64,000 nt of DNA from NCBI RefSeq assembly GCF_009733795.1, contig NZ_WNXX01000005.1, forward strand, positions 1-64,000, written 5' to 3'. Of this stretch, positions 1-64,000 are shown piece by piece. Every line of letters starts with the position of its first letter. The stretch's first letter is position 1. The translations under genes and the position numbers were made by a program. A model generated the notes under the pieces. The model was given only the letters and a program-made list of their open reading frames with translations. It was not told where the DNA came from and did no database searches. Origin of the DNA: Actinotalea caeni (GTDB lineage Bacteria > Actinomycetota > Actinomycetes > Actinomycetales > Beutenbergiaceae).

Positions 1-1
1 C

Positions 2-118
2 TCGAACACCGCCCGAGCCGACGCGCTGGCCCCATGGCTCAAGCACTACAACTACGCTCGAGCCCACACCGCCTGCGGAGGCAAGCCACCGATCAGCCGA
101 CTGTCACCAACGTGCTGA
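2..118 (+). mobile_element. C-terminal end of an IS481-like transposase (partial, probably frameshifted)
   Basis: The first bases encode the end of an rve-type transposase: a KHYNYARAHTACGG stretch followed by KPPISRLSP is the usual tail of IS481-family enzymes. The frame meets a stop at 116-118. A second frame shifted by one base runs on as TNVLTEYT and stops at 130-132, which looks like the native end, so one indel near 104-106 is likely. The rest of the element lies outside the window, so whether the copy is active cannot be judged. Confidence 0.7.
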
Positions 119-160
119 CCGAGTACACCTAGGCCGACCCAGGCCAGCCGACCAGTCGAC

Positions 161-192
161 CGACGCCGCCCGGGTCCGCCCGGGCGGCGTCG
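161..192. terminator. Bidirectional terminator hairpin
   Basis: A perfect 14-bp inverted repeat (CGACGCCGCCCGGG and its complement) with a 4-nt loop sits between the end of the transposase fragment and the 3' end of the leftward VOC gene. It can serve both strands. There is no long T-run, as is usual in high-GC actinobacteria. Confidence 0.7.
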
Positions 193-197
193 TCGTG

Positions 198-653
198 TCA
201 GCGGTCCTGCCGGGGCGCGGCGAGGGAGCGCGCGAACTCGCGGTTGCGGGCGACCGCCGCGGTAGCCGCGTCGCCCGGCGCGTGCGCGACCTCCCACGCG
301 TACCCGGCCGGGTCGACGACGTACCCGCTGTAGCCGCCCCAGTCCCGCCGCTGCGCCTCGCGAACCTCGCGCGCACCCGCCGCCCGGGCACGCTCCAGCA
401 CCGCGTCGACCTCCGCGTCGGAGGCGACGTTGTGCGCGAGCGTGATCGGCGGCAGGCCGGTGCCGGGCTCCCCCACCTCCTCGCGGAAGGAGGCGACGTC
501 CCACAGCGACAGCAGCACCCCGGGCGCGACCGGGAGCATGATGACGTCCTGCTCGTCGACGACCGCGTGCCAGCCGAGACCGTGCACGTAGAAGTCGCGC
601 GCCTCCTCCAACGACGGCACCGCCAGGGTCACGAGGCTCACGTACTGCTCCAT
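198..653 (-). CDS. VOC (glyoxalase/bleomycin-resistance-like) family protein
   Basis: A 151-residue single-domain vicinal-oxygen-chelate protein. It has the opening beta strand and helix (SLVTLAVPSLEEARDFYVHGLG), a central VLLSLWDV strand, and the C-terminal DWGGYSGYVVDPAGYAWEVAH segment that carries the second metal-site region in this fold. The substrate cannot be told from sequence; close relatives include dioxygenase-like and fosfomycin/bleomycin-resistance-like proteins. The start at 653 (MEQYVSL) is preferred over one 66 nt upstream because it begins right at the domain and leaves the upstream regulatory region free. It is divergent from fasR and probably unrelated to it. Confidence 0.8.
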   Translation of the reverse strand: MEQYVSLVTLAVPSLEEARDFYVHGLGWHAVVDEQDVIMLPVAPGVLLSLWDVASFREEVGEPGTGLPPITLAHNVASDAEVDAVLERARAAGAREVREAQRRDWGGYSGYVVDPAGYAWEVAHAPGDAATAAVARNREFARSLAAPRQDR

Positions 654-704
654 GAGCCCATCGTCGCGCCCCGGTCCCACACGCGGGGTCGATCGGCGCG
701 GTGC

Positions 705-721
705 TTGTGGGAACTCCACAA
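705..721. promoter_or_regulatory. Operator-like inverted repeat upstream of fasR
   Basis: TTGTGG-N5-CCACAA, a perfect 6-5-6 inverted repeat, lies 22 bp before the fasR start. A possible -10 (TATCGT, 731-736) sits so close to the ATG at 743 that the transcript may be leaderless. The same 17-bp architecture recurs in front of fabD at 1954-1970, which points to one regulator, probably FasR, binding both. Confidence 0.65.
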
Positions 722-742
722 CCCAGGCCCTATCGTGGCGGC

Positions 743-1930
743 ATGACGTCGGAGACCCGACCCCGGGCCGGTGCCCGCGGCAGCGACGACATGGTGCGTC
801 GGCTGCGGCACGGCACCAACCAGCTCACCTCGGCCGCGCTGGCGCGGCTGGACGCCGAGCTGGCGTGGTACCGGGCGCTGCCGGCCGAGGACCGGTCCTG
901 GATCGGCCTCGTCGCGCAGGCCGGCATCGCGAGCTTCATCGCCTGGTACGAGAACCCGACCCGGGGCACCTCCAACGCGGCCGAGATCTTCCGCGCCGCT
1001 CCCCCGGAGCTCACGCGCTCGATCTCGCTGCAGCACACGCTGCAGCTCGTGCGGATCGTCGTCGAGATCGTCGAGGCGCACACCGACACGCTGGCCGCGC
1101 CCGAGCACCGCGGCGCGCTGCGCGAGGCCGTGCTGCTGTACTCGCGCGAGGTCGCCTTCTCGGCGGCCGAGGTCTACGCGCGCGCCGCCGAGTCGCGCGG
1201 CGCGTGGGATGCGCGCCTGGAGGCGCTCGTCGTCGACTCGCTGCTGCGCGACGAGCCCGACGACGGGCTGCGCTCGCGCGTCGCGGCGCTGGGATGGGCG
1301 GGCCGCGGCAACACGATCGTCATGGTCGGCTCGGTCGACGAGCACCTCGACGACGTCTCCGCCGCGGACCTGCGGCGCGCCGCCCGCCGTGCCGCCTCGG
1401 ACGCGCTCGTCGGCATCCAGGGCGACCGGCTCGTCGTCGTCCTCGGCGGCGAGGGGAACCTGCGCGAGCAGGCGGCGACGCTGCTCGACCGGTTCGGCCC
1501 CGGGCCGGTCGTCATCGGGCCGCAGGTCCGCGGGCTCGCCGACGCCGGCCGCTCGGCCCGGGCGGCGCTGTCCGGCCTGGTCGCGGCGCGCGCCTGGCCC
1601 TCGGCACCGCGTCCGGTGCTCGCCGACGAGCTGCTCCCCGAGCGGGTGCTCATCGGCGACGAGGATGCACGGCGCACGCTGCTGGCGGAGGTCTACACGC
1701 CGCTGCTGGGCGTGGGCGGCCACCTGCTGGAGACGCTCGGCGCCTACCTCGACGCCGGCCGCTCGCTCGAGGCGACCGCTCGGCAGCTCTACGTGCACCC
1801 GAACACCGTGCGCTACCGGCTGCGCCGCATCAGCGCCGTCACGGGGTGGGACCCGACCGACGCGCGCGAGGGCTTCGTGCTGCAGATCGCGCTCGCCGCG
1901 GGCCGGCTCAGCGCCGACGAGCCGTCCTAG
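743..1930 (+). CDS. fasR: PucR-family transcriptional regulator of fatty acid synthesis (FasR-like)
   Basis: A 395-residue protein ending in a PucR C-terminal helix-turn-helix domain (about residues 335-390; the LEATARQLYVHPNTVRYRLR stretch is diagnostic). The long N-terminal part has no obvious catalytic motif and fits the GGDEF-like/sensor region of this family. In Streptomyces coelicolor the gene directly upstream of fabD encodes FasR, an activator of the fabD-fabH-acpP-fabF operon, and this gene has the same position and architecture. The ATG at 743 is chosen over an upstream start because the earlier frame would run through the 705-721 operator. Autoregulation is inferred from that operator. 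Confidence 0.88.
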   Translation: MTSETRPRAGARGSDDMVRRLRHGTNQLTSAALARLDAELAWYRALPAEDRSWIGLVAQAGIASFIAWYENPTRGTSNAAEIFRAAPPELTRSISLQHTLQLVRIVVEIVEAHTDTLAAPEHRGALREAVLLYSREVAFSAAEVYARAAESRGAWDARLEALVVDSLLRDEPDDGLRSRVAALGWAGRGNTIVMVGSVDEHLDDVSAADLRRAARRAASDALVGIQGDRLVVVLGGEGNLREQAATLLDRFGPGPVVIGPQVRGLADAGRSARAALSGLVAARAWPSAPRPVLADELLPERVLIGDEDARRTLLAEVYTPLLGVGGHLLETLGAYLDAGRSLEATARQLYVHPNTVRYRLRRISAVTGWDPTDAREGFVLQIALAAGRLSADEPS

Positions 1931-1953
1931 CAGCCGCCGACGTGCGCGGGCGT

Positions 1954-1970
1954 TTGTAGGGTGTCCACAA
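1954..1970. promoter_or_regulatory. Operator-like inverted repeat upstream of fabD
   Basis: TTGTAG-N5-CCACAA, identical in spacing and right half to the repeat before fasR (705-721) and differing by one base in the left half. It lies 24 bp after the fasR stop and 69 bp before the fabD start, where a FasR-type activator would act on the fab operon promoter. Confidence 0.65.
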
Positions 1971-2038
1971 TGTCGCTGCGGCACGTTGGTCCGTTCCGGC
2001 GTGCTCGACGGCGTCCCTCGGACGGGAGAGTAGACAGC

Positions 2039-2989
2039 GTGATCGCCATCCTGTGCCCGGGTCAGGGCTCCCAGACACCGGGCATGCTCGAGGCCTGGCT
2101 GGAGATCGACGGCACCCGCGAGCGGCTCGACCGCTACGCGGCCGCCGCCGGTGTGGATCTCCTCGGCCTCGGCACCACCGCCGACGCGGAGACGATCCGC
2201 GACACCGCGGTGGCGCAGCCGCTGATCGTCGCGGCCTCGCTCGTCAGCCTCGCCGCGCTGACCGAGCGCACGGGACCGCACACCGCCTGGGCGGGCGCGG
2301 CGGCCGGCCACTCGGTCGGCGAGTACGCCGCCGGCGCCGTCGCCGGCGTGCTCGACGACGAGGACGCGCTCGCGCTCGTCGCGACCCGCGGCCGGGCGAT
2401 GGCCGAGGCGGCCGCCACGACGCCGACCGGGATGTCCGCCGTCGTCGGCGGCGACCCCGACGAGGTGATCCGGACCATCCGGGCCCACGGCCTCGTGCCG
2501 GCCAACGTCAACGGCGGCGGCCAGGTGGTCGCGGCCGGCACGCTCGCGGACCTGGCTCGGCTCAAGGAGGCCGCGCCGGCGAAGGCGCGCGTCATCCCGC
2601 TCCCGGTCGCCGGGGCGTTCCACACCGACCACATGCGACCCGCGGTCGAGGCCGTCGCCGCAGCGGCCGCGGCGCTCACGCCGTCCGACCCGGCGCTCAC
2701 GCTGCTCACCAACGCCGACGGCGGCGTCGTGCCTTCGGGCACCGCCGCCCTCGAGAGCATGGTCGCCCAGATCGCGCGCCCGGTCCGTTGGGACGCCTGC
2801 CAGGCGACGCTCGCCGACCTGGGCGTCACCGCGGCCGTCGAGCTCGCGCCCGGCGGCGTGCTCGCCGGGCTCGCCCGCCGCAGCCTGCCCGGCGTCGAGG
2901 TCGTGGCCGTCAAGAGCCCCGCCGACCTCGACGCCGCCGCCGACCTCGTCGCCCGTCACCGCACCGACACCTCCGAGGAGTCCCGATGA
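2039..2989 (+). CDS. fabD: Malonyl-CoA:ACP transacylase
   Basis: Transfers malonyl from CoA to the acyl carrier protein, the entry step of type II fatty acid synthesis in the cytosol. The 316-residue protein shows GQGSQ at 8-12, the nucleophile motif GHSVGEYAAG with Ser92, and the catalytic His195 in GAFHTDHM, the normal Ser-His pair. The GTG start at 2039 is supported by GGGAG at 2024-2028; a longer upstream frame would overlap the operator. The stop overlaps the fabH ATG (ATGA), so the two are translationally coupled. Confidence 0.96.
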   Translation: MIAILCPGQGSQTPGMLEAWLEIDGTRERLDRYAAAAGVDLLGLGTTADAETIRDTAVAQPLIVAASLVSLAALTERTGPHTAWAGAAAGHSVGEYAAGAVAGVLDDEDALALVATRGRAMAEAAATTPTGMSAVVGGDPDEVIRTIRAHGLVPANVNGGGQVVAAGTLADLARLKEAAPAKARVIPLPVAGAFHTDHMRPAVEAVAAAAAALTPSDPALTLLTNADGGVVPSGTAALESMVAQIARPVRWDACQATLADLGVTAAVELAPGGVLAGLARRSLPGVEVVAVKSPADLDAAADLVARHRTDTSEESR

Positions 2990-4035
2990 CCGCCCTCCGT
3001 CTCGCGCCGCCGGTCGCCGGCTCGCGCATCGTCGCCATCGGCGGCTCCCGCGGCGAGAACCTCGTGCCCAACGACGACATCGTCGGGCCGATCAACTCCT
3101 CGGACGAGTGGATCGTCCAGCGCACCGGCATCCGTACCCGGGTCCGTGCCGACGAGGGCACCAGCGTCCTCGATCTCGCGGCCGCGGCCGCCGAGGACGC
3201 CCTGGGCAAGGCCGGCATCGAGCCGGCCGACCTCGACGCCGTCGTCGTCGCGACCGTCACGCACTTCGAGCAGACCCCCGCGCTGGCCACCCTGCTGACC
3301 GAGCGGCTCGGCGCCACCCCGGCGGCCGCCTACGACATCTCCGCCGCATGCGCCGGCTACTGCTACGGCATCGCGCAGGCGGACGCGCTCGTGCGCTCCG
3401 GCACCGCGCGCCACGTGCTCGTCGTCGGCGTGGAGCGGATGAGCGACTTCATCGACCCCACCGACCGCACGATCTCGTTCCTGCTGGGCGACGGCGCAGG
3501 CGCCGCGGTCGTCGGCCCCTCCGACGAGCCGCGCATCGGCCCGACCGTCTGGGGCAGCGACGGCAGCCTGGCGAGCGCGATCTACCAGACCCGCTCCTGG
3601 CTCGACTACCGCCGCGAGGAGCTCGGCGAGCCCGTGCCGGCCCGGCCCGAGCTCGCCGAGGAGGTGTCCCAGATGGTGACGCCGACGCTGCGCCAGCAGG
3701 GCCCGACCGTCTTCAAGTGGGTCATCACGAACATCCCCAAGCTGGCGCTGCGCACGATCGAGGCGGCCGGTCTCACGCCCGCCGACATCGACGTGTTCGT
3801 CCCGCACCAGGCGAACATGCGGATCACCGACCAGCTGCTCAAGACCCTCAAGCTGCGCGACGACGTCGTCGTCGGCCGTGACATCGCCGACACCGGCAAC
3901 ACCTCCGCGGCCTCGATCCCGCTCGCCACCGAGCGGCTGCTGCGCGAGGGAGACGCCAGGTCCGGTGACGTCGCCCTGCAGATCGGCTTCGGCGCCGGAA
4001 TGGCGTTCGCCGGCCAGGTGGTGATCCTGCCGTGA
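2986..4035 (+). CDS. fabH: Beta-ketoacyl-ACP synthase III
   Basis: Condenses a short acyl-CoA primer with malonyl-ACP to start fatty acid chains. The 349-residue protein carries the full Cys-His-Asn triad: Cys122 in DISAACAGYCYG, His274 in FVPHQANMRI and Asn305 in DTGNTSAAS. Actinobacterial FabH often prefers branched primers, but specificity cannot be read here. Its start overlaps the fabD stop by 4 nt, and acpP follows after a 118-bp gap without a clear hairpin. Confidence 0.96.
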   Translation: MTALRLAPPVAGSRIVAIGGSRGENLVPNDDIVGPINSSDEWIVQRTGIRTRVRADEGTSVLDLAAAAAEDALGKAGIEPADLDAVVVATVTHFEQTPALATLLTERLGATPAAAYDISAACAGYCYGIAQADALVRSGTARHVLVVGVERMSDFIDPTDRTISFLLGDGAGAAVVGPSDEPRIGPTVWGSDGSLASAIYQTRSWLDYRREELGEPVPARPELAEEVSQMVTPTLRQQGPTVFKWVITNIPKLALRTIEAAGLTPADIDVFVPHQANMRITDQLLKTLKLRDDVVVGRDIADTGNTSAASIPLATERLLREGDARSGDVALQIGFGAGMAFAGQVVILP

Positions 4036-4153
4036 TCCCCGCCGACCACAGCGCGTTGCCGTCACCAGCGGCGCCGCGTCCGCAACACTGAGTCCCGCCA
4101 ACGGTCACCCACGACCGCGAACACCTACCGTCTCCAGAAAGGGAGCACCCAGC

Positions 4154-4402
4154 ATGGCGCACAGCGAAGACGAGATCCTCGCCGGCCTGGCCGAGATCGT
4201 CAACGAGGAGACGGGTCTGCCGACCGACGCCGTCACCACCGACAAGTCCTTCACCGAGGACCTCGACATCGACTCGCTCACGATGATGACCGTCGTGTCG
4301 GTCGCCGAGGAGAAGTTCGGCGTGACCATCCCCGACGAAGAGGTCAAGAACCTCGCCACCGTGGGCGACGCCGTCCGCTACATCGCGCAGGCGCAGTCCT
4401 GA
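4154..4402 (+). CDS. acpP: Acyl carrier protein
   Basis: An 82-residue carrier protein with the phosphopantetheine attachment motif DIDSLTMM (Ser41). It is acidic and of the standard length for the family, and carries growing acyl chains between FabD, FabH and FabF. A strong ribosome-binding site (GAAAGGGAG) sits about 8 nt before the ATG. A hairpin directly after the stop (4408-4444) probably lets acpP accumulate above the downstream synthase. Confidence 0.96.
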   Translation: MAHSEDEILAGLAEIVNEETGLPTDAVTTDKSFTEDLDIDSLTMMTVVSVAEEKFGVTIPDEEVKNLATVGDAVRYIAQAQS

Positions 4403-4407
4403 CCGCG

Positions 4408-4444
4408 GGACGGGTGCCGCTGCCGATCGGCGCGGCACCCGTCC
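4408..4444. terminator. Intra-operon hairpin between acpP and fabF
   Basis: A perfect 13-bp stem (GGACGGGTGCCGC with its complement) and 11-nt loop begins 6 bp after the acpP stop. It lies within the operon, so it is more likely a partial terminator or 3' mRNA stabiliser that raises acpP over fabF than a full stop. Confidence 0.7.
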
Positions 4445-4478
4445 GCCCACCCGTACCACTGAGGAGGAGCGACCAGCC

Positions 4479-5702
4479 GTGACCAACCACGTCGTGATCA
4501 CCGGACTCGGCGTCACCAGCCCGCTGGGCGGTGACGTGGCCAGCACGTGGGAGGCCGCGCTCGCAGGTCGCTCCGGGGTGAACAGCCTCGAGCACGACTG
4601 GGTCGAGCAGTACGACGCCCCGGTCCGGTTCGCCGGCGAGCTCGCCGTGCCGGCCGCCGAGGTGCTCAGCGTCCCCGAGACGCGCCGCATGGACCCGAGC
4701 GCGCAGTACGCCGTCGTCGCGGCGCGCGAGGCCTGGGCCGACGCCGGCAGCCCCGAGCTCGACCCCACCCGGCTGGCGACCGTCGTCGCCTCCGGGATCG
4801 GCGGCGTCTGGACGCTGCTGTCGCAGTGGGACAACTACAAGGAGAAGGGCCCCCGCCGGGTCTCCCCGCTCACGGTGCCGATGCTCATGCCGAACGCACC
4901 CTCGGCGCAGGTGTCGATGCTCGTCGGCGCCCGCGCCGGCGCGCACACGCCGGTGTCGGCGTGCGCGTCCGGTGCCGAGGCGATCGGCTACGCGGCCCAG
5001 ATCATCCTCTCGGGGCGTGCCGACGTCGTCCTCGCCGGCGGCACCGAGGCCCCGATCCACCCGCTGCCCCTCGCAGCCTTCGCGCGCATGCAGGCGCTGT
5101 CGACCCGCAACGACGACCCGCAGGGGGCGTCACGCCCCTACGACGTCACGCGCGACGGCTTCGTCATGGGCGAGGGTGCCGGCATCGTCGTGCTCGAGCG
5201 CGAGTCTCACGCGCGTGCGCGCGGCGCCCACATCTACGCCCGCATCGCCGGCTTCGGCATCACCTCCGACGCCGCGGACATCGCGGCGCCGTCGCCCGAG
5301 GGCCAGGAGCGCGCCATGCGCGCCGCGCTCGCCGAGTCCGAGCTCAGCGCCTCCGACATCGTCCACGTCAACGCGCACGCGACGTCGACCCCGGTCGGCG
5401 ACATGGGCGAGGCCGGTGTGATCGCCAAGGTGCTGGGCGACCGTGCGGCCGTGTCCGCGACGAAGTCGATGACCGGTCACCTCCTCGGTGGTGCCGGTGC
5501 GCTGGAGACGATCTTCACCGTGCTCGCCCTGCGCGACCGCAAGGCGCCCCCGACGATCAACGTCACCCAGCCCGAGCCCGACCTGCCGATCGACCTCGTG
5601 CGGGACGTGCCGCGCGACCTGCCCGCCGGCGACGTCGCGGCGTTCAACAACGGCTTCGGCTTCGGCGGCCACAACGCCAGCCTCATCATCGCCAGCGTCT
5701 GA
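4479..5702 (+). CDS. fabF: Beta-ketoacyl-ACP synthase II
   Basis: Elongating condensing enzyme of type II fatty acid synthesis. The 407-residue protein carries Cys162 in VSACASGAEAIG, His300 in HVNAHATSTPVGD, Lys329 in SATKSMTGH and His334, the complete KAS I/II set. The GTG start at 4479 is preceded by GAGGAGGAG at 4461-4469. It is the last gene of the fasR-fabD-fabH-acpP-fabF cluster and is followed by a convergent terminator shared with the DUF3145 gene. Confidence 0.96.
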   Translation: MTNHVVITGLGVTSPLGGDVASTWEAALAGRSGVNSLEHDWVEQYDAPVRFAGELAVPAAEVLSVPETRRMDPSAQYAVVAAREAWADAGSPELDPTRLATVVASGIGGVWTLLSQWDNYKEKGPRRVSPLTVPMLMPNAPSAQVSMLVGARAGAHTPVSACASGAEAIGYAAQIILSGRADVVLAGGTEAPIHPLPLAAFARMQALSTRNDDPQGASRPYDVTRDGFVMGEGAGIVVLERESHARARGAHIYARIAGFGITSDAADIAAPSPEGQERAMRAALAESELSASDIVHVNAHATSTPVGDMGEAGVIAKVLGDRAAVSATKSMTGHLLGGAGALETIFTVLALRDRKAPPTINVTQPEPDLPIDLVRDVPRDLPAGDVAAFNNGFGFGGHNASLIIASV

Positions 5703-5763
5703 GCAGCCGCTCCCCCACGCCGTCGCGCGCAGCCGGACGCCGCCGCGCGCGATCTCGTAGCCG

Positions 5764-5803
5764 GCTGCCGATCTCGTACGGTGCACGCCACGAGATCGGC
5801 AGC
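5764..5803. terminator. Convergent terminator between fabF and the DUF3145 gene
   Basis: A perfect 14-bp inverted repeat (GCTGCCGATCTCGT and complement) with a 12-nt loop. The core GATCTCGTA occurs once more just upstream (5751-5759), and a related GTACGAGCTCG follows at 5808-5818, so the short gap holds a small cluster of related palindromic elements. Confidence 0.7.
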
Positions 5804-5840
5804 GAGGTACGAGCTCGCTGGCAGCGCCGGGCTGCGACGG

Positions 5841-6353
5841 TCAGCCGACGCGGTGCAGCCAGCGCACCGGCACACCCGCGCCGGCGTAGCGGAAGGGCTC
5901 GAGCTCGTCGTCCCAGGCCTGCCCGAGCGCGAGGTCGAGCTCCTGGCGCAGCCGCACCGGGTCGGCGACGTGCTCCATCGCGGCACGGATCCGGTCCTCG
6001 GGCACGACGACGTTGCCGTGCACGTCGGTCTGCGCGTAGAAGATGCCCAGGTCGGGCGTGTGGCTCCAGCGACCGCCGTCGGTGCCCCGTGAGGCCTCCT
6101 CGGTGACCTCGTAGCGCAGGTGGGTCCACCCGCGCAGCGCGGACGCCAGCCGCGCGCCGGTGCCCACCGGGCCGGTCCAGGACAGCTCGGTCCGGAACAG
6201 GCCGGGTGCAGCAGGCTGCGCCGCCCACTCCATGGACACGCGCGTGCCCAGCACGGACCCGATCGCCCACTCCACGTGCGGGCACAGCGCCCGGGGTGCA
6301 GAGTGCACGAAGACGACACCGCGGGTGCTCACACCTGACGCCACAGCTGGCAT
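5841..6353 (-). CDS. DUF3145 family protein
   Basis: A 170-residue actinobacterial protein of unknown function, recognised by its start (STRGVVFVHSAPRALCPHVEWA) and the FRTELSWTGPVGTGARLASALRGW core. In many actinobacteria the DUF3145 gene lies directly downstream of fabF, as here but convergent, which suggests a link with fatty acid synthesis that is not established. The ATG at 6353 is chosen because a GGAAGGAG ribosome-binding site lies 5-6 nt upstream; an in-frame start 90 nt further out lacks one. Confidence 0.88.
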   Translation of the reverse strand: MPAVASGVSTRGVVFVHSAPRALCPHVEWAIGSVLGTRVSMEWAAQPAAPGLFRTELSWTGPVGTGARLASALRGWTHLRYEVTEEASRGTDGGRWSHTPDLGIFYAQTDVHGNVVVPEDRIRAAMEHVADPVRLRQELDLALGQAWDDELEPFRYAGAGVPVRWLHRVG

Positions 6354-6528
6354 CGCCGCTCCTTCCGACTCGGTCGAGATTCGTCTTCCCCTACGCATCT
6401 CGCCCGGCGCCGTCCAGAGACGACCACGGCTCGTTGCCGCCATTGTGCCCTATCGGGCGGGTTCCGGCCACTCTCCGGAGTGCGACGCGCCCGGACCGGC
6501 ACCTGGCCGGCCCGGGCACGCGGTGCCG

Positions 6529-7650
6529 TCACTGGTCGGCGAGCACCCAGCGGTAGGACTGGCTCTCGCCGGAGAAGTCGAAGATGTTGGCGTACGTCAC
6601 GGCGGTGACGCTCGTCGGCACGTCGAGCAGCACCCAGCCCTCGTACTCCTTGTCGGGCTGCATCTCGCTCGGCGCGCTCTGGCTCTCGTCGAGGCAGAAG
6701 ATGCCGGCACCGAACCCATTGGCCTCGAGCTTCGCGCCATCGACCTCGGCCCCGATCTCCCAGCCGATCAGGGTGTAGGTCGGCGGGTCCTCCTGCGCGA
6801 GCGCCGGCAGCGTCGTGATGTCGAACCGCAGCGCGAGGTACTGGCCGTTCTCCGCCTCGCTGCAGAACATGCTGTCGGCGCCGGGCTGCCAGTCGGCCAC
6901 GACCTCCGCGAGCCGCAGCTCGGCGATCGGGTCGCCGTCGACGCCGACCGCCACGGCCGGCTGGTCGCCGGTGAGCTCGACGACGCCGTCGCCGCCGGCT
7001 GGCGGGTCGGTGGCGTCGTCGGTCGGCTCGTCGGTGGGCTCGTCCGTCGGCTCGTCGGTGGTCGGGTCGTCCGTGGGCTCGTCGGTCGGCTCGGCCGTGG
7101 TGGGCGCGACCGTCGGGTCGGGCTCGTCACCGCCGCCGCCGAGCAGCGACGAGATCCCCCACGCGCCCAGCGCGAGCACGAGCGCCGCGATCACGCAGAC
7201 GACGACGATCGCGGCCGTGTTGCGCTGCTTGGGCTGCGGACCGCCCGGGTACCCCGGCTGACCGCCGGGGCCAGGCATCCCGGGCCCTCCCGGACCACCC
7301 GGTCCGGCCTGGCCGGGCCCGCCGTAGGGCGAGGCGCCCGGCTGCTCCAGACCAGCGCTCGGCGCGTAGCTGTACAGACCCGGACCGGAGCCGGCTCCCG
7401 GAGCGCCCTGCGGAGCGGGCGGGCCCGCGTTCGGCATCACCTGGGTGGGCTGGCTGCCCATCGTCTGGGTCGCGAACGGGTCGGCGGCAGGCGGCTGCTG
7501 CGCCGAAGCCGCGGGTGCGGCGTCGTCGACCCAGAACTGCCAGCCCTCGGGCGCCGGCGGCCACGAGGGGTCGGGTGCCCACCCGGGCGGTGGCGTCCAG
7601 CCCTCGGGGGGCTTGGGCCAGCCGGGTGGTGAGTTGAACGTCGCGGCCAT
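6529..7650 (-). CDS. Single-pass membrane protein with Pro/Trp-rich cytoplasmic N-terminus and DUF4352-like C-terminal domain
   Basis: A 373-residue protein of unknown role. Residues 1-35 hold repeated PPGW/PEGW tryptophan motifs common at the N-termini of actinobacterial membrane proteins, followed by a Gly/Pro-rich stretch to about 140. One hydrophobic segment (about 144-166, AAIVVVCVIAALVLALGAWG) is followed by a Thr-Asp-Glu-Pro repeat linker and an extracytoplasmic beta-rich domain. That domain has two cysteines (MFCSEAE and IFCLDES), as expected for a small Ig-like DUF4352 fold. The start at 7650 places the W-rich motif first. It may be a cell-envelope sensor or antigen; no catalytic motif is visible. 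Confidence 0.75.
   Translation of the reverse strand: MAATFNSPPGWPKPPEGWTPPPGWAPDPSWPPAPEGWQFWVDDAAPAASAQQPPAADPFATQTMGSQPTQVMPNAGPPAPQGAPGAGSGPGLYSYAPSAGLEQPGASPYGGPGQAGPGGPGGPGMPGPGGQPGYPGGPQPKQRNTAAIVVVCVIAALVLALGAWGISSLLGGGGDEPDPTVAPTTAEPTDEPTDDPTTDEPTDEPTDEPTDDATDPPAGGDGVVELTGDQPAVAVGVDGDPIAELRLAEVVADWQPGADSMFCSEAENGQYLALRFDITTLPALAQEDPPTYTLIGWEIGAEVDGAKLEANGFGAGIFCLDESQSAPSEMQPDKEYEGWVLLDVPTSVTAVTYANIFDFSGESQSYRWVLADQ
7005..7110 (-). repeat. Coding microsatellite for (T-D-E-P)n linker
   Basis: Imperfect 12-bp tandem units (variants of GGCTCGTCGGTG on the plus strand) encode TDEP/TDDP repeats between the membrane segment and the external domain of the gene at 6529-7650. Low-complexity coding DNA of this kind varies in copy number between strains. 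Confidence 0.7.
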
Positions 7651-7755
7651 GTCGTGCAGACCCCCTGGTCGATCCAGCCGGCCGGCGAGCGCCTGCTCGG
7701 CTGTCACATCCTAGGAGGCCGCGCGCCGCGGGCGGTGCCCGCGGCGCGGGCAGGT

Positions 7756-9288
<1,533 letters not shown>

Positions 9289-9291
9289 GGA

Positions 9292-9305
9292 TGTGAACGC
9301 TAACA
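9292..9305 (-). promoter_or_regulatory. LacI-family-like operator before the GH51 gene
   Basis: On the minus strand TGTTAGCGTTCACA reads as an imperfect palindrome around the CG centre typical of LacI-family operators. It ends 4 nt before the ATG at 9288, which implies a leaderless or very short leader, or a start further upstream at 9333. Confidence 0.5.
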
Positions 9306-9334
9306 GGCCGGGTGGCACGCGTTCCAGCGTCATC

Positions 9335-10570
9335 TCACGCGTGGCGGTCGGCGCGCCGGTGCAGCACCCACAGCCCGAGACCGAGCAGGGTCAGCAGCAG
9401 CGCCGTCGTCGCCACCTCCAGGAGGCTGCCGGCGACGAGCGGCACGATCGCGCCGGCGAGCACGGCGTTGAAGGCGAGCGAGGCGAACGTGCCCAGCGAG
9501 GCGGCCGCGCCGCGGTGGTGCGGGAAGCCGTCGAGGATCTCGAGCTGGATCGCGGGGAACGCCACGGCGATCGCGAGCGCGAGCAGCGCCGGCCCGATCA
9601 TCGCGAACGGCAGCCGGGGCGCTCCGGCCACGATCGCGACGTTGAGCACCGCCGCCAGCAGCCCGACCGCCAGCGCCAGGTCGACGAGGCGGGTGCGTGG
9701 GACCCGCTCGGCCAGCCGCCCCGACAGCCACGCACCGACCATCAGGCCACCGATGATCGGGACGAACAGCACCCAGAAGTCGCGCTCGCCGAGCCCGAAC
9801 AGGTCGACGACGATGATCGGGGCGCCCATGATGTAGACGAACTGCCCCGCCATCACGAACGCCGTGACGAGCGCGAGCCGCACCATCCGTGGGTGCCGCC
9901 CCACGAGCACCAGCGAGCGCACCACCGCACCGACCCGCAGCGGTGAGCGCTCCTGCGGCGGGTGGGTCTCGGGCAGCACGACCAGCACGGCCAGCGCCGC
10001 CAGCGCGCCGTAGCCGGCGACGGCCCAGAAGATGGTGCGCCAGTCCCCCACCTGCAGCAGCCAGCCACCGGCCACGGGCGCGATCGCCGGTGCGACGCTG
10101 AAGATCATCATGATCCGGCTCATCAGCCGGTGCGCCGCCGGTCCGGCGAACATGTCGCGCACGACGACGCGCGACACGATCGTCGCGGCCCCCGCGCAGG
10201 TGCCCTGCAGGGTGCGCATGACGAGCAGCACCGCGAGGTTCGGCGCGAGCGCGCAGCCGACCGAGGCCACGACGTACCCGACGAGGCCAGCGACCATCAC
10301 CGGCTTGCGCCCGAGGGCGTCCGAGATCGGGCCGTGGAAGACGCTCATGACGGCGAACGCCAGCATGTAGACGCTCGTCACCTGCTGCATCGCGGTCGCG
10401 TCGGCGCCGAGCTCGGCACCCATGCGCGCGAACGCGGGGAAGACCGTGTCGATCGTGAACGGGCCGAGCATGCTCAGCGCCGCGAGCACGACGGTCACGA
10501 CGGCGCCCGCGCCGCGGTCAGGGACGGCCGGGTCCCCTGGAGTCTCGACCGCCCCGCTCACCCGGGTCAC
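9335..10570 (-). CDS. Bcr/CflA-type drug:proton antiporter (MFS)
   Basis: A membrane exporter of about 411 residues with 12 predicted transmembrane segments and the DHA1 signature between helices 2 and 3 ([13 protein letters not shown]) plus the R-x-x-Q-G motif of helix 4 ([21 protein letters not shown]). These place it in the Bcr/CflA multidrug family. The drug is unknown. The start is uncertain: GTG at 10570 or GTG at 10561, neither with a good ribosome-binding site. The stop is 1 nt before an alternative ATG of the GH51 gene, so coupling is possible but biologically odd. Confidence 0.88.
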
Positions 10571-10637
10571 TCTAGGAGGCGCCACGAGGATGCCACGGCG
10601 TGCCCCCACCGTGCGCCCCTCTCGCGTGCCCTCCCGC

Positions 10638-10706
10638 CGAGATCGAGGTGTTGGGTCGAGATCGAGGAGTTGTTTCCTCGATCTCGACGCAGAACCTCGA
10701 TCTCGA
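10638..10706. repeat. Nested palindromic repeat (two direct plus two inverted copies of CGAGATCGAGG)
   Basis: Two copies of the 11-12-mer CGAGATCGAGG (10638-10648, 10656-10667) are followed by two inverted copies (10676-10687, 10695-10706). The inner pair forms a perfect 12-bp stem with an 8-nt loop; the outer pair can extend it into a cruciform. It lies directly after the phhA stop on the minus strand and probably terminates phhA, but its layered symmetry looks like a dispersed REP-type element. Confidence 0.75.
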
Positions 10707-10730
10707 CGGCGTCGGTCGGGCGGCGTCGGC

Positions 10731-11621
10731 TCAGGCGACCTTGGCGCCGGCGGCCAACCGGGCCGGCGTCTCGTCGGTGAACTCCGCGAAGAACCCGCCG
10801 ACGCGCTCGGTGAGCTCCGACATCCCGTCGCAGGCGAAGAGCACCGGCTGGTAGTGCGTGATGTCGTAGTCGAAGGTGCCCATCTCGTGGAAGTCCAGCG
10901 GGCGGATCTCGGCGCCGCGGAACTCCTCGATCTCGCCGTAGGAGGACAGCAGGCCGGCGCCGTAGCAGCGCAGCTCGCCGTGCTCGTGCATGACGCCGAA
11001 CTCGATCGTGAACCAGAAGACGTCGGCGACGAACTGCAGCCCCGCCTCGGTCTCGCACCGGCGGGCGGCCTCGCCCGCGAGGCGCTTGACCTCGGCGACC
11101 TCGGGCGAGGCGAGCAGGTTCCCGTGGCCCACGATCTCGTGGAGGATGTCCGGCTCCGGCGTGTACAGCGGTGTGGAGCCGTGCCGCAGGTACTGCGTGG
11201 AGTGGAACACGCGGTCGGCGAGCGAGCCGTAGAAGACGTCGAGCGGCACCAGCCCGGCGGCCGGGTGCAGCCGGAACCCGGTGAGCGACGAGAGCCGGTC
11301 GCTGACCTCCTGCAGCTGCGGGACGTGGTCCTCGGGCAGCGCGAGGGCCTCCTTGCCCTCGAGGAACGCGCGGATCGCGTACGTCTCGTGCTTGGCGCGC
11401 AGCTCGCGGCTGACGGTCGCCCAGATCGCGTGCTCCTCGTCGGTGTAGTCGACGGTCGGCAGCGGCTGCCCCGGCTCCCAGGACAGCGCCGCCTGCGCGA
11501 TCTCGTTGCGGCGGCGGCGGTAGTCGGGGTCGTTCGCGCCGGGGTGGTCGTCGGCGAGGTGGACCTGCGCGCCGTCGGGGCCGTCGGTGACAGGGGCGTA
11601 GAGCTGCGCTTCCTCGAACAT
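10731..11621 (-). CDS. phhA: Phenylalanine 4-monooxygenase
   Basis: Pterin- and iron-dependent hydroxylase converting phenylalanine to tyrosine, the first step of phenylalanine catabolism. The 296-residue protein shows the 2-His-1-Glu iron ligands: His161 and His166 in DILHEIVGHGNLL and Glu207 in WFTIEFGV. The spacing is the same as in the Chromobacterium enzyme. Residues 130-170 contain the DVFYGSLADRVFHSTQYLRHGS region typical of bacterial PAH. No pterin carbinolamine dehydratase gene is beside it. A divergent Lrp/AsnC regulator 61 bp away probably controls it. Confidence 0.94.
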   Translation of the reverse strand: MFEEAQLYAPVTDGPDGAQVHLADDHPGANDPDYRRRRNEIAQAALSWEPGQPLPTVDYTDEEHAIWATVSRELRAKHETYAIRAFLEGKEALALPEDHVPQLQEVSDRLSSLTGFRLHPAAGLVPLDVFYGSLADRVFHSTQYLRHGSTPLYTPEPDILHEIVGHGNLLASPEVAEVKRLAGEAARRCETEAGLQFVADVFWFTIEFGVMHEHGELRCYGAGLLSSYGEIEEFRGAEIRPLDFHEMGTFDYDITHYQPVLFACDGMSELTERVGGFFAEFTDETPARLAAGAKVA

Positions 11622-11648
11622 GCGGCATCTCTACGCGTGATCCAGGTC

Positions 11649-11665
11649 ACATGCAATGATCATGT
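11649..11665. promoter_or_regulatory. Candidate Lrp operator in the phhA / Lrp divergent promoter
   Basis: ACATG-N7-CATGT with an internal TGATCA, midway in the short gap between the divergent starts. It overlaps the two upstream candidate start codons (11656, 11662) of the Lrp gene, an argument for the start at 11683. Confidence 0.45.
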
Positions 11666-11682
11666 CGATAACCTCGACGTCG

Positions 11683-12174
11683 ATGGCAACGAAGCCCACA
11701 CTCGACGACCTCGATCGCAAGATCCTTGCGATCCTCCGCCGCGACGGCCGCCGGTCGTTCGCCGATGTCGCACGCGACCTGGACATCTCGATCGCCACCG
11801 TCAAGCGTCGCGTCGACCGGCTCGAGGACTCGGGCGTCGTGCAGGGCTACGCCGCCGTCATCGACACCACGCGGCTCGGCGCCGGGTTCGAGGCGATCGT
11901 CGAGGTCTACTGCGCCGAGAAGACGACACCACGCGACGTGCTGTCCACGATCAGCGGCCTCGAGGAGGTCGTGAGCGCGGTGACGGTCAGCGGCGAGCCG
12001 GACGCGGTGCTGCGCGTGCAGGTCCTCGACGTGCCGCACCTGGAGCGACTGATCGAGAGCCTGCGCCGCCGGCCGAGCATCGTCCGGACCCGCACGATGC
12101 TCGTCCTGTCGGTGCTCGCCGACCGGCCCTCGGGGCTGATCGGGACGAGCGGCGGCTCGGCTGCCTCCGTCTGA
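11683..12174 (+). CDS. Lrp/AsnC-family transcriptional regulator
   Basis: A 163-residue regulator with an N-terminal winged helix-turn-helix (LDDLDRKILAILRRDGRRSF, then FADVARDLDISIATVKRRV) and a C-terminal RAM/AsnC ligand-binding domain (about 75-150, ending in VRTRTMLVLS). It is transcribed divergently from phenylalanine hydroxylase, so an aromatic amino acid is the likely effector and phhA the likely target; both are inferred from position. Earlier ATGs at 11656 and 11662 exist, but the ATG at 11683 starts immediately before the domain and leaves the palindrome free. Confidence 0.88.
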   Translation: MATKPTLDDLDRKILAILRRDGRRSFADVARDLDISIATVKRRVDRLEDSGVVQGYAAVIDTTRLGAGFEAIVEVYCAEKTTPRDVLSTISGLEEVVSAVTVSGEPDAVLRVQVLDVPHLERLIESLRRRPSIVRTRTMLVLSVLADRPSGLIGTSGGSAASV

Positions 12175-12189
12175 GCGTCCGGTCGACGA

Positions 12190-13293
12190 CTAGGCCGGCC
12201 GCACCAGGTAGCCGTCGTCGTTCTTCTCGAGCGTGATCACGCCTGCCGTCTCCGCGGCCCGGCTGAACTGCAGGAACGAGCGGTAGCCGAACGTCTTCTC
12301 GGTGAAGTCGGGGTTGTCGCGGCGGATGTGGTCCTTCAGGCCGCTGAGCGGCACCGGCTGGCCCTTCCCCACCTCCTCGACGGCGGCACGCAGCAGCCCG
12401 AAGGCCTCCTCACGGCTGCCGCGCTCGCTCAGCCGCACCACGGGGTCGCCCTGGGCCGGACCGTCGCTGACGTCGAGCACGCCACGGTCGGCGAGGTGTC
12501 GGACGAGCTCGCCGAACGCGCGGAAGCCGTAGTCGGCCTCGTTGAAGGTCGAGTCCTTGCGCAGCAGCGTGCGCTTGAGCAGCGAGGCGGTGACGCCGGA
12601 GCCCGACGACTGCTCGAGCCCCGCCACCGTCTGGGCCACGAGCACGGCGATGTCGCCACGGGAGGTCGGTGCGCCGTCGTCGGTCTCGGGATCGGCGACC
12701 GGCTCGGCGGGCGACGGCGCGGACGGTGCGGCGGGCGCCGACGCCGCGGCGCCGCCGTCGGGAGCGGGCGACGAGGCGGCCTTGCCGCCCCGGCCACGCC
12801 GTCGCGGCGGCTCCTGGGACTCCAGCCCGGCGAGGTCGTCGTAGTAGAGGAACTCGTCGCACGCGGGCGGCAGCATCGCCGAGGTCGAGTGCCGCACCCC
12901 GACACCGATGACGCGCTTGTTGAGCTCGCGCAGCTTGTGCACGAGCGGGGTGAAGTCGCTGTCGCCGGTGCAGATCGCGAACGTCGAGACGTAGTCGCGC
13001 GAGAACGCCAGCTCGATCGCGTCGACGGCCATCTTGATGTCGGCGGCGTTCTTGCGCGAGGCGCCCATCCGCTGCGGCATCTCGATCAGCTCCACGTGGG
13101 CGCGGGTGAGCATGCGGCGGTCCTCGTCGAAGTAGGACCAGTCGGCGTAGGCGCGCCGCGCGACGACCCGACCGCGCTCGGCGAGCGCGTCGGCGATCGG
13201 CCGGAGGTCGAAGCTGGCCCCGAGATGGTCCCGCGCACCGAGCGCGAGGTTCTCGTAGTCGAGGAACAGGGCGATCCGGTCTTCGTCATCCAC
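12190..13293 (-). CDS. NYN-domain nuclease-like protein with two OST-HTH/LOTUS domains
   Basis: A 367-residue protein. Residues 5-150 form a NYN (PIN-like) domain with the acidic residues expected for a metal-dependent RNase: Asp12 in ALFLDYENLA, Asp in NAADIKMAVDAIEL and Asp in ICTGDSDFTPLV. A Pro/Ala-rich linker (about 160-210) leads to two LOTUS/OST-HTH RNA-binding modules (about 215-285 and 295-365; each has the F-GYRSF or YGFRAFGEL signature). The family is widespread in actinobacteria, and RNA cleavage or decay is the presumed role. The start is GTG at 13293. No operon partner is visible. Confidence 0.85.
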   Translation of the reverse strand: MDDEDRIALFLDYENLALGARDHLGASFDLRPIADALAERGRVVARRAYADWSYFDEDRRMLTRAHVELIEMPQRMGASRKNAADIKMAVDAIELAFSRDYVSTFAICTGDSDFTPLVHKLRELNKRVIGVGVRHSTSAMLPPACDEFLYYDDLAGLESQEPPRRRGRGGKAASSPAPDGGAAASAPAAPSAPSPAEPVADPETDDGAPTSRGDIAVLVAQTVAGLEQSSGSGVTASLLKRTLLRKDSTFNEADYGFRAFGELVRHLADRGVLDVSDGPAQGDPVVRLSERGSREEAFGLLRAAVEEVGKGQPVPLSGLKDHIRRDNPDFTEKTFGYRSFLQFSRAAETAGVITLEKNDDGYLVRPA

Positions 13294-13399
13294 GCCGCGA
13301 GCCTACGCGGGTCGAGCGGTCCGGGACGCCGCCGCGGCGTATCACCCCCGCGCGCCGTCGGCTCCTGACACCTGACGGTGCACGAGCGGGAGGTTCGAG

Positions 13400-13561
13400 A
13401 TGACGACACCGGCAGGCGACCTCGCCGACACGCAGGCGGCGACGAGCGAGGTCAGGTGGGACGACGTCGTGACCGAGGTGGTCGCGACGCCGTTCGAGGA
13501 GATCCCGGGATCACCGCCGGTAATCCCGGCGGACGACACCTTCGAGGAGCTGGGCACATGA
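13400..13561 (+). CDS. Small acidic protein (53 aa) coupled to the endolysin-like gene
   Basis: A short ORF with ATG at 13400, a good ribosome-binding site (GGGAGG, 13388-13393) and a stop overlapping the next ATG (ATGA at 13558-13561). It encodes an acidic, proline-containing peptide that begins MTTPAGDLADTQ and ends PADDTFEELGT; no membrane segment or known domain is visible. The tight coupling and ribosome-binding site argue that it is translated. Function unknown; it could be a chaperone, inhibitor or leader for the following cell-wall enzyme. Confidence 0.55.
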   Translation: MTTPAGDLADTQAATSEVRWDDVVTEVVATPFEEIPGSPPVIPADDTFEELGT

Positions 13562-14322
13562 GCATCGCGAGCGTCGAGCAGCGCATCGGGTTCGCGTCGG
13601 GCAAGGTCGGCGCCGGCCGGGAGTTCACCGGGCGCTGCGAGGCGTTCGTGCGGTCGTGCTTCGGCTTCCCGGCCAGGTACGCCTCCGCGCGGCTGGCGTT
13701 CGAGGCGACGACCCGGCGCCACCCCGAGATGGCGGCACCCGCCGGCGTGCCGGTGTTCTGGGACATCCTGGCCGGGCCCAACGTCAACGCCGACCACATC
13801 GCGCTGAGCGTGGGCGGCGGGTTCTGCATCAGCACCTCCGCCGGGCGGAACCGCACGGTGGCGAAGGTGTCCATCGACGACCTCACGCGGCGCTGGGGGA
13901 TGCGCTACCGGGGCTGGTCGGAGGACTACCACGGGGTGGTGGTGCACGCCGGGTCGCATGGCATGGCGAGCGCGGAGGAGCAGGTCGTCACGATGTCGCC
14001 GGACGCGCGGCCGATGCGCGACCTGCCGGTCGCAGGCAACCACACGCCGTCCTCGCTGCGCGCGTGGCGCACGCTGATGGCGAGCATCGGGTTCACCGAC
14101 GACGACCTCGACCTCGCGATGCAGCGCTGGTTGCGCAGGCGGGGCTTCTACGCCGAGCACCTCCTGCTCGACGGCGACTTCGCGGTCGAGTCGGTGAAGG
14201 CGCTGCAGCAGTTCCTGGCCGGCAAGGGGCTGTACCCGTTCGGGATCGACGGCGACCGCGGCCCCGACACCGTGCAGGGCGAGATCCGCTACCTCAACCA
14301 GCAGCGTCGCTTCCTGGTGTGA
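13558..14322 (+). CDS. Putative phage-type endolysin: NlpC/CHAP-like cysteine peptidase with C-terminal peptidoglycan-binding domain
   Basis: A 254-residue protein with no signal peptide. Residues 1-140 contain a Cys in FTGRCEAFV and a His in NADHIALSVGGG, the order of a papain-like CHAP/NlpC peptidase. The WDILAGPN and GWSEDYHGVVVH stretches resemble endolysins of Micrococcales phages. The C-terminal 75 residues (VESVKALQQFLAGKGLYPFG, DGDRGPDTVQGEI) are a peptidoglycan-binding-1 repeat. The gene ends 8 bp from the 3' end of a tRNA gene, the usual edge of integrated elements, so it may be a prophage remnant or domesticated lysin. The catalytic assignment is from motif order only. Confidence 0.65.
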   Translation: MSIASVEQRIGFASGKVGAGREFTGRCEAFVRSCFGFPARYASARLAFEATTRRHPEMAAPAGVPVFWDILAGPNVNADHIALSVGGGFCISTSAGRNRTVAKVSIDDLTRRWGMRYRGWSEDYHGVVVHAGSHGMASAEEQVVTMSPDARPMRDLPVAGNHTPSSLRAWRTLMASIGFTDDDLDLAMQRWLRRRGFYAEHLLLDGDFAVESVKALQQFLAGKGLYPFGIDGDRGPDTVQGEIRYLNQQRRFLV

Positions 14323-14330
14323 ACCGTGGG

Positions 14331-14407
14331 TGGTGCCCCAGGTGGGGCTTGAACCCACGACCGACGGATTATGAGTCCGCTGCTCTGACCGGCTGAGCTA
14401 CTGGGGC
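14331..14407 (-). tRNA. tRNA with CAT anticodon (elongator Met or Ile2)
   Basis: Reading leftward from 14407 the acceptor stem GCCCCAG pairs perfectly with CTGGGGC. The D-arm (GCTC/GAGC), the anticodon stem with loop CTCATAA (anticodon CAT) and the T-arm GTGGG-TTCAAGC-CCCAC are all intact. The 3' CCA is encoded at 14333-14331. Whether it is elongator methionine or lysidine-modified isoleucine tRNA cannot be settled by eye; the D-loop does not look like an initiator. Confidence 0.95.
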
Positions 14408-14497
14408 CGACGGCCTCCCACCCTAGTGCGGCTGCCGTCGCCCCTGAGCGGCCCGCGCCGGGCAGGTGCCGGCGTCGCGATGTGATGCACTGGAGCC

Positions 14498-14983
14498 GTG
14501 GAGAAGCGCAGCAAGCCGCCGGCCTGGGTGGGCCGGTCCGTCCCCGGCAAGGTCATGGTCGCGGAGGCGCTCGACGACGGCCGCTGGCTCGTGCTGACGC
14601 GCGACGAGGTCGCGCTCGTGGCCGAGTCCGGGCTCCAGTGGCGCCGGCCATGGTTCGAGGTGGAGCGCGGCGAGTGGGACGGCGAGAGCCACACTCTCAC
14701 CGTGCACTGGGTCGGCGACGCGACCCCGGTGCCGCTGACGACGCGGAGTGAGTCGCCGAAGACCCTCCCGCTGGCGTTCCGGGAACGGGTCGACGCCAGC
14801 GTCGTGCACGTCGAGACCGAGCGCGCGCGTGGCGGCGGCAGCCTGCGCGGCGCGGTGCGCCGTCGGCCCGACGGGAGCCTGCTGGTGCAGGTGCTGGGTG
14901 TCGGCCGCCTCCGCCCCGGCCCCGAGCTGGAGACGCAGGTCGACGCGCTCGAGGCGCGGCTGCGCGACGCCGTCGGCCTGTGA
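14498..14983 (+). CDS. Conserved hypothetical protein
   Basis: A 161-residue soluble protein with GTG start at 14498. The first half reads as alternating strands (WVGRSVPGKVMVAEAL, DGRWLVLTRDEVALVAE, then WRRPWFEVERGEWDGE); the second half is rich in Arg (AVRRRPDGSLLVQVLG). It resembles a short beta-barrel/PH-like conserved protein found between tRNA genes in Micrococcales, but I do not recognise a named domain. No membrane segment, cysteine cluster or catalytic motif is visible. It is isolated between two tRNA genes. Confidence 0.7.
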   Translation: MEKRSKPPAWVGRSVPGKVMVAEALDDGRWLVLTRDEVALVAESGLQWRRPWFEVERGEWDGESHTLTVHWVGDATPVPLTTRSESPKTLPLAFRERVDASVVHVETERARGGGSLRGAVRRRPDGSLLVQVLGVGRLRPGPELETQVDALEARLRDAVGL

Positions 14984-15061
14984 GCCGCCGGCGGGTGTGA
15001 CGAGCGCCGCAAGCGCGTGTGTCGGGGCACCCCCGCGAGACCGCTATGATCGTCCGGGCGA

Positions 15062-15134
15062 TCCCCCGTAGCTCAATTGGCAGAGCGTCCGACTGTTAAT
15101 CGGCAGGTTACTGGTTCGAGTCCAGTCGGGGGAG
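15062..15134 (+). tRNA. tRNA-Asn (GTT)
   Basis: A complete 73-nt cloverleaf: acceptor TCCCCCG pairs with CGGGGGA, D-arm GCTC/GAGC, anticodon loop CTGTTAA giving GTT, and T-arm CTGG-TTCGAGT-CCAG. The CCA end is not encoded. It is not visibly disrupted, and no repeat of its 3' end is seen nearby. Confidence 0.96.
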
Positions 15135-15193
15135 CTTCACCAGCGGGACGACGACGGCGTCACTCCCCCGCAGCCCCATCGCCCGCCCGCCGC

Positions 15194-15460
15194 TCACCGG
15201 CGCGTGATCGCGCCCGCCCACACCCACGCCACGCCCTCGCGGCCGTGCTCGTCGCGGTAGCGGACGTGACCGGCCGTCGGGGTGTAGGCGGTGGCGACGG
15301 CCTCCAGCCGCGCCCAGCCGAACCGCGCCCGCGGCACCCACACCAGCACGGGGACCGGCGGGTCGAGCGGCCGCACCGGCTGGCCGACCGCCGCCGGCGG
15401 CAACGACAAGGCACCCTCGTGCAGCGGCACCCGGTCCGGGTGGCGTCCCTCTCCTGTCAC
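15194..15460 (-). CDS. Small hypothetical protein downstream of a LexA-like box
   Basis: An 88-residue ORF with GTG start at 15460. It is rich in Pro, Val and Trp (PLDPPVPVLVWVPRARFGWA, then HGREGVAWVWAG) and looks like a compact beta-rich domain of about 55 residues after a flexible start. No family is recognised. A near-perfect SOS box lies 9 bp upstream of the start. The true start could be a later GTG. If SOS control is real, the protein could belong to the DNA-damage response, which fits its position just downstream of dnaG on the same strand. Confidence 0.55.
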   Translation of the reverse strand: MTGEGRHPDRVPLHEGALSLPPAAVGQPVRPLDPPVPVLVWVPRARFGWARLEAVATAYTPTAGHVRYRDEHGREGVAWVWAGAITRR

Positions 15461-15468
15461 ACGACCAT

Positions 15469-15484
15469 TCGAACAGGTGTGCGA
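15469..15484 (-). promoter_or_regulatory. LexA (SOS) box-like site
   Basis: TCGAACAGGTGTGCGA matches the actinobacterial LexA consensus TCGAAC-N4-GTTCGA at 11 of 12 fixed positions. It lies immediately upstream of the small leftward gene starting at 15460 and 110 bp after the dnaG stop. Confidence 0.55.
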
Positions 15485-15594
15485 GTGATGTGTGCGGGAT
15501 CGGCACGCCGTGGGCGCACGCTGTTGCACGGGCTCTGCGGTCCCGCGGGTCTCGGCCACCACCACACGACCCCGAGGTCGCCGCGCTCCCGGCG

Positions 15595-17550
15595 CTACTC
15601 CCCCTGCAGCGCCCTGCGGCGCTGCTCGAGCGCGATCAGCTCGGCGAACGTGGTCTGGTAGCTCGGGTCGTCGGGCTCGGTGCGCTGCAGGCGGGCCTTC
15701 ATCTCGCCGATCTGGCGGTTGAGCCCCAGCCGCACGAGCGCGAGCAGCACGCCGCGCGCCCACGGCCCGATCGCCTCCGGGCGATCCTCCGGCAGCGGCG
15801 CCACCGCGAGCTCGGTCACCATCCCCGCGACCGGCCCGGCCGACTCGCGCACCGACTCCGCCCACTGCGCCACCGCCTGGGCGGGCGCTGACGTCCCGGC
15901 TCCGCGCGCCGTCAGCTCCTCGACGAGCGCGCCGTAGGCGGCGACCCCGCCCGCGGCGCGGATGGCGTCGTGGACGGCGCGGTGGGCGGGCACGGCGAAG
16001 GTGTCGGCACCGAGGTCGTCGAAGCCGGCGGCCAGCGCGTGCTGCGGCAGCTGCAGCACCGCGACCAGCACCTCGCGCTCCAGGCGCACGACCGGGTCGT
16101 CCGACCGCGGGCGCTGCTGCTGCGGCGGGGGCGCCGGTTCACCGCGGTCCTCCGGACCGGTGCGTCGCTCCTGGGGCCGGCCGTCCTCGCGCCCGGCGCG
16201 CTGCACCGCCTGCCGCACCGACACCTCGTCCATGCCGAGCCAGCCGGCGAGCTCGCGCGCGTACTCGCCGCGCAGCGCGTGGTCGCGGATCCGGGCCACC
16301 ACCGGCGCGGCCGTGCGCAGGCCCGCCACGCGCCCCTCGGCGGTGCCGAGATCCACCTGCCGCAGCACCGAGCGGATCGCGAACTCGAACAGCGGCTCGC
16401 GCGCCGCGACGAGCTCGCGCACCGCGGCGTCGCCGCGCTGCTGCCGCAGGTCGCAGGGGTCCATCCCGCTCGGCTCCACCGCCACGAACGTCTGCGAGGC
16501 GAACCGCTGGTCCTCGTTGAAGGCCCGCAGCGCGGCCTTCTGGCCCGCCTCGTCGCCGTCGAACGTGAAGATCACCTCGCCGCCGACCGCCGCGCCGCTG
16601 GAGAGCATGACGCCCGAGGCGCCGCCGACGCCGTCGCCCAGCAGCCGCCGCACCACCCGCACGTGCTCCGCACCGAACGCGGTGCCGCACGTCGCGATCG
16701 CCGTCGGCACACCGGCGAGGTGCATCGCCATGACGTCGGTGTAGCCCTCGACGACGACGACCTGCTTGCGGCGTGCGATCTCGCGCTTCGCGAGGTCGAT
16801 GCCGTAGAGCACCTGCGCCTTGCGGTAGAGCGGGGTCTCCGGGGTGTTGAGGTACTTCGGCCCCTGGTCCTCCTCGTACAGGCGGCGGGCCCCGAAGCCG
16901 ACGACGTCGCCCGTGGTGTCCCGGATCGGCCACACGAGCCGGCCGCGGAACCGGTCGTAGGCGCCGCGGTTGCCCTTCGACGCCAGGCCCGACGTGACCA
17001 GCTCGGCCTCGGTGAACCCGCGGCCGCGCAGGTGCCGGCTCAGCGACTCCCAGCCCTTGGGCGCGTACCCGACGCCGAACGGCTCGGTCGCGGCGCGGTC
17101 GAAGCCGCGCTCCGCGAGGAACTCGCGCGCCACGCTCGCCTCGGGCGACTCCAGCTGCTCGACGTAGAACTCGGCCGCCACCCGGTGCGCCTCGAGCAGC
17201 CGCTGCCGCCGCCCGGGCTCCATGCCGGGCCGCGCGCTGCCGCCGTCCTCGTAGCGCAGCTGCACGCCCACCCGGCCGGCGAGGTGCTCGACCGCCTCGG
17301 TGAAGGAGAGGTGGTCGATCTTCTGGACGAAGGAGATGACGTCGCCGCCCTCGCCGCAGCCGAAGCAGTGCCACAGCCCCACCTGCGGCCGCACGTGGAA
17401 GCTCGGGGTGCGCTCGTCGTGGAAGGGGCACAGGCCCTTCATCGAGCCGACGCCCGCCGCCTTGAGGGTGACGTGGGCGCCGACGATCTCCTCGATCCGC
17501 GCCCGTTCCCGGACCGCCGCGATGTCGTCGCTGCGGATCCGGCCTGCCAT
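15595..17550 (-). CDS. dnaG: DNA primase
   Basis: Synthesises RNA primers at the replication fork. The 651-residue protein has the N-terminal CHC2 zinc finger (Cys41, His44, Cys62, Cys65 in CPFH...CFGC). The TOPRIM core follows (VVVVEGYTDVMAMH, about 265-280, and FTFDGDEAGQKAAL, about 325-338), then a C-terminal DnaB-binding helical domain. A short Gly/Ser-rich insertion (GVGGASGVMLSSGAAVGG) lies between the two TOPRIM acidic motifs. ATG at 17550. It is followed on the same strand by the SOS-box gene and preceded by an MFS transporter 9 bp away. Confidence 0.96.
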   Translation of the reverse strand: MAGRIRSDDIAAVRERARIEEIVGAHVTLKAAGVGSMKGLCPFHDERTPSFHVRPQVGLWHCFGCGEGGDVISFVQKIDHLSFTEAVEHLAGRVGVQLRYEDGGSARPGMEPGRRQRLLEAHRVAAEFYVEQLESPEASVAREFLAERGFDRAATEPFGVGYAPKGWESLSRHLRGRGFTEAELVTSGLASKGNRGAYDRFRGRLVWPIRDTTGDVVGFGARRLYEEDQGPKYLNTPETPLYRKAQVLYGIDLAKREIARRKQVVVVEGYTDVMAMHLAGVPTAIATCGTAFGAEHVRVVRRLLGDGVGGASGVMLSSGAAVGGEVIFTFDGDEAGQKAALRAFNEDQRFASQTFVAVEPSGMDPCDLRQQRGDAAVRELVAAREPLFEFAIRSVLRQVDLGTAEGRVAGLRTAAPVVARIRDHALRGEYARELAGWLGMDEVSVRQAVQRAGREDGRPQERRTGPEDRGEPAPPPQQQRPRSDDPVVRLEREVLVAVLQLPQHALAAGFDDLGADTFAVPAHRAVHDAIRAAGGVAAYGALVEELTARGAGTSAPAQAVAQWAESVRESAGPVAGMVTELAVAPLPEDRPEAIGPWARGVLLALVRLGLNRQIGEMKARLQRTEPDDPSYQTTFAELIALEQRRRALQGE

Positions 17551-17559
17551 GGCGCGAGT

Positions 17560-19029
17560 CTATTGCTCCCGCACGGCCGGACTCGCTCCGTCCACGTTCC
17601 CCGCCGCGGTGCCGGCTGCCGGGCCCGGCACGCCGTCGGCCACCTGCTCGTCGAGGTGCTGACCGGCGTCGGGCAGGTCGTCGGCGACGCCGGTCTCGGC
17701 TGCCGCGGCGGCCTCGGCCGCGCGGATCTCGGCGGTGCTCACGCGGCGCAGCGCGTAGCCGAGCACGAGGAAGTGGCCCACGCCGGCGAGCAGGAAGACG
17801 CCGCGCAGCGCCCACTCGCGCGGCACCACACCCTCCCCCAGCGTCACAAGCGCGCCACCGAGCACGGTGCCGATCGAGATCGTGCCCCAGCCGAAGAACC
17901 GATAGACCGAGTTCACCCGGCCGAGCAGCCGGTCCAGGATCAGCCGCTGCCGCAACGAGACCGTGATGACGTTCCACACGACGATGAAGACGCCGCCGAC
18001 CAGACCGCACAGCCAGAACGCGACCGCCCACGGCAGCAGGCCCATGAGCGTCGTCGCGGCCCCCATGCCGACGATCGAGACCACCAGCGCGGTGCCCGGC
18101 GAGAGCCGCGCCGTGACGCGCTCGGCGAGCAGGGAGCCGAGCACGGCACCCGCGGCGAACCCGGTCGTCACCAGCCCGAACTGCCAGCCCTCGTAGAGAC
18201 CGAGCACCTCCTGCACGAACAGCACGCTGACGACGAACGCGATGTTGCTCAGCAGGTTGAGGATCCCCAGCAGGATCGCGAGCGTGCGGATCAGCCGGTG
18301 GCTCCACAGCCAGCGCAACCCCTCCCCGATCTCGCCCTTCCAGTCGATGCGGCGGCTGCGCTCGACGTCCTCGCCGCGCGGGCGGAACGTCCCGACGAGC
18401 GCGAACACCAGCGCCGCGCTGACCGCGAGCAGGCCGGCGTTGACGAGGAACGGCACCGCGAGCGCGACCGCGAGCAGGATGCCCGCGAGCGGCGGGCCGA
18501 CGAAGCTGTTCATCGTGGTCTCGGCCGCCCACATGCGCCCGTTCGCCTTCTCGAGCTGGTCGGACCGCACCACCGAGGGCATCAGCGTCTGGGCGGTGTT
18601 GTCGCGCAGCACCTCGGCGCAGCCGAGCAGCAGCGACGCCGCGCACAGGGCCGCCACCAGCAGGGGCCCGCTGGCCGGCTCGGGTGCACCGGCCGCCAGC
18701 TGCTCCGGCGTCGGCAGGTCCTGCTGGTAGCGGAGCACGACCGCACCGAGCGCCGCGACCACCACGACGCGCACGACGTCCATCCAGGCGACGAGCCGCC
18801 GTCGGTCGACACGGTCGGTGATGACGCCCGCGGGCAGGCTGAACAGCAACCACGGGATGCGGCTGGCCACGCCCACGAGGGCGATCGCGAGCGCGTCGCG
18901 CGTGACGGCCGAGGCCAGCCACACCATCGCGACGCTCATGAGGCCGTCGCCGAGGTTCGCCGCCGTGGCGGAGGCGAACAGCTTGCGGTAGTTGGCGCCC
19001 AGCGGCGCGCGGGTCGCGGTGGTGCTCAT
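17560..19029 (-). CDS. MFS transporter (MFS_3 / enterobactin-exporter-like)
   Basis: A 489-residue membrane protein with about 12 transmembrane segments. The start (NYRKLFASATAANLGDGLM) and the motif after helix 2 (LPAGVITDRVDRRRLVAWMD) mark the MFS_3 group, which includes EntS-like exporters and macrolide efflux pumps. Residues 425-489 form an Ala/Asp-rich hydrophilic tail. Its start overlaps the stop of the upstream ArsR-type regulator (ATGA), and both share an operator-bearing promoter, so this is a self-regulated efflux operon. The substrate is unknown. Confidence 0.87.
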   Translation of the reverse strand: MSTTATRAPLGANYRKLFASATAANLGDGLMSVAMVWLASAVTRDALAIALVGVASRIPWLLFSLPAGVITDRVDRRRLVAWMDVVRVVVVAALGAVVLRYQQDLPTPEQLAAGAPEPASGPLLVAALCAASLLLGCAEVLRDNTAQTLMPSVVRSDQLEKANGRMWAAETTMNSFVGPPLAGILLAVALAVPFLVNAGLLAVSAALVFALVGTFRPRGEDVERSRRIDWKGEIGEGLRWLWSHRLIRTLAILLGILNLLSNIAFVVSVLFVQEVLGLYEGWQFGLVTTGFAAGAVLGSLLAERVTARLSPGTALVVSIVGMGAATTLMGLLPWAVAFWLCGLVGGVFIVVWNVITVSLRQRLILDRLLGRVNSVYRFFGWGTISIGTVLGGALVTLGEGVVPREWALRGVFLLAGVGHFLVLGYALRRVSTAEIRAAEAAAAAETGVADDLPDAGQHLDEQVADGVPGPAAGTAAGNVDGASPAVREQ

Positions 19030-19604
19030 GCGTCCTCCTGGTGGCGCAGGGGCGGCCGCTCGGTCGCGTAGACGCCGAACACCAGCGCGTAGGTGACGTC
19101 GCCCTCCGCGGGCTGGGAGGCGAACTCCATGACGAGGTCGTTGAGGCGATGCGCCCACTCCCGCGCCCGCTCCGGCGAGATGCGTGCGTAACGCATGTTC
19201 GCGGTCAGCTCGCCGCCCGGCGCGTGCGAGATCTCGGCGGCGGCCTGGGCGAGCACGCGCTCCTCCTCCCCCACGGCCTCGTGCTCGCGCTGGTAGAGGA
19301 ACACCCGCGCGGTACGGCCGTAGTATTTGGCCTCCAGCGCACGGACCCGCTCGGTGCGCACGACCCGCACCAGGCCGGCGTCGGCGAGCACCTTGAGGTG
19401 GTGGCCGACCGTGCCCTTCGGCTTGCCGAGCACCTCCGCGAGCTCCGACGTCGTGGCCGCGCGCTCCAGCAGCAACGACACGATCTCCTTGCGGGTGTCC
19501 TCGAACAGCGCCCGGTACTGCGCCGGGTCGTCGAGCTCGAGCATCTCGTCGAGCTCGTAGTCGGGTGTCGACGGCGGCGCCCCGCCGGGCTTGTTGTCGG
19601 CCAT
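19026..19604 (-). CDS. ArsR-family winged-helix regulator of the adjacent MFS exporter
   Basis: A 192-residue regulator. The winged helix (about 20-95: LFEDTRKEIVSLLLERAATT, SELAEVLGKPKGTVGHHLKV, LADAGLVRVVRTERVRALE) is followed by a helical C-terminal domain typical of the ArsR/HTH_20 group that controls transporters. No metal-binding Cys cluster is seen, so an organic ligand is likely. The ATG at 19604 is preferred: another ATG at 19622 falls inside the operator. It is co-transcribed and translationally coupled with the exporter. Confidence 0.85.
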   Translation of the reverse strand: MADNKPGGAPPSTPDYELDEMLELDDPAQYRALFEDTRKEIVSLLLERAATTSELAEVLGKPKGTVGHHLKVLADAGLVRVVRTERVRALEAKYYGRTARVFLYQREHEAVGEEERVLAQAAAEISHAPGGELTANMRYARISPERAREWAHRLNDLVMEFASQPAEGDVTYALVFGVYATERPPLRHQEDA

Positions 19605-19608
19605 TCCC

Positions 19609-19640
19609 GTATGGTCGGCCATTCCCGACCATACTGTCAA
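19609..19640 (-). promoter_or_regulatory. Self-regulated promoter of the ArsR-MFS operon
   Basis: On the minus strand a consensus -35 (TTGACA, 19640-19635) is followed directly by a perfect 10-bp inverted repeat, GTATGGTCGG-N6-CCGACCATAC (19609-19634). The repeat occupies the whole spacer and the probable -10 (CATACG). A bound repressor here would block RNA polymerase. The predicted transcript would begin within a few bases of the ATG at 19604. Confidence 0.7.
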
Positions 19641-19782
19641 GGCCGACCATTCGCCGTCGTCCCGGGGGCGGGTCGGGAGGCGGGCTACGCGCCCCCGACG
19701 GGCCGGACCGCGGCGGACTGTCGCCACGGGAGACGCGCGACGCCCCGCGTGGCCAAGCCCCGCACGCGCACGGGCCCATCAG

Positions 19783-19884
19783 CGCGCAGAACCCGCCCAC
19801 GCGGTCGATTCCGCACACACGACACCCACCTCCACGCGCAGAACCCGCCCACGCGGTCGATTCCGCACGCACGACGCCCACCTC
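19783..19884. repeat. Two 50-bp direct repeats (19783-19832 and 19835-19884)
   Basis: Two copies separated by 2 bp, beginning CGCGCAGAACCCGCCCACG and ending ACGCCCACCTC, differing at two positions. A third partial match is not seen. They occupy the 387-bp gap between the ArsR gene and dgt, where no gene is supported on either strand. On the minus strand the copies lie directly downstream of dgt. Confidence 0.8.
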
Positions 19885-19991
19885 GAGGACCCGCGGTCGG
19901 ACCCGCACGCCGGCGTGCCGCGCGCGCACGGATCACACGGGCCGACGCCGCAGACGCGGCTCGAGCCGGCGGAGCCGTCTCTCGTGCGCCC

Positions 19992-21275
19992 TCAGGCGGG
20001 ATCGCGCGGCCCGCAGAGACGGGCGTGCCAGGCGTAGGCCGACAGGTCGGTGAGCGAGGCGACCTGGTCGATGACAACGCGCAGCCGGGCGGCGTCGTCG
20101 GCGGCCTCGCGCCAGTCGGCCAGGAACATCGGCTCCAGCGCCGCCTCGGCCCTTTCGGCGAGGACCTCGACGAGCTCGGCGAGGACGACCCGTTGCCGGT
20201 GGTAGACCGGCTCGTCCTCGCGCGGCGCCATCACGTAGGCGGCCGCGATCCCCTTGAGGACCGCGATCTCGGCGAGGATCTCGGTCGGCACGACGATCGA
20301 GGCGTCGTAGCGGACCAGCCGGCCCTCGCCGTAGCGGGCGCGGGTGGCGGCGGCAGCGGCGTCGCAGAACCGGCCGATCAGCTGGCTGGTCATGTCCTTG
20401 AGCGCGGCGAGCGCGCGGCGGCTGCCGTCGTGGGCCGTCACCCAGTACGGCAGCGCGACCAGCCGGTCGAGCGCGTCGCCGAGCTCGTCGTCGGAGATGT
20501 CCGGGTCGTACCAGTCCCGCACCTGCGTGACGACCTTCTCGTGCGCGGCGGCTGTCGTGAGCATGCCGGGGTCGACGCGGCCCAGCACGATCGCGTCCTC
20601 GACGTCGTGCACCGAGTAGGAGATGTCGTCGGCGAGGTCCATCACCTGCGCCTCGAGGCACCGCACCCCCGCCGGGGCGCCCTCGCGCAGCCAGCGGAAC
20701 ACCTCCGCGTCCTCGTGGTAGACCCCGAACTTCGCGGTCACCAGACCGTCGGAGCCGACCGGCCCCTCGCCGCTGAACCACGGGTACTTGGTGGCGGCGT
20801 CCAGGGAGGCGCGGGTGAGGTTGAGACCGCACGGGACGCCGTCGGGCGTGAAGGTCTTGGGCTCCAGCCGGGTGAGGATCCGCAACGTCTGGGCGTTGCC
20901 CTCGAAGCCGCCGATCGACATCGCCACGAGGTCGAGCGCGTTCTCGCCGTTGTGCCCGAACGGCGGGTGGCCGAGGTCGTGCGACAGGCAGGCGGTGTCG
21001 ACGACGTCGGGGTCGCACCCCAGGGACTTGCCCAGCTCGCGCCCCACCTGCGCGACCTCGAGGGAGTGCGTGAGCCGGGTACGGACGAAGTCGTCGGAAC
21101 CCGGCCCGAGCACCTGCGTCTTCGCACCGAGGCGCCGCAGCGCCGAGGAGTGCACCACACGTGCGCGGTCACGCTCGAACGGGGTGCGGCTGGCGCGCTT
21201 CGCGGGCTCGGGGAACCACCGCTGCACGTCGCTCCCGGCGTAGCCGGCCCCCGGCTGCTCGGCGCCCGAACGCAT
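19992..21275 (-). CDS. dgt: Deoxyguanosinetriphosphate triphosphohydrolase-like protein
   Basis: HD-domain dNTPase that splits dGTP (or other dNTPs) to nucleoside and triphosphate and controls nucleotide pools. The 427-residue protein has the family signature RVVHSSALRRLGAKTQV, the HD metal site (RLTHSLEVAQVG and SHDLGHPPFGHNGE) and a third Asp in MDLADDISYSVHDVED. The ATG at 21275 is used; a GTG 12 nt upstream (VTSS) is an alternative. Its position two genes before dnaG on the same strand is common in actinobacteria and links it to DNA replication. Confidence 0.93.
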   Translation of the reverse strand: MRSGAEQPGAGYAGSDVQRWFPEPAKRASRTPFERDRARVVHSSALRRLGAKTQVLGPGSDDFVRTRLTHSLEVAQVGRELGKSLGCDPDVVDTACLSHDLGHPPFGHNGENALDLVAMSIGGFEGNAQTLRILTRLEPKTFTPDGVPCGLNLTRASLDAATKYPWFSGEGPVGSDGLVTAKFGVYHEDAEVFRWLREGAPAGVRCLEAQVMDLADDISYSVHDVEDAIVLGRVDPGMLTTAAAHEKVVTQVRDWYDPDISDDELGDALDRLVALPYWVTAHDGSRRALAALKDMTSQLIGRFCDAAAAATRARYGEGRLVRYDASIVVPTEILAEIAVLKGIAAAYVMAPREDEPVYHRQRVVLAELVEVLAERAEAALEPMFLADWREAADDAARLRVVIDQVASLTDLSAYAWHARLCGPRDPA

Positions 21276-21428
21276 GCTGGAGGTCACCCCGAGGAGCCTA
21301 GTTGCTGCGGTCGCGCGACCGGACCGCGCCGTCGGTGACGGCGCATGACCTCCGAGGTCATCGACGTCGAGCGACGCCTCCGGCACCGTGGCGTGGGTAC
21401 CCCACCCGACGCACGAGGAGGAGCCACC

Positions 21429-21812
21429 GTGACCGCGTACGTGATCGGCCACCTGCGGCCGACCTACCCGCACACCGACATCGCCGACTACATGGACCGC
21501 GTCGTCGCGACCTTCGAGCCCTACGGCGGGGAGTTCCTCGTGCACGGCACGCGCCACGAGGTCCTCGAGGGCACCTGGGAGGGTGGCGTCGTCGTCGTCG
21601 GGTTCCCCGACCTCGAGGCCGCCCACGCGTGGTGGGACTCCTCCGGCTACCGGGCGATCGCGCCCCTGCGCTCGCGCCACATCGACGGCGACATCGTCGT
21701 CGTCGACGGCGTCGCCCCGGGGTACCGACCCGCGGCGGCCGCGGCAGAGATGCGGGAGGCGGCGGCAGCCGACGGCTCGCGCGCGGTCAGCCCAGCAGCC
21801 GTCGACGCGTGA
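21429..21812 (+). CDS. DUF1330 family protein
   Basis: A 127-residue protein with the ferredoxin-like dimeric alpha/beta-barrel of DUF1330 (DIADYMDRVVATFEPYGGEFLVHG, then EGTWEGGVVVVGFPDLEAAHAWWDS). Biochemical function is not established for the family. GTG start at 21429 with a strong GAGGAGG ribosome-binding site. Its 3' end overlaps the convergent XRE regulator gene by 26 bp. Confidence 0.9.
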   Translation: MTAYVIGHLRPTYPHTDIADYMDRVVATFEPYGGEFLVHGTRHEVLEGTWEGGVVVVGFPDLEAAHAWWDSSGYRAIAPLRSRHIDGDIVVVDGVAPGYRPAAAAAEMREAAAADGSRAVSPAAVDA

Positions 21813-22569
21813 GGTCGTCGGCGGGCAGGAAGGTCTCCAGGTGCAGGCCGGCGAGCGCGGCGTCACCGGCGTCCTCGACCTGGGTCGCCACGCTCACCAG
21901 CCGCAGCAGCTGCCCACCGCTCTCGACCTCCAGCAGCGAGACCGGGCCGAGCGGCGGCGCGCCCGGGTCCGGCTCGGCACCGGGGTAGCCGCGCACCTCC
22001 TCGCGCAGCGCGACCAGAGCTGCCGGCGCCGCAGCGCGCGCGATCCGGCGGTCGAGCTGGTGCAGCAGCCGCGCCCGCCAGGCGGCCAGGTTGCGGATCC
22101 GGGGGGCGAGGCCGTCCGGGTGCAGGCAGAGCCGGACGACGTTGAGCGGCGGCTCGAGCAGCCGCGGGTGGCTACCGGCGACGAGCGCGTCGACGGCGGC
22201 GTTCGTGTCGACGACGTCCCACCGGTCGTCCAGGAGCAGCGCCGGGTAGGGCTCGTGCGCGTCGAGCAGCCGGCGCAGACCCGCCATCACCGCGGCGACC
22301 GCGTCCGCCTCGAGGCCCCGGGCGGGTCCGCGCGGCGCGAAGCCGCCCGCGACGAGGAGCCGGTCCCGCTCCGCCTCGGGCACGTCCAGGACCGCGGCGA
22401 GCCGCAGGATGAGGTCCGCCGACGGCGTCGACCGGCCGTTCTCGACGTAGCTGAGGTGCCGTGTGCTCACCTGTGCCGCGGTCGCGAGCGCGAGCTGGCT
22501 CAGCGACCGTCGCTGCCGCCAGCGGCGCAGCTCGGCGCCCACCGGCGAGACCTTCACGGGGCTGACCAC
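21787..22569 (-). CDS. XRE-family regulator with MmyB-like ligand-binding domain
   Basis: A 260-residue protein: N-terminal Cro/CI helix-turn-helix (about 8-70; RRSLSQLALATAAQVSTRHLS) and a PAS-like MmyB domain (about 90-255; YPALLLDDRWDVVDTNAAVDAL is the typical opening). Regulators of this type usually bind a small ligand and control a neighbouring oxidoreductase or hypothetical gene. The convergent DUF1330 gene is the nearest candidate, but there is no direct evidence. GTG start at 22569; it shares the 87-bp divergent gap with the GH13 gene. Confidence 0.88.
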   Translation of the reverse strand: MVSPVKVSPVGAELRRWRQRRSLSQLALATAAQVSTRHLSYVENGRSTPSADLILRLAAVLDVPEAERDRLLVAGGFAPRGPARGLEADAVAAVMAGLRRLLDAHEPYPALLLDDRWDVVDTNAAVDALVAGSHPRLLEPPLNVVRLCLHPDGLAPRIRNLAAWRARLLHQLDRRIARAAAPAALVALREEVRGYPGAEPDPGAPPLGPVSLLEVESGGQLLRLVSVATQVEDAGDAALAGLHLETFLPADDLTRRRLLG

Positions 22570-22655
22570 CGTCCGAGGGTAGGCATCGGCACGTCGGGCG
22601 CCGGCCGACCCCCGCTCGGCGTTTTGCGTCGCCGAGAGGCCGCGGGAACAATGAG

Positions 22656-24425
22656 GTGGTGACGACGACCTCCCCCGCGCTCGACCCCGAGGCCCTCACG
22701 ACCACGACGCTCGTGCACCCCGCGACGGCCGAGGCGCAGTGGTGGCGCAGCGCGGTGATCTACCAGGTCTACCCGCGCAGCTTCGCTGACTCCGACGGCG
22801 ACGGCCTGGGCGACCTGCCGGGCATCACGGCGCGCCTGGGTCACCTGACCCGGCTCGGAGTCGACGCGCTGTGGCTGTCGCCCTTCTACACCTCGCCGCA
22901 GCGCGACGCCGGCTACGACGTCGCGGACTACCGGTCGGTGGACCCGCGCTTCGGCACGCTCGCCGACGCCGACGCGCTCATCGAGAAGGCGCACCGGCTG
23001 GGGCTGCGGGTCATCGTCGACCTGGTGCCCAACCACACCAGCAGCGAGCACGCGTGGTTCCAGGCCGCGCTCGCCGCGGCGCCCGGCTCGCCCGAGCGTG
23101 CCCGGTACGTGTTCCGTGACGGCAAGGGGCCCGGCGGCGAGCAGCCGCCCACCAACTGGCGCAGCGTCTTCGGCGGCCCCGCCTGGAGCCGCGTCACCGA
23201 GGCCGACGGCCGCCCGGGCCAGTGGTACCTGCACCTCTTCGACGCCACCCAGCCCGACCTCAACTGGGAGAACGACGAGGTCCGGGCCGAGCTGGAGTCG
23301 GTGCTGAGGTTCTGGCTGGACCGTGGCGTGGACGGCTTCCGCGTCGACGTCGCGCACGGGCTCGTCAAGGACCAGTCCTTCCCGGACTGGGGCCACCGCA
23401 CCGACATGGTCAGCGGCGACGACGAGGACGACGCCGGGCACGACCCGGGCCCCTCGCCCTACTGGGACCAGCCGGGCGTGCACGACATCTACCGCCGCTG
23501 GCACCAGGTGCTCGCCGGCTACGACGGCGACCGCTGCCTCGTCGCCGAGGCGTGGGCGGACACCCCGGAGAAGATCGCCGCCTACACGCGCCCCGACGAG
23601 ATGCAGCAGGCGTTCAACTTCGACTACCTCACCACGCCGTGGGACGCCACCCGGCTGCGGGAGGCGATCACCGACGGGCTGACCGCGAGCGACGCCGTCG
23701 GGGCGCCCTGCACCTGGGTGATGTCCAACCACGACGTCGTGCGCGCGAGCTCGCGGCTCGGGCTGCCGGAGACCGGCAAGGGCCCCAACGGCATCGGGGC
23801 CGACGACCCGCAGCCCGACGCCGAGCTCGGGCTGCGCCGCGCGCGCGCCGCCGCCCTGCTGATGCTGGCGCTGCCGGGCTCCGCCTACCTCTACCAGGGC
23901 GAGGAGCTCGGGCTGCCCGAGCACACGACGCTGCCCGACGAGGTCCGCGAGGACCCCGCCTTCTTCCGCACCGGCGCGGCGGAGAAGGGTCGCGACGGCT
24001 GCCGCGTGCCGCTGCCGTGGGAGGCCGACGCACCCGCGTTCGGCTTCTCCCCCACCGGCGCCACCTGGCTGCCGCAGCCCGCGGACTGGGGCGGCTTCGC
24101 CGTCGACGCGCAGAAGGGCGTGCCGGGCTCGACCTACGAGACCTACCGCACCGCGCTGCGGCTGCGCCGCGACTTCCGGCTCGGCACCGGCTCGCTCGCG
24201 TGGGTCGACGGGCTGCCCGACTGCACCGCCGAGCGCGTGCTCGCCTTCACCAACCGCGAGCTGCTCGTGCTGGCCAACCTCGGCGCGGAGGCCGTCGCGC
24301 TGCGCGACGTCGAGGTGCTGCACGCCAGCGGCCCGCTGGGCGGCGGGCTCGACGGCGAGGTGCTCGTGCCGCACGACACGACCGTGTGGGCCCGGCTGCG
24401 TCGCGACGACGCCGAGCGGGACTGA
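22656..24425 (+). CDS. Alpha-glucosidase (GH13 subfamily 23/30 type)
   Basis: Cytoplasmic exo-acting glucosidase that hydrolyses maltose, maltodextrin or related alpha-glucosides. The 589-residue protein has the (beta/alpha)8 GH13 regions: DLVPNHTSSEH, nucleophile Asp in GFRVDVAHG, acid/base Glu in CLVAEAWAD and the transition-state Asp in VMSNHDVVR; it opens with WWRSAVIYQVYPRSFADSDGDG. It is convergent with the malEFG importer, which should supply its substrate. Start is GTG at 22656, or GTG at 22659. No LacI-type palindrome is seen at its own promoter. Confidence 0.94.
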   Translation: MVTTTSPALDPEALTTTTLVHPATAEAQWWRSAVIYQVYPRSFADSDGDGLGDLPGITARLGHLTRLGVDALWLSPFYTSPQRDAGYDVADYRSVDPRFGTLADADALIEKAHRLGLRVIVDLVPNHTSSEHAWFQAALAAAPGSPERARYVFRDGKGPGGEQPPTNWRSVFGGPAWSRVTEADGRPGQWYLHLFDATQPDLNWENDEVRAELESVLRFWLDRGVDGFRVDVAHGLVKDQSFPDWGHRTDMVSGDDEDDAGHDPGPSPYWDQPGVHDIYRRWHQVLAGYDGDRCLVAEAWADTPEKIAAYTRPDEMQQAFNFDYLTTPWDATRLREAITDGLTASDAVGAPCTWVMSNHDVVRASSRLGLPETGKGPNGIGADDPQPDAELGLRRARAAALLMLALPGSAYLYQGEELGLPEHTTLPDEVREDPAFFRTGAAEKGRDGCRVPLPWEADAPAFGFSPTGATWLPQPADWGGFAVDAQKGVPGSTYETYRTALRLRRDFRLGTGSLAWVDGLPDCTAERVLAFTNRELLVLANLGAEAVALRDVEVLHASGPLGGGLDGEVLVPHDTTVWARLRRDDAERD

Positions 24426-24431
24426 CCCGCC

Positions 24432-24451
24432 CGACGGCCGCGACGCCGTCG
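24432..24451. terminator. Convergent terminator between the GH13 gene and malG
   Basis: CGACGGC-N6-GCCGTCG, a perfect 7-bp stem 7 bp after the glucosidase stop, within the short 48-bp gap between two convergent genes. Confidence 0.5.
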
Positions 24452-24473
24452 ACCCGCGAGGCGCGGGACGCCG

Positions 24474-25358
24474 TCAGCCCTTGACGGCGCCGGCGACCAG
24501 CCCACCCACGATGTAGCGCTGCAGGAACTGGAACAGCACGACGATCGGGATCGAGGCGATCACCGCACCGGCGGCGAAGATCCCCCAGCGCGCGTCGAAC
24601 TGCCCGGACACGAACTGGTAGAGCCCGACGGCGACCGTCAGCTGGTCCTGCTGCGTCAGCACCACGCGGGCGATGATGAAGTCGCTGAAGGAGCCGACGA
24701 ACGCGAGCAGCGCCACGACCGCCAGCACCGGCGCGACCAGCCGCAGGATGATCGTGAAGTAGATACGGCTGTGCGAGGCGCCGTCGATGCGCGCCGCCTC
24801 GTCGAGCTCCCGCGGCACCGAGTTGAAGAACCCGTACATGAGGAACGTGTTCGCGCCCAGCGCGCCGCCGAAGTAGACCGCGATCAGCGCGGCCTTGCTG
24901 TTGAGACCCAGCAGCGGCACCGCGTGCCCGAGGGCGAGCAGCAACAGCAGGATCGCGACGAACGCCAGCAGCTGCGGGAACATCTGCAGCAGCAGCAGGA
25001 ACGTGAGCGTGCCGCGGCGGCCACGGAAACGGAAGCGGGAGAACGCGTATGCGGCCGCCGACGCCATCAGCACGGTGCCGACCGAGGACACCCCGCCGAT
25101 GATCAGCGAGTTCGCCATCCACGTCCAGAACAGGGTGTCGAACAGCGCGTCGTACTGGACTGTGGTGACCGAGGTGAACAGCCCCGAGGTGCCGCTCAGC
25201 GTGCCGCGCGAGGACAGCGACGCCGAGAGCACGAACACGATCGGGAAGATCGCGTAGAGGATCGCCGCCACGGCGATCAGGTAGCGCCACGACAGCTCGC
25301 GCCACCACCGCACCCGCTGGGCCTGCTGCCGGGAACCGGTCGCGTCGACGACGGCCAT
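24474..25358 (-). CDS. malG: Maltose/maltodextrin ABC transporter permease MalG
   Basis: A 294-residue inner-membrane permease with six predicted segments and the EAA loop that contacts the ATPase (DEAARIDGASHSRIYFTII, about 205-225). Partner of MalF in a carbohydrate ABC importer; start one base after the malF stop, so translation is coupled. No ATPase gene is present; actinobacterial sugar importers normally share the multitasking MsiK ATPase encoded elsewhere. Confidence 0.93.
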   Translation of the reverse strand: MAVVDATGSRQQAQRVRWWRELSWRYLIAVAAILYAIFPIVFVLSASLSSRGTLSGTSGLFTSVTTVQYDALFDTLFWTWMANSLIIGGVSSVGTVLMASAAAYAFSRFRFRGRRGTLTFLLLLQMFPQLLAFVAILLLLLALGHAVPLLGLNSKAALIAVYFGGALGANTFLMYGFFNSVPRELDEAARIDGASHSRIYFTIILRLVAPVLAVVALLAFVGSFSDFIIARVVLTQQDQLTVAVGLYQFVSGQFDARWGIFAAGAVIASIPIVVLFQFLQRYIVGGLVAGAVKG

Positions 25359-25359
25359 C

Positions 25360-26946
25360 TCAGAGCACCTCCTCGAGCTTGCGGGTCTGTCGGAAGCCGA
25401 GCCAGGACACCAGGCCGACGATCAGGAAGATGACGATCGACATCGCGGCGGCCAGCCCGTACTGCTTCGTGCCCGCCACCACGGCCACCTTGTAGACGAC
25501 CGAGATGAGGATGTCGGTCTCCCCCAGCGCCAACGGGTGGCCGGGGATGTTCGGCCCGCCCTCGGTCACGAAGTAGATGAGGTTGAAGTTGTTGAAGTTG
25601 AAGGCGAACGAGGCGATCAGCAGCGGCGCCACCGAGATCATGAGGAGCGGCAGCGTGATCGAGCGGAACTGCCGGAAGGCGCTGGCGCCGTCGAGCCGGG
25701 CCGCCTCGTAGACGTCGCCCGGCACGGCCTGCAGCGCGCCGGTGGCGATGAGGAACATGTACGGGAACCCCAGCCACAGGTTGACCGCGATGATCGAGAA
25801 CCGCGCCAGCCACTCCTCGGTCAGCCACGGGATGTCGGCGCCGCCGAGGATCGTGGAGTTGATGAAGCCGTACGGGTTGTTGAGCATGCCGCGCCACACC
25901 AGCGCTGCCAGGAAGCCCGGGAACGCGTAGGGCAGGATCAGCAGCGACCGGATCACCTTGCGGCCGCGCACCCCCGGGTGGTTGAACGTCATCGCGAGGA
26001 ACAGCCCGAGGAAGAACGTCGTCGCGACCGACAGGAACGCGAACGCGAACGTCCACGCACCGGCCTGCAGCAGCGCGCTGCTGATGCGGCTGTCGGTCAG
26101 CATCCGCTGGAAGTTCTCGAACCCGACCGTCACCGGCCAGCCGGGCGTGAGCCGGGAGCCGTCCGGAGCGGCGAAGAAGCCGCGGTCGTTCGGCGTGTAG
26201 ACGACCTCGGTGGTGAGGTCGGTGAAGGTGTCGGTCGCCTCGTCGTAGCTGTAGCGCGGCGACGACTGGAAGCCGACCGAGCCGGTCTGGGTCCGCACCC
26301 AGCCGTCGGCGGGGTCGTCCGAGAACGGCACCCGCAGCGCCGTCACCTCGCTCTGCACCTCGAGGATCTGGCCGAGGTTCAGCACCGTCCAGCCGGGCAC
26401 CTCTTCGGGCGCACCGTTGCCGCCGACGGTCGCGCCGCCGACCGGCTCGAGCGGCTCCTCGGCCGTCCCTGCCTGGACGACGCCGTCGACGACGACGGCG
26501 AACCCCAGGTCGCCGGCCTCGTCACGGACGACGGCGAGCGGCAGGTCGGCCGCGCCCTCCACGCGCACGTCGCCCGTGCGCAGGATCTGCTCGATCGCCT
26601 GGTCCTTGCGGATCGTGTTCTCGGAGCCGTAGTTGGTGAACGCGATGTAGGCCGTGTAGCCCATCGTGAACACCTGGTAGACCAGCAGGAAGACGATGCC
26701 GGGCAGCAGGTACTTCGCGGGCACCATGCGCCGGCTGACGTAGACCCAGTTGACGACGACCAGCAGCACGGCGGTGAAGCCGAGGATCGCCCACTCCTGG
26801 ACCATGAGGGCCGAGTACGCGGCGTACAGCAGGCCGGCGTTCAGCAGCGCCATCACGGCGAGCTTGACGACCCACCAGCGGTTCAGCTCGCGGGCGTGGG
26901 AGGTGGTGGCCCGTGGCGGGGTCTCCGACGGGGCGACGGTGCTCAT
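25360..26946 (-). CDS. malF: Maltose/maltodextrin ABC transporter permease MalF
   Basis: A 528-residue permease. The first three segments (about 28-115) are followed by a large extracytoplasmic loop (about 125-280) corresponding to the MalF P2 domain that docks the binding protein, then the permease core with the EAA loop YEAARLDGASAFRQFRSIT (about 425-445). The large loop separates MalF proper from generic sugar permeases and supports a maltose/maltodextrin assignment. It is separated from malE by a 135-bp gap holding a strong hairpin. Confidence 0.93.
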   Translation of the reverse strand: MSTVAPSETPPRATTSHARELNRWWVVKLAVMALLNAGLLYAAYSALMVQEWAILGFTAVLLVVVNWVYVSRRMVPAKYLLPGIVFLLVYQVFTMGYTAYIAFTNYGSENTIRKDQAIEQILRTGDVRVEGAADLPLAVVRDEAGDLGFAVVVDGVVQAGTAEEPLEPVGGATVGGNGAPEEVPGWTVLNLGQILEVQSEVTALRVPFSDDPADGWVRTQTGSVGFQSSPRYSYDEATDTFTDLTTEVVYTPNDRGFFAAPDGSRLTPGWPVTVGFENFQRMLTDSRISSALLQAGAWTFAFAFLSVATTFFLGLFLAMTFNHPGVRGRKVIRSLLILPYAFPGFLAALVWRGMLNNPYGFINSTILGGADIPWLTEEWLARFSIIAVNLWLGFPYMFLIATGALQAVPGDVYEAARLDGASAFRQFRSITLPLLMISVAPLLIASFAFNFNNFNLIYFVTEGGPNIPGHPLALGETDILISVVYKVAVVAGTKQYGLAAAMSIVIFLIVGLVSWLGFRQTRKLEEVL

Positions 26947-27010
26947 CGAGTCTCCTGGGTCAGGCGCGACGTCGCGCGAGACGGGCGGCCGGCTCCGCCC
27001 GGTGCAGGTG

Positions 27011-27054
27011 GACCGTGCCCCCGAGGCGCGGTGCGGCGTCCCGGGGGCACGGTC
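27011..27054. terminator. Intra-operon hairpin between malE and malF
   Basis: A perfect 13-bp stem (GACCGTGCCCCCG and complement) with an 18-nt loop, 27 bp after the malE stop. Binding protein is needed in excess over permease, so this is probably a partial terminator or stabiliser. Confidence 0.72.
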
Positions 27055-27081
27055 GGAGCATGCAGGGCATGCCCGAGGGCG

Positions 27082-28338
27082 TCAGCCGATCGCGCCCTGG
27101 ATGTTGTCGACCATGGTCTGCCAGGCGGCCTCCGGGTCGCTGGCGTCACCGGAGATGATGTCGGCCTGGGTGGTGCCCCAGAAGTCCCACACGGCGCCCA
27201 TCTGCCGCAGGGAAGGCATCGGGACGCCGACCTCGCCGGCGGCGGCGAAGCCCTCGACGATCGGGTCGTCGGCCGCGATCGCGTCGGCGGCCTCGGTCAG
27301 CGCCGGGATGCGGCCACCGGACTCGTAGAGCGCGGTGTGCACCTCGAGGGTGGAGACGTAGTCGAGCAGGAAGGTGTTCGCCAGCAGCGCGTTCTCCGAC
27401 TGCGCGTTCACGAAGAAGCCCTGCACGCCCACGAACGGGGCGGCGGTCTCACCACCGGCCGACGGCACCGGCAGCACCGAGACCTCGAGCCCGGCGTCGG
27501 TGAACGCCGAGATGTTCCACGGGCCCGTCACGATGAACGGGGCCTCGCCGTTGGCGAACTTCTCCTTGGCGATGTCCGCGGTGATCGCGGTGTCGAGGAT
27601 GCCCGAACCGTTCGAGCCGTTCTCGGCGAGCCAGTTCGCGAAGGCCGCACCGGCCTCGCCGCCGAGCGCGAGCTCGGGCAGGTAGGAGCCGGACTCGTCG
27701 GTCGCGAAGACCGGCGCCCCGAAGGAGGTCTGGAACGGGTACATGTGGTACGCGTCGCCCGCGTCGCCCTGCTGGAGCAGGAAGACGTGCTCGCCGCCGG
27801 CGGCCTCGCCGGCCTCGACCATCTCGTCCCATGTGGTGGGGCTGGCGTCGGTCATGCCGTCGTTGCGGACGAGCGCGATGTTCTCGATGCCGTACGGGAC
27901 GCCGTAGTTGGCGCCCTCGTAGCTGAAGGCGTTGACGGCGACCTCGGCGAAGCCGTCCGCGGTGGCGCCCAGGTCGATCGGCGCGACGACGCCGCTCGAG
28001 ACGAGCTCACCGGTCCAGTCGTGCGCGCCGACGATGATGTCCGGGCCCTCACCCGTGGGGGCCTGCGCCAGGAACTCGGGACGGATGTCGTCGAAGTTCT
28101 TCTGGACGATCTCGATCGTGATGCCGTTGTCGGCCTCGAACTGGGCGGCGACGTCGGCGAGCGGGCCTGCCCGCAGCTCGTCGGCCCAGATGGTCAGCGT
28201 GCCGCCGGCGGCGGGGGCGCTGGTCTCCTCGCCGGTGGCGTCGTCGGTCGTGGGGTCCTCCCCGCCGCCGCCACCGGAGCATGCGGCGAGAGCCAGGGTC
28301 AGGCCCGAAGCCGCAGCGATCATGATGCCTCGACGCAT
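27082..28338 (-). CDS. malE: Maltose/maltodextrin-binding lipoprotein MalE
   Basis: Extracellular solute-binding protein anchored as a lipoprotein: signal peptide with lipobox LALAAC (Cys20), a Gly/Thr-rich linker, then a two-lobe family 1 sugar-binding fold (TLTIWADELRAGPLADVAAQ at about 47-66, INPUT-like ATDGFAEVAVNAFSYEGANY, and GPWNISAF). The mature length of about 398 residues fits the MalE group. A good ribosome-binding site (CAGGAG) precedes the ATG at 28338. First gene of malE-malF-malG, divergent from the LacI regulator. Confidence 0.94.
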   Translation of the reverse strand: MRRGIMIAAASGLTLALAACSGGGGGEDPTTDDATGEETSAPAAGGTLTIWADELRAGPLADVAAQFEADNGITIEIVQKNFDDIRPEFLAQAPTGEGPDIIVGAHDWTGELVSSGVVAPIDLGATADGFAEVAVNAFSYEGANYGVPYGIENIALVRNDGMTDASPTTWDEMVEAGEAAGGEHVFLLQQGDAGDAYHMYPFQTSFGAPVFATDESGSYLPELALGGEAGAAFANWLAENGSNGSGILDTAITADIAKEKFANGEAPFIVTGPWNISAFTDAGLEVSVLPVPSAGGETAAPFVGVQGFFVNAQSENALLANTFLLDYVSTLEVHTALYESGGRIPALTEAADAIAADDPIVEGFAAAGEVGVPMPSLRQMGAVWDFWGTTQADIISGDASDPEAAWQTMVDNIQGAIG

Positions 28339-28403
28339 CTGTCACTCCTGTTGTTCGTGAGCTCGGCCGCGAACGCGTCCTTGGCGTGCGGCCCTTGGCG
28401 GGA

Positions 28404-28440
28404 ACCGTACGCCGGAGTCTTTCGGGATGCAAGATCTTGC
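28404..28440 (-). promoter_or_regulatory. malE promoter with MalR/LacI operator
   Basis: The perfect 12-bp palindrome GCAAGATCTTGC (28429-28440) has the GCAAG/CTTGC half sites of actinobacterial MalR-type operators. It overlaps the predicted malE -35 (TTGCAT, 28432-28427), which is 17 bp from a -10 TACGGT (28409-28404). It is also 41 bp upstream of the divergent LacI gene, so both genes are probably repressed together. Confidence 0.65.
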
Positions 28441-28481
28441 TGTAACTTTCAGAACGCCGTTGCAGGACGAGGAGGTCGGGT

Positions 28482-29513
28482 GTGAGCACCCCCAGCACGA
28501 GCAGCCGGACACGGTTGACGGACCTGGCCGAGCTGGCGAACGTCAGCACGGCCACCGTCTCGCGCGTCCTCAACGGCAAGCCCGGCGTCGCCGCCGAGAC
28601 CCGCCAGGCGGTGCTGCAGGCGCTCGACCTGCTCGGCTACGAGCGCCCCGAGCGGTTGCGAGGCCGCTCCAAGGGCCTGGTGGGCCTGGTCGTGCCCGAG
28701 CTCACCAACCCCGTGTTCCCGCTGTTCGCGCAGCGGATCGCGTCGAACCTGGCGACAGCCGGCTACACGCCGCTGCTGTGCACGCAGGTGCCGGGCGGCA
28801 CCACCGAGGACGAGTTCACCGAGATGCTCCGCAACCACGGCGTCGAGGGGATCGTGTACGTCTCCGGTCTCCACGCCGACCGGCAGGCCGGCCACGAGCG
28901 CTACCAGCGGCTGCGCGCGGACAACCTCCCGATCGTGCTCGTCAACGGCTACCTCGACGACCTCGACGCCTCCTTCATCTCCGCCGACGACGGCGAGGCG
29001 ATGCGTCTCGCGGTGCGCCACCTGACCTCGCTCGGGCACCGCCGCATCGGTCTCGCGGTCGGCCCGCACCGCTTCACCCCGGTCGTGCGCAAGATCGAGG
29101 GGTTCGCGCAGGCGCTGCGCGCCGCGCTCGACGTCGACGACCCCGAGGAGTGGGTCGCGACGTCGCTGTTCACGCTCGAGGGCGGCCAGGCGGCCGCCTC
29201 GGACCTGCTCGACCGCGGCTGCACCGGCATCGTCTGCGCCTCGGACGTGATGGCGCTCGGCGCGGTGCGCGCCGCCCGCAGCCGCGGCCTCCACGTCCCC
29301 GACGACGTGTCGGTCATCGGCTACGACGACTCGCCCCTCATCGCGTTCACCGATCCCCCGCTCACGACGATCCGGCAGCGCGTCGAGGAGATGTCGGCCG
29401 CCGTCGTCCACGCCCTGCTCACCGAGATCGACGGCGCCACGGCGCCGCGCACCGAGCTCGTCTACGCCCCCGAGCTCATCGTGCGCGGGTCCACCGCCCC
29501 CGCCCCCTCCTGA
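28482..29513 (+). CDS. malR: LacI-family repressor of the maltodextrin locus
   Basis: A 343-residue regulator: N-terminal LacI helix-turn-helix (about 10-60; RLTDLAELANVSTATVSRVLNG) with hinge, then a periplasmic-binding-protein-like effector domain (about 66-335). Divergent from malE with a matching operator between them, so a maltodextrin-responsive repressor is the natural reading. GTG at 28482 with a GAGGAGG ribosome-binding site 7 nt upstream. Its stop is followed immediately by the left 28-bp repeat array. Confidence 0.88.
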   Translation: MSTPSTSSRTRLTDLAELANVSTATVSRVLNGKPGVAAETRQAVLQALDLLGYERPERLRGRSKGLVGLVVPELTNPVFPLFAQRIASNLATAGYTPLLCTQVPGGTTEDEFTEMLRNHGVEGIVYVSGLHADRQAGHERYQRLRADNLPIVLVNGYLDDLDASFISADDGEAMRLAVRHLTSLGHRRIGLAVGPHRFTPVVRKIEGFAQALRAALDVDDPEEWVATSLFTLEGGQAAASDLLDRGCTGIVCASDVMALGAVRAARSRGLHVPDDVSVIGYDDSPLIAFTDPPLTTIRQRVEEMSAAVVHALLTEIDGATAPRTELVYAPELIVRGSTAPAPS

Positions 29514-29597
29514 TTTCACCGCACTTTGCAACACACCCCGGTTTCACCGCGCTTTGCAACTGGCCCCGGTTTCACCGCACTTTGCAACAAGGTCGGG
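29514..29597 (+). repeat. Left 28-bp tandem repeat array (3 units)
   Basis: Three units with exactly 28-bp period starting at 29514, 29542 and 29570. Each has the 19-bp core TTTCACCGCACTTTGCAAC (one A/G change in unit 2) followed by a 9-bp variable part, CCCCGG-ended in units 1 and 2. The array starts directly after the stop codon of the LacI gene. The inverted counterpart lies at 30694-30806 beyond the DUF559 gene. The rest of the gap to 29724 has two TCCACAG motifs (29639-29670) and no gene. Confidence 0.9.
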
Positions 29598-29724
29598 TCG
29601 CCCGTGCTGCGTAGCGCGCGATGCGGTCGCGCGCCTATCCACAGGTAGCCCGCGCTGCACCGCCGTCCACAGCAGGGGTCGGACGCCTGAGAACCTCACG
29701 GCGGGGTGGCGTAGTCATCCTTCG

Positions 29725-30648
29725 ATGAGCGACGCCGTCCTTCACCACCTCGGCCGTGAGACCTCAGGAGTCTTCACGCCCGCCATGGCCGCTGCCGCCG
29801 GAATCCCTCGCGTCGGCCTGACGAGGATGCGACGCGCCGGCCTCGTCTCCCGCGTCTGCGGACTCGGCCACGTCGCGGGCAGCGGACGTCCGACGATCGA
29901 GCAACGCGCAGTGGCCGCGTGCCTGACCTGGCCCGACGCCGTCGTGTGCGAGCGCACCGCCGCCATCCTCCACGGGCTGCTCGGGGCCGAGCATGACGAC
30001 GGGCTGACGCACGTCCTCGTCCCGAACGGTCGGCGACCCTTTCGTGGGCTCGCCACCCACTACTGGAGCGTCCGACCGACCGAGGTCGAGAGGCGCGGCG
30101 CGATCGCTCTGACGGATGGGCTGACAACGCTCGCCGACTGCCTCGGTCGCTTCGACGACGTCGACGCCTGGGGTCTGCTCGCCTGGCTCGCCACCCGAGA
30201 CCGGATCACGGCTGACGACGTCGAGGCCCAGATCGCCGAGCGATACCACCTGTACGGCGTCCCACGGCTGCGCTCGATGGCCGCCGCGCTGCGTCGAGGT
30301 GCCGTCAGCGCAGCAGAGGTGGAGCTGCACGAGTTCCTCGATCGGTGCGGCTTCACCGGCTGGGCGGGCAACCAGAAGATCTGGCACGCGGGCACGATCG
30401 TGGCGAACGCCGACGTGCTCTTCGCAGAGGAACGCCTCGTCCTGGAGTTCGACGGTCGGCTTGCGCACCCGCGCGAGCGAGGTCGCACGACGCCCCGCCA
30501 GCGGCGCGACGACCAGCGCGACCGCCTGCTGCGTGCCCTCGGTTATCGGGTGATTCGCATCAGGTGGGAGCAGCTCGTGTTCCGGCCTGACCTCTTGCGA
30601 CGCCTCATCGAGTACGCGCTCTCGGCCGCACGCGAAGCTGTCGGATAG
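29725..30648 (+). CDS. AbiEi-like N-terminal plus DUF559 (PD-(D/E)XK, Vsr-like) nuclease-fold protein
   Basis: A 307-residue protein. Residues 5-80 resemble the AbiEi antitoxin-type winged helix (SGVFTPAMAAAAGIPRVGLTRM), with a middle region DGLTTLADCLGRF common to these proteins. The C-terminal 110 residues match DUF559, related to Vsr/very-short-patch endonucleases: Glu198/Glu200, Asp230 in NADVLFAEERLVLEFDG, Glu241-x-Asp243, and the closing ALGYRVIRIRWEQLV. All PD-(D/E)XK acidic positions appear present. It is an orphan single gene in a 1.3-kb unit bounded by inverted 28-bp arrays. Function is unknown: DNA repair, defence, or element maintenance are all possible. Confidence 0.8.
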   Translation: MSDAVLHHLGRETSGVFTPAMAAAAGIPRVGLTRMRRAGLVSRVCGLGHVAGSGRPTIEQRAVAACLTWPDAVVCERTAAILHGLLGAEHDDGLTHVLVPNGRRPFRGLATHYWSVRPTEVERRGAIALTDGLTTLADCLGRFDDVDAWGLLAWLATRDRITADDVEAQIAERYHLYGVPRLRSMAAALRRGAVSAAEVELHEFLDRCGFTGWAGNQKIWHAGTIVANADVLFAEERLVLEFDGRLAHPRERGRTTPRQRRDDQRDRLLRALGYRVIRIRWEQLVFRPDLLRRLIEYALSAAREAVG

Positions 30649-30693
30649 CACCGGGCGGATGTCTCCCAGGCGTCAACACGACGGCGGACGTTT

Positions 30694-30806
30694 GTCTGAA
30701 AGTACGGTCACACACTTGGGATGTTCCAAAGTGCGGTGACACCGCGGAGTGTTCCAAAGTGCGGTGAAACCGGGGTGTGTTTCAAAGTGCGGTGAAAGTG
30801 GGGCGG
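30694..30806 (-). repeat. Right 28-bp tandem repeat array (3 units plus 1 degenerate), inverted relative to the left array
   Basis: Units start at 30723, 30751 and 30779 with a 28-bp period and core GTTCCAAAGTGCGGTGA (third unit GTTTC). This is the reverse complement of the left array core except at the fourth base. A degenerate unit precedes at 30694-30722. The array ends just before the 3' end of the leftward amylase gene, so both arrays abut the ends of convergent genes. Confidence 0.88.
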
Positions 30807-30823
30807 GGCGTGAGGGGCGGGCG

Positions 30824-32296
30824 TCAGGGGCGGGCGAGCGCGAGGGCGTGGATCGCGAGGGCGGAGACGGGGGCGACGGTGGCGGTGACCGTCCCGTCGT
30901 CGGCGACCTCGACCGTCTCCCCCGCGCACGCGCCGTCGACCATCGGGCCGGCGGCGACGTCGCAGTAGGTGCCCGGGGCGAGCGACGTCGACCAGGTGCC
31001 CTCGTACGGCTCCTCGGCCTTGTTGACCACGACGAAGCCGGCGTCGCCGCGGCCGAAGGCGATCTGGCGGGTGTCGTCCCACCAGTCGGTGACCGGCTCG
31101 CCGTGGGTGGCGTCGTGGAAGCCGACCATGCCCGCCACCGCCGGCCAGGCGTGCGTGCACACCCACTCCCCCTCGGACCGCCCGACGGCGGGACCCACCT
31201 CGGCCGGGCACGTCGCGTCGATCACGGCGCCGTCGGCGTCCTGGGGCGGGCCGGCGTCGCGGTCGGAGAAGGCGTAGCCGGAGTAGACGACCGGGGTGCC
31301 GTAGTCCGTCGCGAGCAGCAGCACGTTCGCGAGCGCGTACGTGGCGCCGTCCTCGGCGGTCAGCGTGCGTCCGTTGCGCTCGGTGTCGTGGTTGTCGACG
31401 AAGGTGACCGCGTGCTCGCCGTCGAGCATGGCGACCGTGCCGAGGTCGGCGAAGACCCGCAGCGACCCGCCCTGCAGCATCCCGACGAGGTTCTCGCCCC
31501 ATGCGAACTCGTAGACGAGGCCGGCGTCGACGTAGTGCTCGGGGGCGATCGGCTCGCCCGCGCCGCGGATGACCTCCTGCAGGATCGCGACGTCGTCGGG
31601 CAGGTCGGCGACGATCGCGGCGACGTCCTCGGGCGGCATGTGCTTGGCGGCGTCGATGCGCAGGCCGGTGACTCCCAGCGAGACGAGGTCGGCGAGGTAG
31701 GCCCTCAGCCGTTCCCGCACGCGCGGCTCCTCGGTGCGCAGGTCGGCCAGGTTGACCAGCTCGCACTCGCGCACCTGGAGGCTGTTGCGGTAGTCGGCGA
31801 TGTCGCCGTCGGGTGTGAGCCCGCAGCGGTGGAAGTCGTCCTCGGTCCAGATCCCGGGGTACTCGTAGTGGCGGTAGCTCGACCCCGCCCAGCCGGTGGC
31901 GACCTGCTCGTCGTCGCCGATCCCGGTCATGTGGTTGACGACGGCGTCGGCGTAGACGGCCACCCCCGCCTCCTCGCACCGCTGCACCATCGTGGCGAAC
32001 TGCTCGCGCGTGCCGAGCCGCGACTCGACGAGGTAGGAGACCGGCTGGTACGCCGTCCACCACTCCTCCCCCAGCACGTGCTCCTGCGGCGGCGACGTCA
32101 TCACCCAGCCGTACCCGGCCGGGCCAAGGGTGCGCTCGCACTCCTCGGCGATCGCGTCCCACGTCCACTGGAACATCTGCACGCCGACGACGTGCGGCCC
32201 GTCCTCGCGCTCCGGCGCGTCGCTCGTGCAGGACGCGACGCCCAGCAGCGCGGCGAGCGCGACGGCGGCCACGGCCACGCGACGTCGTGCAGGCAC
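30824..32296 (-). CDS. Secreted alpha-amylase lipoprotein (GH13)
   Basis: Extracellular endo-amylase that cuts starch to maltodextrins for the MalEFG importer. The 490-residue protein has a lipoprotein signal (lipobox GVASC, Cys23), then a GH13 barrel: DAVVNHM, nucleophile Asp in GLRIDAAKHM, acid/base Glu in AILQEVIRG and Asp in FVDNHDTER, plus a C-terminal beta domain. It resembles Streptomyces/animal-type amylases, with chloride-type Arg before the nucleophile. The GTG at 32296 (VPARRR) has GGAGG 5 nt upstream; a GTG 30 nt earlier is less likely. A DUF559 repeat cassette separates it from the regulator. Confidence 0.92.
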   Translation of the reverse strand: MPARRRVAVAAVALAALLGVASCTSDAPEREDGPHVVGVQMFQWTWDAIAEECERTLGPAGYGWVMTSPPQEHVLGEEWWTAYQPVSYLVESRLGTREQFATMVQRCEEAGVAVYADAVVNHMTGIGDDEQVATGWAGSSYRHYEYPGIWTEDDFHRCGLTPDGDIADYRNSLQVRECELVNLADLRTEEPRVRERLRAYLADLVSLGVTGLRIDAAKHMPPEDVAAIVADLPDDVAILQEVIRGAGEPIAPEHYVDAGLVYEFAWGENLVGMLQGGSLRVFADLGTVAMLDGEHAVTFVDNHDTERNGRTLTAEDGATYALANVLLLATDYGTPVVYSGYAFSDRDAGPPQDADGAVIDATCPAEVGPAVGRSEGEWVCTHAWPAVAGMVGFHDATHGEPVTDWWDDTRQIAFGRGDAGFVVVNKAEEPYEGTWSTSLAPGTYCDVAAGPMVDGACAGETVEVADDGTVTATVAPVSALAIHALALARP

Positions 32297-32352
32297 GGGC
32301 TCCTCCGTCCGGTCGGTGCCGCTCACCCTATACGCGCCCGGCCGGCCCCGCC

Positions 32353-32571
32353 TCAGTCCTCGAACACCTCGCGGCCCGGGTAGTGCGGCTTGATCTCGCG
32401 GTTGACGAAGGACCCGATCGAGGGCGCCGCCAGCAGCGCCCGGTGGACCGACGGCGGCACGAGCGAGTACCGGTAGACGTCGCCATGGGCGTACTCGATC
32501 TCGAGCTCGTTGGTGGCGGGGTCGTAGCCGACGGCGCTCACCGCCGACGACTGCACCGGTTCACGCCGCAC
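32353..32571 (-). CDS. KTSC-domain small protein
   Basis: A 72-residue protein that is almost entirely a KTSC domain (SSAVSAVGYDPATNELEIEY, then YRYSLVPPSVHRALLAAPS, and GSFVNREIKPHYP). KTSC domains are found alone or beside lysyl-tRNA synthetase-like proteins and are thought to bind RNA or nucleotides; no function is proven. The start is GTG at 32571, or GTG 15 nt downstream. It lies 56 bp upstream of the amylase and divergent from the GPH transporter. Confidence 0.75.
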   Translation of the reverse strand: MRREPVQSSAVSAVGYDPATNELEIEYAHGDVYRYSLVPPSVHRALLAAPSIGSFVNREIKPHYPGREVFED

Positions 32572-32655
32572 GGGTTCAGCGTGCGCCACCCGGGCGCCGA
32601 CGGGCAAGAGGTGGCAGGATCGCGCCGAGCCCGCGCCGGAGCAGGAGGTTCGTCC

Positions 32656-34044
32656 ATGGCCGACCCGATCGAGCAGTCGACCGCCGCCGAGGGGGCGCCG
32701 CGCCCCGCCGGCGCACCGGTGCGCCGGACCCCGCCGTGGCGCTACGCGCTGGGCATGTTCGGCACGTCGATCCCGATCAACATGATCAAGGGGTCGATGA
32801 TCCTGTTCTACGTCGACATCCTCGGCCTGGACGTGCGGGCCTACGGGGTCGTCATGGTGATCTACGCCGTCATCGACGCGATCGACAACCCGCTGCTCGG
32901 CCACCTCTCGGACGGCACGCGCACGCGCTTCGGGCGACGGCGGCCGTGGCTCGTGATCGGTGCGCCGCTGCTGGCCGCGTCGATGATCGCGTTCTTCTCC
33001 GCGCCCACGTCGTTGGAGGGGATGTCGCTCGTGCTGTGGTTCGCGGTGTTCGCGATCCTGTGCGAGGCGTTCGACTCGATGCTCAACGCGAACTACGGCG
33101 CGCTGCTGCCCGAGCTGTTCCCGCAGGAGAAGGACCGCGCGGTCGCCAACGGCCTGCGCCAGGGCTTCCAGCTGGTGGCGCTGATCGTCTCGCTCGCCGT
33201 CACGCCGCTGCTCACCACGCGGGTCTTCGGCACCGAGACGACCACCGAGGGCTTCCGCACCACCGCGATCATCTACGGCGCGGTCGCGGTCGTCGTCATC
33301 GTCGTCATGGCGCTGGGCGCGCGTGAGAACCCGCGCTACGCCGCGACGGAGCGCCCGCCGTTCCTGCCGAGCGCGCTGGCGATCCTGCGCAACCCGCTGT
33401 TCTGGAAGGTCGGCCTCATCGGCGCGTGCTACGCGATCCCGATGGCGCTGGTGCTCTCGGGCGTGCAGCTGTTCGTCCGCTACTCCCTCGACCTGCCGGT
33501 CGCGAACGCGCTGTACCTGCAGGGCATGGTCATCGTGGTCTCGGCGATCGGCCTGGCCGTCTGGACCCGGGTGGTGGCCCGCAAGGGTGCGCTGTGGACC
33601 TGGCGGCTCGCGTTCCCGCTGCTGTGCCTGAGCTTCGTGGCGCTGTTCTTCGCACGCGACCTCGTCACCGGCGTGCTCGCGGGCGCCGTCGTCGGGGTCG
33701 GCTGGTCGGGGATGCTGGCGACCAACGACCTCATCGTGGCCCGTGTGCTCGACGGCGACGCCGTGCGCCACGGCACCCACCGCGAGGGCCTGTTCCTCTC
33801 GGCGTTCGGGTTCTTCGGCCGGCTCAACGGTGTCGTCACCGGTGCGGCGCTCGCCTCGCTGGGGATCTTCTTCGGCTACACCTCCGGCGACGACCCGGGC
33901 AACGACCCCGGCACCGCGTTCCGCGTCTACATGTGCGTCTACCCGTTCGTGCTCACGCTGATCGGGTCGGTCGCCGCCCGGTTCGTGCACGTGCCCGAGC
34001 AGACCCCGCCGGAAGCCGTGGAGCCGGCGCCCGCGACGCCGTGA
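32656..34044 (+). CDS. GPH-family sugar:cation symporter (MelB/LacS-like, MFS)
   Basis: A 462-residue, 12-segment transporter of the glycoside-pentoside-hexuronide family. Diagnostic features are DAIDNPLLGHLSDGTRTRFGRRRPW after helix 2 (split here into a 20-residue core DNPLLGHLSDGTRTRFGRRR) and the NYGALLPELFP segment. It should import an oligosaccharide or glycoside with H+ or Na+. GGAGG precedes the ATG at 32656. Its stop overlaps the GTG of the ChbG-like gene (GTGA), so the imported sugar is probably an acetylated disaccharide acted on by that deacetylase. Confidence 0.9.
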   Translation: MADPIEQSTAAEGAPRPAGAPVRRTPPWRYALGMFGTSIPINMIKGSMILFYVDILGLDVRAYGVVMVIYAVIDAIDNPLLGHLSDGTRTRFGRRRPWLVIGAPLLAASMIAFFSAPTSLEGMSLVLWFAVFAILCEAFDSMLNANYGALLPELFPQEKDRAVANGLRQGFQLVALIVSLAVTPLLTTRVFGTETTTEGFRTTAIIYGAVAVVVIVVMALGARENPRYAATERPPFLPSALAILRNPLFWKVGLIGACYAIPMALVLSGVQLFVRYSLDLPVANALYLQGMVIVVSAIGLAVWTRVVARKGALWTWRLAFPLLCLSFVALFFARDLVTGVLAGAVVGVGWSGMLATNDLIVARVLDGDAVRHGTHREGLFLSAFGFFGRLNGVVTGAALASLGIFFGYTSGDDPGNDPGTAFRVYMCVYPFVLTLIGSVAARFVHVPEQTPPEAVEPAPATP

Positions 34045-34874
34045 CGCGCCGGCTCGTCGTCACCGCCGACGACCTCGGCCGCGACCCCGCCACCGACGCC
34101 ACCGTGCTCGGCCTGCTCGCCGCCGGGCGCGTGACGGCGACCACGCTGCTGGTCGTCACGCCGCACGCGGCCGCCGCGGCCGAGGCGGCGACCCGGCTCG
34201 GGGTGACGCCGCGGCTGCACGTCGCCCTCACCAGCGAGGGCGGGCTGCCGCCGTGGTCGCCGCTCAGCGGCGCCCCGTCGCTGCACGACGGCGGAGGTCA
34301 GCTCCCCGCGGACCCGCAGGTCCTCGACGCGCACGCGGTCGAGACCGACGTGCTCGCCGAGCTCGACGCCCAGCTGGCGTGGATGCACGAGCGCGGTCTG
34401 CACCCCTGGGGCGTCGACTCCCACGCCGGCACCCTGTACGGACTGGCGGGGCGGTCGTGGCTCGGGCCGGCGCTGTGGTGGTGCGGGTCCGCCGGGCTGG
34501 CGTTCCGGCTCCCCCGCGACCTGCGGCCCTACCTCGGCGGACCACCCGCGCCGGAGCTGGCACGACGGCACGAGGCCGCCGTCGCCCTCGCCGACGAGCT
34601 CGGGGTGCCGCTGCCCGCGGCGATGCTGACCAACCGGCGGAACGCCGCCGAGCTCGGCGACTACGAGGCGCTGCGCGATCACCTGGTCGCCGCGCTCGAC
34701 GACCTGCCCGACGGCGTCAGCGAGCTCTTCCTGCACCCCGCCGAGGGGCTGCCCGGCGAGGCGGGGCGCACCCGCGCGTGGGAGGCACGGCTGCTCCGCG
34801 ACCCGGCCTGGTGGGACGCGGTGTCCCGCGCCGGGGTCGAGCTGGTCCACGACTGGCAGGACGCGCACGGCTGA
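34041..34874 (+). CDS. ChbG/YdjC-family carbohydrate deacetylase-like protein
   Basis: A 277-residue protein with the YdjC/ChbG start RLVVTADDLGRDPATDATV (Asp-Asp metal motif), the LHVALTSEG His, the GVDSHAGTLYG motif with metal-binding His, and a late LFLHPAEGLPGE His. E. coli ChbG removes an acetyl group from chitobiose derivatives. This copy is translationally coupled with a GPH sugar symporter, so a role on an imported N- or O-acetylated oligosaccharide is likely. GTG start at 34041. Confidence 0.88.
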   Translation: MTRRLVVTADDLGRDPATDATVLGLLAAGRVTATTLLVVTPHAAAAAEAATRLGVTPRLHVALTSEGGLPPWSPLSGAPSLHDGGGQLPADPQVLDAHAVETDVLAELDAQLAWMHERGLHPWGVDSHAGTLYGLAGRSWLGPALWWCGSAGLAFRLPRDLRPYLGGPPAPELARRHEAAVALADELGVPLPAAMLTNRRNAAELGDYEALRDHLVAALDDLPDGVSELFLHPAEGLPGEAGRTRAWEARLLRDPAWWDAVSRAGVELVHDWQDAHG

Positions 34875-34898
34875 TCGCGCCGCCCGTCCCGCGGCGGC

Positions 34899-36089
34899 TC
34901 AGCCGCCGGAGACGCTGAGCTCGGCCTCGGCGAGCATCGCCCGCAGGCCCTCGTCGATGCCGCGGTGGTCGAGCCACCCGTCGGGCACCGCGGGGCGCTT
35001 GGGGCTGCCGGCCCGCCCGCGCTGACCCTCGGCCGCCGCACCCGGGTAGGGCTGGTCGAGGTCGAGCGCGGCGAGCCGGTCGTCGAGCTCGGCGAGGCTG
35101 CTCACCAGCCCGAGCGCGGCCCGAGCCTCGCCCCCGACGACGTAGCCCTTGAGGTACCAGGACATGTGCTTGCGCAGCTCCCGCAGCGCGCGACCCTCGT
35201 CGCCGAAGTGCTCGACGTGCAGCTCGGCGTGCCGCCGGATGACGGCCGCGACCTGCCGCAGCCCGGGCCGCACCCGCAGGTCGGAGCCGGCGAAGGCCGC
35301 CACCAGGTCGGTGAACAGCCACGGCCGTCCCTGGCAGCCGCGCCCGACGACGACGCCGTCGCACCCGGTCTGCGCGACCATCGCGAGCGCGTCCTCGGCC
35401 GACCAGATGTCGCCGTTGCCGAGCACCGGGATGTCGGTGACGGCCTCCTTGAGCGCCGCGATCGCGTCCCAGCGCGCGGTGCCGGAGTAGTAGTCGGCGG
35501 CGGTGCGGGCGTGCAGCGCGACGGCGGCGACGCCCGCGTCCTGCGCTCGCAGCCCCGCGTCGACGTAGGTGAGGTGGTCGTCGTCGACGCCCATCCGCAT
35601 CTTCACCGTCACGGGCACACCGGCCGGCGCGGCCTCCTCGACGGCACCGGTGACGATCGCCCCGAACAGCTCCTGCTTCCACGGCAGCACCGCGCCGCCG
35701 CCCTTCCGGGTGACCTTCGGGACCGGGCAGCCGAAGTTGAGGTCGATGTGGTCGGCGCGGTCCTCGGTGACGAGCATCCGCACCGCCGCGCGCACCGTGG
35801 CCGGGTCGACGCCGTAGAGCTGGACCGAGCGGACCTTCTCGCCCTCGTCGTGGCTGATGATCCGCATCGACTCCGGGGTGCGCTCGACGAGCGCACGGGA
35901 GGTGACCATCTCGGCCACGTAGAGCCCGACGGGGGCGGGCGAGGCGGTGAGCGCTGGCGCGGCGTCCGGTGGGACGCCGTCGAGCGCGGCGTCGCGGCAC
36001 AGGGTCCGGAACGGCGCGTTGGTGACACCGGCCATCGGCGCGAGCACCACAGGGGTGCCGACGTCGATGCCTCCGATCCGCAAGCTCAC
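34899..36089 (-). CDS. dusB: tRNA-dihydrouridine synthase
   Basis: FMN enzyme that reduces uridine to dihydrouridine in the tRNA D-loop. The 396-residue protein has the flavin-binding opening VVLAPMAGVTNAPFR (16-29), catalytic Cys121 in DLNFGCPVPKVTRKGGGAVL, the ALHARTAADYYSG phosphate loop and GNGDIW...GVVVGRGCQGRPW. The C-terminal RNA-binding helical domain follows. GTG start at 36089. It is convergent with the ChbG-like gene and 55 bp from the next gene upstream. Confidence 0.95.
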   Translation of the reverse strand: MSLRIGGIDVGTPVVLAPMAGVTNAPFRTLCRDAALDGVPPDAAPALTASPAPVGLYVAEMVTSRALVERTPESMRIISHDEGEKVRSVQLYGVDPATVRAAVRMLVTEDRADHIDLNFGCPVPKVTRKGGGAVLPWKQELFGAIVTGAVEEAAPAGVPVTVKMRMGVDDDHLTYVDAGLRAQDAGVAAVALHARTAADYYSGTARWDAIAALKEAVTDIPVLGNGDIWSAEDALAMVAQTGCDGVVVGRGCQGRPWLFTDLVAAFAGSDLRVRPGLRQVAAVIRRHAELHVEHFGDEGRALRELRKHMSWYLKGYVVGGEARAALGLVSSLAELDDRLAALDLDQPYPGAAAEGQRGRAGSPKRPAVPDGWLDHRGIDEGLRAMLAEAELSVSGG

Positions 36090-36144
36090 CGCACGAGTAT
36101 CGCCGATGCGGCGGCCGGTCCCTCCCCGGCCGCCGCACCGGTGG

Positions 36145-36831
36145 TCAGGGGGTGGCGCGCCGCAGCGTGAGGAACGACGACCCTGCCAGGAGCACCAGCA
36201 GCAGCGCCGCCCAGCCAGTGAGGCCGAGCGCCCCCTGGTCGGCGAGCCACTGCCACACGCGCGGCCAGGCGTCCATGCGCGAGATCAGCCAGGCACCGAC
36301 CACGGCGAGCAGGGTGATGCCGACGAGGACCGCGGCGAAGACGACCCCACGGAACCGGACGTAGATCGTCGCGCCCCAGAAGCCGACGACGAAGAAGAAC
36401 ATCGCGATGACGAAGTAGGCGAGCCAGGCCACCCACCAGCCCTCCTCGGTGAGGAACGGCAGCTGGAAGGTGTAGCCGTTGGTGCCGAAGCCGTCGGTGG
36501 CGGACTCCAGCGCCGCGCCGATCGTGAACACGGTCGCCATCGCCGCCGCGGAGATCGCGGCGGCCGCGAGCGAGCCGAGGTAGAACTCGCGGCGGGTGAG
36601 GCTCATCGCCTGCGCGAAGGGGAAGGTGAGCGTGAGCGCCTGCGAGCCGATGATCGCGAAGTACCACAGCGGCGCCTGCGCGGCACCGCTGTACATCGGC
36701 CCGTCGGCGGGGATCAGGCTGAACACCAGCAGCGCGATGACGAACGCGCCGACCAGCACGATCAGCGGGATCCACAGGAACGTCTGCTTGTTGACGAACT
36801 GCAGGCGGACGACGTTCAGGGTGCGGTTCAT
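36145..36831 (-). CDS. ABC-2-type transporter permease
   Basis: A 228-residue membrane protein with six predicted segments (about 20-42, 54-74, 90-112, 130-155, 165-185, 198-220), lacking motifs beyond the ABC-2 fold. It is the third gene of a GntR-ATPase-permease operon; each junction is an ATGA overlap. Such YtrA-type operons respond to cell-envelope stress or peptide antibiotics. What it moves is unknown. Confidence 0.85.
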   Translation of the reverse strand: MNRTLNVVRLQFVNKQTFLWIPLIVLVGAFVIALLVFSLIPADGPMYSGAAQAPLWYFAIIGSQALTLTFPFAQAMSLTRREFYLGSLAAAAISAAAMATVFTIGAALESATDGFGTNGYTFQLPFLTEEGWWVAWLAYFVIAMFFFVVGFWGATIYVRFRGVVFAAVLVGITLLAVVGAWLISRMDAWPRVWQWLADQGALGLTGWAALLLVLLAGSSFLTLRRATP

Positions 36832-37733
36832 CGGCGTGCCTCCTCGGGCTGCGGCTCGACGGTGCTCTGACGCTGGGTGAGGCGGACGACCAGCTGCTGC
36901 AGCGACACCGCGCCGGTGTCGATGCCGGCGGCCGCCAGCCGGGCGCGGTCGTCGTCGTCCAGCCGGCCGAGGATCGTCGCGGACGTGACACGGCCGAGGC
37001 TCTCGCGGTGCAGCACCTCACGACCGACGACGAACTCCTCGACGGCGTCGCCGGGCCCCACGACGGTGGTCGCGAGCCCGCGCACCTCGTCGGTGGGCGC
37101 GTCCATGAGGATGCGGCCGCGGTCGATGACGAGGACGTGCTCGAGGATGTTCGAGACCTCGTCGATGAGGTGGCTGGACAGCACGATCGTGCGCGGGTGC
37201 TCGGCGTAGTCGGCGAGCAGCCGGTCGTAGAAGATCTGCCGGGCCACGGCGTCCAGGCCGAGGTAGGGCTCGTCGAAGAACGTGATCTCGGCGCGCGACG
37301 CGAGCCCGATGATCACGCCGACCGCGGAGAGCTGACCGCGCGAGAGCTTCTTGATCGTCCTCTTCATCGGCAGCCGGAACTCCTCGACCAGCTCGCCGGC
37401 GAGGTCGTCGTCCCAGTGCGGGAAGAACAGCCGCGCGCTGCGCAGGGCGTGCCGTGGCGTCGCGTCCTCGGGGTACTTCTGGCTCTCCCGCACGAAGCAC
37501 ATCCGGGACAGCACGCGCGCGTTCTCGTAGGGGTCCTCGCCGTAGACGCGGACGGTGCCGCTGGTGGCGAAGTTCTGCGCGGTGAGGATCGACATCAGCG
37601 TGGTCTTGCCGGCGCCGTTGCGCCCGAGCAGCCCGTAGATGGTGTCCTGCTCGAGCGTGAGGCTGACGTCGTCGAGCGCGAGCGTGTCGCCGTAGCGCTT
37701 GCTGAGGTGGCTCACCTCGATCACGTGGGTCAT
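36828..37733 (-). CDS. ABC transporter ATP-binding protein
   Basis: A 301-residue ATPase: Walker A GRNGAGKTT (38-46), a somewhat divergent signature LSRGQLSAVGV in place of LSGGQ, Walker B ITFFDEPYLGLD and switch His in VLSSHLIDE. The C-terminal 80 residues are an accessory domain. It pairs with the ABC-2 permease and is regulated by the co-transcribed GntR protein. The group resembles YtrB/BcrA-type exporters. Confidence 0.9.
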   Translation of the reverse strand: MTHVIEVSHLSKRYGDTLALDDVSLTLEQDTIYGLLGRNGAGKTTLMSILTAQNFATSGTVRVYGEDPYENARVLSRMCFVRESQKYPEDATPRHALRSARLFFPHWDDDLAGELVEEFRLPMKRTIKKLSRGQLSAVGVIIGLASRAEITFFDEPYLGLDAVARQIFYDRLLADYAEHPRTIVLSSHLIDEVSNILEHVLVIDRGRILMDAPTDEVRGLATTVVGPGDAVEEFVVGREVLHRESLGRVTSATILGRLDDDDRARLAAAGIDTGAVSLQQLVVRLTQRQSTVEPQPEEARR

Positions 37734-38119
37734 CGCGGGTCTCCGTTCGTGGGTCGCTGGGCAGCCCGTGCGCGGTCGGCGATCATCCGGGCCAGGTCGT
37801 CGGGTCCGAGGCCGAGCCGGGCGGCCTCGACGAGGAGCGGGTCGAGGAACCGCTCGGCGAAGGCGGTGCGGCGCTCGGTGAGCAGCAGCTCGCGAGCGCC
37901 GGGGGCGACGAACATCCCGATGCCCCGCCGCTTGTAGAGCACTCCCTTGTCGGTGAGGAGGTTGACGCCCTTCGCGGCGGTCGCCGGGTTGATCCGGTGG
38001 AAGGCCGCGAGCTCGTTGGTGGAGGGCGCGCGCTCCTCCTCGCCGAGGCTGCCGTCGACGATCGCGTCCTCGACGCTCTCGGCGATCTGGAGGAAGAGCG
38101 GCCTGCCCTCGCCCACCAT
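37730..38119 (-). CDS. YtrA-type GntR-family regulator
   Basis: A 129-residue short GntR protein: winged helix (about 8-75; PLFLQIAESVEDAIVDGSLG, APSTNELAAFHRINPATAAK, GVLYKRRGIGMFV) and a brief dimerisation tail, as in the YtrA subfamily. First gene of the ABC operon, with GAGGAGG before the ATG at 38119 and an operator-like palindrome just upstream. Autorepression relieved by envelope stress is the family norm and the likely mode here. Confidence 0.9.
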   Translation of the reverse strand: MVGEGRPLFLQIAESVEDAIVDGSLGEEERAPSTNELAAFHRINPATAAKGVNLLTDKGVLYKRRGIGMFVAPGARELLLTERRTAFAERFLDPLLVEAARLGLGPDDLARMIADRARAAQRPTNGDPR

Positions 38120-38132
38120 GCTCGACCTCCTC

Positions 38133-38156
38133 GGTTCCTTACTTGACTAGGTAACC
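38133..38156. promoter_or_regulatory. Operator-like repeat upstream of the GntR/ABC operon
   Basis: GGTTCCTTAC and GTAACC halves around TTGACTAG: TTAC-N8-GTAA (38139-38154) nested within GGTT...AACC (38133-38156). It lies 14-37 bp upstream of the GntR start, a typical YtrA autoregulatory site. Confidence 0.6.
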
Positions 38157-38307
38157 ATGCAACTATGGGGGCCGTCCTGTCAACCCCTCGATCGAGCCGA
38201 CGCCTGCCAGGCGCGCACGGTGCATGGCGACGTCGTCTGCGGGCGGGCGATCTCGCCGACCGAGCCGGTGTGCGAGCGCGCCCGGCGCCGTCGGTACCCT
38301 GCGGCGC

Positions 38308-38772
38308 ATGGCTGAGCACCCCTCGATCACACGGTTCCGCGAGGCGCTCGACGCCGCCGGCGGCACGGGCGAGATCCGTGTCCTGCCCGACTCGGTGCAC
38401 ACCGCCGCCCTGGCGGCGGAGGCGCTCGGGTGCGAGGTCGGCGCGATCGCCAACAGCCTGCTGTTCGACGCCGAGGGCACGCCGGTCCTCATCCTCACCT
38501 CGGGCGCCCACCGCGTGGACACCGCGCTCGTCGCGCGCACGACGGGCCCGCTGACCCGCGCCGACAAGGACTTCGTGCGCGCACACACCGGGCAGGTCAT
38601 CGGCGGCGTCTCGCCGCTGGGCCACCCGGCCCCGATCCGCACCTACATCGATCCCTGGTTGCGCCGCCACCCTGTCGTGTGGGCCGCCGCCGGCCACCCG
38701 GCGGCGGTGTTCTCGACGACGTTCGACGAGCTCGTCCGGATGACGGGGGCCACCGAGCTCGAGGTCGCCTGA
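38308..38772 (+). CDS. YbaK/EbsC-family aminoacyl-tRNA deacylase
   Basis: A 154-residue editing-domain protein (ITRFREALDAAGGTGEIRVL, CEVGAIANSLLFDAEG, then ADKDFVRAHTGQVIGGVSPLGHP). Family members remove misacylated amino acids (for example Cys or Ala) from tRNA-Pro or related tRNAs in trans. The Lys in ADKDFV and the GGVSPLGH loop are the expected active-site features. The ATG at 38308 is directly before the domain; an earlier start would overlap the promoter of the divergent GntR gene. Confidence 0.9.
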   Translation: MAEHPSITRFREALDAAGGTGEIRVLPDSVHTAALAAEALGCEVGAIANSLLFDAEGTPVLILTSGAHRVDTALVARTTGPLTRADKDFVRAHTGQVIGGVSPLGHPAPIRTYIDPWLRRHPVVWAAAGHPAAVFSTTFDELVRMTGATELEVA

Positions 38773-39129
38773 GGGACCTGCCCCACGTGCGCCCCGCGCA
38801 CGCCCTGCCCCAACCCGGCCCGGGTGCCCGCGACGGGTCGAGGTCGTGCCTGCGTGCCGACATCGGACCGGGCCCGGCCCGACCTCGGCACGACCGCACG
38901 AACTCGGCACCGGGTGCGCCCGGCGAGAGCTCGGTCGGCGGTGAGCCCGAGGGGTCCCGCGCCCCGCTCAACGGCTGAAAACGGGAAACGTCAACCCTCG
39001 ACCTGCCCATGCTCGGGTAGATGTTCGGTCAAACGCTGTTCAGCCTCGCGTCAGGTCGGGTACTGATGAGTCGGGACCGAGGGGTTCCACCCGGTCGTCC
39101 CCGTCGACCGGCTCACCGATGGAGGTCGC
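38773..39129. other. Intergenic region with stem-loops and promoter of nagZ-namZ; no gene seen
   Basis: The 357-bp gap begins with G+C-rich inverted repeats: GGTCGTGCC (38842-38850) pairs with GGCACGACC (38887-38895), and GTGCCGA (38854-38860) with TCGGCAC (38885-38891). These alternative pairings probably terminate the YbaK transcript. The more AT-rich 38975-39065 stretch (GAAAACGGGAAACG, GTTCGGTCAAACGCTGTTC) is the likely promoter of the GH3 gene. No credible ORF or RNA gene is seen. Confidence 0.55.
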
Positions 39130-40962
<1,833 letters not shown>

Positions 40963-40999
40963 CCGCACGATGACGACCCGAGACGAGAGAGCAGACCAG

Positions 41000-42328
41000 A
41001 TGCCCCTGAACCGACGCACCCTCCTCACCACCGGCCTGTCGACGGCGGGTCTCGCGACCGCCGGGGCCCTCGCCGCCGCGGCACCCGCCACCGCAGCGCC
41101 GGGGCCCGGCGGTGGACCGGGCGGCCCCGGTGGCAGGCCCGGCGGCCGCGGGGTGACGCCGGGCGCCGACCGTGCCGCGCAGGACCGCTGGCGCGTGCTC
41201 GCGGACCAGCGGGTCGGTGTCATCACCAACCCGACCGGGGTGCTGCGCTCGCTGCGCAGCATCGTCGACGAGATGCACGAGTCGGGCCGGGTCGAGATCG
41301 GCGGCGTGTTCGGCCCCGAGCACGGCTTCCGCGGCACCGCGCAGGCGGGTGAGGCCGAGGAGACCTTCATCGACCCGCGTACCGGGATCACGGTCTACGA
41401 CGCCTACGGCGCCGGGGTCGACGCGATGGCCCGGATGTTCACCGAGGCGGAGGTCGAGACGGTCGTCTTCGACATCCAGGACGTCGGTGCCCGCTTCTAC
41501 ACCTACATCTGGACGATGTACACCGCGATGCGGGCAGCGGTCCGCACCGGCCTGCGGTTCGTCGTCCTCGACCGCCCCAACCCGATCGGTGGCACGGCGC
41601 GCGGCCCGATGATGACGACGGAGTACACCTCCGGCGTCGGGGCGAAGGAGATCGTGCAGGCGCACGGCATGACGGTGGGCGAGCTCGCCCGGTTCTTCGA
41701 CGGCGAGTTCCTCACCGACGACGAGGGCGGGCGTCTCACCGATCTCGAGGTCGTGGAGGTGCAGGGCTGGAAGCGTCGCGACCTGTTCGACGCGACCGGT
41801 CTGCAGTGGGTGCTGCCGAGCCCGAACATGCCGACCCCGGACACCGCCCTGCTCTACCCGGGGACGTGCCTGTTCGAGGGCACCAACCTGTCGGAGGGGG
41901 GCGGCACCACGCGCCCGTTCGAGCTGATCGGCGCCCCGTTCGTCGACCACGAGTGGGCGGCGGCGCTCAACGACGCCCGGCTGCCGGGCGTGACGTTCCG
42001 GGAGGCGTACTTCACGCCGTCGTTCAACAAGTACGTCGGCGAGGTGTGCGGCGGCGTGCAGGTCCACATCGACGACCCCACGAAGCTCGACCCGGTCCGG
42101 GTCGGCGTCGAGATGCTCGTCGCGCTGCGGGCCCGCTACCCCGACTTCGCGTGGCGTCAGGACTCCTGGGACACCGAGCGCCCGTACTGGATCGACAAGC
42201 TCACCGGCTCCACCCGGCTGCGCGAGCAGGTCGACGCCGGCGCGAGCGCGCGCGAGATCGAGCGTGCCTGGAAGGACGAGCTGCACGCCTTCGAGCACCA
42301 GCGCAAGCCGTACCTGATCTACCGCTGA
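41000..42328 (+). CDS. namZ: Tat-exported exo-beta-N-acetylmuramidase, NamZ-like (GH171, DUF1343)
   Basis: Releases MurNAc from the non-reducing end of peptidoglycan glycan chains. The roughly 442-residue protein has a twin-arginine signal (NRRTLLTTGLSTAGL) and a Gly/Pro linker. The DUF1343 domain follows, with RVGVITNPTGVLRSLRSIVD, GVFGPEHGFRGTAQAG, FDIQDVGARFYTYIWTM, LDRPNPIGG and EGTNLSEGGGTTRPFELIG, all conserved in the family. The ATG at 41000 is preferred for its ribosome-binding site (GAGAGAG) and compact Tat n-region; an ATG at 40970 is possible. It lies directly after the GH3 gene. Confidence 0.92.
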   Translation: MPLNRRTLLTTGLSTAGLATAGALAAAAPATAAPGPGGGPGGPGGRPGGRGVTPGADRAAQDRWRVLADQRVGVITNPTGVLRSLRSIVDEMHESGRVEIGGVFGPEHGFRGTAQAGEAEETFIDPRTGITVYDAYGAGVDAMARMFTEAEVETVVFDIQDVGARFYTYIWTMYTAMRAAVRTGLRFVVLDRPNPIGGTARGPMMTTEYTSGVGAKEIVQAHGMTVGELARFFDGEFLTDDEGGRLTDLEVVEVQGWKRRDLFDATGLQWVLPSPNMPTPDTALLYPGTCLFEGTNLSEGGGTTRPFELIGAPFVDHEWAAALNDARLPGVTFREAYFTPSFNKYVGEVCGGVQVHIDDPTKLDPVRVGVEMLVALRARYPDFAWRQDSWDTERPYWIDKLTGSTRLREQVDAGASAREIERAWKDELHAFEHQRKPYLIYR

Positions 42329-42335
42329 TCACCGT

Positions 42336-42367
42336 CCGCGGCGGCCGCAGCTCGGCGTCCGCCGCGG
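42336..42367. terminator. Convergent terminator between namZ and the D-aminoacylase gene
   Basis: A perfect 9-bp stem (CCGCGGCGG / CCGCCGCGG) with a 14-nt loop, 7 bp after the namZ stop and ending before the stop of the convergent deacylase gene. Confidence 0.65.
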
Positions 42368-42384
42368 GCGGGCGGCGGGGTGCG

Positions 42385-43992
42385 TCAGTGCGTGCCGGTC
42401 GTCGAGCGCCGCAGCAGCCTGCCTGGTCGCGCCTCGGTCTGCACCCCGTCGCGCACGGTCGCGACGCCGGAGACCCAGACGTGCTCGATGCCGACGGGCG
42501 CGGCGCACGGCTCGTCGAAGGTCGCCAGGTCCTGCACGCGATCGGCGTCGAGGGCGACGAGGTCGGCGACCATGCCCTCGGCGACGCGACCCCGGTCGGT
42601 GAGCCCGAGCCGACGCGCGTTGGCCCACGTCATCTTGCGGACGGCGTCCTCGAGCGTGAGCACGCCGAGCTCGCGCACGTAGCGGGCGAGCACGCGCGGG
42701 AAGGTCCCGAAGTGCCGCGGGTGCGGGCGCCGGCTCTCCTGCTGCACCGCGATCGCGTTGCCGTCGGAGCCGATGCTGGCGAACGGGTGGGCGAGGAACG
42801 CCTGGACGTCCTCCTCGACGCGGTAGGAGAGCACGACCTCGACCTCGTTGCCGTGCCGGCGGCAGAGGTCGAGCACGAGCTCGACGGGGTCGCGACCGGT
42901 CGCGCCGGCCACGTCCTCCAGCGTGCGGCCCGCGAGACCAGGCTCCGGCGCGTCGGCGATGCGGACCCGGTCCCACAGCCACGGGATGCCGCCGTACCAG
43001 CCGCGTGCGGTCTCGGCCACGGCACGCTGCCACGTCGTGGGGTCGCCGAGCCGCGCCGCCATCGCCTCGGAGCCACCCTCCTGCACCCATCCGGGCAGGT
43101 ACTGGCTGAGCGAGCTGCTGGACGCCGCGTAGGGGTACAGGTCGAACGCGACGTCGAGCCCGGAGGCCGCGGCCTCCTCGAAGAGGGCCAGCGGCTCCTG
43201 CGCGCGCCCCCAGCTCGACGGCTCGTTGAGCGCGACGTGCGAGTACTGCAGGCGCGCTCCGGAGCGGCGCGCCGCGGCGAGCGCCTCGCGCACCGCGTCG
43301 AGCTCGGCGCCCGCCGTCGCGCGCGCGTGCGTCGCGTACATCGCACCTGCCTCGGCGACCGGTGCGAGCAGGTCGACGACCTCGTCGGGCCCCCCGTAGC
43401 TGGACGGCACGTGCGTCAGACCGGTCGTCAGCCCGAAGGCACCCGCGGCGAGCGCGTCCGCCAGCAGCGCGCGCATGCGCGCCCGCTCCGCCGAGGTGGT
43501 CTCGCGCTCCTCGACGCCGACGACCGCCACGCGCAGCGTGCCGTGCCCGACCAGAGCGGCGACGTTGAGCGCGGGTGGACGCGCGGCGAGCCTGCGCGCG
43601 TAGCCGTCGAGGTCGAGCCAGTCCGGGGTCATCGGCGGCTCGCCGAGACGTGCCATGTGATCGCGGTGCAGGTCGAGGCGATCCTCGGCGTGCGGGAACG
43701 GGGAGAACCCGCAGTTGCCGATCACCTCGGTCGTGACGCCCTGTCGCACCTTGCTCTCGCCCGCCGGGTCGTGCACGAGGCTGACGTCGGAGTGGGTGTG
43801 GATGTCGACGAACCCCGGCGTGACGACGAGGCCGTCGAGGTCGACGACCTCGGCGTCGCGCGCCCGCGCCTCGACCAGCAGGTCACCCACGGCCACCACC
43901 CGGCCGTCGGCGACGAGAACGTCTGCGCGGCGCGCCGGCGCGCCGGTGCCGTCGACGAGCGTGCCGCCGGCGAGCAGCAGCGGCCGGCTCAC
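42385..43992 (-). CDS. N-acyl-D-amino-acid deacylase (D-aminoacylase)
   Basis: Zinc amidohydrolase that frees D-amino acids from N-acyl-D-amino acids. The 535-residue protein has the metal HxH motif FVDIHTHSDVS (His65, His67), the bridging Cys94 in VIGNCGFSPFP characteristic of D-aminoacylase, LTTGLTHVPSSYGG, YATHARAT and ASIGSDGNAIAV with the catalytic Asp. GTG at 43992 overlaps the stop of the upstream IclR gene (GTGA), so the two are coupled. It is transcribed away from the large catabolic operon but shares its regulator. Confidence 0.92.
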   Translation of the reverse strand: MSRPLLLAGGTLVDGTGAPARRADVLVADGRVVAVGDLLVEARARDAEVVDLDGLVVTPGFVDIHTHSDVSLVHDPAGESKVRQGVTTEVIGNCGFSPFPHAEDRLDLHRDHMARLGEPPMTPDWLDLDGYARRLAARPPALNVAALVGHGTLRVAVVGVEERETTSAERARMRALLADALAAGAFGLTTGLTHVPSSYGGPDEVVDLLAPVAEAGAMYATHARATAGAELDAVREALAAARRSGARLQYSHVALNEPSSWGRAQEPLALFEEAAASGLDVAFDLYPYAASSSSLSQYLPGWVQEGGSEAMAARLGDPTTWQRAVAETARGWYGGIPWLWDRVRIADAPEPGLAGRTLEDVAGATGRDPVELVLDLCRRHGNEVEVVLSYRVEEDVQAFLAHPFASIGSDGNAIAVQQESRRPHPRHFGTFPRVLARYVRELGVLTLEDAVRKMTWANARRLGLTDRGRVAEGMVADLVALDADRVQDLATFDEPCAAPVGIEHVWVSGVATVRDGVQTEARPGRLLRRSTTGTH

Positions 43993-44774
43993 AGCGTCAC
44001 GGCCTGTGCCTCGGCCTGGACAGCGGCGGCGACGACCGGGAGCGCGTCGTCGTCGAACCGCACCGTCGGCGCCGAGAGGCTGATCGCGGCCACCGTGCGA
44101 CCCTCGCGGTCACGCACGGGCGCGGCCACGCAGCGCACCCCGAGCTCGCTCTCCTCGTCGTCGACCGCCCATCCCCGCTCCGCGACCACGGCGAGGTCGC
44201 GCATCAACGGGGCGAGCGCCACGATCGTCTTCGGTGTCAGGGCCGCGAGCTCGGCGTCACCGAACATGCGCCGCACCTCGCTGCTCGGGCGCGCCGCGAG
44301 GAACACCTTGCCGAGCGCCGTGGCGTGCATGGGGTCACGGGAGCCGACCTGACTCCCGGTCCGCAGCCCGCGCGAGCTCTCGAGGATGTCGAGGTAGAGC
44401 ACCTCGTCGCGGCTGGGGATGCCGAGGTTGACCGTCTCGCCGAACTCCTCCCAGAGCCGCACGAGCCCAGGGCGAGTCCGCTCGATGATGCTCGCCGAGC
44501 GGGGCGCGGGCTCGCTGATGTCGGACAGGCTCGGGCCCACGAACCAGAGCTGGTCCTCGCGTGCGGCCCAGCCGCGCCGGTCGAGCACGCCCAGGATGCG
44601 GTACAGCGCAGGGCGGCTGATCCGGGTCACGCGGCTGAGGTCCGTGACTCCCAGCCCGGCGGACCCCGCCTCGGCCAGAGCCTCGAGCACGTCGACGACG
44701 CGATCGGTCGAGCTGGCGCCGGCGCGGTCGGTCTCGGTGTCGTCAGCGGCCGCGGCAGCAGGGGGTCGAGACAT
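43989..44774 (-). CDS. IclR-family regulator of the catabolic locus
   Basis: A 261-residue regulator: winged helix (about 22-85; VVDVLEALAEAGSAGLGVTD, then LSRVTRISRPALYRILGVLD) and an IclR effector domain (about 95-255; MHATALGKVFLAARPS is the typical motif). It lies at the head of the leftward deacylase transcript and faces the rightward operon across a 179-bp gap with two matching 15-bp palindromes. The ligand is probably the substrate or an intermediate of the locus; activator or repressor role is undecided. Confidence 0.92.
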   Translation of the reverse strand: MSRPPAAAAADDTETDRAGASSTDRVVDVLEALAEAGSAGLGVTDLSRVTRISRPALYRILGVLDRRGWAAREDQLWFVGPSLSDISEPAPRSASIIERTRPGLVRLWEEFGETVNLGIPSRDEVLYLDILESSRGLRTGSQVGSRDPMHATALGKVFLAARPSSEVRRMFGDAELAALTPKTIVALAPLMRDLAVVAERGWAVDDEESELGVRCVAAPVRDREGRTVAAISLSAPTVRFDDDALPVVAAAVQAEAQAVTL

Positions 44775-44817
44775 CGGCGTTCACCTCCAGGCAGAGAACC
44801 TACACGCGAACCATGCC

Positions 44818-44832
44818 GTCCTCTGGGCGGAC
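44818..44832. promoter_or_regulatory. IclR operator candidate, proximal to iclR
   Basis: GTCCTCTGGGCGGAC, a palindrome with GTCC/GGAC arms, 43 bp before the IclR start. It shares the pattern GTCCNCTGNNCGGAC with the site at 44920-44934. Confidence 0.6.
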
Positions 44833-44869
44833 GATTGTTACGACTTGATGAAATCTCAGCGTTCGGTGC

Positions 44870-44898
44870 TTGACCTGCGGGCACGTTCCTGCTGAACT
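44870..44898 (+). promoter_or_regulatory. Predicted promoter of the rightward catabolic operon
   Basis: TTGACC (44870-44875) and TGAACT (44893-44898) are separated by 17 bp, giving a sigma70-like promoter reading toward the GH20-like gene. The two palindromes lie on either side (44818-44832 and 44920-44934). Confidence 0.5.
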
Positions 44899-44919
44899 GT
44901 GCCCGGTCAGCGACACATC

Positions 44920-44934
44920 GTCCGCTGACCGGAC
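44920..44934. promoter_or_regulatory. IclR operator candidate, proximal to the operon
   Basis: GTCCGCTGACCGGAC, a 5-5-5 inverted repeat 19 bp before the first operon gene and just after the predicted transcription start. Its centre is 102 bp from the centre of the first site. Confidence 0.6.
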
Positions 44935-44953
44935 AGACTAGCAGAGGTGCTAC

Positions 44954-46978
44954 GTGCCCCACCCACAGCTCTTCCCCCAGCCCCGGCACATCGACGTGCT
45001 GGACGGGTCGCCGATCTCGGTCGACCGCTGGGAGCTCGGCCAGGTCGATCCCGCGCTCGACGGCTACACGGCCGCGATCACGGCACTGTTCGCCGAGCGT
45101 GCACGCCCCGGCCGCGCGCTGCCGGTCACCGTCGCCCGCGACGCGACGCTGGGAGCCGAGGGGTACCGGCTGCGGGTCACGCCAGGAGGCGTGCACCTCG
45201 AGGCGGCGGAGCCGCTCGGCGCGCTCCAGGGCGCCCGCACGCTCGCCGACCTCCTCGACGCCACCGACGGCCGGGTCAGCCCGATGACGATCGCGGACTC
45301 CCCCTCTCTCGCGTGGCGCGGCATCCTCGTCGAGTCCTACTGGGGCTCCGACCTCATGACCCTGGAGGACTGGAAGGACCTCGTCGACCGGCTCGGCGCG
45401 CTCAAGCTCAACACGCTCGCGATCTCGATCTACGGCTGCTGGGACCTGCGTCACGACCGCGACCGCGGCGAGTTCCTGTTCGTCCCGCTGTCGGACTTCC
45501 CGGAGCTGCGCACACCCCACCGCTACCGCAGCTGGGACCCGCAGACGCGGTCCGAGATCGTCATGGACTACCTGCCGCGCATGTTCGCCGAGGACCTGTT
45601 CGGCCAGGTCGCCGCCTACGCGGCCAGCCGCGGGATGCGCGTGATCCCGCTGTTCGGGGGGCCCGGTCACAGCTCGTACCTGCCGCGCGCGCTGCCCGCG
45701 CTCTCCGCGGTCGACGACGACGGCGAGCCCACCGGCTTCGGATACTGCGTCACCGACCCCGCGCGGACCGATGTGCTCCGCGCGGTGCTGCGCAACGTCG
45801 TCGAGCAGCACCTCGTGCCGAACGGCATCACGACGATGGCGGTGCCGGGGGACGAGTTCTACCCGATCATCAACGTCGACCCCGAGGACCCGACGAAGGA
45901 GTTCTCGCCCTACTGCCGTTGCCCCGGGTGCCGCGACCTCAGCCCGGGTGAGCTGCTCGTGCGCTATCTCGTGCTCGTGGCCGAGCTGCTGGAGGGCTAC
46001 GGCATCCGCGCCCTCAACTGGCAGGACAGCCTCGAGCGCGAGGACGCGTTCGACCTGTACGAGCAGGCGCTCTCGGAGTCGGCGGTGCCGGCGCCGATCG
46101 TGTCGTGGTGGCGCTACAACGAGCCGATCCCGGTGGTCGACGGCGACCGTCCGTGGGAGACGTGGGTGACCCCCTCCCCCGGCATCATCGGGTCGCTGTT
46201 CGCGCAGAACCTCGCGCTCAACATCGAGCAGATGCTGCGTTCCGGCGCGCGGGCCGGTGCGACAGGCGTGCTCGCCTACAGCATGCCGGACCCGGCGATG
46301 CACCGGAACTTCGCCTTCCTCGCCGACGCGAGCTGGAACCTCGAGGGCTCCGGCGGCGCGTCGGGCTTCGACCGCCGCTGGGTCGCGCGGGTCTGCCCGC
46401 ACGACCAGGCGACGGCGGACCTCGCCTACCGCCTCGGCGACAGCATCATCGGCTGCTACGCGCTCATGAACTACGTCGCGAACCACCTGCTGCCGTACTT
46501 CTCGACGGCCCCGTACGGCGCGACGACGTTCCCCGACGACCTCGTCCAGCCGCTGTCGGTGCCGACACCGGCGTTCACCTCGGTGCTCCGTCAGGTCCGC
46601 GACACCGTGCGCGAGTCGATGGCGCTCATGCCGCCGACCCGGCCGCTCGCGGGCTGGCCCGACCCCCGCGGCACCTGGCTGGCCGAGGGCGAGCGCCTGG
46701 CGACCACGGCCGACCTCTTCCTGCGCCTGGTCGAGCTGGCCCGGCGTCTGCACGACGTCGCGCCGGCGGCGCTCGAGGACGAGATCGCCGCGCTCGAGCG
46801 CGACGGCGAGGCGCTGCTCGTGCACGTCGCGGCGACCAAGGTCGGCTACCAGCAGCCGAGCGTGCTGCGCGAGCACCTCGGTCTCGTCGGCGAGCTGCGG
46901 GGGATGCTCGAGAGGCTCGCGGCGGCCCCGCACAAGCTGCCCGCGCGGACCGGGAGCTGGCACGCATGGCTGTTCTGA
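44954..46978 (+). CDS. GH20-like glycoside hydrolase (putative beta-hexosaminidase)
   Basis: A 674-residue cytoplasmic protein. Residues 1-115 resemble the GH20b N-terminal domain (EGYRLRVTPGGVHLEAAEPLG, then GALQGARTLADLL). The barrel starts near LAWRGILVESYWGSDLMTLEDW and KLNTLAISIYGC, and has the GH20-style Asp300-Glu301 pair in MAVPGDEFYP, the expected substrate-assisted catalytic pair. A CxCPxC motif (Cys321, 323, 326) follows, as in some DUF4838-type relatives, and may bind zinc. The substrate is unknown. GTG at 44954 with AGAGG upstream. First gene of the operon; overlaps the SDR by 13 bp. Confidence 0.75.
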   Translation: MPHPQLFPQPRHIDVLDGSPISVDRWELGQVDPALDGYTAAITALFAERARPGRALPVTVARDATLGAEGYRLRVTPGGVHLEAAEPLGALQGARTLADLLDATDGRVSPMTIADSPSLAWRGILVESYWGSDLMTLEDWKDLVDRLGALKLNTLAISIYGCWDLRHDRDRGEFLFVPLSDFPELRTPHRYRSWDPQTRSEIVMDYLPRMFAEDLFGQVAAYAASRGMRVIPLFGGPGHSSYLPRALPALSAVDDDGEPTGFGYCVTDPARTDVLRAVLRNVVEQHLVPNGITTMAVPGDEFYPIINVDPEDPTKEFSPYCRCPGCRDLSPGELLVRYLVLVAELLEGYGIRALNWQDSLEREDAFDLYEQALSESAVPAPIVSWWRYNEPIPVVDGDRPWETWVTPSPGIIGSLFAQNLALNIEQMLRSGARAGATGVLAYSMPDPAMHRNFAFLADASWNLEGSGGASGFDRRWVARVCPHDQATADLAYRLGDSIIGCYALMNYVANHLLPYFSTAPYGATTFPDDLVQPLSVPTPAFTSVLRQVRDTVRESMALMPPTRPLAGWPDPRGTWLAEGERLATTADLFLRLVELARRLHDVAPAALEDEIAALERDGEALLVHVAATKVGYQQPSVLREHLGLVGELRGMLERLAAAPHKLPARTGSWHAWLF

Positions 46979-47736
46979 CCGACGCCCGCCCGGTCGCGCT
47001 CGTCACGGGCGCCCGCCGGGACATCGGGGCGGCGATCGCCACCGGCCTCGCCGCGGACGGCTACGACCTGGCGCTGCACCACCTCGACGACGCCGAGGAG
47101 ACCTCGCGCGTCGCGGCGCTGTGCGAAGAGCTCGGCGCCCGCACGCTGCTCGTGCAGGCCGACCTGGGCGACCCGAGCCAGGTGGCGGCGTGCGTCCCGG
47201 CGGTGCTCGCGGGGCTGGGCCGGCTCGACGCCCTGGTCAACAACGCGGTGCGGCCCTCGAACGTGCCGTGGGACGAGGTCGACCTCGAGGAGTGGCAGGC
47301 GACCCTCACGGTCGGCCTCACCGCCCCGTTCCTGCTGTCCCAGGGCGCGGCACGCGCGATGCGTGAGCAGGGCGGCGGTCGCATCGTCAACATCAGCTCG
47401 GTGACCGTGCGCCTCGGAGGTCCCTCCGGCGTGGCGTACGTCGCCGCCAAGGCGGGCCTCGTCGGGATGACCCGGTCGCTGGCCCGCCAGCTCGGCCCGC
47501 ACGGCGTCACCGTCAACGCCGTCTCACCCGGAGCCGTCCGCACCACCAACGAGGCGGAGCTCTACGGACCGGACGCCCAGGAGCAGCTCGACCGCGAGCT
47601 CCTGGAGAAGCAGGCGCTGCAACGTCGTCTCCACCCCGACGACATCGCCGGAGCCGTCCGCTACCTGTGCTCGGCAGCGGCAGAGGCCGTCACCGGCCAG
47701 GTCCTGGAGGTCAACGGCGGCTGGCTCAGCCGCTGA
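46966..47736 (+). CDS. Short-chain dehydrogenase/reductase
   Basis: A 256-residue NAD(P)-dependent oxidoreductase. Rossmann glycine motif ALVTGARRDIG (12-22), NNAV at about 90, catalytic Ser in VNISSVTVRLGG, Tyr-x3-Lys in VAYVAAKAGLVG, and the closing GQVLEVNGGWLS. The sequence is nearest to the 3-ketoacyl-ACP reductase/sugar dehydrogenase class. Within this operon it probably oxidises a sugar or hydroxy acid. The ATG at 46966 lies inside the end of the GH20-like gene. Confidence 0.9.
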   Translation: MAVLTDARPVALVTGARRDIGAAIATGLAADGYDLALHHLDDAEETSRVAALCEELGARTLLVQADLGDPSQVAACVPAVLAGLGRLDALVNNAVRPSNVPWDEVDLEEWQATLTVGLTAPFLLSQGAARAMREQGGGRIVNISSVTVRLGGPSGVAYVAAKAGLVGMTRSLARQLGPHGVTVNAVSPGAVRTTNEAELYGPDAQEQLDRELLEKQALQRRLHPDDIAGAVRYLCSAAAEAVTGQVLEVNGGWLSR

Positions 47737-47791
47737 CCTCACCCTCCTCCTCCCCTCCCGGCCTCGGCCACATCTCTCAAGGAGAACCAGC

Positions 47792-49357
47792 ATGTCCGCT
47801 CTACCTCGCCGTCAGTTCCTCACCCTCGCCGCGGGCGGCACCGGCGCCGCCGCGCTCGCGGGTCTGCTCGCCGCCTGCGGGGGCAGCGGGAGCGGGACGC
47901 AGCCCACGACGTCGGGTTCCGCCGCCACCGACGACGCCGCGGGCCCCACCGTCATCACGATCGGCAACTCCGAGGGCGACCCGGCCAACCTCGACACCGG
48001 GATGCAGAACACCTTCGCCAACCTGTCGACGGTCGGCTCCGCCTGCCACGCCTACCTGCTCTACCTCACCGCGGACGGCGCGCTCGAGGGCGACCTCGCG
48101 ACGGGCTACGAGGCGGAGTCGGAGACCCGCATCCGCTTCGACCTGCGCGAGGGCGTCACCTTCCACAACGGGCGCGCGATGACCGCTCAGGACGTCGTCG
48201 ACTCCTTCGAGCGCCTCATGGACCCCGAGAGCGGCTCCCCGTACGCCGCGCTGCTCACCCCGATCGACTCGATCGAGGTGCTCGACGACCTCACGGTCGC
48301 GTTCAACCTCTCGCAGCCCTACGCGCCCCTGACGGCGCTGTGCAGCCAGATCCCGATCATCCCGATCGAGACGGCGGACCAGCAGGCCACCGCCCCCGTT
48401 GGTGCCGGGCCGTTCACGTTCGAGGCCTGGGAGCAGGACAACTTCATGGCCTTCACGCGCTTCGAGGACTACTACGACGCGTCCTTCCCGAAGGTCGACG
48501 AGATCCGGTTCCTCCCGCGAGGCGACGCCACGGCGCTCCGCTCGGGCTTCCAGTCGGGCGAGTCGAGCGCCATCGCCGGCTTCGCCTGGCCCGAGATGGA
48601 GTCGCTGGCCTCGCTCGAGGGCGCGACCGTGGGCACCTCCTACATCAACGGGTTCAACTACATCTCCTTCAACTGCCGCGTGGCGCCGTTCGACGACGTG
48701 CGCGTCCGCAAGGCGTTCTCGCTCGCGCTCGACCGCACCCTCATGGCGACGGCGGAGAACGGGCCCGACGCCGAGCCGGCGCACGTGCTCATCGCGGCGA
48801 CGAGCCCGTACTTCCCGGCCGATCTCACGGCTCCGTTCGACCCCACCGAGGCCCGTGCACTCCTCGACGAGGCCGGCATCCCCGAGGGGTTCGAGGTCGA
48901 GGCGCTGATCCCCGACCTGCCGCTGCTGCGCCCGCTGGAGCCGGTGTGGCAGTCGCTCATGGCCGACGTCGGGATCACGCTCAACACCCGGCTGCTGCCG
49001 CCGGCCGACTACGTCGCCCGCGTCTTCACGAACTTCGAGTTCAGCGTCGGCATCGCCGGCGACTCCTCGGCACCGGACCCGGCGCTGTTCCTCGACCGCT
49101 ATCTGATGACCGACGGCGCGTCGAACCACATGGGCTACAGCAACGGCGAGCTCGACGAGATCCTGGCGGCCGCCTCGGCGACCTTCGACGAGGCCGAGCG
49201 CACGGATCTCTACCACCGCGCGATGGAGATCGTGCTGGAGGAGGCACCGATCATGCCGTTCATCCAGATCCCGGTGAACACGGCCGTCTACCCGGAGGCC
49301 GCAGGTTTCACGGTGCGCCCGAACTACCTGTTCGAGGTGCGCGGGGCGGGCAGCTGA
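47792..49357 (+). CDS. Peptide/oligosaccharide-binding lipoprotein (SBP family 5)
   Basis: A 521-residue binding protein of the DppA/OppA family. It carries both a twin-arginine motif (PRRQFLTLAAGG) and a lipobox (GLLAACGG, Cys29), so it is probably a Tat-exported lipoprotein. The SBP_5 signature LREGVTFHNGRAMTAQDVVD at about 125-144 is clear. It delivers substrate to the following two permeases and ATPase. Family 5 proteins bind peptides, nickel or oligosaccharides; the ligand here is not predictable. Confidence 0.92.
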   Translation: MSALPRRQFLTLAAGGTGAAALAGLLAACGGSGSGTQPTTSGSAATDDAAGPTVITIGNSEGDPANLDTGMQNTFANLSTVGSACHAYLLYLTADGALEGDLATGYEAESETRIRFDLREGVTFHNGRAMTAQDVVDSFERLMDPESGSPYAALLTPIDSIEVLDDLTVAFNLSQPYAPLTALCSQIPIIPIETADQQATAPVGAGPFTFEAWEQDNFMAFTRFEDYYDASFPKVDEIRFLPRGDATALRSGFQSGESSAIAGFAWPEMESLASLEGATVGTSYINGFNYISFNCRVAPFDDVRVRKAFSLALDRTLMATAENGPDAEPAHVLIAATSPYFPADLTAPFDPTEARALLDEAGIPEGFEVEALIPDLPLLRPLEPVWQSLMADVGITLNTRLLPPADYVARVFTNFEFSVGIAGDSSAPDPALFLDRYLMTDGASNHMGYSNGELDEILAAASATFDEAERTDLYHRAMEIVLEEAPIMPFIQIPVNTAVYPEAAGFTVRPNYLFEVRGAGS

Positions 49358-49364
49358 CCACGCC

Positions 49365-50324
49365 ATGACCACAGCAGTGATCCGCCGGCTGGGCGTCGGC
49401 CTGCTCACCCTGTGGGTGGTGAGCGTCCTCGTGTTCCTCATCATCCACAACCTCCCCGGTGACCCGATCTCGGTGCTGCTGCGGCAGTACGCCACACCCG
49501 AGACGCGGGCCGCGCTGGAGGCTCTGTGGGGTCTGGACAAGCCCCTCACCGAGCAGTACCTGGCGTGGCTGGGCAACCTCCTCACGGGTGACTTCGGCGT
49601 CTCGATCTCGTCGAACCTCCCGGTGGGCCAGATCCTCGCCGAACGCCTGCCGCGCACGCTGCTGCTGATGACGGGCGGGCTTCTGCTCGCCCTGCTGGTC
49701 GCGATCCCCGGCGGGATGCTCGCTGCGTCCCGCCGGGGGTCGGCCGTCGACCACGGCCTCACCACCGGCTCGCTCGTGCTGCAGGCGCAGCCGGAGTTCT
49801 GGATCGGTTCGCTGCTCGTGCTGACGTTCGGGGTGACGCTGGCCTGGTTCCCGACCTCCGGCTACGTCGACCTCGCCGACGACCCCGTCGGCTGGCTCCG
49901 GCACTCGGTGATGCCGATGCTGACGATCGCCGTCGTGACCACCGGGCTGCTGCTGCGCACGGTCCGGGCGAGCATGCTCACCGAGCTCCAGCAGGACCAC
50001 ATCCTGCTCGCGCGCTCGAACGGCGTGCGGCCCTGGCGCGTCATCGGCTGGCACGCCGGCCGCAACGCCGTCGCTCCCACGCTCACCGTCGTCGGCCTGC
50101 AGGTCGGCATCCTCATGAGCGGCGCCGTGATCACCGAGCGCGTGTTCGGCTACCCGGGCATGGGGCTGACGCTGGTCAACGCACTGATCTCGCGCGACTA
50201 CCCGGTCGTGCAGAGCGGGATCCTCGTGTTCGCCGCTCTCTTCATCGTCACCAACACCGTGGTGGACGTCGTGTCGATGTGGCTCGACCCGCGCACCCGC
50301 GCCACGCTCCAGGGGGCACGATGA
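49365..50324 (+). CDS. Dipeptide/oligopeptide-type ABC transporter permease (DppB-like)
   Basis: A 319-residue permease with six predicted segments: N-terminal LGVGLLTLWVVSVLVFLI followed by the NLPGDPISVLL loop typical of DppB/OppB, and the EAA-type loop ARSNGVRPWRVIGWHAGRN. Partner of the DppC-like protein, whose ATG overlaps this stop (ATGA). Imports the ligand bound by the adjacent family 5 binding protein. Confidence 0.92.
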   Translation: MTTAVIRRLGVGLLTLWVVSVLVFLIIHNLPGDPISVLLRQYATPETRAALEALWGLDKPLTEQYLAWLGNLLTGDFGVSISSNLPVGQILAERLPRTLLLMTGGLLLALLVAIPGGMLAASRRGSAVDHGLTTGSLVLQAQPEFWIGSLLVLTFGVTLAWFPTSGYVDLADDPVGWLRHSVMPMLTIAVVTTGLLLRTVRASMLTELQQDHILLARSNGVRPWRVIGWHAGRNAVAPTLTVVGLQVGILMSGAVITERVFGYPGMGLTLVNALISRDYPVVQSGILVFAALFIVTNTVVDVVSMWLDPRTRATLQGAR

Positions 50325-51238
50325 CAGCGCTCGACCCCACCACCGCGGCCGACCCGCTGTCGCCCGGCGGTGTCGACCCCGTGCTCGACCCCGCCTCGGC
50401 CCGCCCGCAGCGCGTGTGGCGCCAGCTGCACCGCAACCCCAAGACCCTCGTCGGGCTCCTCGTGCTGGTGCCGACCGTGCTCGTCGCGATCCTCGCGCCG
50501 TGGCTGACGCCGTACCCCTACGACCAGGTCTACGTCGGCGAGGTCCTCGGTGCCCCGGACGCCGACCACCTCCTCGGCACCGACCTCAACGGGCGCGACC
50601 TGCTCAGCCGGCTGATCATGGGTACCCGCGTCGTCGTCGGGATCCCCCTCGTCGTCGGGCTGCTCACGCTGCTCATCGGGGTTCCCGTCGGGCTCCTGGC
50701 CGGGTACCTGCGCGGCCCGTTCGACGCCGTCGCGATGCGCGTCGTCGACATCTTCCTGAGCTTCCCGTGGCTGCTGGTCGCGCTGGGTCTGGCGTCGGTG
50801 CTCGGCGCCGGGCTGAGCACGGTCGTGGTCACGCTCGTCGTCGTGTACTGGCCGCAGGTGGCACGCGTGACCCGCAACTCGGTCATCGCCGTCACCGAGG
50901 CCGAGTACGTCAAGGCGGCCGCCGCGATCGGCGAGAGTCGCACGTCGATCGTGCTGCGCTACGTGCTGCGCAACGCCTACTTCCCGGTGCTGGTGCTGCT
51001 GAGCAGCATGATGGCCTTCTCGATCCTCAACGAGGCCGGCATCAGCTTCCTCGGCTTCGGGATCCAGTCGCCCGACACCAGCTGGGGGCTCGAGCTCGCG
51101 GCGGGCAGCACCTACCTCTCGGCGGCGCCGCACCTCGTCGTCTTCCCCGGCATCGCGATCGTCGTCGTCGTGCTGGGCATGAACCTGTTCGCCGACGGCC
51201 TCGGCGACCTGCTGAGCCGACAGGGGCGGAACCGATGA
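50321..51238 (+). CDS. Dipeptide/oligopeptide-type ABC transporter permease (DppC-like)
   Basis: A 305-residue permease: N-terminal OppC segment (LHRNPKTLVGLLVLVPTVLV), HLLGTDLNGRDLLSRLIMG, and the EAA-like loop EYVKAAAAIGESRTSIVLRY. Five to six transmembrane segments. Overlaps both neighbours by 4 nt (ATGA), so stoichiometry with DppB and the ATPase is set by coupling. Confidence 0.92.
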   Translation: MTALDPTTAADPLSPGGVDPVLDPASARPQRVWRQLHRNPKTLVGLLVLVPTVLVAILAPWLTPYPYDQVYVGEVLGAPDADHLLGTDLNGRDLLSRLIMGTRVVVGIPLVVGLLTLLIGVPVGLLAGYLRGPFDAVAMRVVDIFLSFPWLLVALGLASVLGAGLSTVVVTLVVVYWPQVARVTRNSVIAVTEAEYVKAAAAIGESRTSIVLRYVLRNAYFPVLVLLSSMMAFSILNEAGISFLGFGIQSPDTSWGLELAAGSTYLSAAPHLVVFPGIAIVVVVLGMNLFADGLGDLLSRQGRNR

Positions 51239-52881
51239 CCGAGACCGACGTCACGCTGCGCGTGGCCGACCTCCGGGTCGACCTGGCCTCCGGTGCGCAG
51301 CCTGTCGAGGGCGTCTCCTTCGACGTCCGGCAGGGCGAGATGCTCGGCATCGTCGGCGAGTCCGGCTCGGGCAAGTCGATGACGCTGCGCGCGATGTCCG
51401 GGCTGCTGCCCCACGGGGTGCGGGCCACGGTCACCGGGTCGGTGACGGTCGCCGGCACCGAGCTCGCCACCGCGTCCGGGCGCCCGCCGCGCCATCCGCG
51501 CGTCGGCGACCGAGCGGCGTTCGGCTACGTGTTCCAGGAGCCGCTGGCGGCGCTCAACCCGGGTTTCACGATCCGGCGCCACCTGCTCGAGGCGCTGCGG
51601 GCCCACGGGCGGCTCGGCGACCGCTCCGACCGCCACGACCGGCTGGTGGCGGCGCTCGCCGACGTCCGCCTCCCCGAGCCCGAGCGGGTGCTGCGCAGCC
51701 ACCCGCACGAGCTCTCGGGCGGTATGCGCCAGCGGGTCGTCATCGCGCTCGCGCTCATCGGCCGGCCGCACGTGCTGCTCGCCGACGAGCCGACGACCGC
51801 GCTCGACGTGACGGTCGCCGCCGAGGTCCTCGACCTCGTCCAGACGCTGCAGCGCGAGCACTCGCTCACGTCGGTGCTCGTGTCGCACGACCTGAGCCTC
51901 GTCGCGCAGCGCTGCGACCGGGTGCTCGTCATGTACGGCGGCGAGATCGTCGAGTCGGGCGCCGCGGCCGACCTCATGACGTCACCGCAGCACCCCTACA
52001 CGCAGCGGCTGCTGGAGGCGACGGTCGACCCGTTCGACCCCGAGCTCCGGCGCACGCCCGACCCGGAGGTCGAGAGCCGCGCACCGCTCATGACGGCCGG
52101 CGGTGTGACGGTGACCTACCCGGCCCGGCGCCGCCGCCAGGACCCGGTGGTCGCGGTGGACGGCGTCGACGTCGCCGTGCGCGCGGGTGAGGTCGTCGCG
52201 GTCGTCGGCGAGTCCGGATCGGGCAAGTCGAGCATGGCGAAGGCCCTCGCGGGCATGCAGCCGGTCGACGACGGCGACGTGCGGCTGGGCGGGCGGACGG
52301 TGACGACGGACCGGCGGGACCGGACCTGGCTCACGGGCGAGGTCCAGATGGTGTTCCAGGACCCGTACTCGGCGCTCAACCCGCGGATGCCGGTCGGCAC
52401 CGCGATCCAGCGCTCGCTCGCGATCCACCAGCCGGCCCTCGACGCGGCCTCCCGGCGCGAGGAGGCGCGACGGCTGCTCGACGACGTCGGGCTCCCCCGG
52501 TCCTTCGAGGACCGGTACCCGGTCGAGCTGTCGGGCGGGCAGCGCCAGCGCGTCGTCGTCGCGCGCGCGCTCGCGGCGCAGCCACGCGTGCTGCTGGCCG
52601 ACGAGCCCACCTCCGCGCTCGACGTCTCGGTGCAGGCGCAGCTGCTCGCGCTGCTGCGCGACCTCGTGGACCGACGAGACCTCGGGATGCTCCTCATCAC
52701 GCACGACTTCGCCGCGGTGCGCGCGATCGCCGACCGCGTCGTCGTCATGAGCCGCGGCCGGATCGTCGAGGCCGCCCCGATCGACGACCTCATCACCACC
52801 CCGACGGACCCCTACACCCGCAGGCTCCTCGACGCCGTCCCGAGCGCGAGGCGCACCCACACCACCCAGGAGAGCACGTGA
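51235..52881 (+). CDS. Fused dual-ATPase of the dipeptide-type ABC importer (DppDF-like)
   Basis: A 548-residue protein with two complete ATP-binding cassettes in tandem. Cassette 1 (about 1-265): Walker A GESGSGKS, signature LSGGMRQRV, Walker B LLADEPTTALD, then the PYTQRLLEA oligopeptide-family tail. Cassette 2 (about 285-540): GESGSGKSS, LSGGQRQRV, LLADEPTSALD, PYTRRLLDA. DppD and DppF are separate genes in many bacteria; this fusion is common in actinobacteria and alphaproteobacteria. Coupled by ATGA to the permease and GTGA to the M81 gene. Confidence 0.94.
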   Translation: MTETDVTLRVADLRVDLASGAQPVEGVSFDVRQGEMLGIVGESGSGKSMTLRAMSGLLPHGVRATVTGSVTVAGTELATASGRPPRHPRVGDRAAFGYVFQEPLAALNPGFTIRRHLLEALRAHGRLGDRSDRHDRLVAALADVRLPEPERVLRSHPHELSGGMRQRVVIALALIGRPHVLLADEPTTALDVTVAAEVLDLVQTLQREHSLTSVLVSHDLSLVAQRCDRVLVMYGGEIVESGAAADLMTSPQHPYTQRLLEATVDPFDPELRRTPDPEVESRAPLMTAGGVTVTYPARRRRQDPVVAVDGVDVAVRAGEVVAVVGESGSGKSSMAKALAGMQPVDDGDVRLGGRTVTTDRRDRTWLTGEVQMVFQDPYSALNPRMPVGTAIQRSLAIHQPALDAASRREEARRLLDDVGLPRSFEDRYPVELSGGQRQRVVVARALAAQPRVLLADEPTSALDVSVQAQLLALLRDLVDRRDLGMLLITHDFAAVRAIADRVVVMSRGRIVEAAPIDDLITTPTDPYTRRLLDAVPSARRTHTTQEST

Positions 52882-54404
52882 CCAGCCCCCGGATCGCCGT
52901 CGGCGGCATCTACCACGAGACGAACACGTTCGCCGTCGGCACCACGGCGCTCGACGGCTTCGCGGCCTACCAGTACTTCGTCGGCGACGACCTCCGCCGA
53001 CTGGCGGCCACCCGGTCGGAGACCGGTGGCTTCCTCACGGCGCTCGAGCGCGCCGGCGCCACGTCGGTGCCGACGACCTACGCCGCCGCCGTCCCGAGCG
53101 CGACCGTGGCGCACGAGGTCTACGAACGGTTGCGCGACGGCATCCTCGCGGCGATCGCCGACCAGCCCGTCGACGGCGTGCTGCTCACCCTGCACGGTGC
53201 GATGGTCACCGACGGCAGCCCGGACCCCGACGGCGAGCTCGTCCGCGCGGTCCGCGACCTCATCGGCCCCGACGTCCCGCTCGCCGTGACGATCGACCTG
53301 CACGCGAACGTCAGCGCCGCGATGGTCGAGGGCACGCAGGCGGTCGTCGCCTACGACACCTACCCGCACGTCGACATGTTCGAGCGCGGGCAGGAGGCGG
53401 CGGACCTGCTGCTCGAGGTGCTGCGCACCGGCCGCGAGCGCCACGTGGTGCACCGCAAGCTGCCGTTCATGACGGCGCCCGGCATGCAGGCGACCGACGG
53501 CGACCCGATGCGCGACCTCGTGGCGCTCGCGCACCGTCTGGAGCGCGAGGCAGGCGTGCAGGTGTCGCTGGCGCCGGGGTTCTCCTACGCCGACGTCGAC
53601 TGCGTCGGATTCTCCGTCGTCGTCAGCGGCGACGACGCGCGCACCGCCACGCAGGCCGCCGACGAGATGGCGGCCGCGGTCGACGACGCCAAGGAGCGCT
53701 TCGTCTACGGGGCGCTGAGCGTCGCCGAGGCGTGCGCGGCCGCGCAGGTCGCACAGGACCGGCCCGTCATCCTGGTCGACGCCGCCGACAACATCGGCGG
53801 CGGCGCCCCCGGCGACGGCACCGCGATCCTCCAGGAGTGGCTGCGCACCGGCGGCCGCGGCCTGGTCACGACGATCGCCGATCCCGAGTCCGTCGCGGTC
53901 TGCGTCGAGGCCGGGGAGGGCGCGACCGTCCGGCTGCGGCTCGGGGCGAAGACCGACGACCAGCACGGCGAGCCCGTCGACGTCACCGCCACCGTGCAGC
54001 GGCTGACCGACGGCCGTTACCGGCACCTGGGCAGCTACAACCGCGGCTACGAGGTGTCGATGGGCCGCACCGCGGTGCTCGACGTCGCGGGCAACACCGT
54101 CGTCGTCAGCGAGCTGAAGGCGATGCCGTTCGATGCCCAGCAGCTGGTGTCCCAGGGCGTCGATCCGGCCGCCGCCGACGCGATCGTCGTCAAGTCCGCG
54201 ATCGCGTGGCGCGCCGCGTACGGCGACGTCGCCGGCGAGGTCATCGAGGTCGACACCCCCGGGATCTGCACCAGCTTCCCCGACCGTCTCCCCTGGTCCC
54301 CCGAGCGCGCAGCGATGCTGCCGCACTGGACCCTGCGGGCCCACCGCACCACCCAGCACCCCACCGACAGCACGACCGCGACCCAGCGAGCAGAGGAACG
54401 ATGA
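52878..54404 (+). CDS. M81 family metallopeptidase (MlrC-like)
   Basis: A 508-residue cytoplasmic protein of the MlrC (microcystin LR degradation) family. It opens with AVGGIYHETNTFAV and shows the zinc ligands Asp140 and His142 in VTIDLHANVS and His164 in YDTYPHVDMFERG, with the D-x-H and 22-residue spacing of MlrC. The C-terminal MlrC domain (about 295-480; ILVDAADNIGGGAPGDGT) is intact. MlrC cleaves a linear peptide; members in ABC transporter operons act on unknown substrates. GTG at 52878. Confidence 0.9.
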   Translation: MTSPRIAVGGIYHETNTFAVGTTALDGFAAYQYFVGDDLRRLAATRSETGGFLTALERAGATSVPTTYAAAVPSATVAHEVYERLRDGILAAIADQPVDGVLLTLHGAMVTDGSPDPDGELVRAVRDLIGPDVPLAVTIDLHANVSAAMVEGTQAVVAYDTYPHVDMFERGQEAADLLLEVLRTGRERHVVHRKLPFMTAPGMQATDGDPMRDLVALAHRLEREAGVQVSLAPGFSYADVDCVGFSVVVSGDDARTATQAADEMAAAVDDAKERFVYGALSVAEACAAAQVAQDRPVILVDAADNIGGGAPGDGTAILQEWLRTGGRGLVTTIADPESVAVCVEAGEGATVRLRLGAKTDDQHGEPVDVTATVQRLTDGRYRHLGSYNRGYEVSMGRTAVLDVAGNTVVVSELKAMPFDAQQLVSQGVDPAAADAIVVKSAIAWRAAYGDVAGEVIEVDTPGICTSFPDRLPWSPERAAMLPHWTLRAHRTTQHPTDSTTATQRAEER

Positions 54405-55717
54405 GCACCAACCTGCAGACCCCGCCGACCGACGTCCGGAGCCAGCGCTACGCGCGCTCTCAGGAGTTGATCGAGCGAGCCTCCCGGACGGCGCCCGCGG
54501 GCGTCCACAGCAGCTTCCGGCTGAAGGGCTCCCCCACGCCGCTGGTGTACGAGCGCGCGGAGGGCTCCCGGCTCTGGGACGTCGACGGCAACTGCTACGT
54601 CGACTACGCGATGGCGTTCGGCCCGCACGTGCTGGGCCACGGGCACCCGGCGGTCACCGAGGCGGTCGCCTCCGTGCTGGGCACCGGCCAGCTCTGGGCC
54701 GGCCAGCACCTGCGCGAGATCGAGCTCGTCGAGGAGATGGTCGAGATCCTCCCGAACGCCGAGCGGATCCGGCTGGGTCAGTCCGGCACCGAGATGGACC
54801 AGCTCGCGCTGCGACTGGCGCGCGCCGCGACCGGGAGGCGCCGCGTGATCCGGTTCGCCGGCCACTACCACGGCTGGCTCGATCCGCTCTTCGTCGACCC
54901 GGCGACCGACCCGTACCCGGCCCAGGGCGCCCCGCTGACGCCGGGCCAGTCGGCGGCGGCGGCCGCCGACGTCGTCGTCATCCCGTGGAACGACGTCGAC
55001 GCGGTCGCGGCCGTCTTCGACGCCCACGACGACGTCGCCGCCGTCTTCATGGAGCCGATCCTGTCCAACGTCGGCATGATCATGCCGCGGCCGGGCTACA
55101 TCGAGGCGGTCCGCGAGCTCTGCGAGAAGAACGGCGCGCTGCTCGTGCTCGACGAGGTCATCACCGGCTTCCGGGTGCGGCTCGGCGGTGCTCAGGAGCT
55201 GCTCGACGTGCGCGGCCACCTCACGGTGTACGCCAAGGCGATGGCGTCCGGCTTCCCGGTCGCCGCCCTCGCCGGGCCGGCCGACGTCATGGACCTGCTC
55301 GCGACGCCCGCCGTCATGCACGGCGGCACCTACAACACCGGGATCAGCGCCGTGGCCGCCGCGCTCGCGACCGTCCGGGTGCTCCGGGACACCAACCCCT
55401 ACCCGCAGATGATGGAGGTCGGCGGGGCGCTGATCGACGGCATCCGGGCACTCGCGCAGCGGCACGGCGTCGAGCTGTCGGTCGACGGCATCGGGCCGGT
55501 GTTCCAGACGCGCTTCGGCCCGGCGGGCGGGGTGCACGACCGGCAGACCTACATGGAGCGCTCCGACCCCGCGCTGGCCGACCGGTTCCTGTGGGCCCTG
55601 CAGGACCGAGGCGTGCGGATCACCCACCGCGGCACCTGGTTCCTGTCGGCGTCGCACACCCACGCCGACGTCGAGGAGACGCTCGAGGCGGTCGACGGTG
55701 CGCTCGGCGCTCTCTGA
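54401..55717 (+). CDS. Class-III PLP aminotransferase (glutamate-1-semialdehyde aminomutase-like)
   Basis: A 438-residue PLP enzyme of the GSAM/beta-amino-acid transaminase group: the PAGVHSSFRLKGSPTPLVYER opening, GQSGTEMDQLALRLARAATG, GHYHGWLDP, PLP-pairing Asp251 in LVLDEVITGFR and Schiff-base Lys279 in VYAKAMASGFPVAAL. It is unlikely to be HemL, since it sits in a catabolic operon. It may transaminate a beta- or omega-amino acid released by the locus. Overlaps the next gene by 20 bp. Confidence 0.88.
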   Translation: MSTNLQTPPTDVRSQRYARSQELIERASRTAPAGVHSSFRLKGSPTPLVYERAEGSRLWDVDGNCYVDYAMAFGPHVLGHGHPAVTEAVASVLGTGQLWAGQHLREIELVEEMVEILPNAERIRLGQSGTEMDQLALRLARAATGRRRVIRFAGHYHGWLDPLFVDPATDPYPAQGAPLTPGQSAAAAADVVVIPWNDVDAVAAVFDAHDDVAAVFMEPILSNVGMIMPRPGYIEAVRELCEKNGALLVLDEVITGFRVRLGGAQELLDVRGHLTVYAKAMASGFPVAALAGPADVMDLLATPAVMHGGTYNTGISAVAAALATVRVLRDTNPYPQMMEVGGALIDGIRALAQRHGVELSVDGIGPVFQTRFGPAGGVHDRQTYMERSDPALADRFLWALQDRGVRITHRGTWFLSASHTHADVEETLEAVDGALGAL

Positions 55718-56765
55718 GCACCCCGCCGGCGGGGTCGACCCTGCGCTCTCGCTGGGCGAGGGGTCGACCCCGGTCGTGCGACTGCCCGCGCTCGAGGAGC
55801 ACGTCGGCGGCGCGCGGCTGTGGTGCAAGGCCGAGCACCTCAACCCGACCGGGTCGTACAAGGACCGGCTCGCAGTCCGCGCGGTCACCGTCGCCCGCCG
55901 GCACGGACTCAGCGGGATCCTCGGGACGTCGTCCGGCAACGGCGCCGCGGCGATCGCGGCGTACGGGGCGCGGGCGGGCCTGCCTGTGCGCATCCTCACC
56001 GTGCCGGGTGCGCCTGCGGCCAAGCTCCTGGGTGCGAGCGCCGCGGGCGCGCGCACCCTCCCGGTCGAGGGGCTCGGCATCACGCCGGCCGAGACCGACC
56101 GGGTGTTCGCGAAGGTTCTCGAGGTGGCCGACGAGCTTGGGCTGTACCCGTTCATCACCGCCTGGTCGTTCGCGCCGGACATGATGACGGGCGCCTGCGG
56201 CATCTCGACGGAGCTGGCGCACCAGCGCCCGGACGCCTCCGTCGTCTACGTCCCGGTGGGCGGTGGCGGGCTGCTCACGTCGGTGTGGCGCGGCTTCCGC
56301 GACGCCGCCGGCCCTCGGCCCCGCGTCGTCGGCGTGCAGCCGGTCGGCAGTGCCACCCTGCGGCGGGCGTGCGACGGCGACCTCAGCCCGCTGCCGCGCG
56401 TCACCACCACGGTCTCGGGTCTGCAGGTGGCCCGGCTGCTCGACGTCGAGGGCGCGACCGAGGCGGTCACGGCCTCGGGCGGTCACGTCGTCGAGATCAC
56501 CGACGAGCAGGCGTTCGAGGCGCAGGCGATGCTGGCGCGCGACGGCCTCCTCGTGGAGCCGGCGGGTGCGGTGGCGCTCGCCGGTGCGCTGGCCGACGCC
56601 AGGGCCGGCCGGCTCGGGCCGGACGACGAGGCGGTCGTGATCGCCTCCGGCGCCGGCTGGAAGGACAGCACCTCCCTGCAGCGTGTCGCGGGCGAGCCGC
56701 CTCCCACAGAACCGGTCGCGGTGGCCGACCTGCCCGCAGCCCTCGCCCGTGAGCTGTCCGCATGA
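55698..56765 (+). CDS. Threonine-synthase-like PLP-dependent enzyme (fold type II)
   Basis: A 355-residue PLP lyase/synthase: Schiff-base Lys55 in LNPTGSYKDRLAV, Asn in GTSSGNGAAAIAAYG, the phosphate-binding VPVGGGGLLTS loop and late Ser in VIASGAGWKDS. The family includes threonine synthase, threonine/serine dehydratase and diaminopropionate ammonia-lyase. In this operon a catabolic beta-elimination producing an enamine is plausible, which would explain a RidA gene at the operon end. The GTG at 55698 lies inside the aminotransferase gene. Confidence 0.87.
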   Translation: MRSALSEHPAGGVDPALSLGEGSTPVVRLPALEEHVGGARLWCKAEHLNPTGSYKDRLAVRAVTVARRHGLSGILGTSSGNGAAAIAAYGARAGLPVRILTVPGAPAAKLLGASAAGARTLPVEGLGITPAETDRVFAKVLEVADELGLYPFITAWSFAPDMMTGACGISTELAHQRPDASVVYVPVGGGGLLTSVWRGFRDAAGPRPRVVGVQPVGSATLRRACDGDLSPLPRVTTTVSGLQVARLLDVEGATEAVTASGGHVVEITDEQAFEAQAMLARDGLLVEPAGAVALAGALADARAGRLGPDDEAVVIASGAGWKDSTSLQRVAGEPPPTEPVAVADLPAALARELSA

Positions 56766-57676
56766 CCGGGGCGCGCACCGTCACGATCGGCGACGAGCGC
56801 GTGGTCGAGCTGGTCGTCCACGAGCTCGGCGACGGTGACGGCCCGCTGGTCGTCGTGCTCGGCGGGGTGCACGGGGACGAGCCCGAGGGCATGCTGGTCG
56901 CGCGCTCGCTGGTGGCCGACCCGCCGCAGCTGCGCGCCACCCGGCTGCGCGTGGTCACGGTGGCGAACCCGTCGGCGTACCGTGCGGGCACGCGCACCAG
57001 CGCCGCCGACGGCGCCAACCTGGCGCGCTGCTTCCCGGGTGCGCGTGACGGCGGCTGGACCGAACGGCTGGCCGACCTGCTCACCCGCGAGGTGCTCACG
57101 GGCGCCGACACCCTGATCGACCTCCACAGCGCCGGGCTGCACCTCGCGATGCCGCTGCTCGCGGGCGTCCTCAGCGAGGGTGCGCTGGCGGAGCGGTCCA
57201 CGCACGTCGGGCGCACGCTCGGGCTGCCGTACCTGTGGTTGCACCCCGAGCTTGCGCCCGGACGCACGCTGAGCGCTGCGGCCGACCTCGGGGTCGCGCC
57301 GGTGTACGTCGAGATGCCGGGCGGGCCGTCGCCCGACCGGGCGGCGATGCGCGCGGTCCGCGCGGGGCTGCTGCGGGCGCTCGGCGCGACGTCCGGCGAG
57401 CCGGTGGCCGCACCGGTCGAGGTCGTGAGCAGCGGCAACCTCGACGACGCCGAGGTGCGGGCACCCGTCGACGGGCTGTTCCTCGCGTCCGTCGCGCACG
57501 GCGACGCCGTGGGTGTCGACGACGTCCTGGGCGAGGTGCTCGACCCGCTCCGACCCGAGCTGCCGGCGGTGCCCGTCCGGACGCCCGGCGCCGGGCACGT
57601 CATGATGCTGCGGCGGACGGCACACGTCGCTGCGGGCACTCCGCTCGCGACGGTCGCGCCGGTGGTGGCCCGGTGA
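56762..57676 (+). CDS. Succinylglutamate desuccinylase/aspartoacylase-family hydrolase
   Basis: A 304-residue M14-like zinc hydrolase: His37 and Glu40 in GGVHGDEPEG, His122 in IDLHSAGLHLAMP, and VANPSAYRAGTRTS for substrate binding. AstE and aspartoacylase remove acyl groups from amino acids, so this member probably deacylates an N-acyl amino acid made from or imported by the operon. The C-terminal beta domain (VRAPVDGLFLASVAHGD) is typical. Coupled to both neighbours by 4-nt overlaps. Confidence 0.9.
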   Translation: MTGARTVTIGDERVVELVVHELGDGDGPLVVVLGGVHGDEPEGMLVARSLVADPPQLRATRLRVVTVANPSAYRAGTRTSAADGANLARCFPGARDGGWTERLADLLTREVLTGADTLIDLHSAGLHLAMPLLAGVLSEGALAERSTHVGRTLGLPYLWLHPELAPGRTLSAAADLGVAPVYVEMPGGPSPDRAAMRAVRAGLLRALGATSGEPVAAPVEVVSSGNLDDAEVRAPVDGLFLASVAHGDAVGVDDVLGEVLDPLRPELPAVPVRTPGAGHVMMLRRTAHVAAGTPLATVAPVVAR

Positions 57677-58683
57677 CCGCGTCGCACCAGCCGGTCCGGG
57701 TGGTCGTCGTCGGGTACGGCGGCTACGGGCAGCTGCACGCCGACGCGGTGCGGGCCGAGCCGGGCGCGCAGCTCGTGGCCGTGGTCGACAGCGATCGCAC
57801 GGCGCGCGAGCGGGCGCGCGAGAGGTTGGGCGCGACGGTACCGGTGGTCGCCTCTCTCGACGAGGTGGCGGATGCCGACGCCGTCGTCGTCGCCACGCCC
57901 GACCGGCACCACCTCGCACCCGCGACCGCCGCGGTCGCGCGCGGCTGCCACGTGCTCGTCGAGAAACCCGTGACGACCGACGTGCCCGCCGCGGCGGAGC
58001 TGGGCCGGCGCGCCGCCGCGCACGGGGTGCACGTCGCGGTCGGTCACCTGCTCCGGTTCGACCCCCGGTTGCGCTGGTTGCGCGAGCAGGTCGCCTCGGG
58101 CGCGTGGGGCCCGGTGGTCCACATGGCGCTGCTGCGCAACGGTGCCGTCGAGCTGCGTGAGACCTACCGGGACGTCAGCCCGGTGCTGCAGGGCGGCGTC
58201 CACGACATCGACGTCGCCCAGTGGCTCGCGGGCAGCCCGATCGGCACGGTCACGTGCGAGGTCGCTCGGGCGCCCGACGGCGCCGCTGCCTTCATGACGA
58301 TGACCGGAAGGACCGCCCTCGGCTGCGTCGTCACCGTGCACGCCGGTCGCACGCTCGACCTGCCGATGCCCCTCGACCCGCAGACCTGGATGTCGCTCGC
58401 GACGCCGAGCGTCACGGTGACGATCGACGGCGACCACCCGGTGCGGGTCGTGGGTGCACCGGCGCCGCCCACCCCGCTGCGCGCTGCGACGCCGGTCGAG
58501 ATGCTCGCACGCCAGCTCGAGGCGTTCGTGGACCTCGTGCGAGGGGGTCCCGGCGGCGTGCTCGCCGACCTCGGCGACGGCGCCCGCGCGGTCGCGGTCG
58601 CGCTGGCGGCCGAACGGTCGGCGGCGCGAGGCGGCGTGCCGATCGCGGCGGACCGACCCGACGAGCACCCACCGGACCCATGA
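57673..58683 (+). CDS. Gfo/Idh/MocA-family oxidoreductase
   Basis: A 336-residue NAD(P)-dependent sugar dehydrogenase-like protein. The N-terminal Rossmann fold has VVVVGYGGYGQLHADAV (glycine motif G-x-G-x2-G), the dinucleotide/substrate region EKPVTTDVPAA with the conserved Lys, and GGVHDIDVAQWLAGSP with the catalytic His-Asp. The substrate is usually a sugar, inositol or amino sugar. It is the last intact gene of the operon and is followed 9 bp later by a broken RidA gene. Confidence 0.9.
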   Translation: MTASHQPVRVVVVGYGGYGQLHADAVRAEPGAQLVAVVDSDRTARERARERLGATVPVVASLDEVADADAVVVATPDRHHLAPATAAVARGCHVLVEKPVTTDVPAAAELGRRAAAHGVHVAVGHLLRFDPRLRWLREQVASGAWGPVVHMALLRNGAVELRETYRDVSPVLQGGVHDIDVAQWLAGSPIGTVTCEVARAPDGAAAFMTMTGRTALGCVVTVHAGRTLDLPMPLDPQTWMSLATPSVTVTIDGDHPVRVVGAPAPPTPLRAATPVEMLARQLEAFVDLVRGGPGGVLADLGDGARAVAVALAAERSAARGGVPIAADRPDEHPPDP

Positions 58684-58692
58684 GGAGCACCC

Positions 58693-58857
58693 GTGCGTGA
58701 CGCCATCCGGTCCCCCGACGCCTCGCTGCCCACCGGCCCGTGGCCGCAGGCCGTCCGTGCCGGCGAGCGGCTGCTCGTCCCCGGCCAGGGCCCCGTCGAC
58801 CCTCAGGGCCGCTAGATCGGCGAGACGTCCGCGGAGCGTCTGCGTCGGGCCCGACCG
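58693..58857 (+). pseudogene. RidA (YjgF/UK114)-family remnant, N-terminal part with in-frame TAG
   Basis: A GTG (58693) with GAGGAG ribosome-binding site opens 40 codons that match a RidA N-terminus: IRSPDASLPTGPWPQAVRAG and ERLLVPGQGPVDPQGR. A TAG follows at 58813-58815, the frame then continues in RidA style as IGETSAERLRRAR, and the homology stops where the YibE/F gene ends. RidA removes reactive enamine intermediates made by PLP enzymes. A complete RidA is about 125 residues, so the protein is lost or a 40-residue stub is made. Confidence 0.7.
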
Positions 58858-58867
58858 CGCGGACCGG

Positions 58868-60118
58868 TCACGCCCTGCTCGTGCTGCTGCGGCCCACGAG
58901 CAGGGCGGAGATCGCCGTCGTGGCCGGGATCGCGAGCACCAGCCCGATCGAGGAGACCAGCGTCCGCGCCACCTCCTCGACGATCTCGCCCGCCATGAGG
59001 AACTCGAGCAGGGTGCGGTCGTAGATCGCGCCGATCATCAGCAGCGGCAGCGAGGTGCCGACGTAGGCGAACGCCAGCGTGTAGACGGTCGAGGCGATGT
59101 GGTCGCGGCCGATGCGCATCGCCCGGGCGAACACCCGCGCGCGCCCGGCGCCGGGGTCGCTCGCGTGCAGCTCCCAGACGGCCGAGGCCTGCGTGATCGT
59201 CACGTCGTTGAGCGCACCGAGGCCCGCGATGACGATGCCGCACAGCAGCAGCGCGCTCAGGCTCACGCCCGGGAAGGTCGAGAAGACCATGTAGGCCTCC
59301 TCGGAGCCGTTGCCCACGAGGTTGCCGCCGCCGATCACCCACCAGCCGAGCAGCGTCGTGATCGCGAGCCCGGCGAACGTGCCGAGCAGCGCCGTCGTCG
59401 TGCGGATCGAGACGCCGTGCGCGAGGTAGACCGCCAGGAACATCATCGCGCTGGAGCCGACGAGCGCGACCAGCAGCGGCGAGGTCCCCAGCGTGAGCGC
59501 CGGGATGACGAACAGCCCGACGACGACGAGCGAGGCCCCCAGGCCGACCACCGCGGCGACGCCCCGCCACCGGGCGACCAGCGCCACCACGAGCAGGTAC
59601 GCCGCCGCCAGCAGGGCGATCGGCACGTCGCGGACGAAGTCGATGTAGACGAACGGGGACCCGGTGGCCGCCGCGCCCGGCAGGTACAGCATCCGGATCT
59701 CGTCGCCCCGCTCGACGCCGGCCTCCATCACCTCGGGCGGCACCTGCACGCTGACCTCGCGGCCGGCGTGCTCGCCGGTGCGCACCGCGACGACGACCTC
59801 CTCGCCGGCGGTGCCGGGCACGTCGACGACGACGCCGCGCTCGAAGGTCGCGCCCTCGGCGGTGAGCGGCACCGACCCGATCTGGGTCTCGCCGCGTGGC
59901 CACAGCGCCACCAGCCCGACGACGGTGGCCAGCAGCAGCGGCACCACGAGCGCGGCGAGCACGAGCCGGACCCGACGCGCCTCGGCGGCCGGGATCGTCA
60001 CCGGCCCGTGCCCGTGCGCGTGCCCGGACCCGACCTCACGAGACCGGCGCCGTCGGCGCGCCGCAGGAGGGTCGGGGTGCTCCCCCGCCCCCTCCTGCTC
60101 CGGCGACGGCGCGGTCAC
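58868..60118 (-). CDS. YibE/F-family multipass membrane protein
   Basis: A 416-residue membrane protein. After a cytoplasmic tail with His-rich HAHGHGH, a first segment (about 62-82) is followed by an extracytoplasmic domain (about 90-165; [20 protein letters not shown]), then seven or so further segments. YibE/F signatures include [35 protein letters not shown] and [19 protein letters not shown]. Function is unknown; family members are multi-pass transporter-like proteins. GTG at 60118 overlaps the glyS stop (GTGA), so it is expressed with glyS. Confidence 0.9.
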
Positions 60119-61503
60119 GCCCCGGCGAGCCGCTCCGCGAGGTAGCCGCTCACCTTGTCGAGCGACACCCGCTCCTGCGCCATGCTGTCGCGCTCGCGGA
60201 CCGTCACGGCCTGGTCGTCGACCGACTCGAAGTCGAACGTGAGGCAGAACGGCGTGCCGATCTCGTCCTGGCGGCGGTAGCGGCGGCCGATCGCACCGGC
60301 GTCGTCGAAGTCGACGTTCCAGCGCTTGCGCAGCTCCGCGGCGAGGTCCCGCGCCGGCGGCGAGAGCTGCTCGTTGCGCGACAGCGGCAGCACCGCGGCC
60401 TTGACCGGCGCCAGCCGCGGGTCGAGGTGCAGCACGGTCCGGGTGTCGGTGCCGCCCTTCGCGTTGGGCACCTCCTCCTCGTCGTAGGCCTCGACGAGGA
60501 ACGCCATGAGCGAGCGGGTCAGACCGGCCGCGGGCTCGATGACGTAGGGCACCCAGCGCTCGTTCGTCGTCTGGTCGAAGTACGACAGCTCCTTGCCGGA
60601 GTGCTGCGCGTGCGTCGACAGGTCGAAGTCGGTGCGATTGGCGATGCCCTCGAGCTCGCCCCACTCCGAGCCGGTGAAGCCGAACCGGTACTCGATGTCG
60701 ACCGTGCGCTTGGAGTAGTGCGAGAGCTTCTCCTGCGGGTGCTCGTAGTGGCGCAGGTTGTCGCGCGCGATGCCGAGGTCGACGTACCAGTCGGTGCGGG
60801 TGTCGATCCAGTACTGGTGCCACTCCTCGTCGGTGCCGGGCTTGACGAAGAACTCCATCTCCATCTGCTCGAACTCGCGCGTGCGGAAGATGAAGTTGCC
60901 GGGCGTGATCTCGTTGCGGAACGACTTGCCGATCTGGCCGATGCCGAACGGCGGCTTCTTGCGGGCCGCGCTCATGACGTTGGCGAAGTTCACGAAGATG
61001 CCCTGCGCGGTCTCGGGGCGCAGGTAGTGCAGACCGCTCTCGTCCTCGACCGGGCCGAGGTAGGTCTTGAGCATCATGTTGAAGTCACGCGGCTCGGTCC
61101 AGCGGCCGACGGTGCCGCACGCGGGGCAGGGCACGCCCGCGAGGCCGCCCTCGGGCGCGCGGCCCTTGCGCTCCTCGAACTCCTCGATCAGCTGGTCCTC
61201 GCGGAACCGCTTGTGGCACTGGAGGCACTCGGTGAGCGGGTCGGTGAACGCACCGACGTGACCCGAGGCGACCCACACCTGGCTGGGCAGGATGACCGCG
61301 GAGTCGATGCCGACGACGTCGTCACGGCCGCGGACGGTGGCCTGCCACCACTGCCGCTTGATGTTCTCCTTGAGCTCGGTGCCCAGCGGTCCGTAGTCCC
61401 AGGCGGACCTGGTACCGCCGTAGATCTCTCCCGACTGGAACACGAAGCCACGGCGCTTGGCGAGGCTGATGACGGAGTCGAGACGAGACGGGGCGTTGGC
61501 CAC
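60115..61503 (-). CDS. glyS: Glycine-tRNA ligase (homodimeric, eukaryote/actinobacterial type)
   Basis: Charges tRNA-Gly. The 462-residue class II synthetase has [18 protein letters not shown] at the start, motif 1 around [19 protein letters not shown], motif 2 ([21 protein letters not shown]), and motif 3 ([16 protein letters not shown]), and a C-terminal anticodon-binding domain. A CxxC pair (Cys in ECLQCHKRF and CPACGTVG) suggests a zinc site. GTG start at 61503. It is divergent from the zinc uptake operon, with a 118-bp gap. Confidence 0.96.
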
Positions 61504-61584
61504 GTGGATCCACCTTTCAGACGGGGTGCCCGACCTGGCTGGCCGGGCGTCCGGCCCAGGCTAGCCCGTCGCGCAGGAGCCGAT

Positions 61585-61622
61585 TTGACAACGGTTCTCA
61601 ACTGGAATGAGAATCGTTCTCA
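61585..61622 (+). promoter_or_regulatory. Zur-regulated promoter of the zinc ABC operon
   Basis: TTGACA (61585-61590) and a -10 GAGAAT (61609-61614) are separated by 18 bp. The perfect 15-bp palindrome TGAGAATCGTTCTCA (61608-61622) covers the -10 and the first base of the ATG, matching Zur-box design. TTCTCA-N7-TGAGAA is a second overlapping arrangement (61595-61613). The transcript must be leaderless or nearly so. Confidence 0.75.
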
Positions 61623-62569
61623 TGCCACGCCACCGCGCGCTCCTGCCCGCCCTCGCGGTCCCCGGTCTCGCGCTCGCGCTCGCCGGCTGCGCGGACGACG
61701 GCGGCGGCGGCTCGGGCCCGGAGGTCGCGGTCACCGCCTACCCCATGCAGTTCGTGGCCGAGCGCGTGCTCGGCGACGCCGGCACGGTCACCAGCGTCGC
61801 GCCCGCCGGCACCGAGCCGCACGACCTCGAGCTCTCGCCGTCGGCCGTCGCGACGCTCGACGGCGCCGACGCCGTGCTGTACCTCTCGGACTTCCAGACC
61901 GCCGTCGACGACGCGCTGGCCGAGGTCGGCAGCGGCCTGGTCGTCGACGCGGCCGACCACGTCGACCTCCTCACGGGCGGCGACGACGAGCACGATCACG
62001 ACGACGCCGACGGGCACGACGACCACGGTCCCGACGACCACGGGCACGACCACGGCGGCGTCGACCCGCACTTCTGGCTGGACCCGCTCCGCGTGGCCGA
62101 CCTCGGCGACGCGCTGGCGGTCGAGCTGGGCGAGGCCGAGCCCGAGCTCGCCGCGACGTTCGAGAACAACGCCGCGACCCTGCGCGGCGAGCTCGAGGAC
62201 CTCGACGAGCGGCTGCGCACCGGCCTCGCCGGGTGCGTCGACCGCACGTTCGTCACCAGCCACGAGGCCTTCGGCTACCTCGCGCACGCCTACGACCTCA
62301 CGCAGGTCGGCATCAGCGGCATCGACCCCGAGGCCGAGCCCTCCCCCGCCCGCGTCGCGGAGGTGCTCGCCGAGGCGCGCGAGCACGGCGTCACGACGGT
62401 GTTCACGCAGCCCGGAGGCCTGACCGCGGGCGCCGACGTCGTCGCCGACGAGCTGGGGCTCACGCTCGCTACGCTCGACCCGATCGAGCTCGCCCCGAGC
62501 GACACCGACTACCTCGGCGCCATGGCGGCGAACCTCGCCGCGCTGCGCGAAGGACTCTCGTGCCCCTGA
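61622..62569 (+). CDS. znuA: Zinc ABC transporter substrate-binding lipoprotein
   Basis: A 315-residue zinc-binding protein: lipobox ALAGC (Cys23), AdcA/ZnuA-type opening VAVTAYPMQFVAERVLG, His in AGTEPHDLELSPS, a His/Asp-rich loop (HDHDDADGHDDHGPDDHGHD), His in VDPHFWLDPL and Asp/His in TSHEAFGYLA and FTQPGG. The His-rich loop is the zinc-sampling loop of ZnuA proteins. A Zur palindrome overlaps the start, which favours zinc over manganese. Operon with znuC and znuB. Confidence 0.93.
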   Translation: MPRHRALLPALAVPGLALALAGCADDGGGGSGPEVAVTAYPMQFVAERVLGDAGTVTSVAPAGTEPHDLELSPSAVATLDGADAVLYLSDFQTAVDDALAEVGSGLVVDAADHVDLLTGGDDEHDHDDADGHDDHGPDDHGHDHGGVDPHFWLDPLRVADLGDALAVELGEAEPELAATFENNAATLRGELEDLDERLRTGLAGCVDRTFVTSHEAFGYLAHAYDLTQVGISGIDPEAEPSPARVAEVLAEAREHGVTTVFTQPGGLTAGADVVADELGLTLATLDPIELAPSDTDYLGAMAANLAALREGLSCP

Positions 62570-63360
62570 CCCCCGACCCGATCGAGCTCGACGGCGTGAG
62601 CGTCGCCGTCGGCGGCACGCGGCTGCTCGAGGCCGTCGACCTGCGCGTGCGCAGCGGCGAGGCCGTCGCACTGCTCGGCGCCAACGGCTCGGGCAAGTCG
62701 ACGCTCGTGCGCGCCGTGCTCGGCCAGGTGCCCGTCGTGGCCGGCGACGCCCGGCTGTTCGGCGTCTCGACCCGGCACGCGGCAGCCCGCGCCCCGTGGC
62801 GGCGCGTCGGCTACGTGCCGCAGCGTCTCGGCGCGGTCTCCGGGGTCCCCGCGACCGCGCTGGAGGTCGTCACGACCGGTCTGCTCGGGCGGCGCCGGCT
62901 GCGGCTGCGCCGCGCCGACACCGACCGCGCGCACCAGGCGATGGAGCAGGTCGGCGTCGCCGACCTCGCCGACCGCCCGTTCGGCGTGCTCTCCGGCGGC
63001 CAGGCGCAGCGGGTGGCGATCGCGCGGGCGCTCGTGCGCGACCCCGACCTGCTGCTGCTCGACGAGCCGCTCGCCGGTGTCGACGTGCTCACCCAGGCGA
63101 CCTTCGCCCGGCTCCTCGGCGACCTGCACGAGCAGGGCCGCACGATCGTCATGGTGCTCCACGAGCTCGGCCCGTTCGGCGACCTGCTCGACCGCGCGGT
63201 CGTGCTCCGTGCCGGCTCGGTCGTGCACGACGGCGCGATCCCCCGGGCCGAGCACCCCGGCACCGCGGGACCCGCGGCGGCGCACCTGCACGAGCACGAC
63301 CACCTGCACCTCGACCACGTCATGCCGACCGAGCCGGCGACCCAGCGGAGCCTGCCGTGA
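62560..63360 (+). CDS. znuC: Zinc ABC transporter ATP-binding protein
   Basis: A 266-residue ATPase: Walker A GANGSGKST, signature LSGGQAQRV, Walker B LLLLDEPLAGVD and switch His in VMVLHELGPF. The C-terminal tail is His-rich (HLHEHDHLHLDHV), a possible zinc-binding tail. GTG at 62560 overlaps the znuA stop; its own stop overlaps the GTG of a 22-codon ORF. Confidence 0.93.
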   Translation: MPLTPDPIELDGVSVAVGGTRLLEAVDLRVRSGEAVALLGANGSGKSTLVRAVLGQVPVVAGDARLFGVSTRHAAARAPWRRVGYVPQRLGAVSGVPATALEVVTTGLLGRRRLRLRRADTDRAHQAMEQVGVADLADRPFGVLSGGQAQRVAIARALVRDPDLLLLDEPLAGVDVLTQATFARLLGDLHEQGRTIVMVLHELGPFGDLLDRAVVLRAGSVVHDGAIPRAEHPGTAGPAAAHLHEHDHLHLDHVMPTEPATQRSLP

Positions 63361-63425
63361 CCGCGCCCTCCACGACCCCGCGCGCGGCACGCCCGGCGCG
63401 CCCGACGCGAAGGGGCGACGCATGA
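63357..63425 (+). CDS. 22-codon mini-ORF bridging znuC and znuB
   Basis: GTG at 63357 overlaps the znuC TGA (GTGA) and its TGA at 63423-63425 overlaps the znuB ATG (ATGA), so the frame links the two genes exactly. It encodes a small Arg/Pro-rich peptide ([20 protein letters not shown] plus DA). It may only carry ribosomes across the gap, since such bridging is efficient, or be chance. A short peptide product is possible but unsupported. Confidence 0.35.
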   Translation: MTAPSTTPRAARPARPTRRGDA

Positions 63426-64000
63426 GCGGGCTGCTGGAGATGCTGACCGTGCCGCTGTTCCAGCGCGCGCTGCTCGCCGCGCTCGTGGTGGGCGTGAGCG
63501 CCCCCGTCGTCGGTACCTTCCTCGTGCAGCGCCGGCTGTCGCTGCTGGGCGACGGCATCGGTCACGTCGCGCTCACCGGCGTCGCGCTGGGCTGGCTCGT
63601 GGGCGCCGCGACCGGCGCCGCGCGGGCCGATGCCTACGCGGTCCCCGGCGCGGTCGTCGCCGCGGTGATCGGCGCCGTCGCCATCGAGACGGTCCGGGGC
63701 CGTGGCCGCACGAGCGGCGACCTCGCCCTCGCGCTGCTGTTCTACGGCGGCATCGCGGGCGGCGTCGTCGTCATCGGGCTCGCGGGCGGCACCAACGCCA
63801 ACCTCATGGCCTACCTGTTCGGCTCGCTCGCGACGGTCGGCACCGCCGACCTCGTGGCGATCCTCGTGATGTCGGCGGCGATCCTCACGGTCGGGCTCGG
63901 GCTGCGCACCGCGTTGTTCGCCGTCAGCCACGACGAGGAGTTCGCACGCTCCACGGGGCTGCCGGTCGGCGCGCTCAACATCGCCGTCGCGGTCGTCGCG
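63422..64000 (+). CDS. znuB: Zinc ABC transporter permease (partial, runs past window end)
   Basis: The first 193 residues of an ABC-3-type permease: VGVSAPVVGTFLVQRRLSLLGDGIGHVALTGVALG is typical of ZnuB/MntB (here the core QRRLSLLGDGIGHVALTG). At least five transmembrane segments are seen. GAAGGGG precedes the ATG at 63422. The 3' part is outside the window. Confidence 0.92.
   Translation, partial: MSGLLEMLTVPLFQRALLAALVVGVSAPVVGTFLVQRRLSLLGDGIGHVALTGVALGWLVGAATGAARADAYAVPGAVVAAVIGAVAIETVRGRGRTSGDLALALLFYGGIAGGVVVIGLAGGTNANLMAYLFGSLATVGTADLVAILVMSAAILTVGLGLRTALFAVSHDEEFARSTGLPVGALNIAVAVVA

Follow-up and report, generated by a model that had tools for sequence, protein, structure and literature searches.

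The closest known parallel to the pairing of gene and repeats presented here is that of RAYT genes and REP elements. REPs and REPINs are extragenic repeats scattered over the chromosome, often as inverted pairs, and the RAYT gene is flanked by its own repeats (PMC3116915, PMC3733652, PMC8049555). RAYTs are described as passing from parent to offspring and as not seen on plasmids (PMC8049555). In the related TIRtrons a RAYT-like gene is bounded by terminal inverted repeats, and some of these repeats belong to dispersed families (PMC3733652); the main text of that paper holds no occurrence of the word Actinobacteria. On the side of the enzymes, the EDxHD nucleases are a known homing class (PMC3943268), and a DUF559 protein of Caulobacter has been described as Vsr-like and tied to DNA damage (PMC12907096). 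The Pfam name of DUF559 is still that of a protein of unknown function. Judged by titles and the first lines of abstracts, none of the open-access papers found on DUF559 is about repeats, and the open-access texts checked do not link DUF559 or PF04480 to palindromic or REP repeats. Open-access records on Pseudactinotalea, intergenic repeats, and terminators, in the portions available, contain no description of arrays like those presented here.

The locus analysed in this study lies in a window of 64,000 nucleotides, which is the whole stretch of DNA examined, from a genome of approximately 4.0 Mb (G000) of the genus Pseudactinotalea, and was compared with two genomes of the same genus, P. suaedae KACC 17839 and P. 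terrae KACC 16542. We consider it probable that this block is a gene-bearing member of a repeat family, whose AbiEi-DUF559 protein, predicted to have a Vsr/EDxHD nuclease fold, would serve the flanking arrays in trans as their dedicated partner, in a RAYT/REP-like manner. As with RAYT/REP, the gene is tied to repeats, it has stayed at one locus, and plasmid records yielded no homologs (E limit 1e-15). By this analogy the pair likely works like RAYT/REP, yet it is not a member of that group because the enzyme class differs, with a Vsr/DUF559-type nuclease in place of a Y1 tyrosine transposase, and because the transposase and the tag are missing. The window unit is a non-palindromic 28-bp tandem repeat in which neither a GTAG nor a CGTC tag was seen by eye on either strand of the window unit and the class A consensus; the letters CGTC are contained in family C of P. 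suaedae. A RAYT or IS200/605 partner was rejected, as the Y1 (HUH) transposase profile PF01797, at E 0.001, matched none of the three Pseudactinotalea genomes and one of 24 genomes in the family. With TIRtrons the locus shares a single gene between inverted repeats, but the enzyme is of another class and the arms are tandem arrays here and hairpins in other genera. These observations suggest an undescribed partnership between a nuclease and chromosome-scattered repeats, and the statistical tie between gene and repeats provides DUF559 proteins with a candidate substrate. Loci shared by the species carry different units, which makes it directly testable whether nuclease and repeat have evolved together.

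Organization of the lacI-Amylase Locus

The block begins with a left array of three 28-bp units on the + strand (29514..29597; unit starts at 29514, 29542, and 29570, cores at 29514-29532, 29542-29560, and 29570-29588). It is followed by a single + strand gene encoding a 307-aa AbiEi_4 and DUF559 protein (29725..30648), and by a right array of three 28-bp units on the - strand, inverted with respect to the left one (30722..30805; unit starts at 30722, 30750, and 30778), with a degenerate fourth, innermost unit (30694..30721, -) whose similarity extends over approximately 30694-30712. This layout, as well as the position of the arrays at the 3' ends of two genes, had been pointed out in the first-pass annotation and was confirmed. 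The lacI-type regulator gene (28482..29513, +), named by reading, is in sense with the left array and ends at 29513, so that the array starts at the very next base, and the amylase gene (30824..32326, -), also named by reading, is in sense with the right array, its stop beginning at 30824, 18 bp beyond it. With up to three mismatches, six core matches were found in the window, compared to none in 100 shuffled controls. The units had been called exact, but they are only similar, with identities to the reference copy of 84% and 92% in the left array and 89% and 79% in the right. Left and right cores had also been said to differ at one base; this holds for two right units (GCAAC/GGAAC), whereas the outermost right unit reads GAAAC.

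The annotation had further regarded the block as a cassette inserted into a maltodextrin locus and had proposed a comparison with empty lacI-amylase sites in relatives. The corresponding site of P. suaedae is occupied: a homolog (L084) lies there within the orthologous lacI-amylase arrays, its units are of P. suaedae type, and the proteins of the two genomes are 57% identical. Because P. suaedae has the gene and the arrays at the orthologous site, the window block is, judged from this comparison, no recent insertion, and gene and arrays have persisted at the locus in both species. The cassette idea also fared poorly elsewhere, since the five other array-enclosed genes scanned were ordinary (LacI, esterase, oxidoreductase, glyoxalase, and PfkB). 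A second inverted tandem array, with a 19-bp period (CGAGATCGAGG), occurs in the window at 10638-10715 between convergent genes, and its family is also present at G000:C22:106078 in the same genome.

Features of the Encoded Protein

The Pfam scan identified AbiEi_4 (E 1.7e-7, residues 12-44) and DUF559 (E 4.5e-6, residues 182-289), both above cut-offs. The predicted structure has a mean pLDDT of 57 and is poor outside the nuclease domain; the C-terminal domain is well modelled, with residues ~193-304 resembling a Vsr/I-Bth0305I-type nuclease domain. Alignment of this model with VIA-align ranked I-Bth0305I at Z 12.4 (97 residues, 2.5 Å), 3hrl at Z 12.0, and Vsr at Z 9.8, and the same ranking includes T. 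gondii mitoribosomal proteins at Z 9.6 and 9.2, an example of how the EDxHD/Vsr fold is shared more widely. In Foldseek, the best E for the Vsr/EDxHD fold was 0.024, below two mitoribosome rows, and the profile match to 3hrl was weak (E 0.0011). The top profile match, 7on6 (SAKe6AE; E 4.8e-9), covers ~30 residues and is presumably a designed protein, not a relative. On the strength of the VIA-align Z scores and the weak 3hrl match, the C-terminal domain is predicted to be a Vsr/homing-type (EDxHD) nuclease fold. D230, E241, D243, H248, and D266 are invariant in six homologs, and we take them to be the catalytic residues by analogy. In the modelled fold and in these invariant acidic and His residues the protein resembles the EDxHD homing endonuclease I-Bth0305I and Vsr, but it carries an N-terminal AbiEi_4 domain, and its gene is free-standing between repeats, not in an intron or beside a methyltransferase.

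Genome-Wide Distribution and Placement of the Arrays

Matches to the core with at most two mismatches numbered 134 in the genome of the window, whereas a control pattern gave none. Among the matches listed, 31 array loci were read (30 and the window), so that the genome holds at least 31. Only the window locus contains a DUF559 gene, the other 30 having none of their own, and the genome as a whole has two DUF559 matches against about thirty array loci. The repeat family was found in all three Pseudactinotalea genomes, with 72 unit pairs in P. suaedae, and many dispersed copies are likewise a feature of RAYT/REP. Outside these genomes, the unit was detected in none of 21 other genomes of the family and had no match in viral contigs. 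When the exact unit pair was sought in genomes of named species, only P. suaedae and P. terrae matched, records of the window's own genome being possibly left out, and in a sample of the class eight other genomes gave one or two loose matches each, the same as the control pattern.

A typical locus consists of a + array followed, tens to hundreds of bases further on, by a - array, with a unit period that is mostly 28 and some steps of 25-31. Long spacers are found in the window (>1 kb) and in L046 (3.6 kb), and eight of the 31 loci are one-armed. L042 of the same genome is the only paired locus among those read in which the - arm precedes the + arm. A de novo detector of inverted tandem arrays, applied to segments of eight genomes and to the window, had low power and misses the window arrays, with arms >700 bp apart. 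In another genus of the family (G009), a 22-bp tandem and inverted array directly follows a stop codon, and the genes around it appear to be convergent (L202, ~7145-7260); a homolog of the window gene was not found in that genome.

The placement of the arrays is also what could be expected of host 3'-end elements, that is, paired Rho-loading or insulator sites against read-through of converging genes, between which the DUF559 gene was merely caught. Of 68 loci in the three species, 37 lie between convergent genes, 29 between co-directional and two between divergent ones, a distribution shared with REP elements; the corresponding numbers are 29, 154, and 65 among 248 baseline gaps of ≥20 bp and 67, 286, and 66 among 419 gaps of any length. 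On their outer side, 89 of 114 arms face the 3' end of a gene, and these start a median of 12 bp past the stop of the gene in sense, although single distances may be off because gene positions came from a codon-usage-based caller. Single-armed loci (22 of 68) follow a gene in sense in 18 of the 22 cases, the sense strand of the arms has little structure and is poor in G (17-20%, where other 3' flanks have 32-37%), and the arms hardly co-vary as stems. However, such a role leaves unexplained why DUF559 homologs elsewhere have their own, unrelated flanking repeats and why the sequence family changes from species to species at one site, and we regard it as unlikely.

Two other candidates for the nature of the arrays were rejected. 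A CRISPR-like array does not agree with linkers that are more alike within an arm than elsewhere (G000 and P. suaedae). A giant RNA hairpin as the selected unit does not agree with opposite arms that are hardly more alike than different loci, with the single arms of 22 of the 68 loci, or with loops that in some cases exceed 1 kb; three whole array pairs fold well as RNA (z -11.0, -5.6, and -13.7).

Association of DUF559 Genes with Flanking Repeats

Six close homologs were examined, two in G000, two in P. suaedae, and two in G019 and G016, which belong to another genus of the family, and all six lie inside inverted arrays, of at least four repeat sequence types. The second gene of G000 (C22:100740) has five units of a 29-bp family, TTTCAACCCACTTCTGCCCCC, on one side and four on the other, and this family has two further loci within 160 kb of contig C22. 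The P. suaedae homologs, on C13 and C11, have a different unit each, L208 being inside arrays of the other family, and this genome has three more, weak matches (27-32% identity). The homologs of G019 and G016 stand between inverted units of ~41-43 bp of unrelated sequence. P. terrae possesses arrays (10 loci read) but no close homolog (best E 4.4e-5), so that upkeep of the arrays without the gene is possible. A search of 72,556 plasmid records (E limit 1e-15) detected no homolog, nor did a pattern-based search of viral contigs.

The gene in the window could be seen as a chance neighbour of the repeats, since it is present in one of 31 array loci, but this was overturned by the homologs inside arrays of their own. 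The first-pass annotation had held that arrays common throughout the genome without a DUF559 gene, and unchanged at empty sites, would show that gene and repeats are not linked. Half of this picture was found, namely arrays that are widespread and mostly without the gene, and it weakens the link as first drawn; the enclosure of all six close homologs examined by inverted arrays speaks for the link.

A profile of the six close homologs, with E up to 1e-20, detected homologs in at least 38 of 396 genomes of the order, a lower bound because only six candidates per genome were scored. From the 58 matches listed, 30 loci were tested, about the best per genome, with the window gene outside this set. 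Each locus was scored by its best inverted match between the 560 bp upstream and the 560 bp downstream (less at contig ends), with 870 mismatched pairs as null. Inverted flanks passed the 95% level at 18 of the 30 loci and the 99% level at 16. When only null pairs from different genera were used, 17 loci passed the 99% level, in 15 of 19 genera, and none of the 30 passed the 99.9% level, since the scores of some control pairs reach 131, we think via shared genes. Among control genes of similar length, taken from segments of 14 genomes, six of 534 passed the 99% cut, compared to 16 of 30 homolog loci (p 2e-18), and five passed among the 203 controls with ≥100 bp of non-coding DNA on both sides. 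The two best-scoring controls were themselves DUF559 homologs, the only two at E 1e-3 in 1.6 Mb of segments. When these two and five previously viewed loci (L231-L234 and L256) were removed, 11 of 25 loci passed versus four of 532 controls. The association of the gene with flanking repeats therefore extends across the order. The earlier guess of a RAYT/REP-like nuclease-plus-repeat pairing, for which the window alone is insufficient, is strengthened by these order-wide flanks and by the enclosure of the close homologs.

In many genera the flanks are hairpins that are nearly identical on both sides, as observed at the 14 loci read. L248 passes the 99% cut but is doubtful because its arm is 454 bp from the gene and it has a far longer direct repeat (score 326). 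Fourteen of the 30 loci fail the 99% cut. Two genera of one family (g31 and g178) account for seven of these, with no passing locus in either genus, so flanking repeats may be missing from part of the family; among the failures, L235 and L237 show weak repeats by eye. Dispersal outside Pseudactinotalea was sampled in 120-140 kb of each of six genomes. G019 had one clear dispersed array, and G578 had one by eye, with a match count no higher than between unrelated genomes. G504 had one further hairpin, of a second family, G459 only one GC-rich 18-base match, and the sampled DNA of G599 and G456 no dispersed copies. This weak dispersal (one of six clear, one more by eye) is the main limit of the evidence.

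Upstream of the homologs a conserved box was also observed, which was first noticed while reading flanks and then counted. A sense-strand TCCACA box no more than 250 bp from the matched start was present at 28 of 32 homolog loci (the 30 of the order-wide test, the window, and L208), compared to 31 of 1358 control genes, and at all 12 loci whose flanks were previously unviewed. Two or more boxes occur at 12 homolog loci, with a spacing of mostly 26-29 bp. In the window, the pair reads TCCACAG on the + strand at 29638..29644 and 29666..29672, the second 28 bp past the first, and we take this box to be DnaA-box-like.

Unit Classes and Proposed Mode of Spread

Units of G000 share their first 13 bases and then divide into two classes, A (TGSAACA) and B (YTTGCCGC). 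Along an arm, class A stands outside class B in 102 ordered pairs and inside it in two, and class B is the more decayed (1.09 core mismatches versus 0.64 for class A). Unit similarity in G000 was 0.647 between adjacent units of an arm, 0.533 between opposite arms, and 0.502 between different loci. Opposite arms and different loci gave 0.482 versus 0.466 in P. suaedae and 0.506 versus 0.483 in P. terrae, where adjacent units (0.475, n=16) were no more similar than others.

If the AbiEi-DUF559 protein is the partner of the arrays, its winged-helix half may recognise the unit and its nuclease half may nick or cut the DNA at or near it, and repair from another copy would then duplicate, homogenise, and spread the units. 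Most surviving copies would be those just past stop codons, where an insertion does the least damage. The low G content of the sense strand may in addition favour transcription termination, which could be a rival or an added benefit. The layering of newer units outside and older ones inside would follow if newer units were kept or added nearest the gene end. We therefore put forward, tentatively, that the repeats are spread and homogenised by cut-and-repair of a Vsr/EDxHD homing-type nuclease, not by a transposase, that each nuclease lineage has its own unit, and that the layered arms, with current units outside and older ones inside, could be a fossil record of specificity changes. Array-free sites exist in P. 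suaedae, and copying into such an empty site would be analogous to the behaviour of homing elements.

Comparison of Array Sites between Species

Seven of the 31 G000 loci, the window included, have a counterpart in P. suaedae with arrays of the same family at the matching place; one of the seven, L035, rests on a weaker gene match (60%). The P. suaedae units there mostly end in TTTCGACC or a sequence close to it, so that units at shared loci are species-specific. A further 23 G000 loci, L080 being left out, have a matching gene in P. suaedae. The TTTCAMCGCACTT unit was present at none of these 23 P. suaedae sites in the stretch examined; a different 28-bp unit, TTTCAACACGATTCCGTCCAC, occurs at two, other repeats were seen by eye at three, and at 18 no array was recognisable by eye in ~420-450 bp (e.g., L154 versus L038). 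The absence of arrays at many matching sites and their change at shared ones indicate that sites are gained or lost and that sequences change at the sites that are kept.

The 18 sites without a recognisable array, together with the inverted arms at both ends of the gene, would also suit a present or former single mobile element of the TIRtron kind, whose miniature offspring would be the gene-less array pairs. We find this improbable, as the spacers of the array pairs inspected among the matches listed have no common sequence beyond the units and the arm lengths vary. It is also at odds with the gene and arrays staying at one locus in two species while their proteins have diverged to 57% identity, and with the plasmid search (E limit 1e-15) and the pattern-based viral search, neither of which yielded a homolog.

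A defence or toxin-antitoxin role for the nuclease, with the arrays as its regulatory or decoy sites, would suit the AbiEi_4 domain (a likeness to type IV AbiE systems) and the conserved, often paired upstream box. It is very improbable, because a set of more than 100 dispersed sites, most of them at the 3' ends of genes, does not look like an operator, and because no other gene was called between the arrays (the neighbours being lacI and amylase), so that the AbiEii nucleotidyltransferase partner is absent and a nuclease domain is fused instead.

Additional repeat families were observed in P. suaedae at or near sites that match arrays of G000 (L138, L151, L159, and L070), including GTGGGCGCTAACTCACCGC, CGAGATCGCACCTC, and hairpins with GGTTCGAGGTAAT. 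In another genus (g168), two DUF559 genes (L235 and L239) follow apparently the same upstream gene, aroQ-like by reading, and are flanked by different repeats, which, from the sequences, looks like repeat turnover at a kept site.
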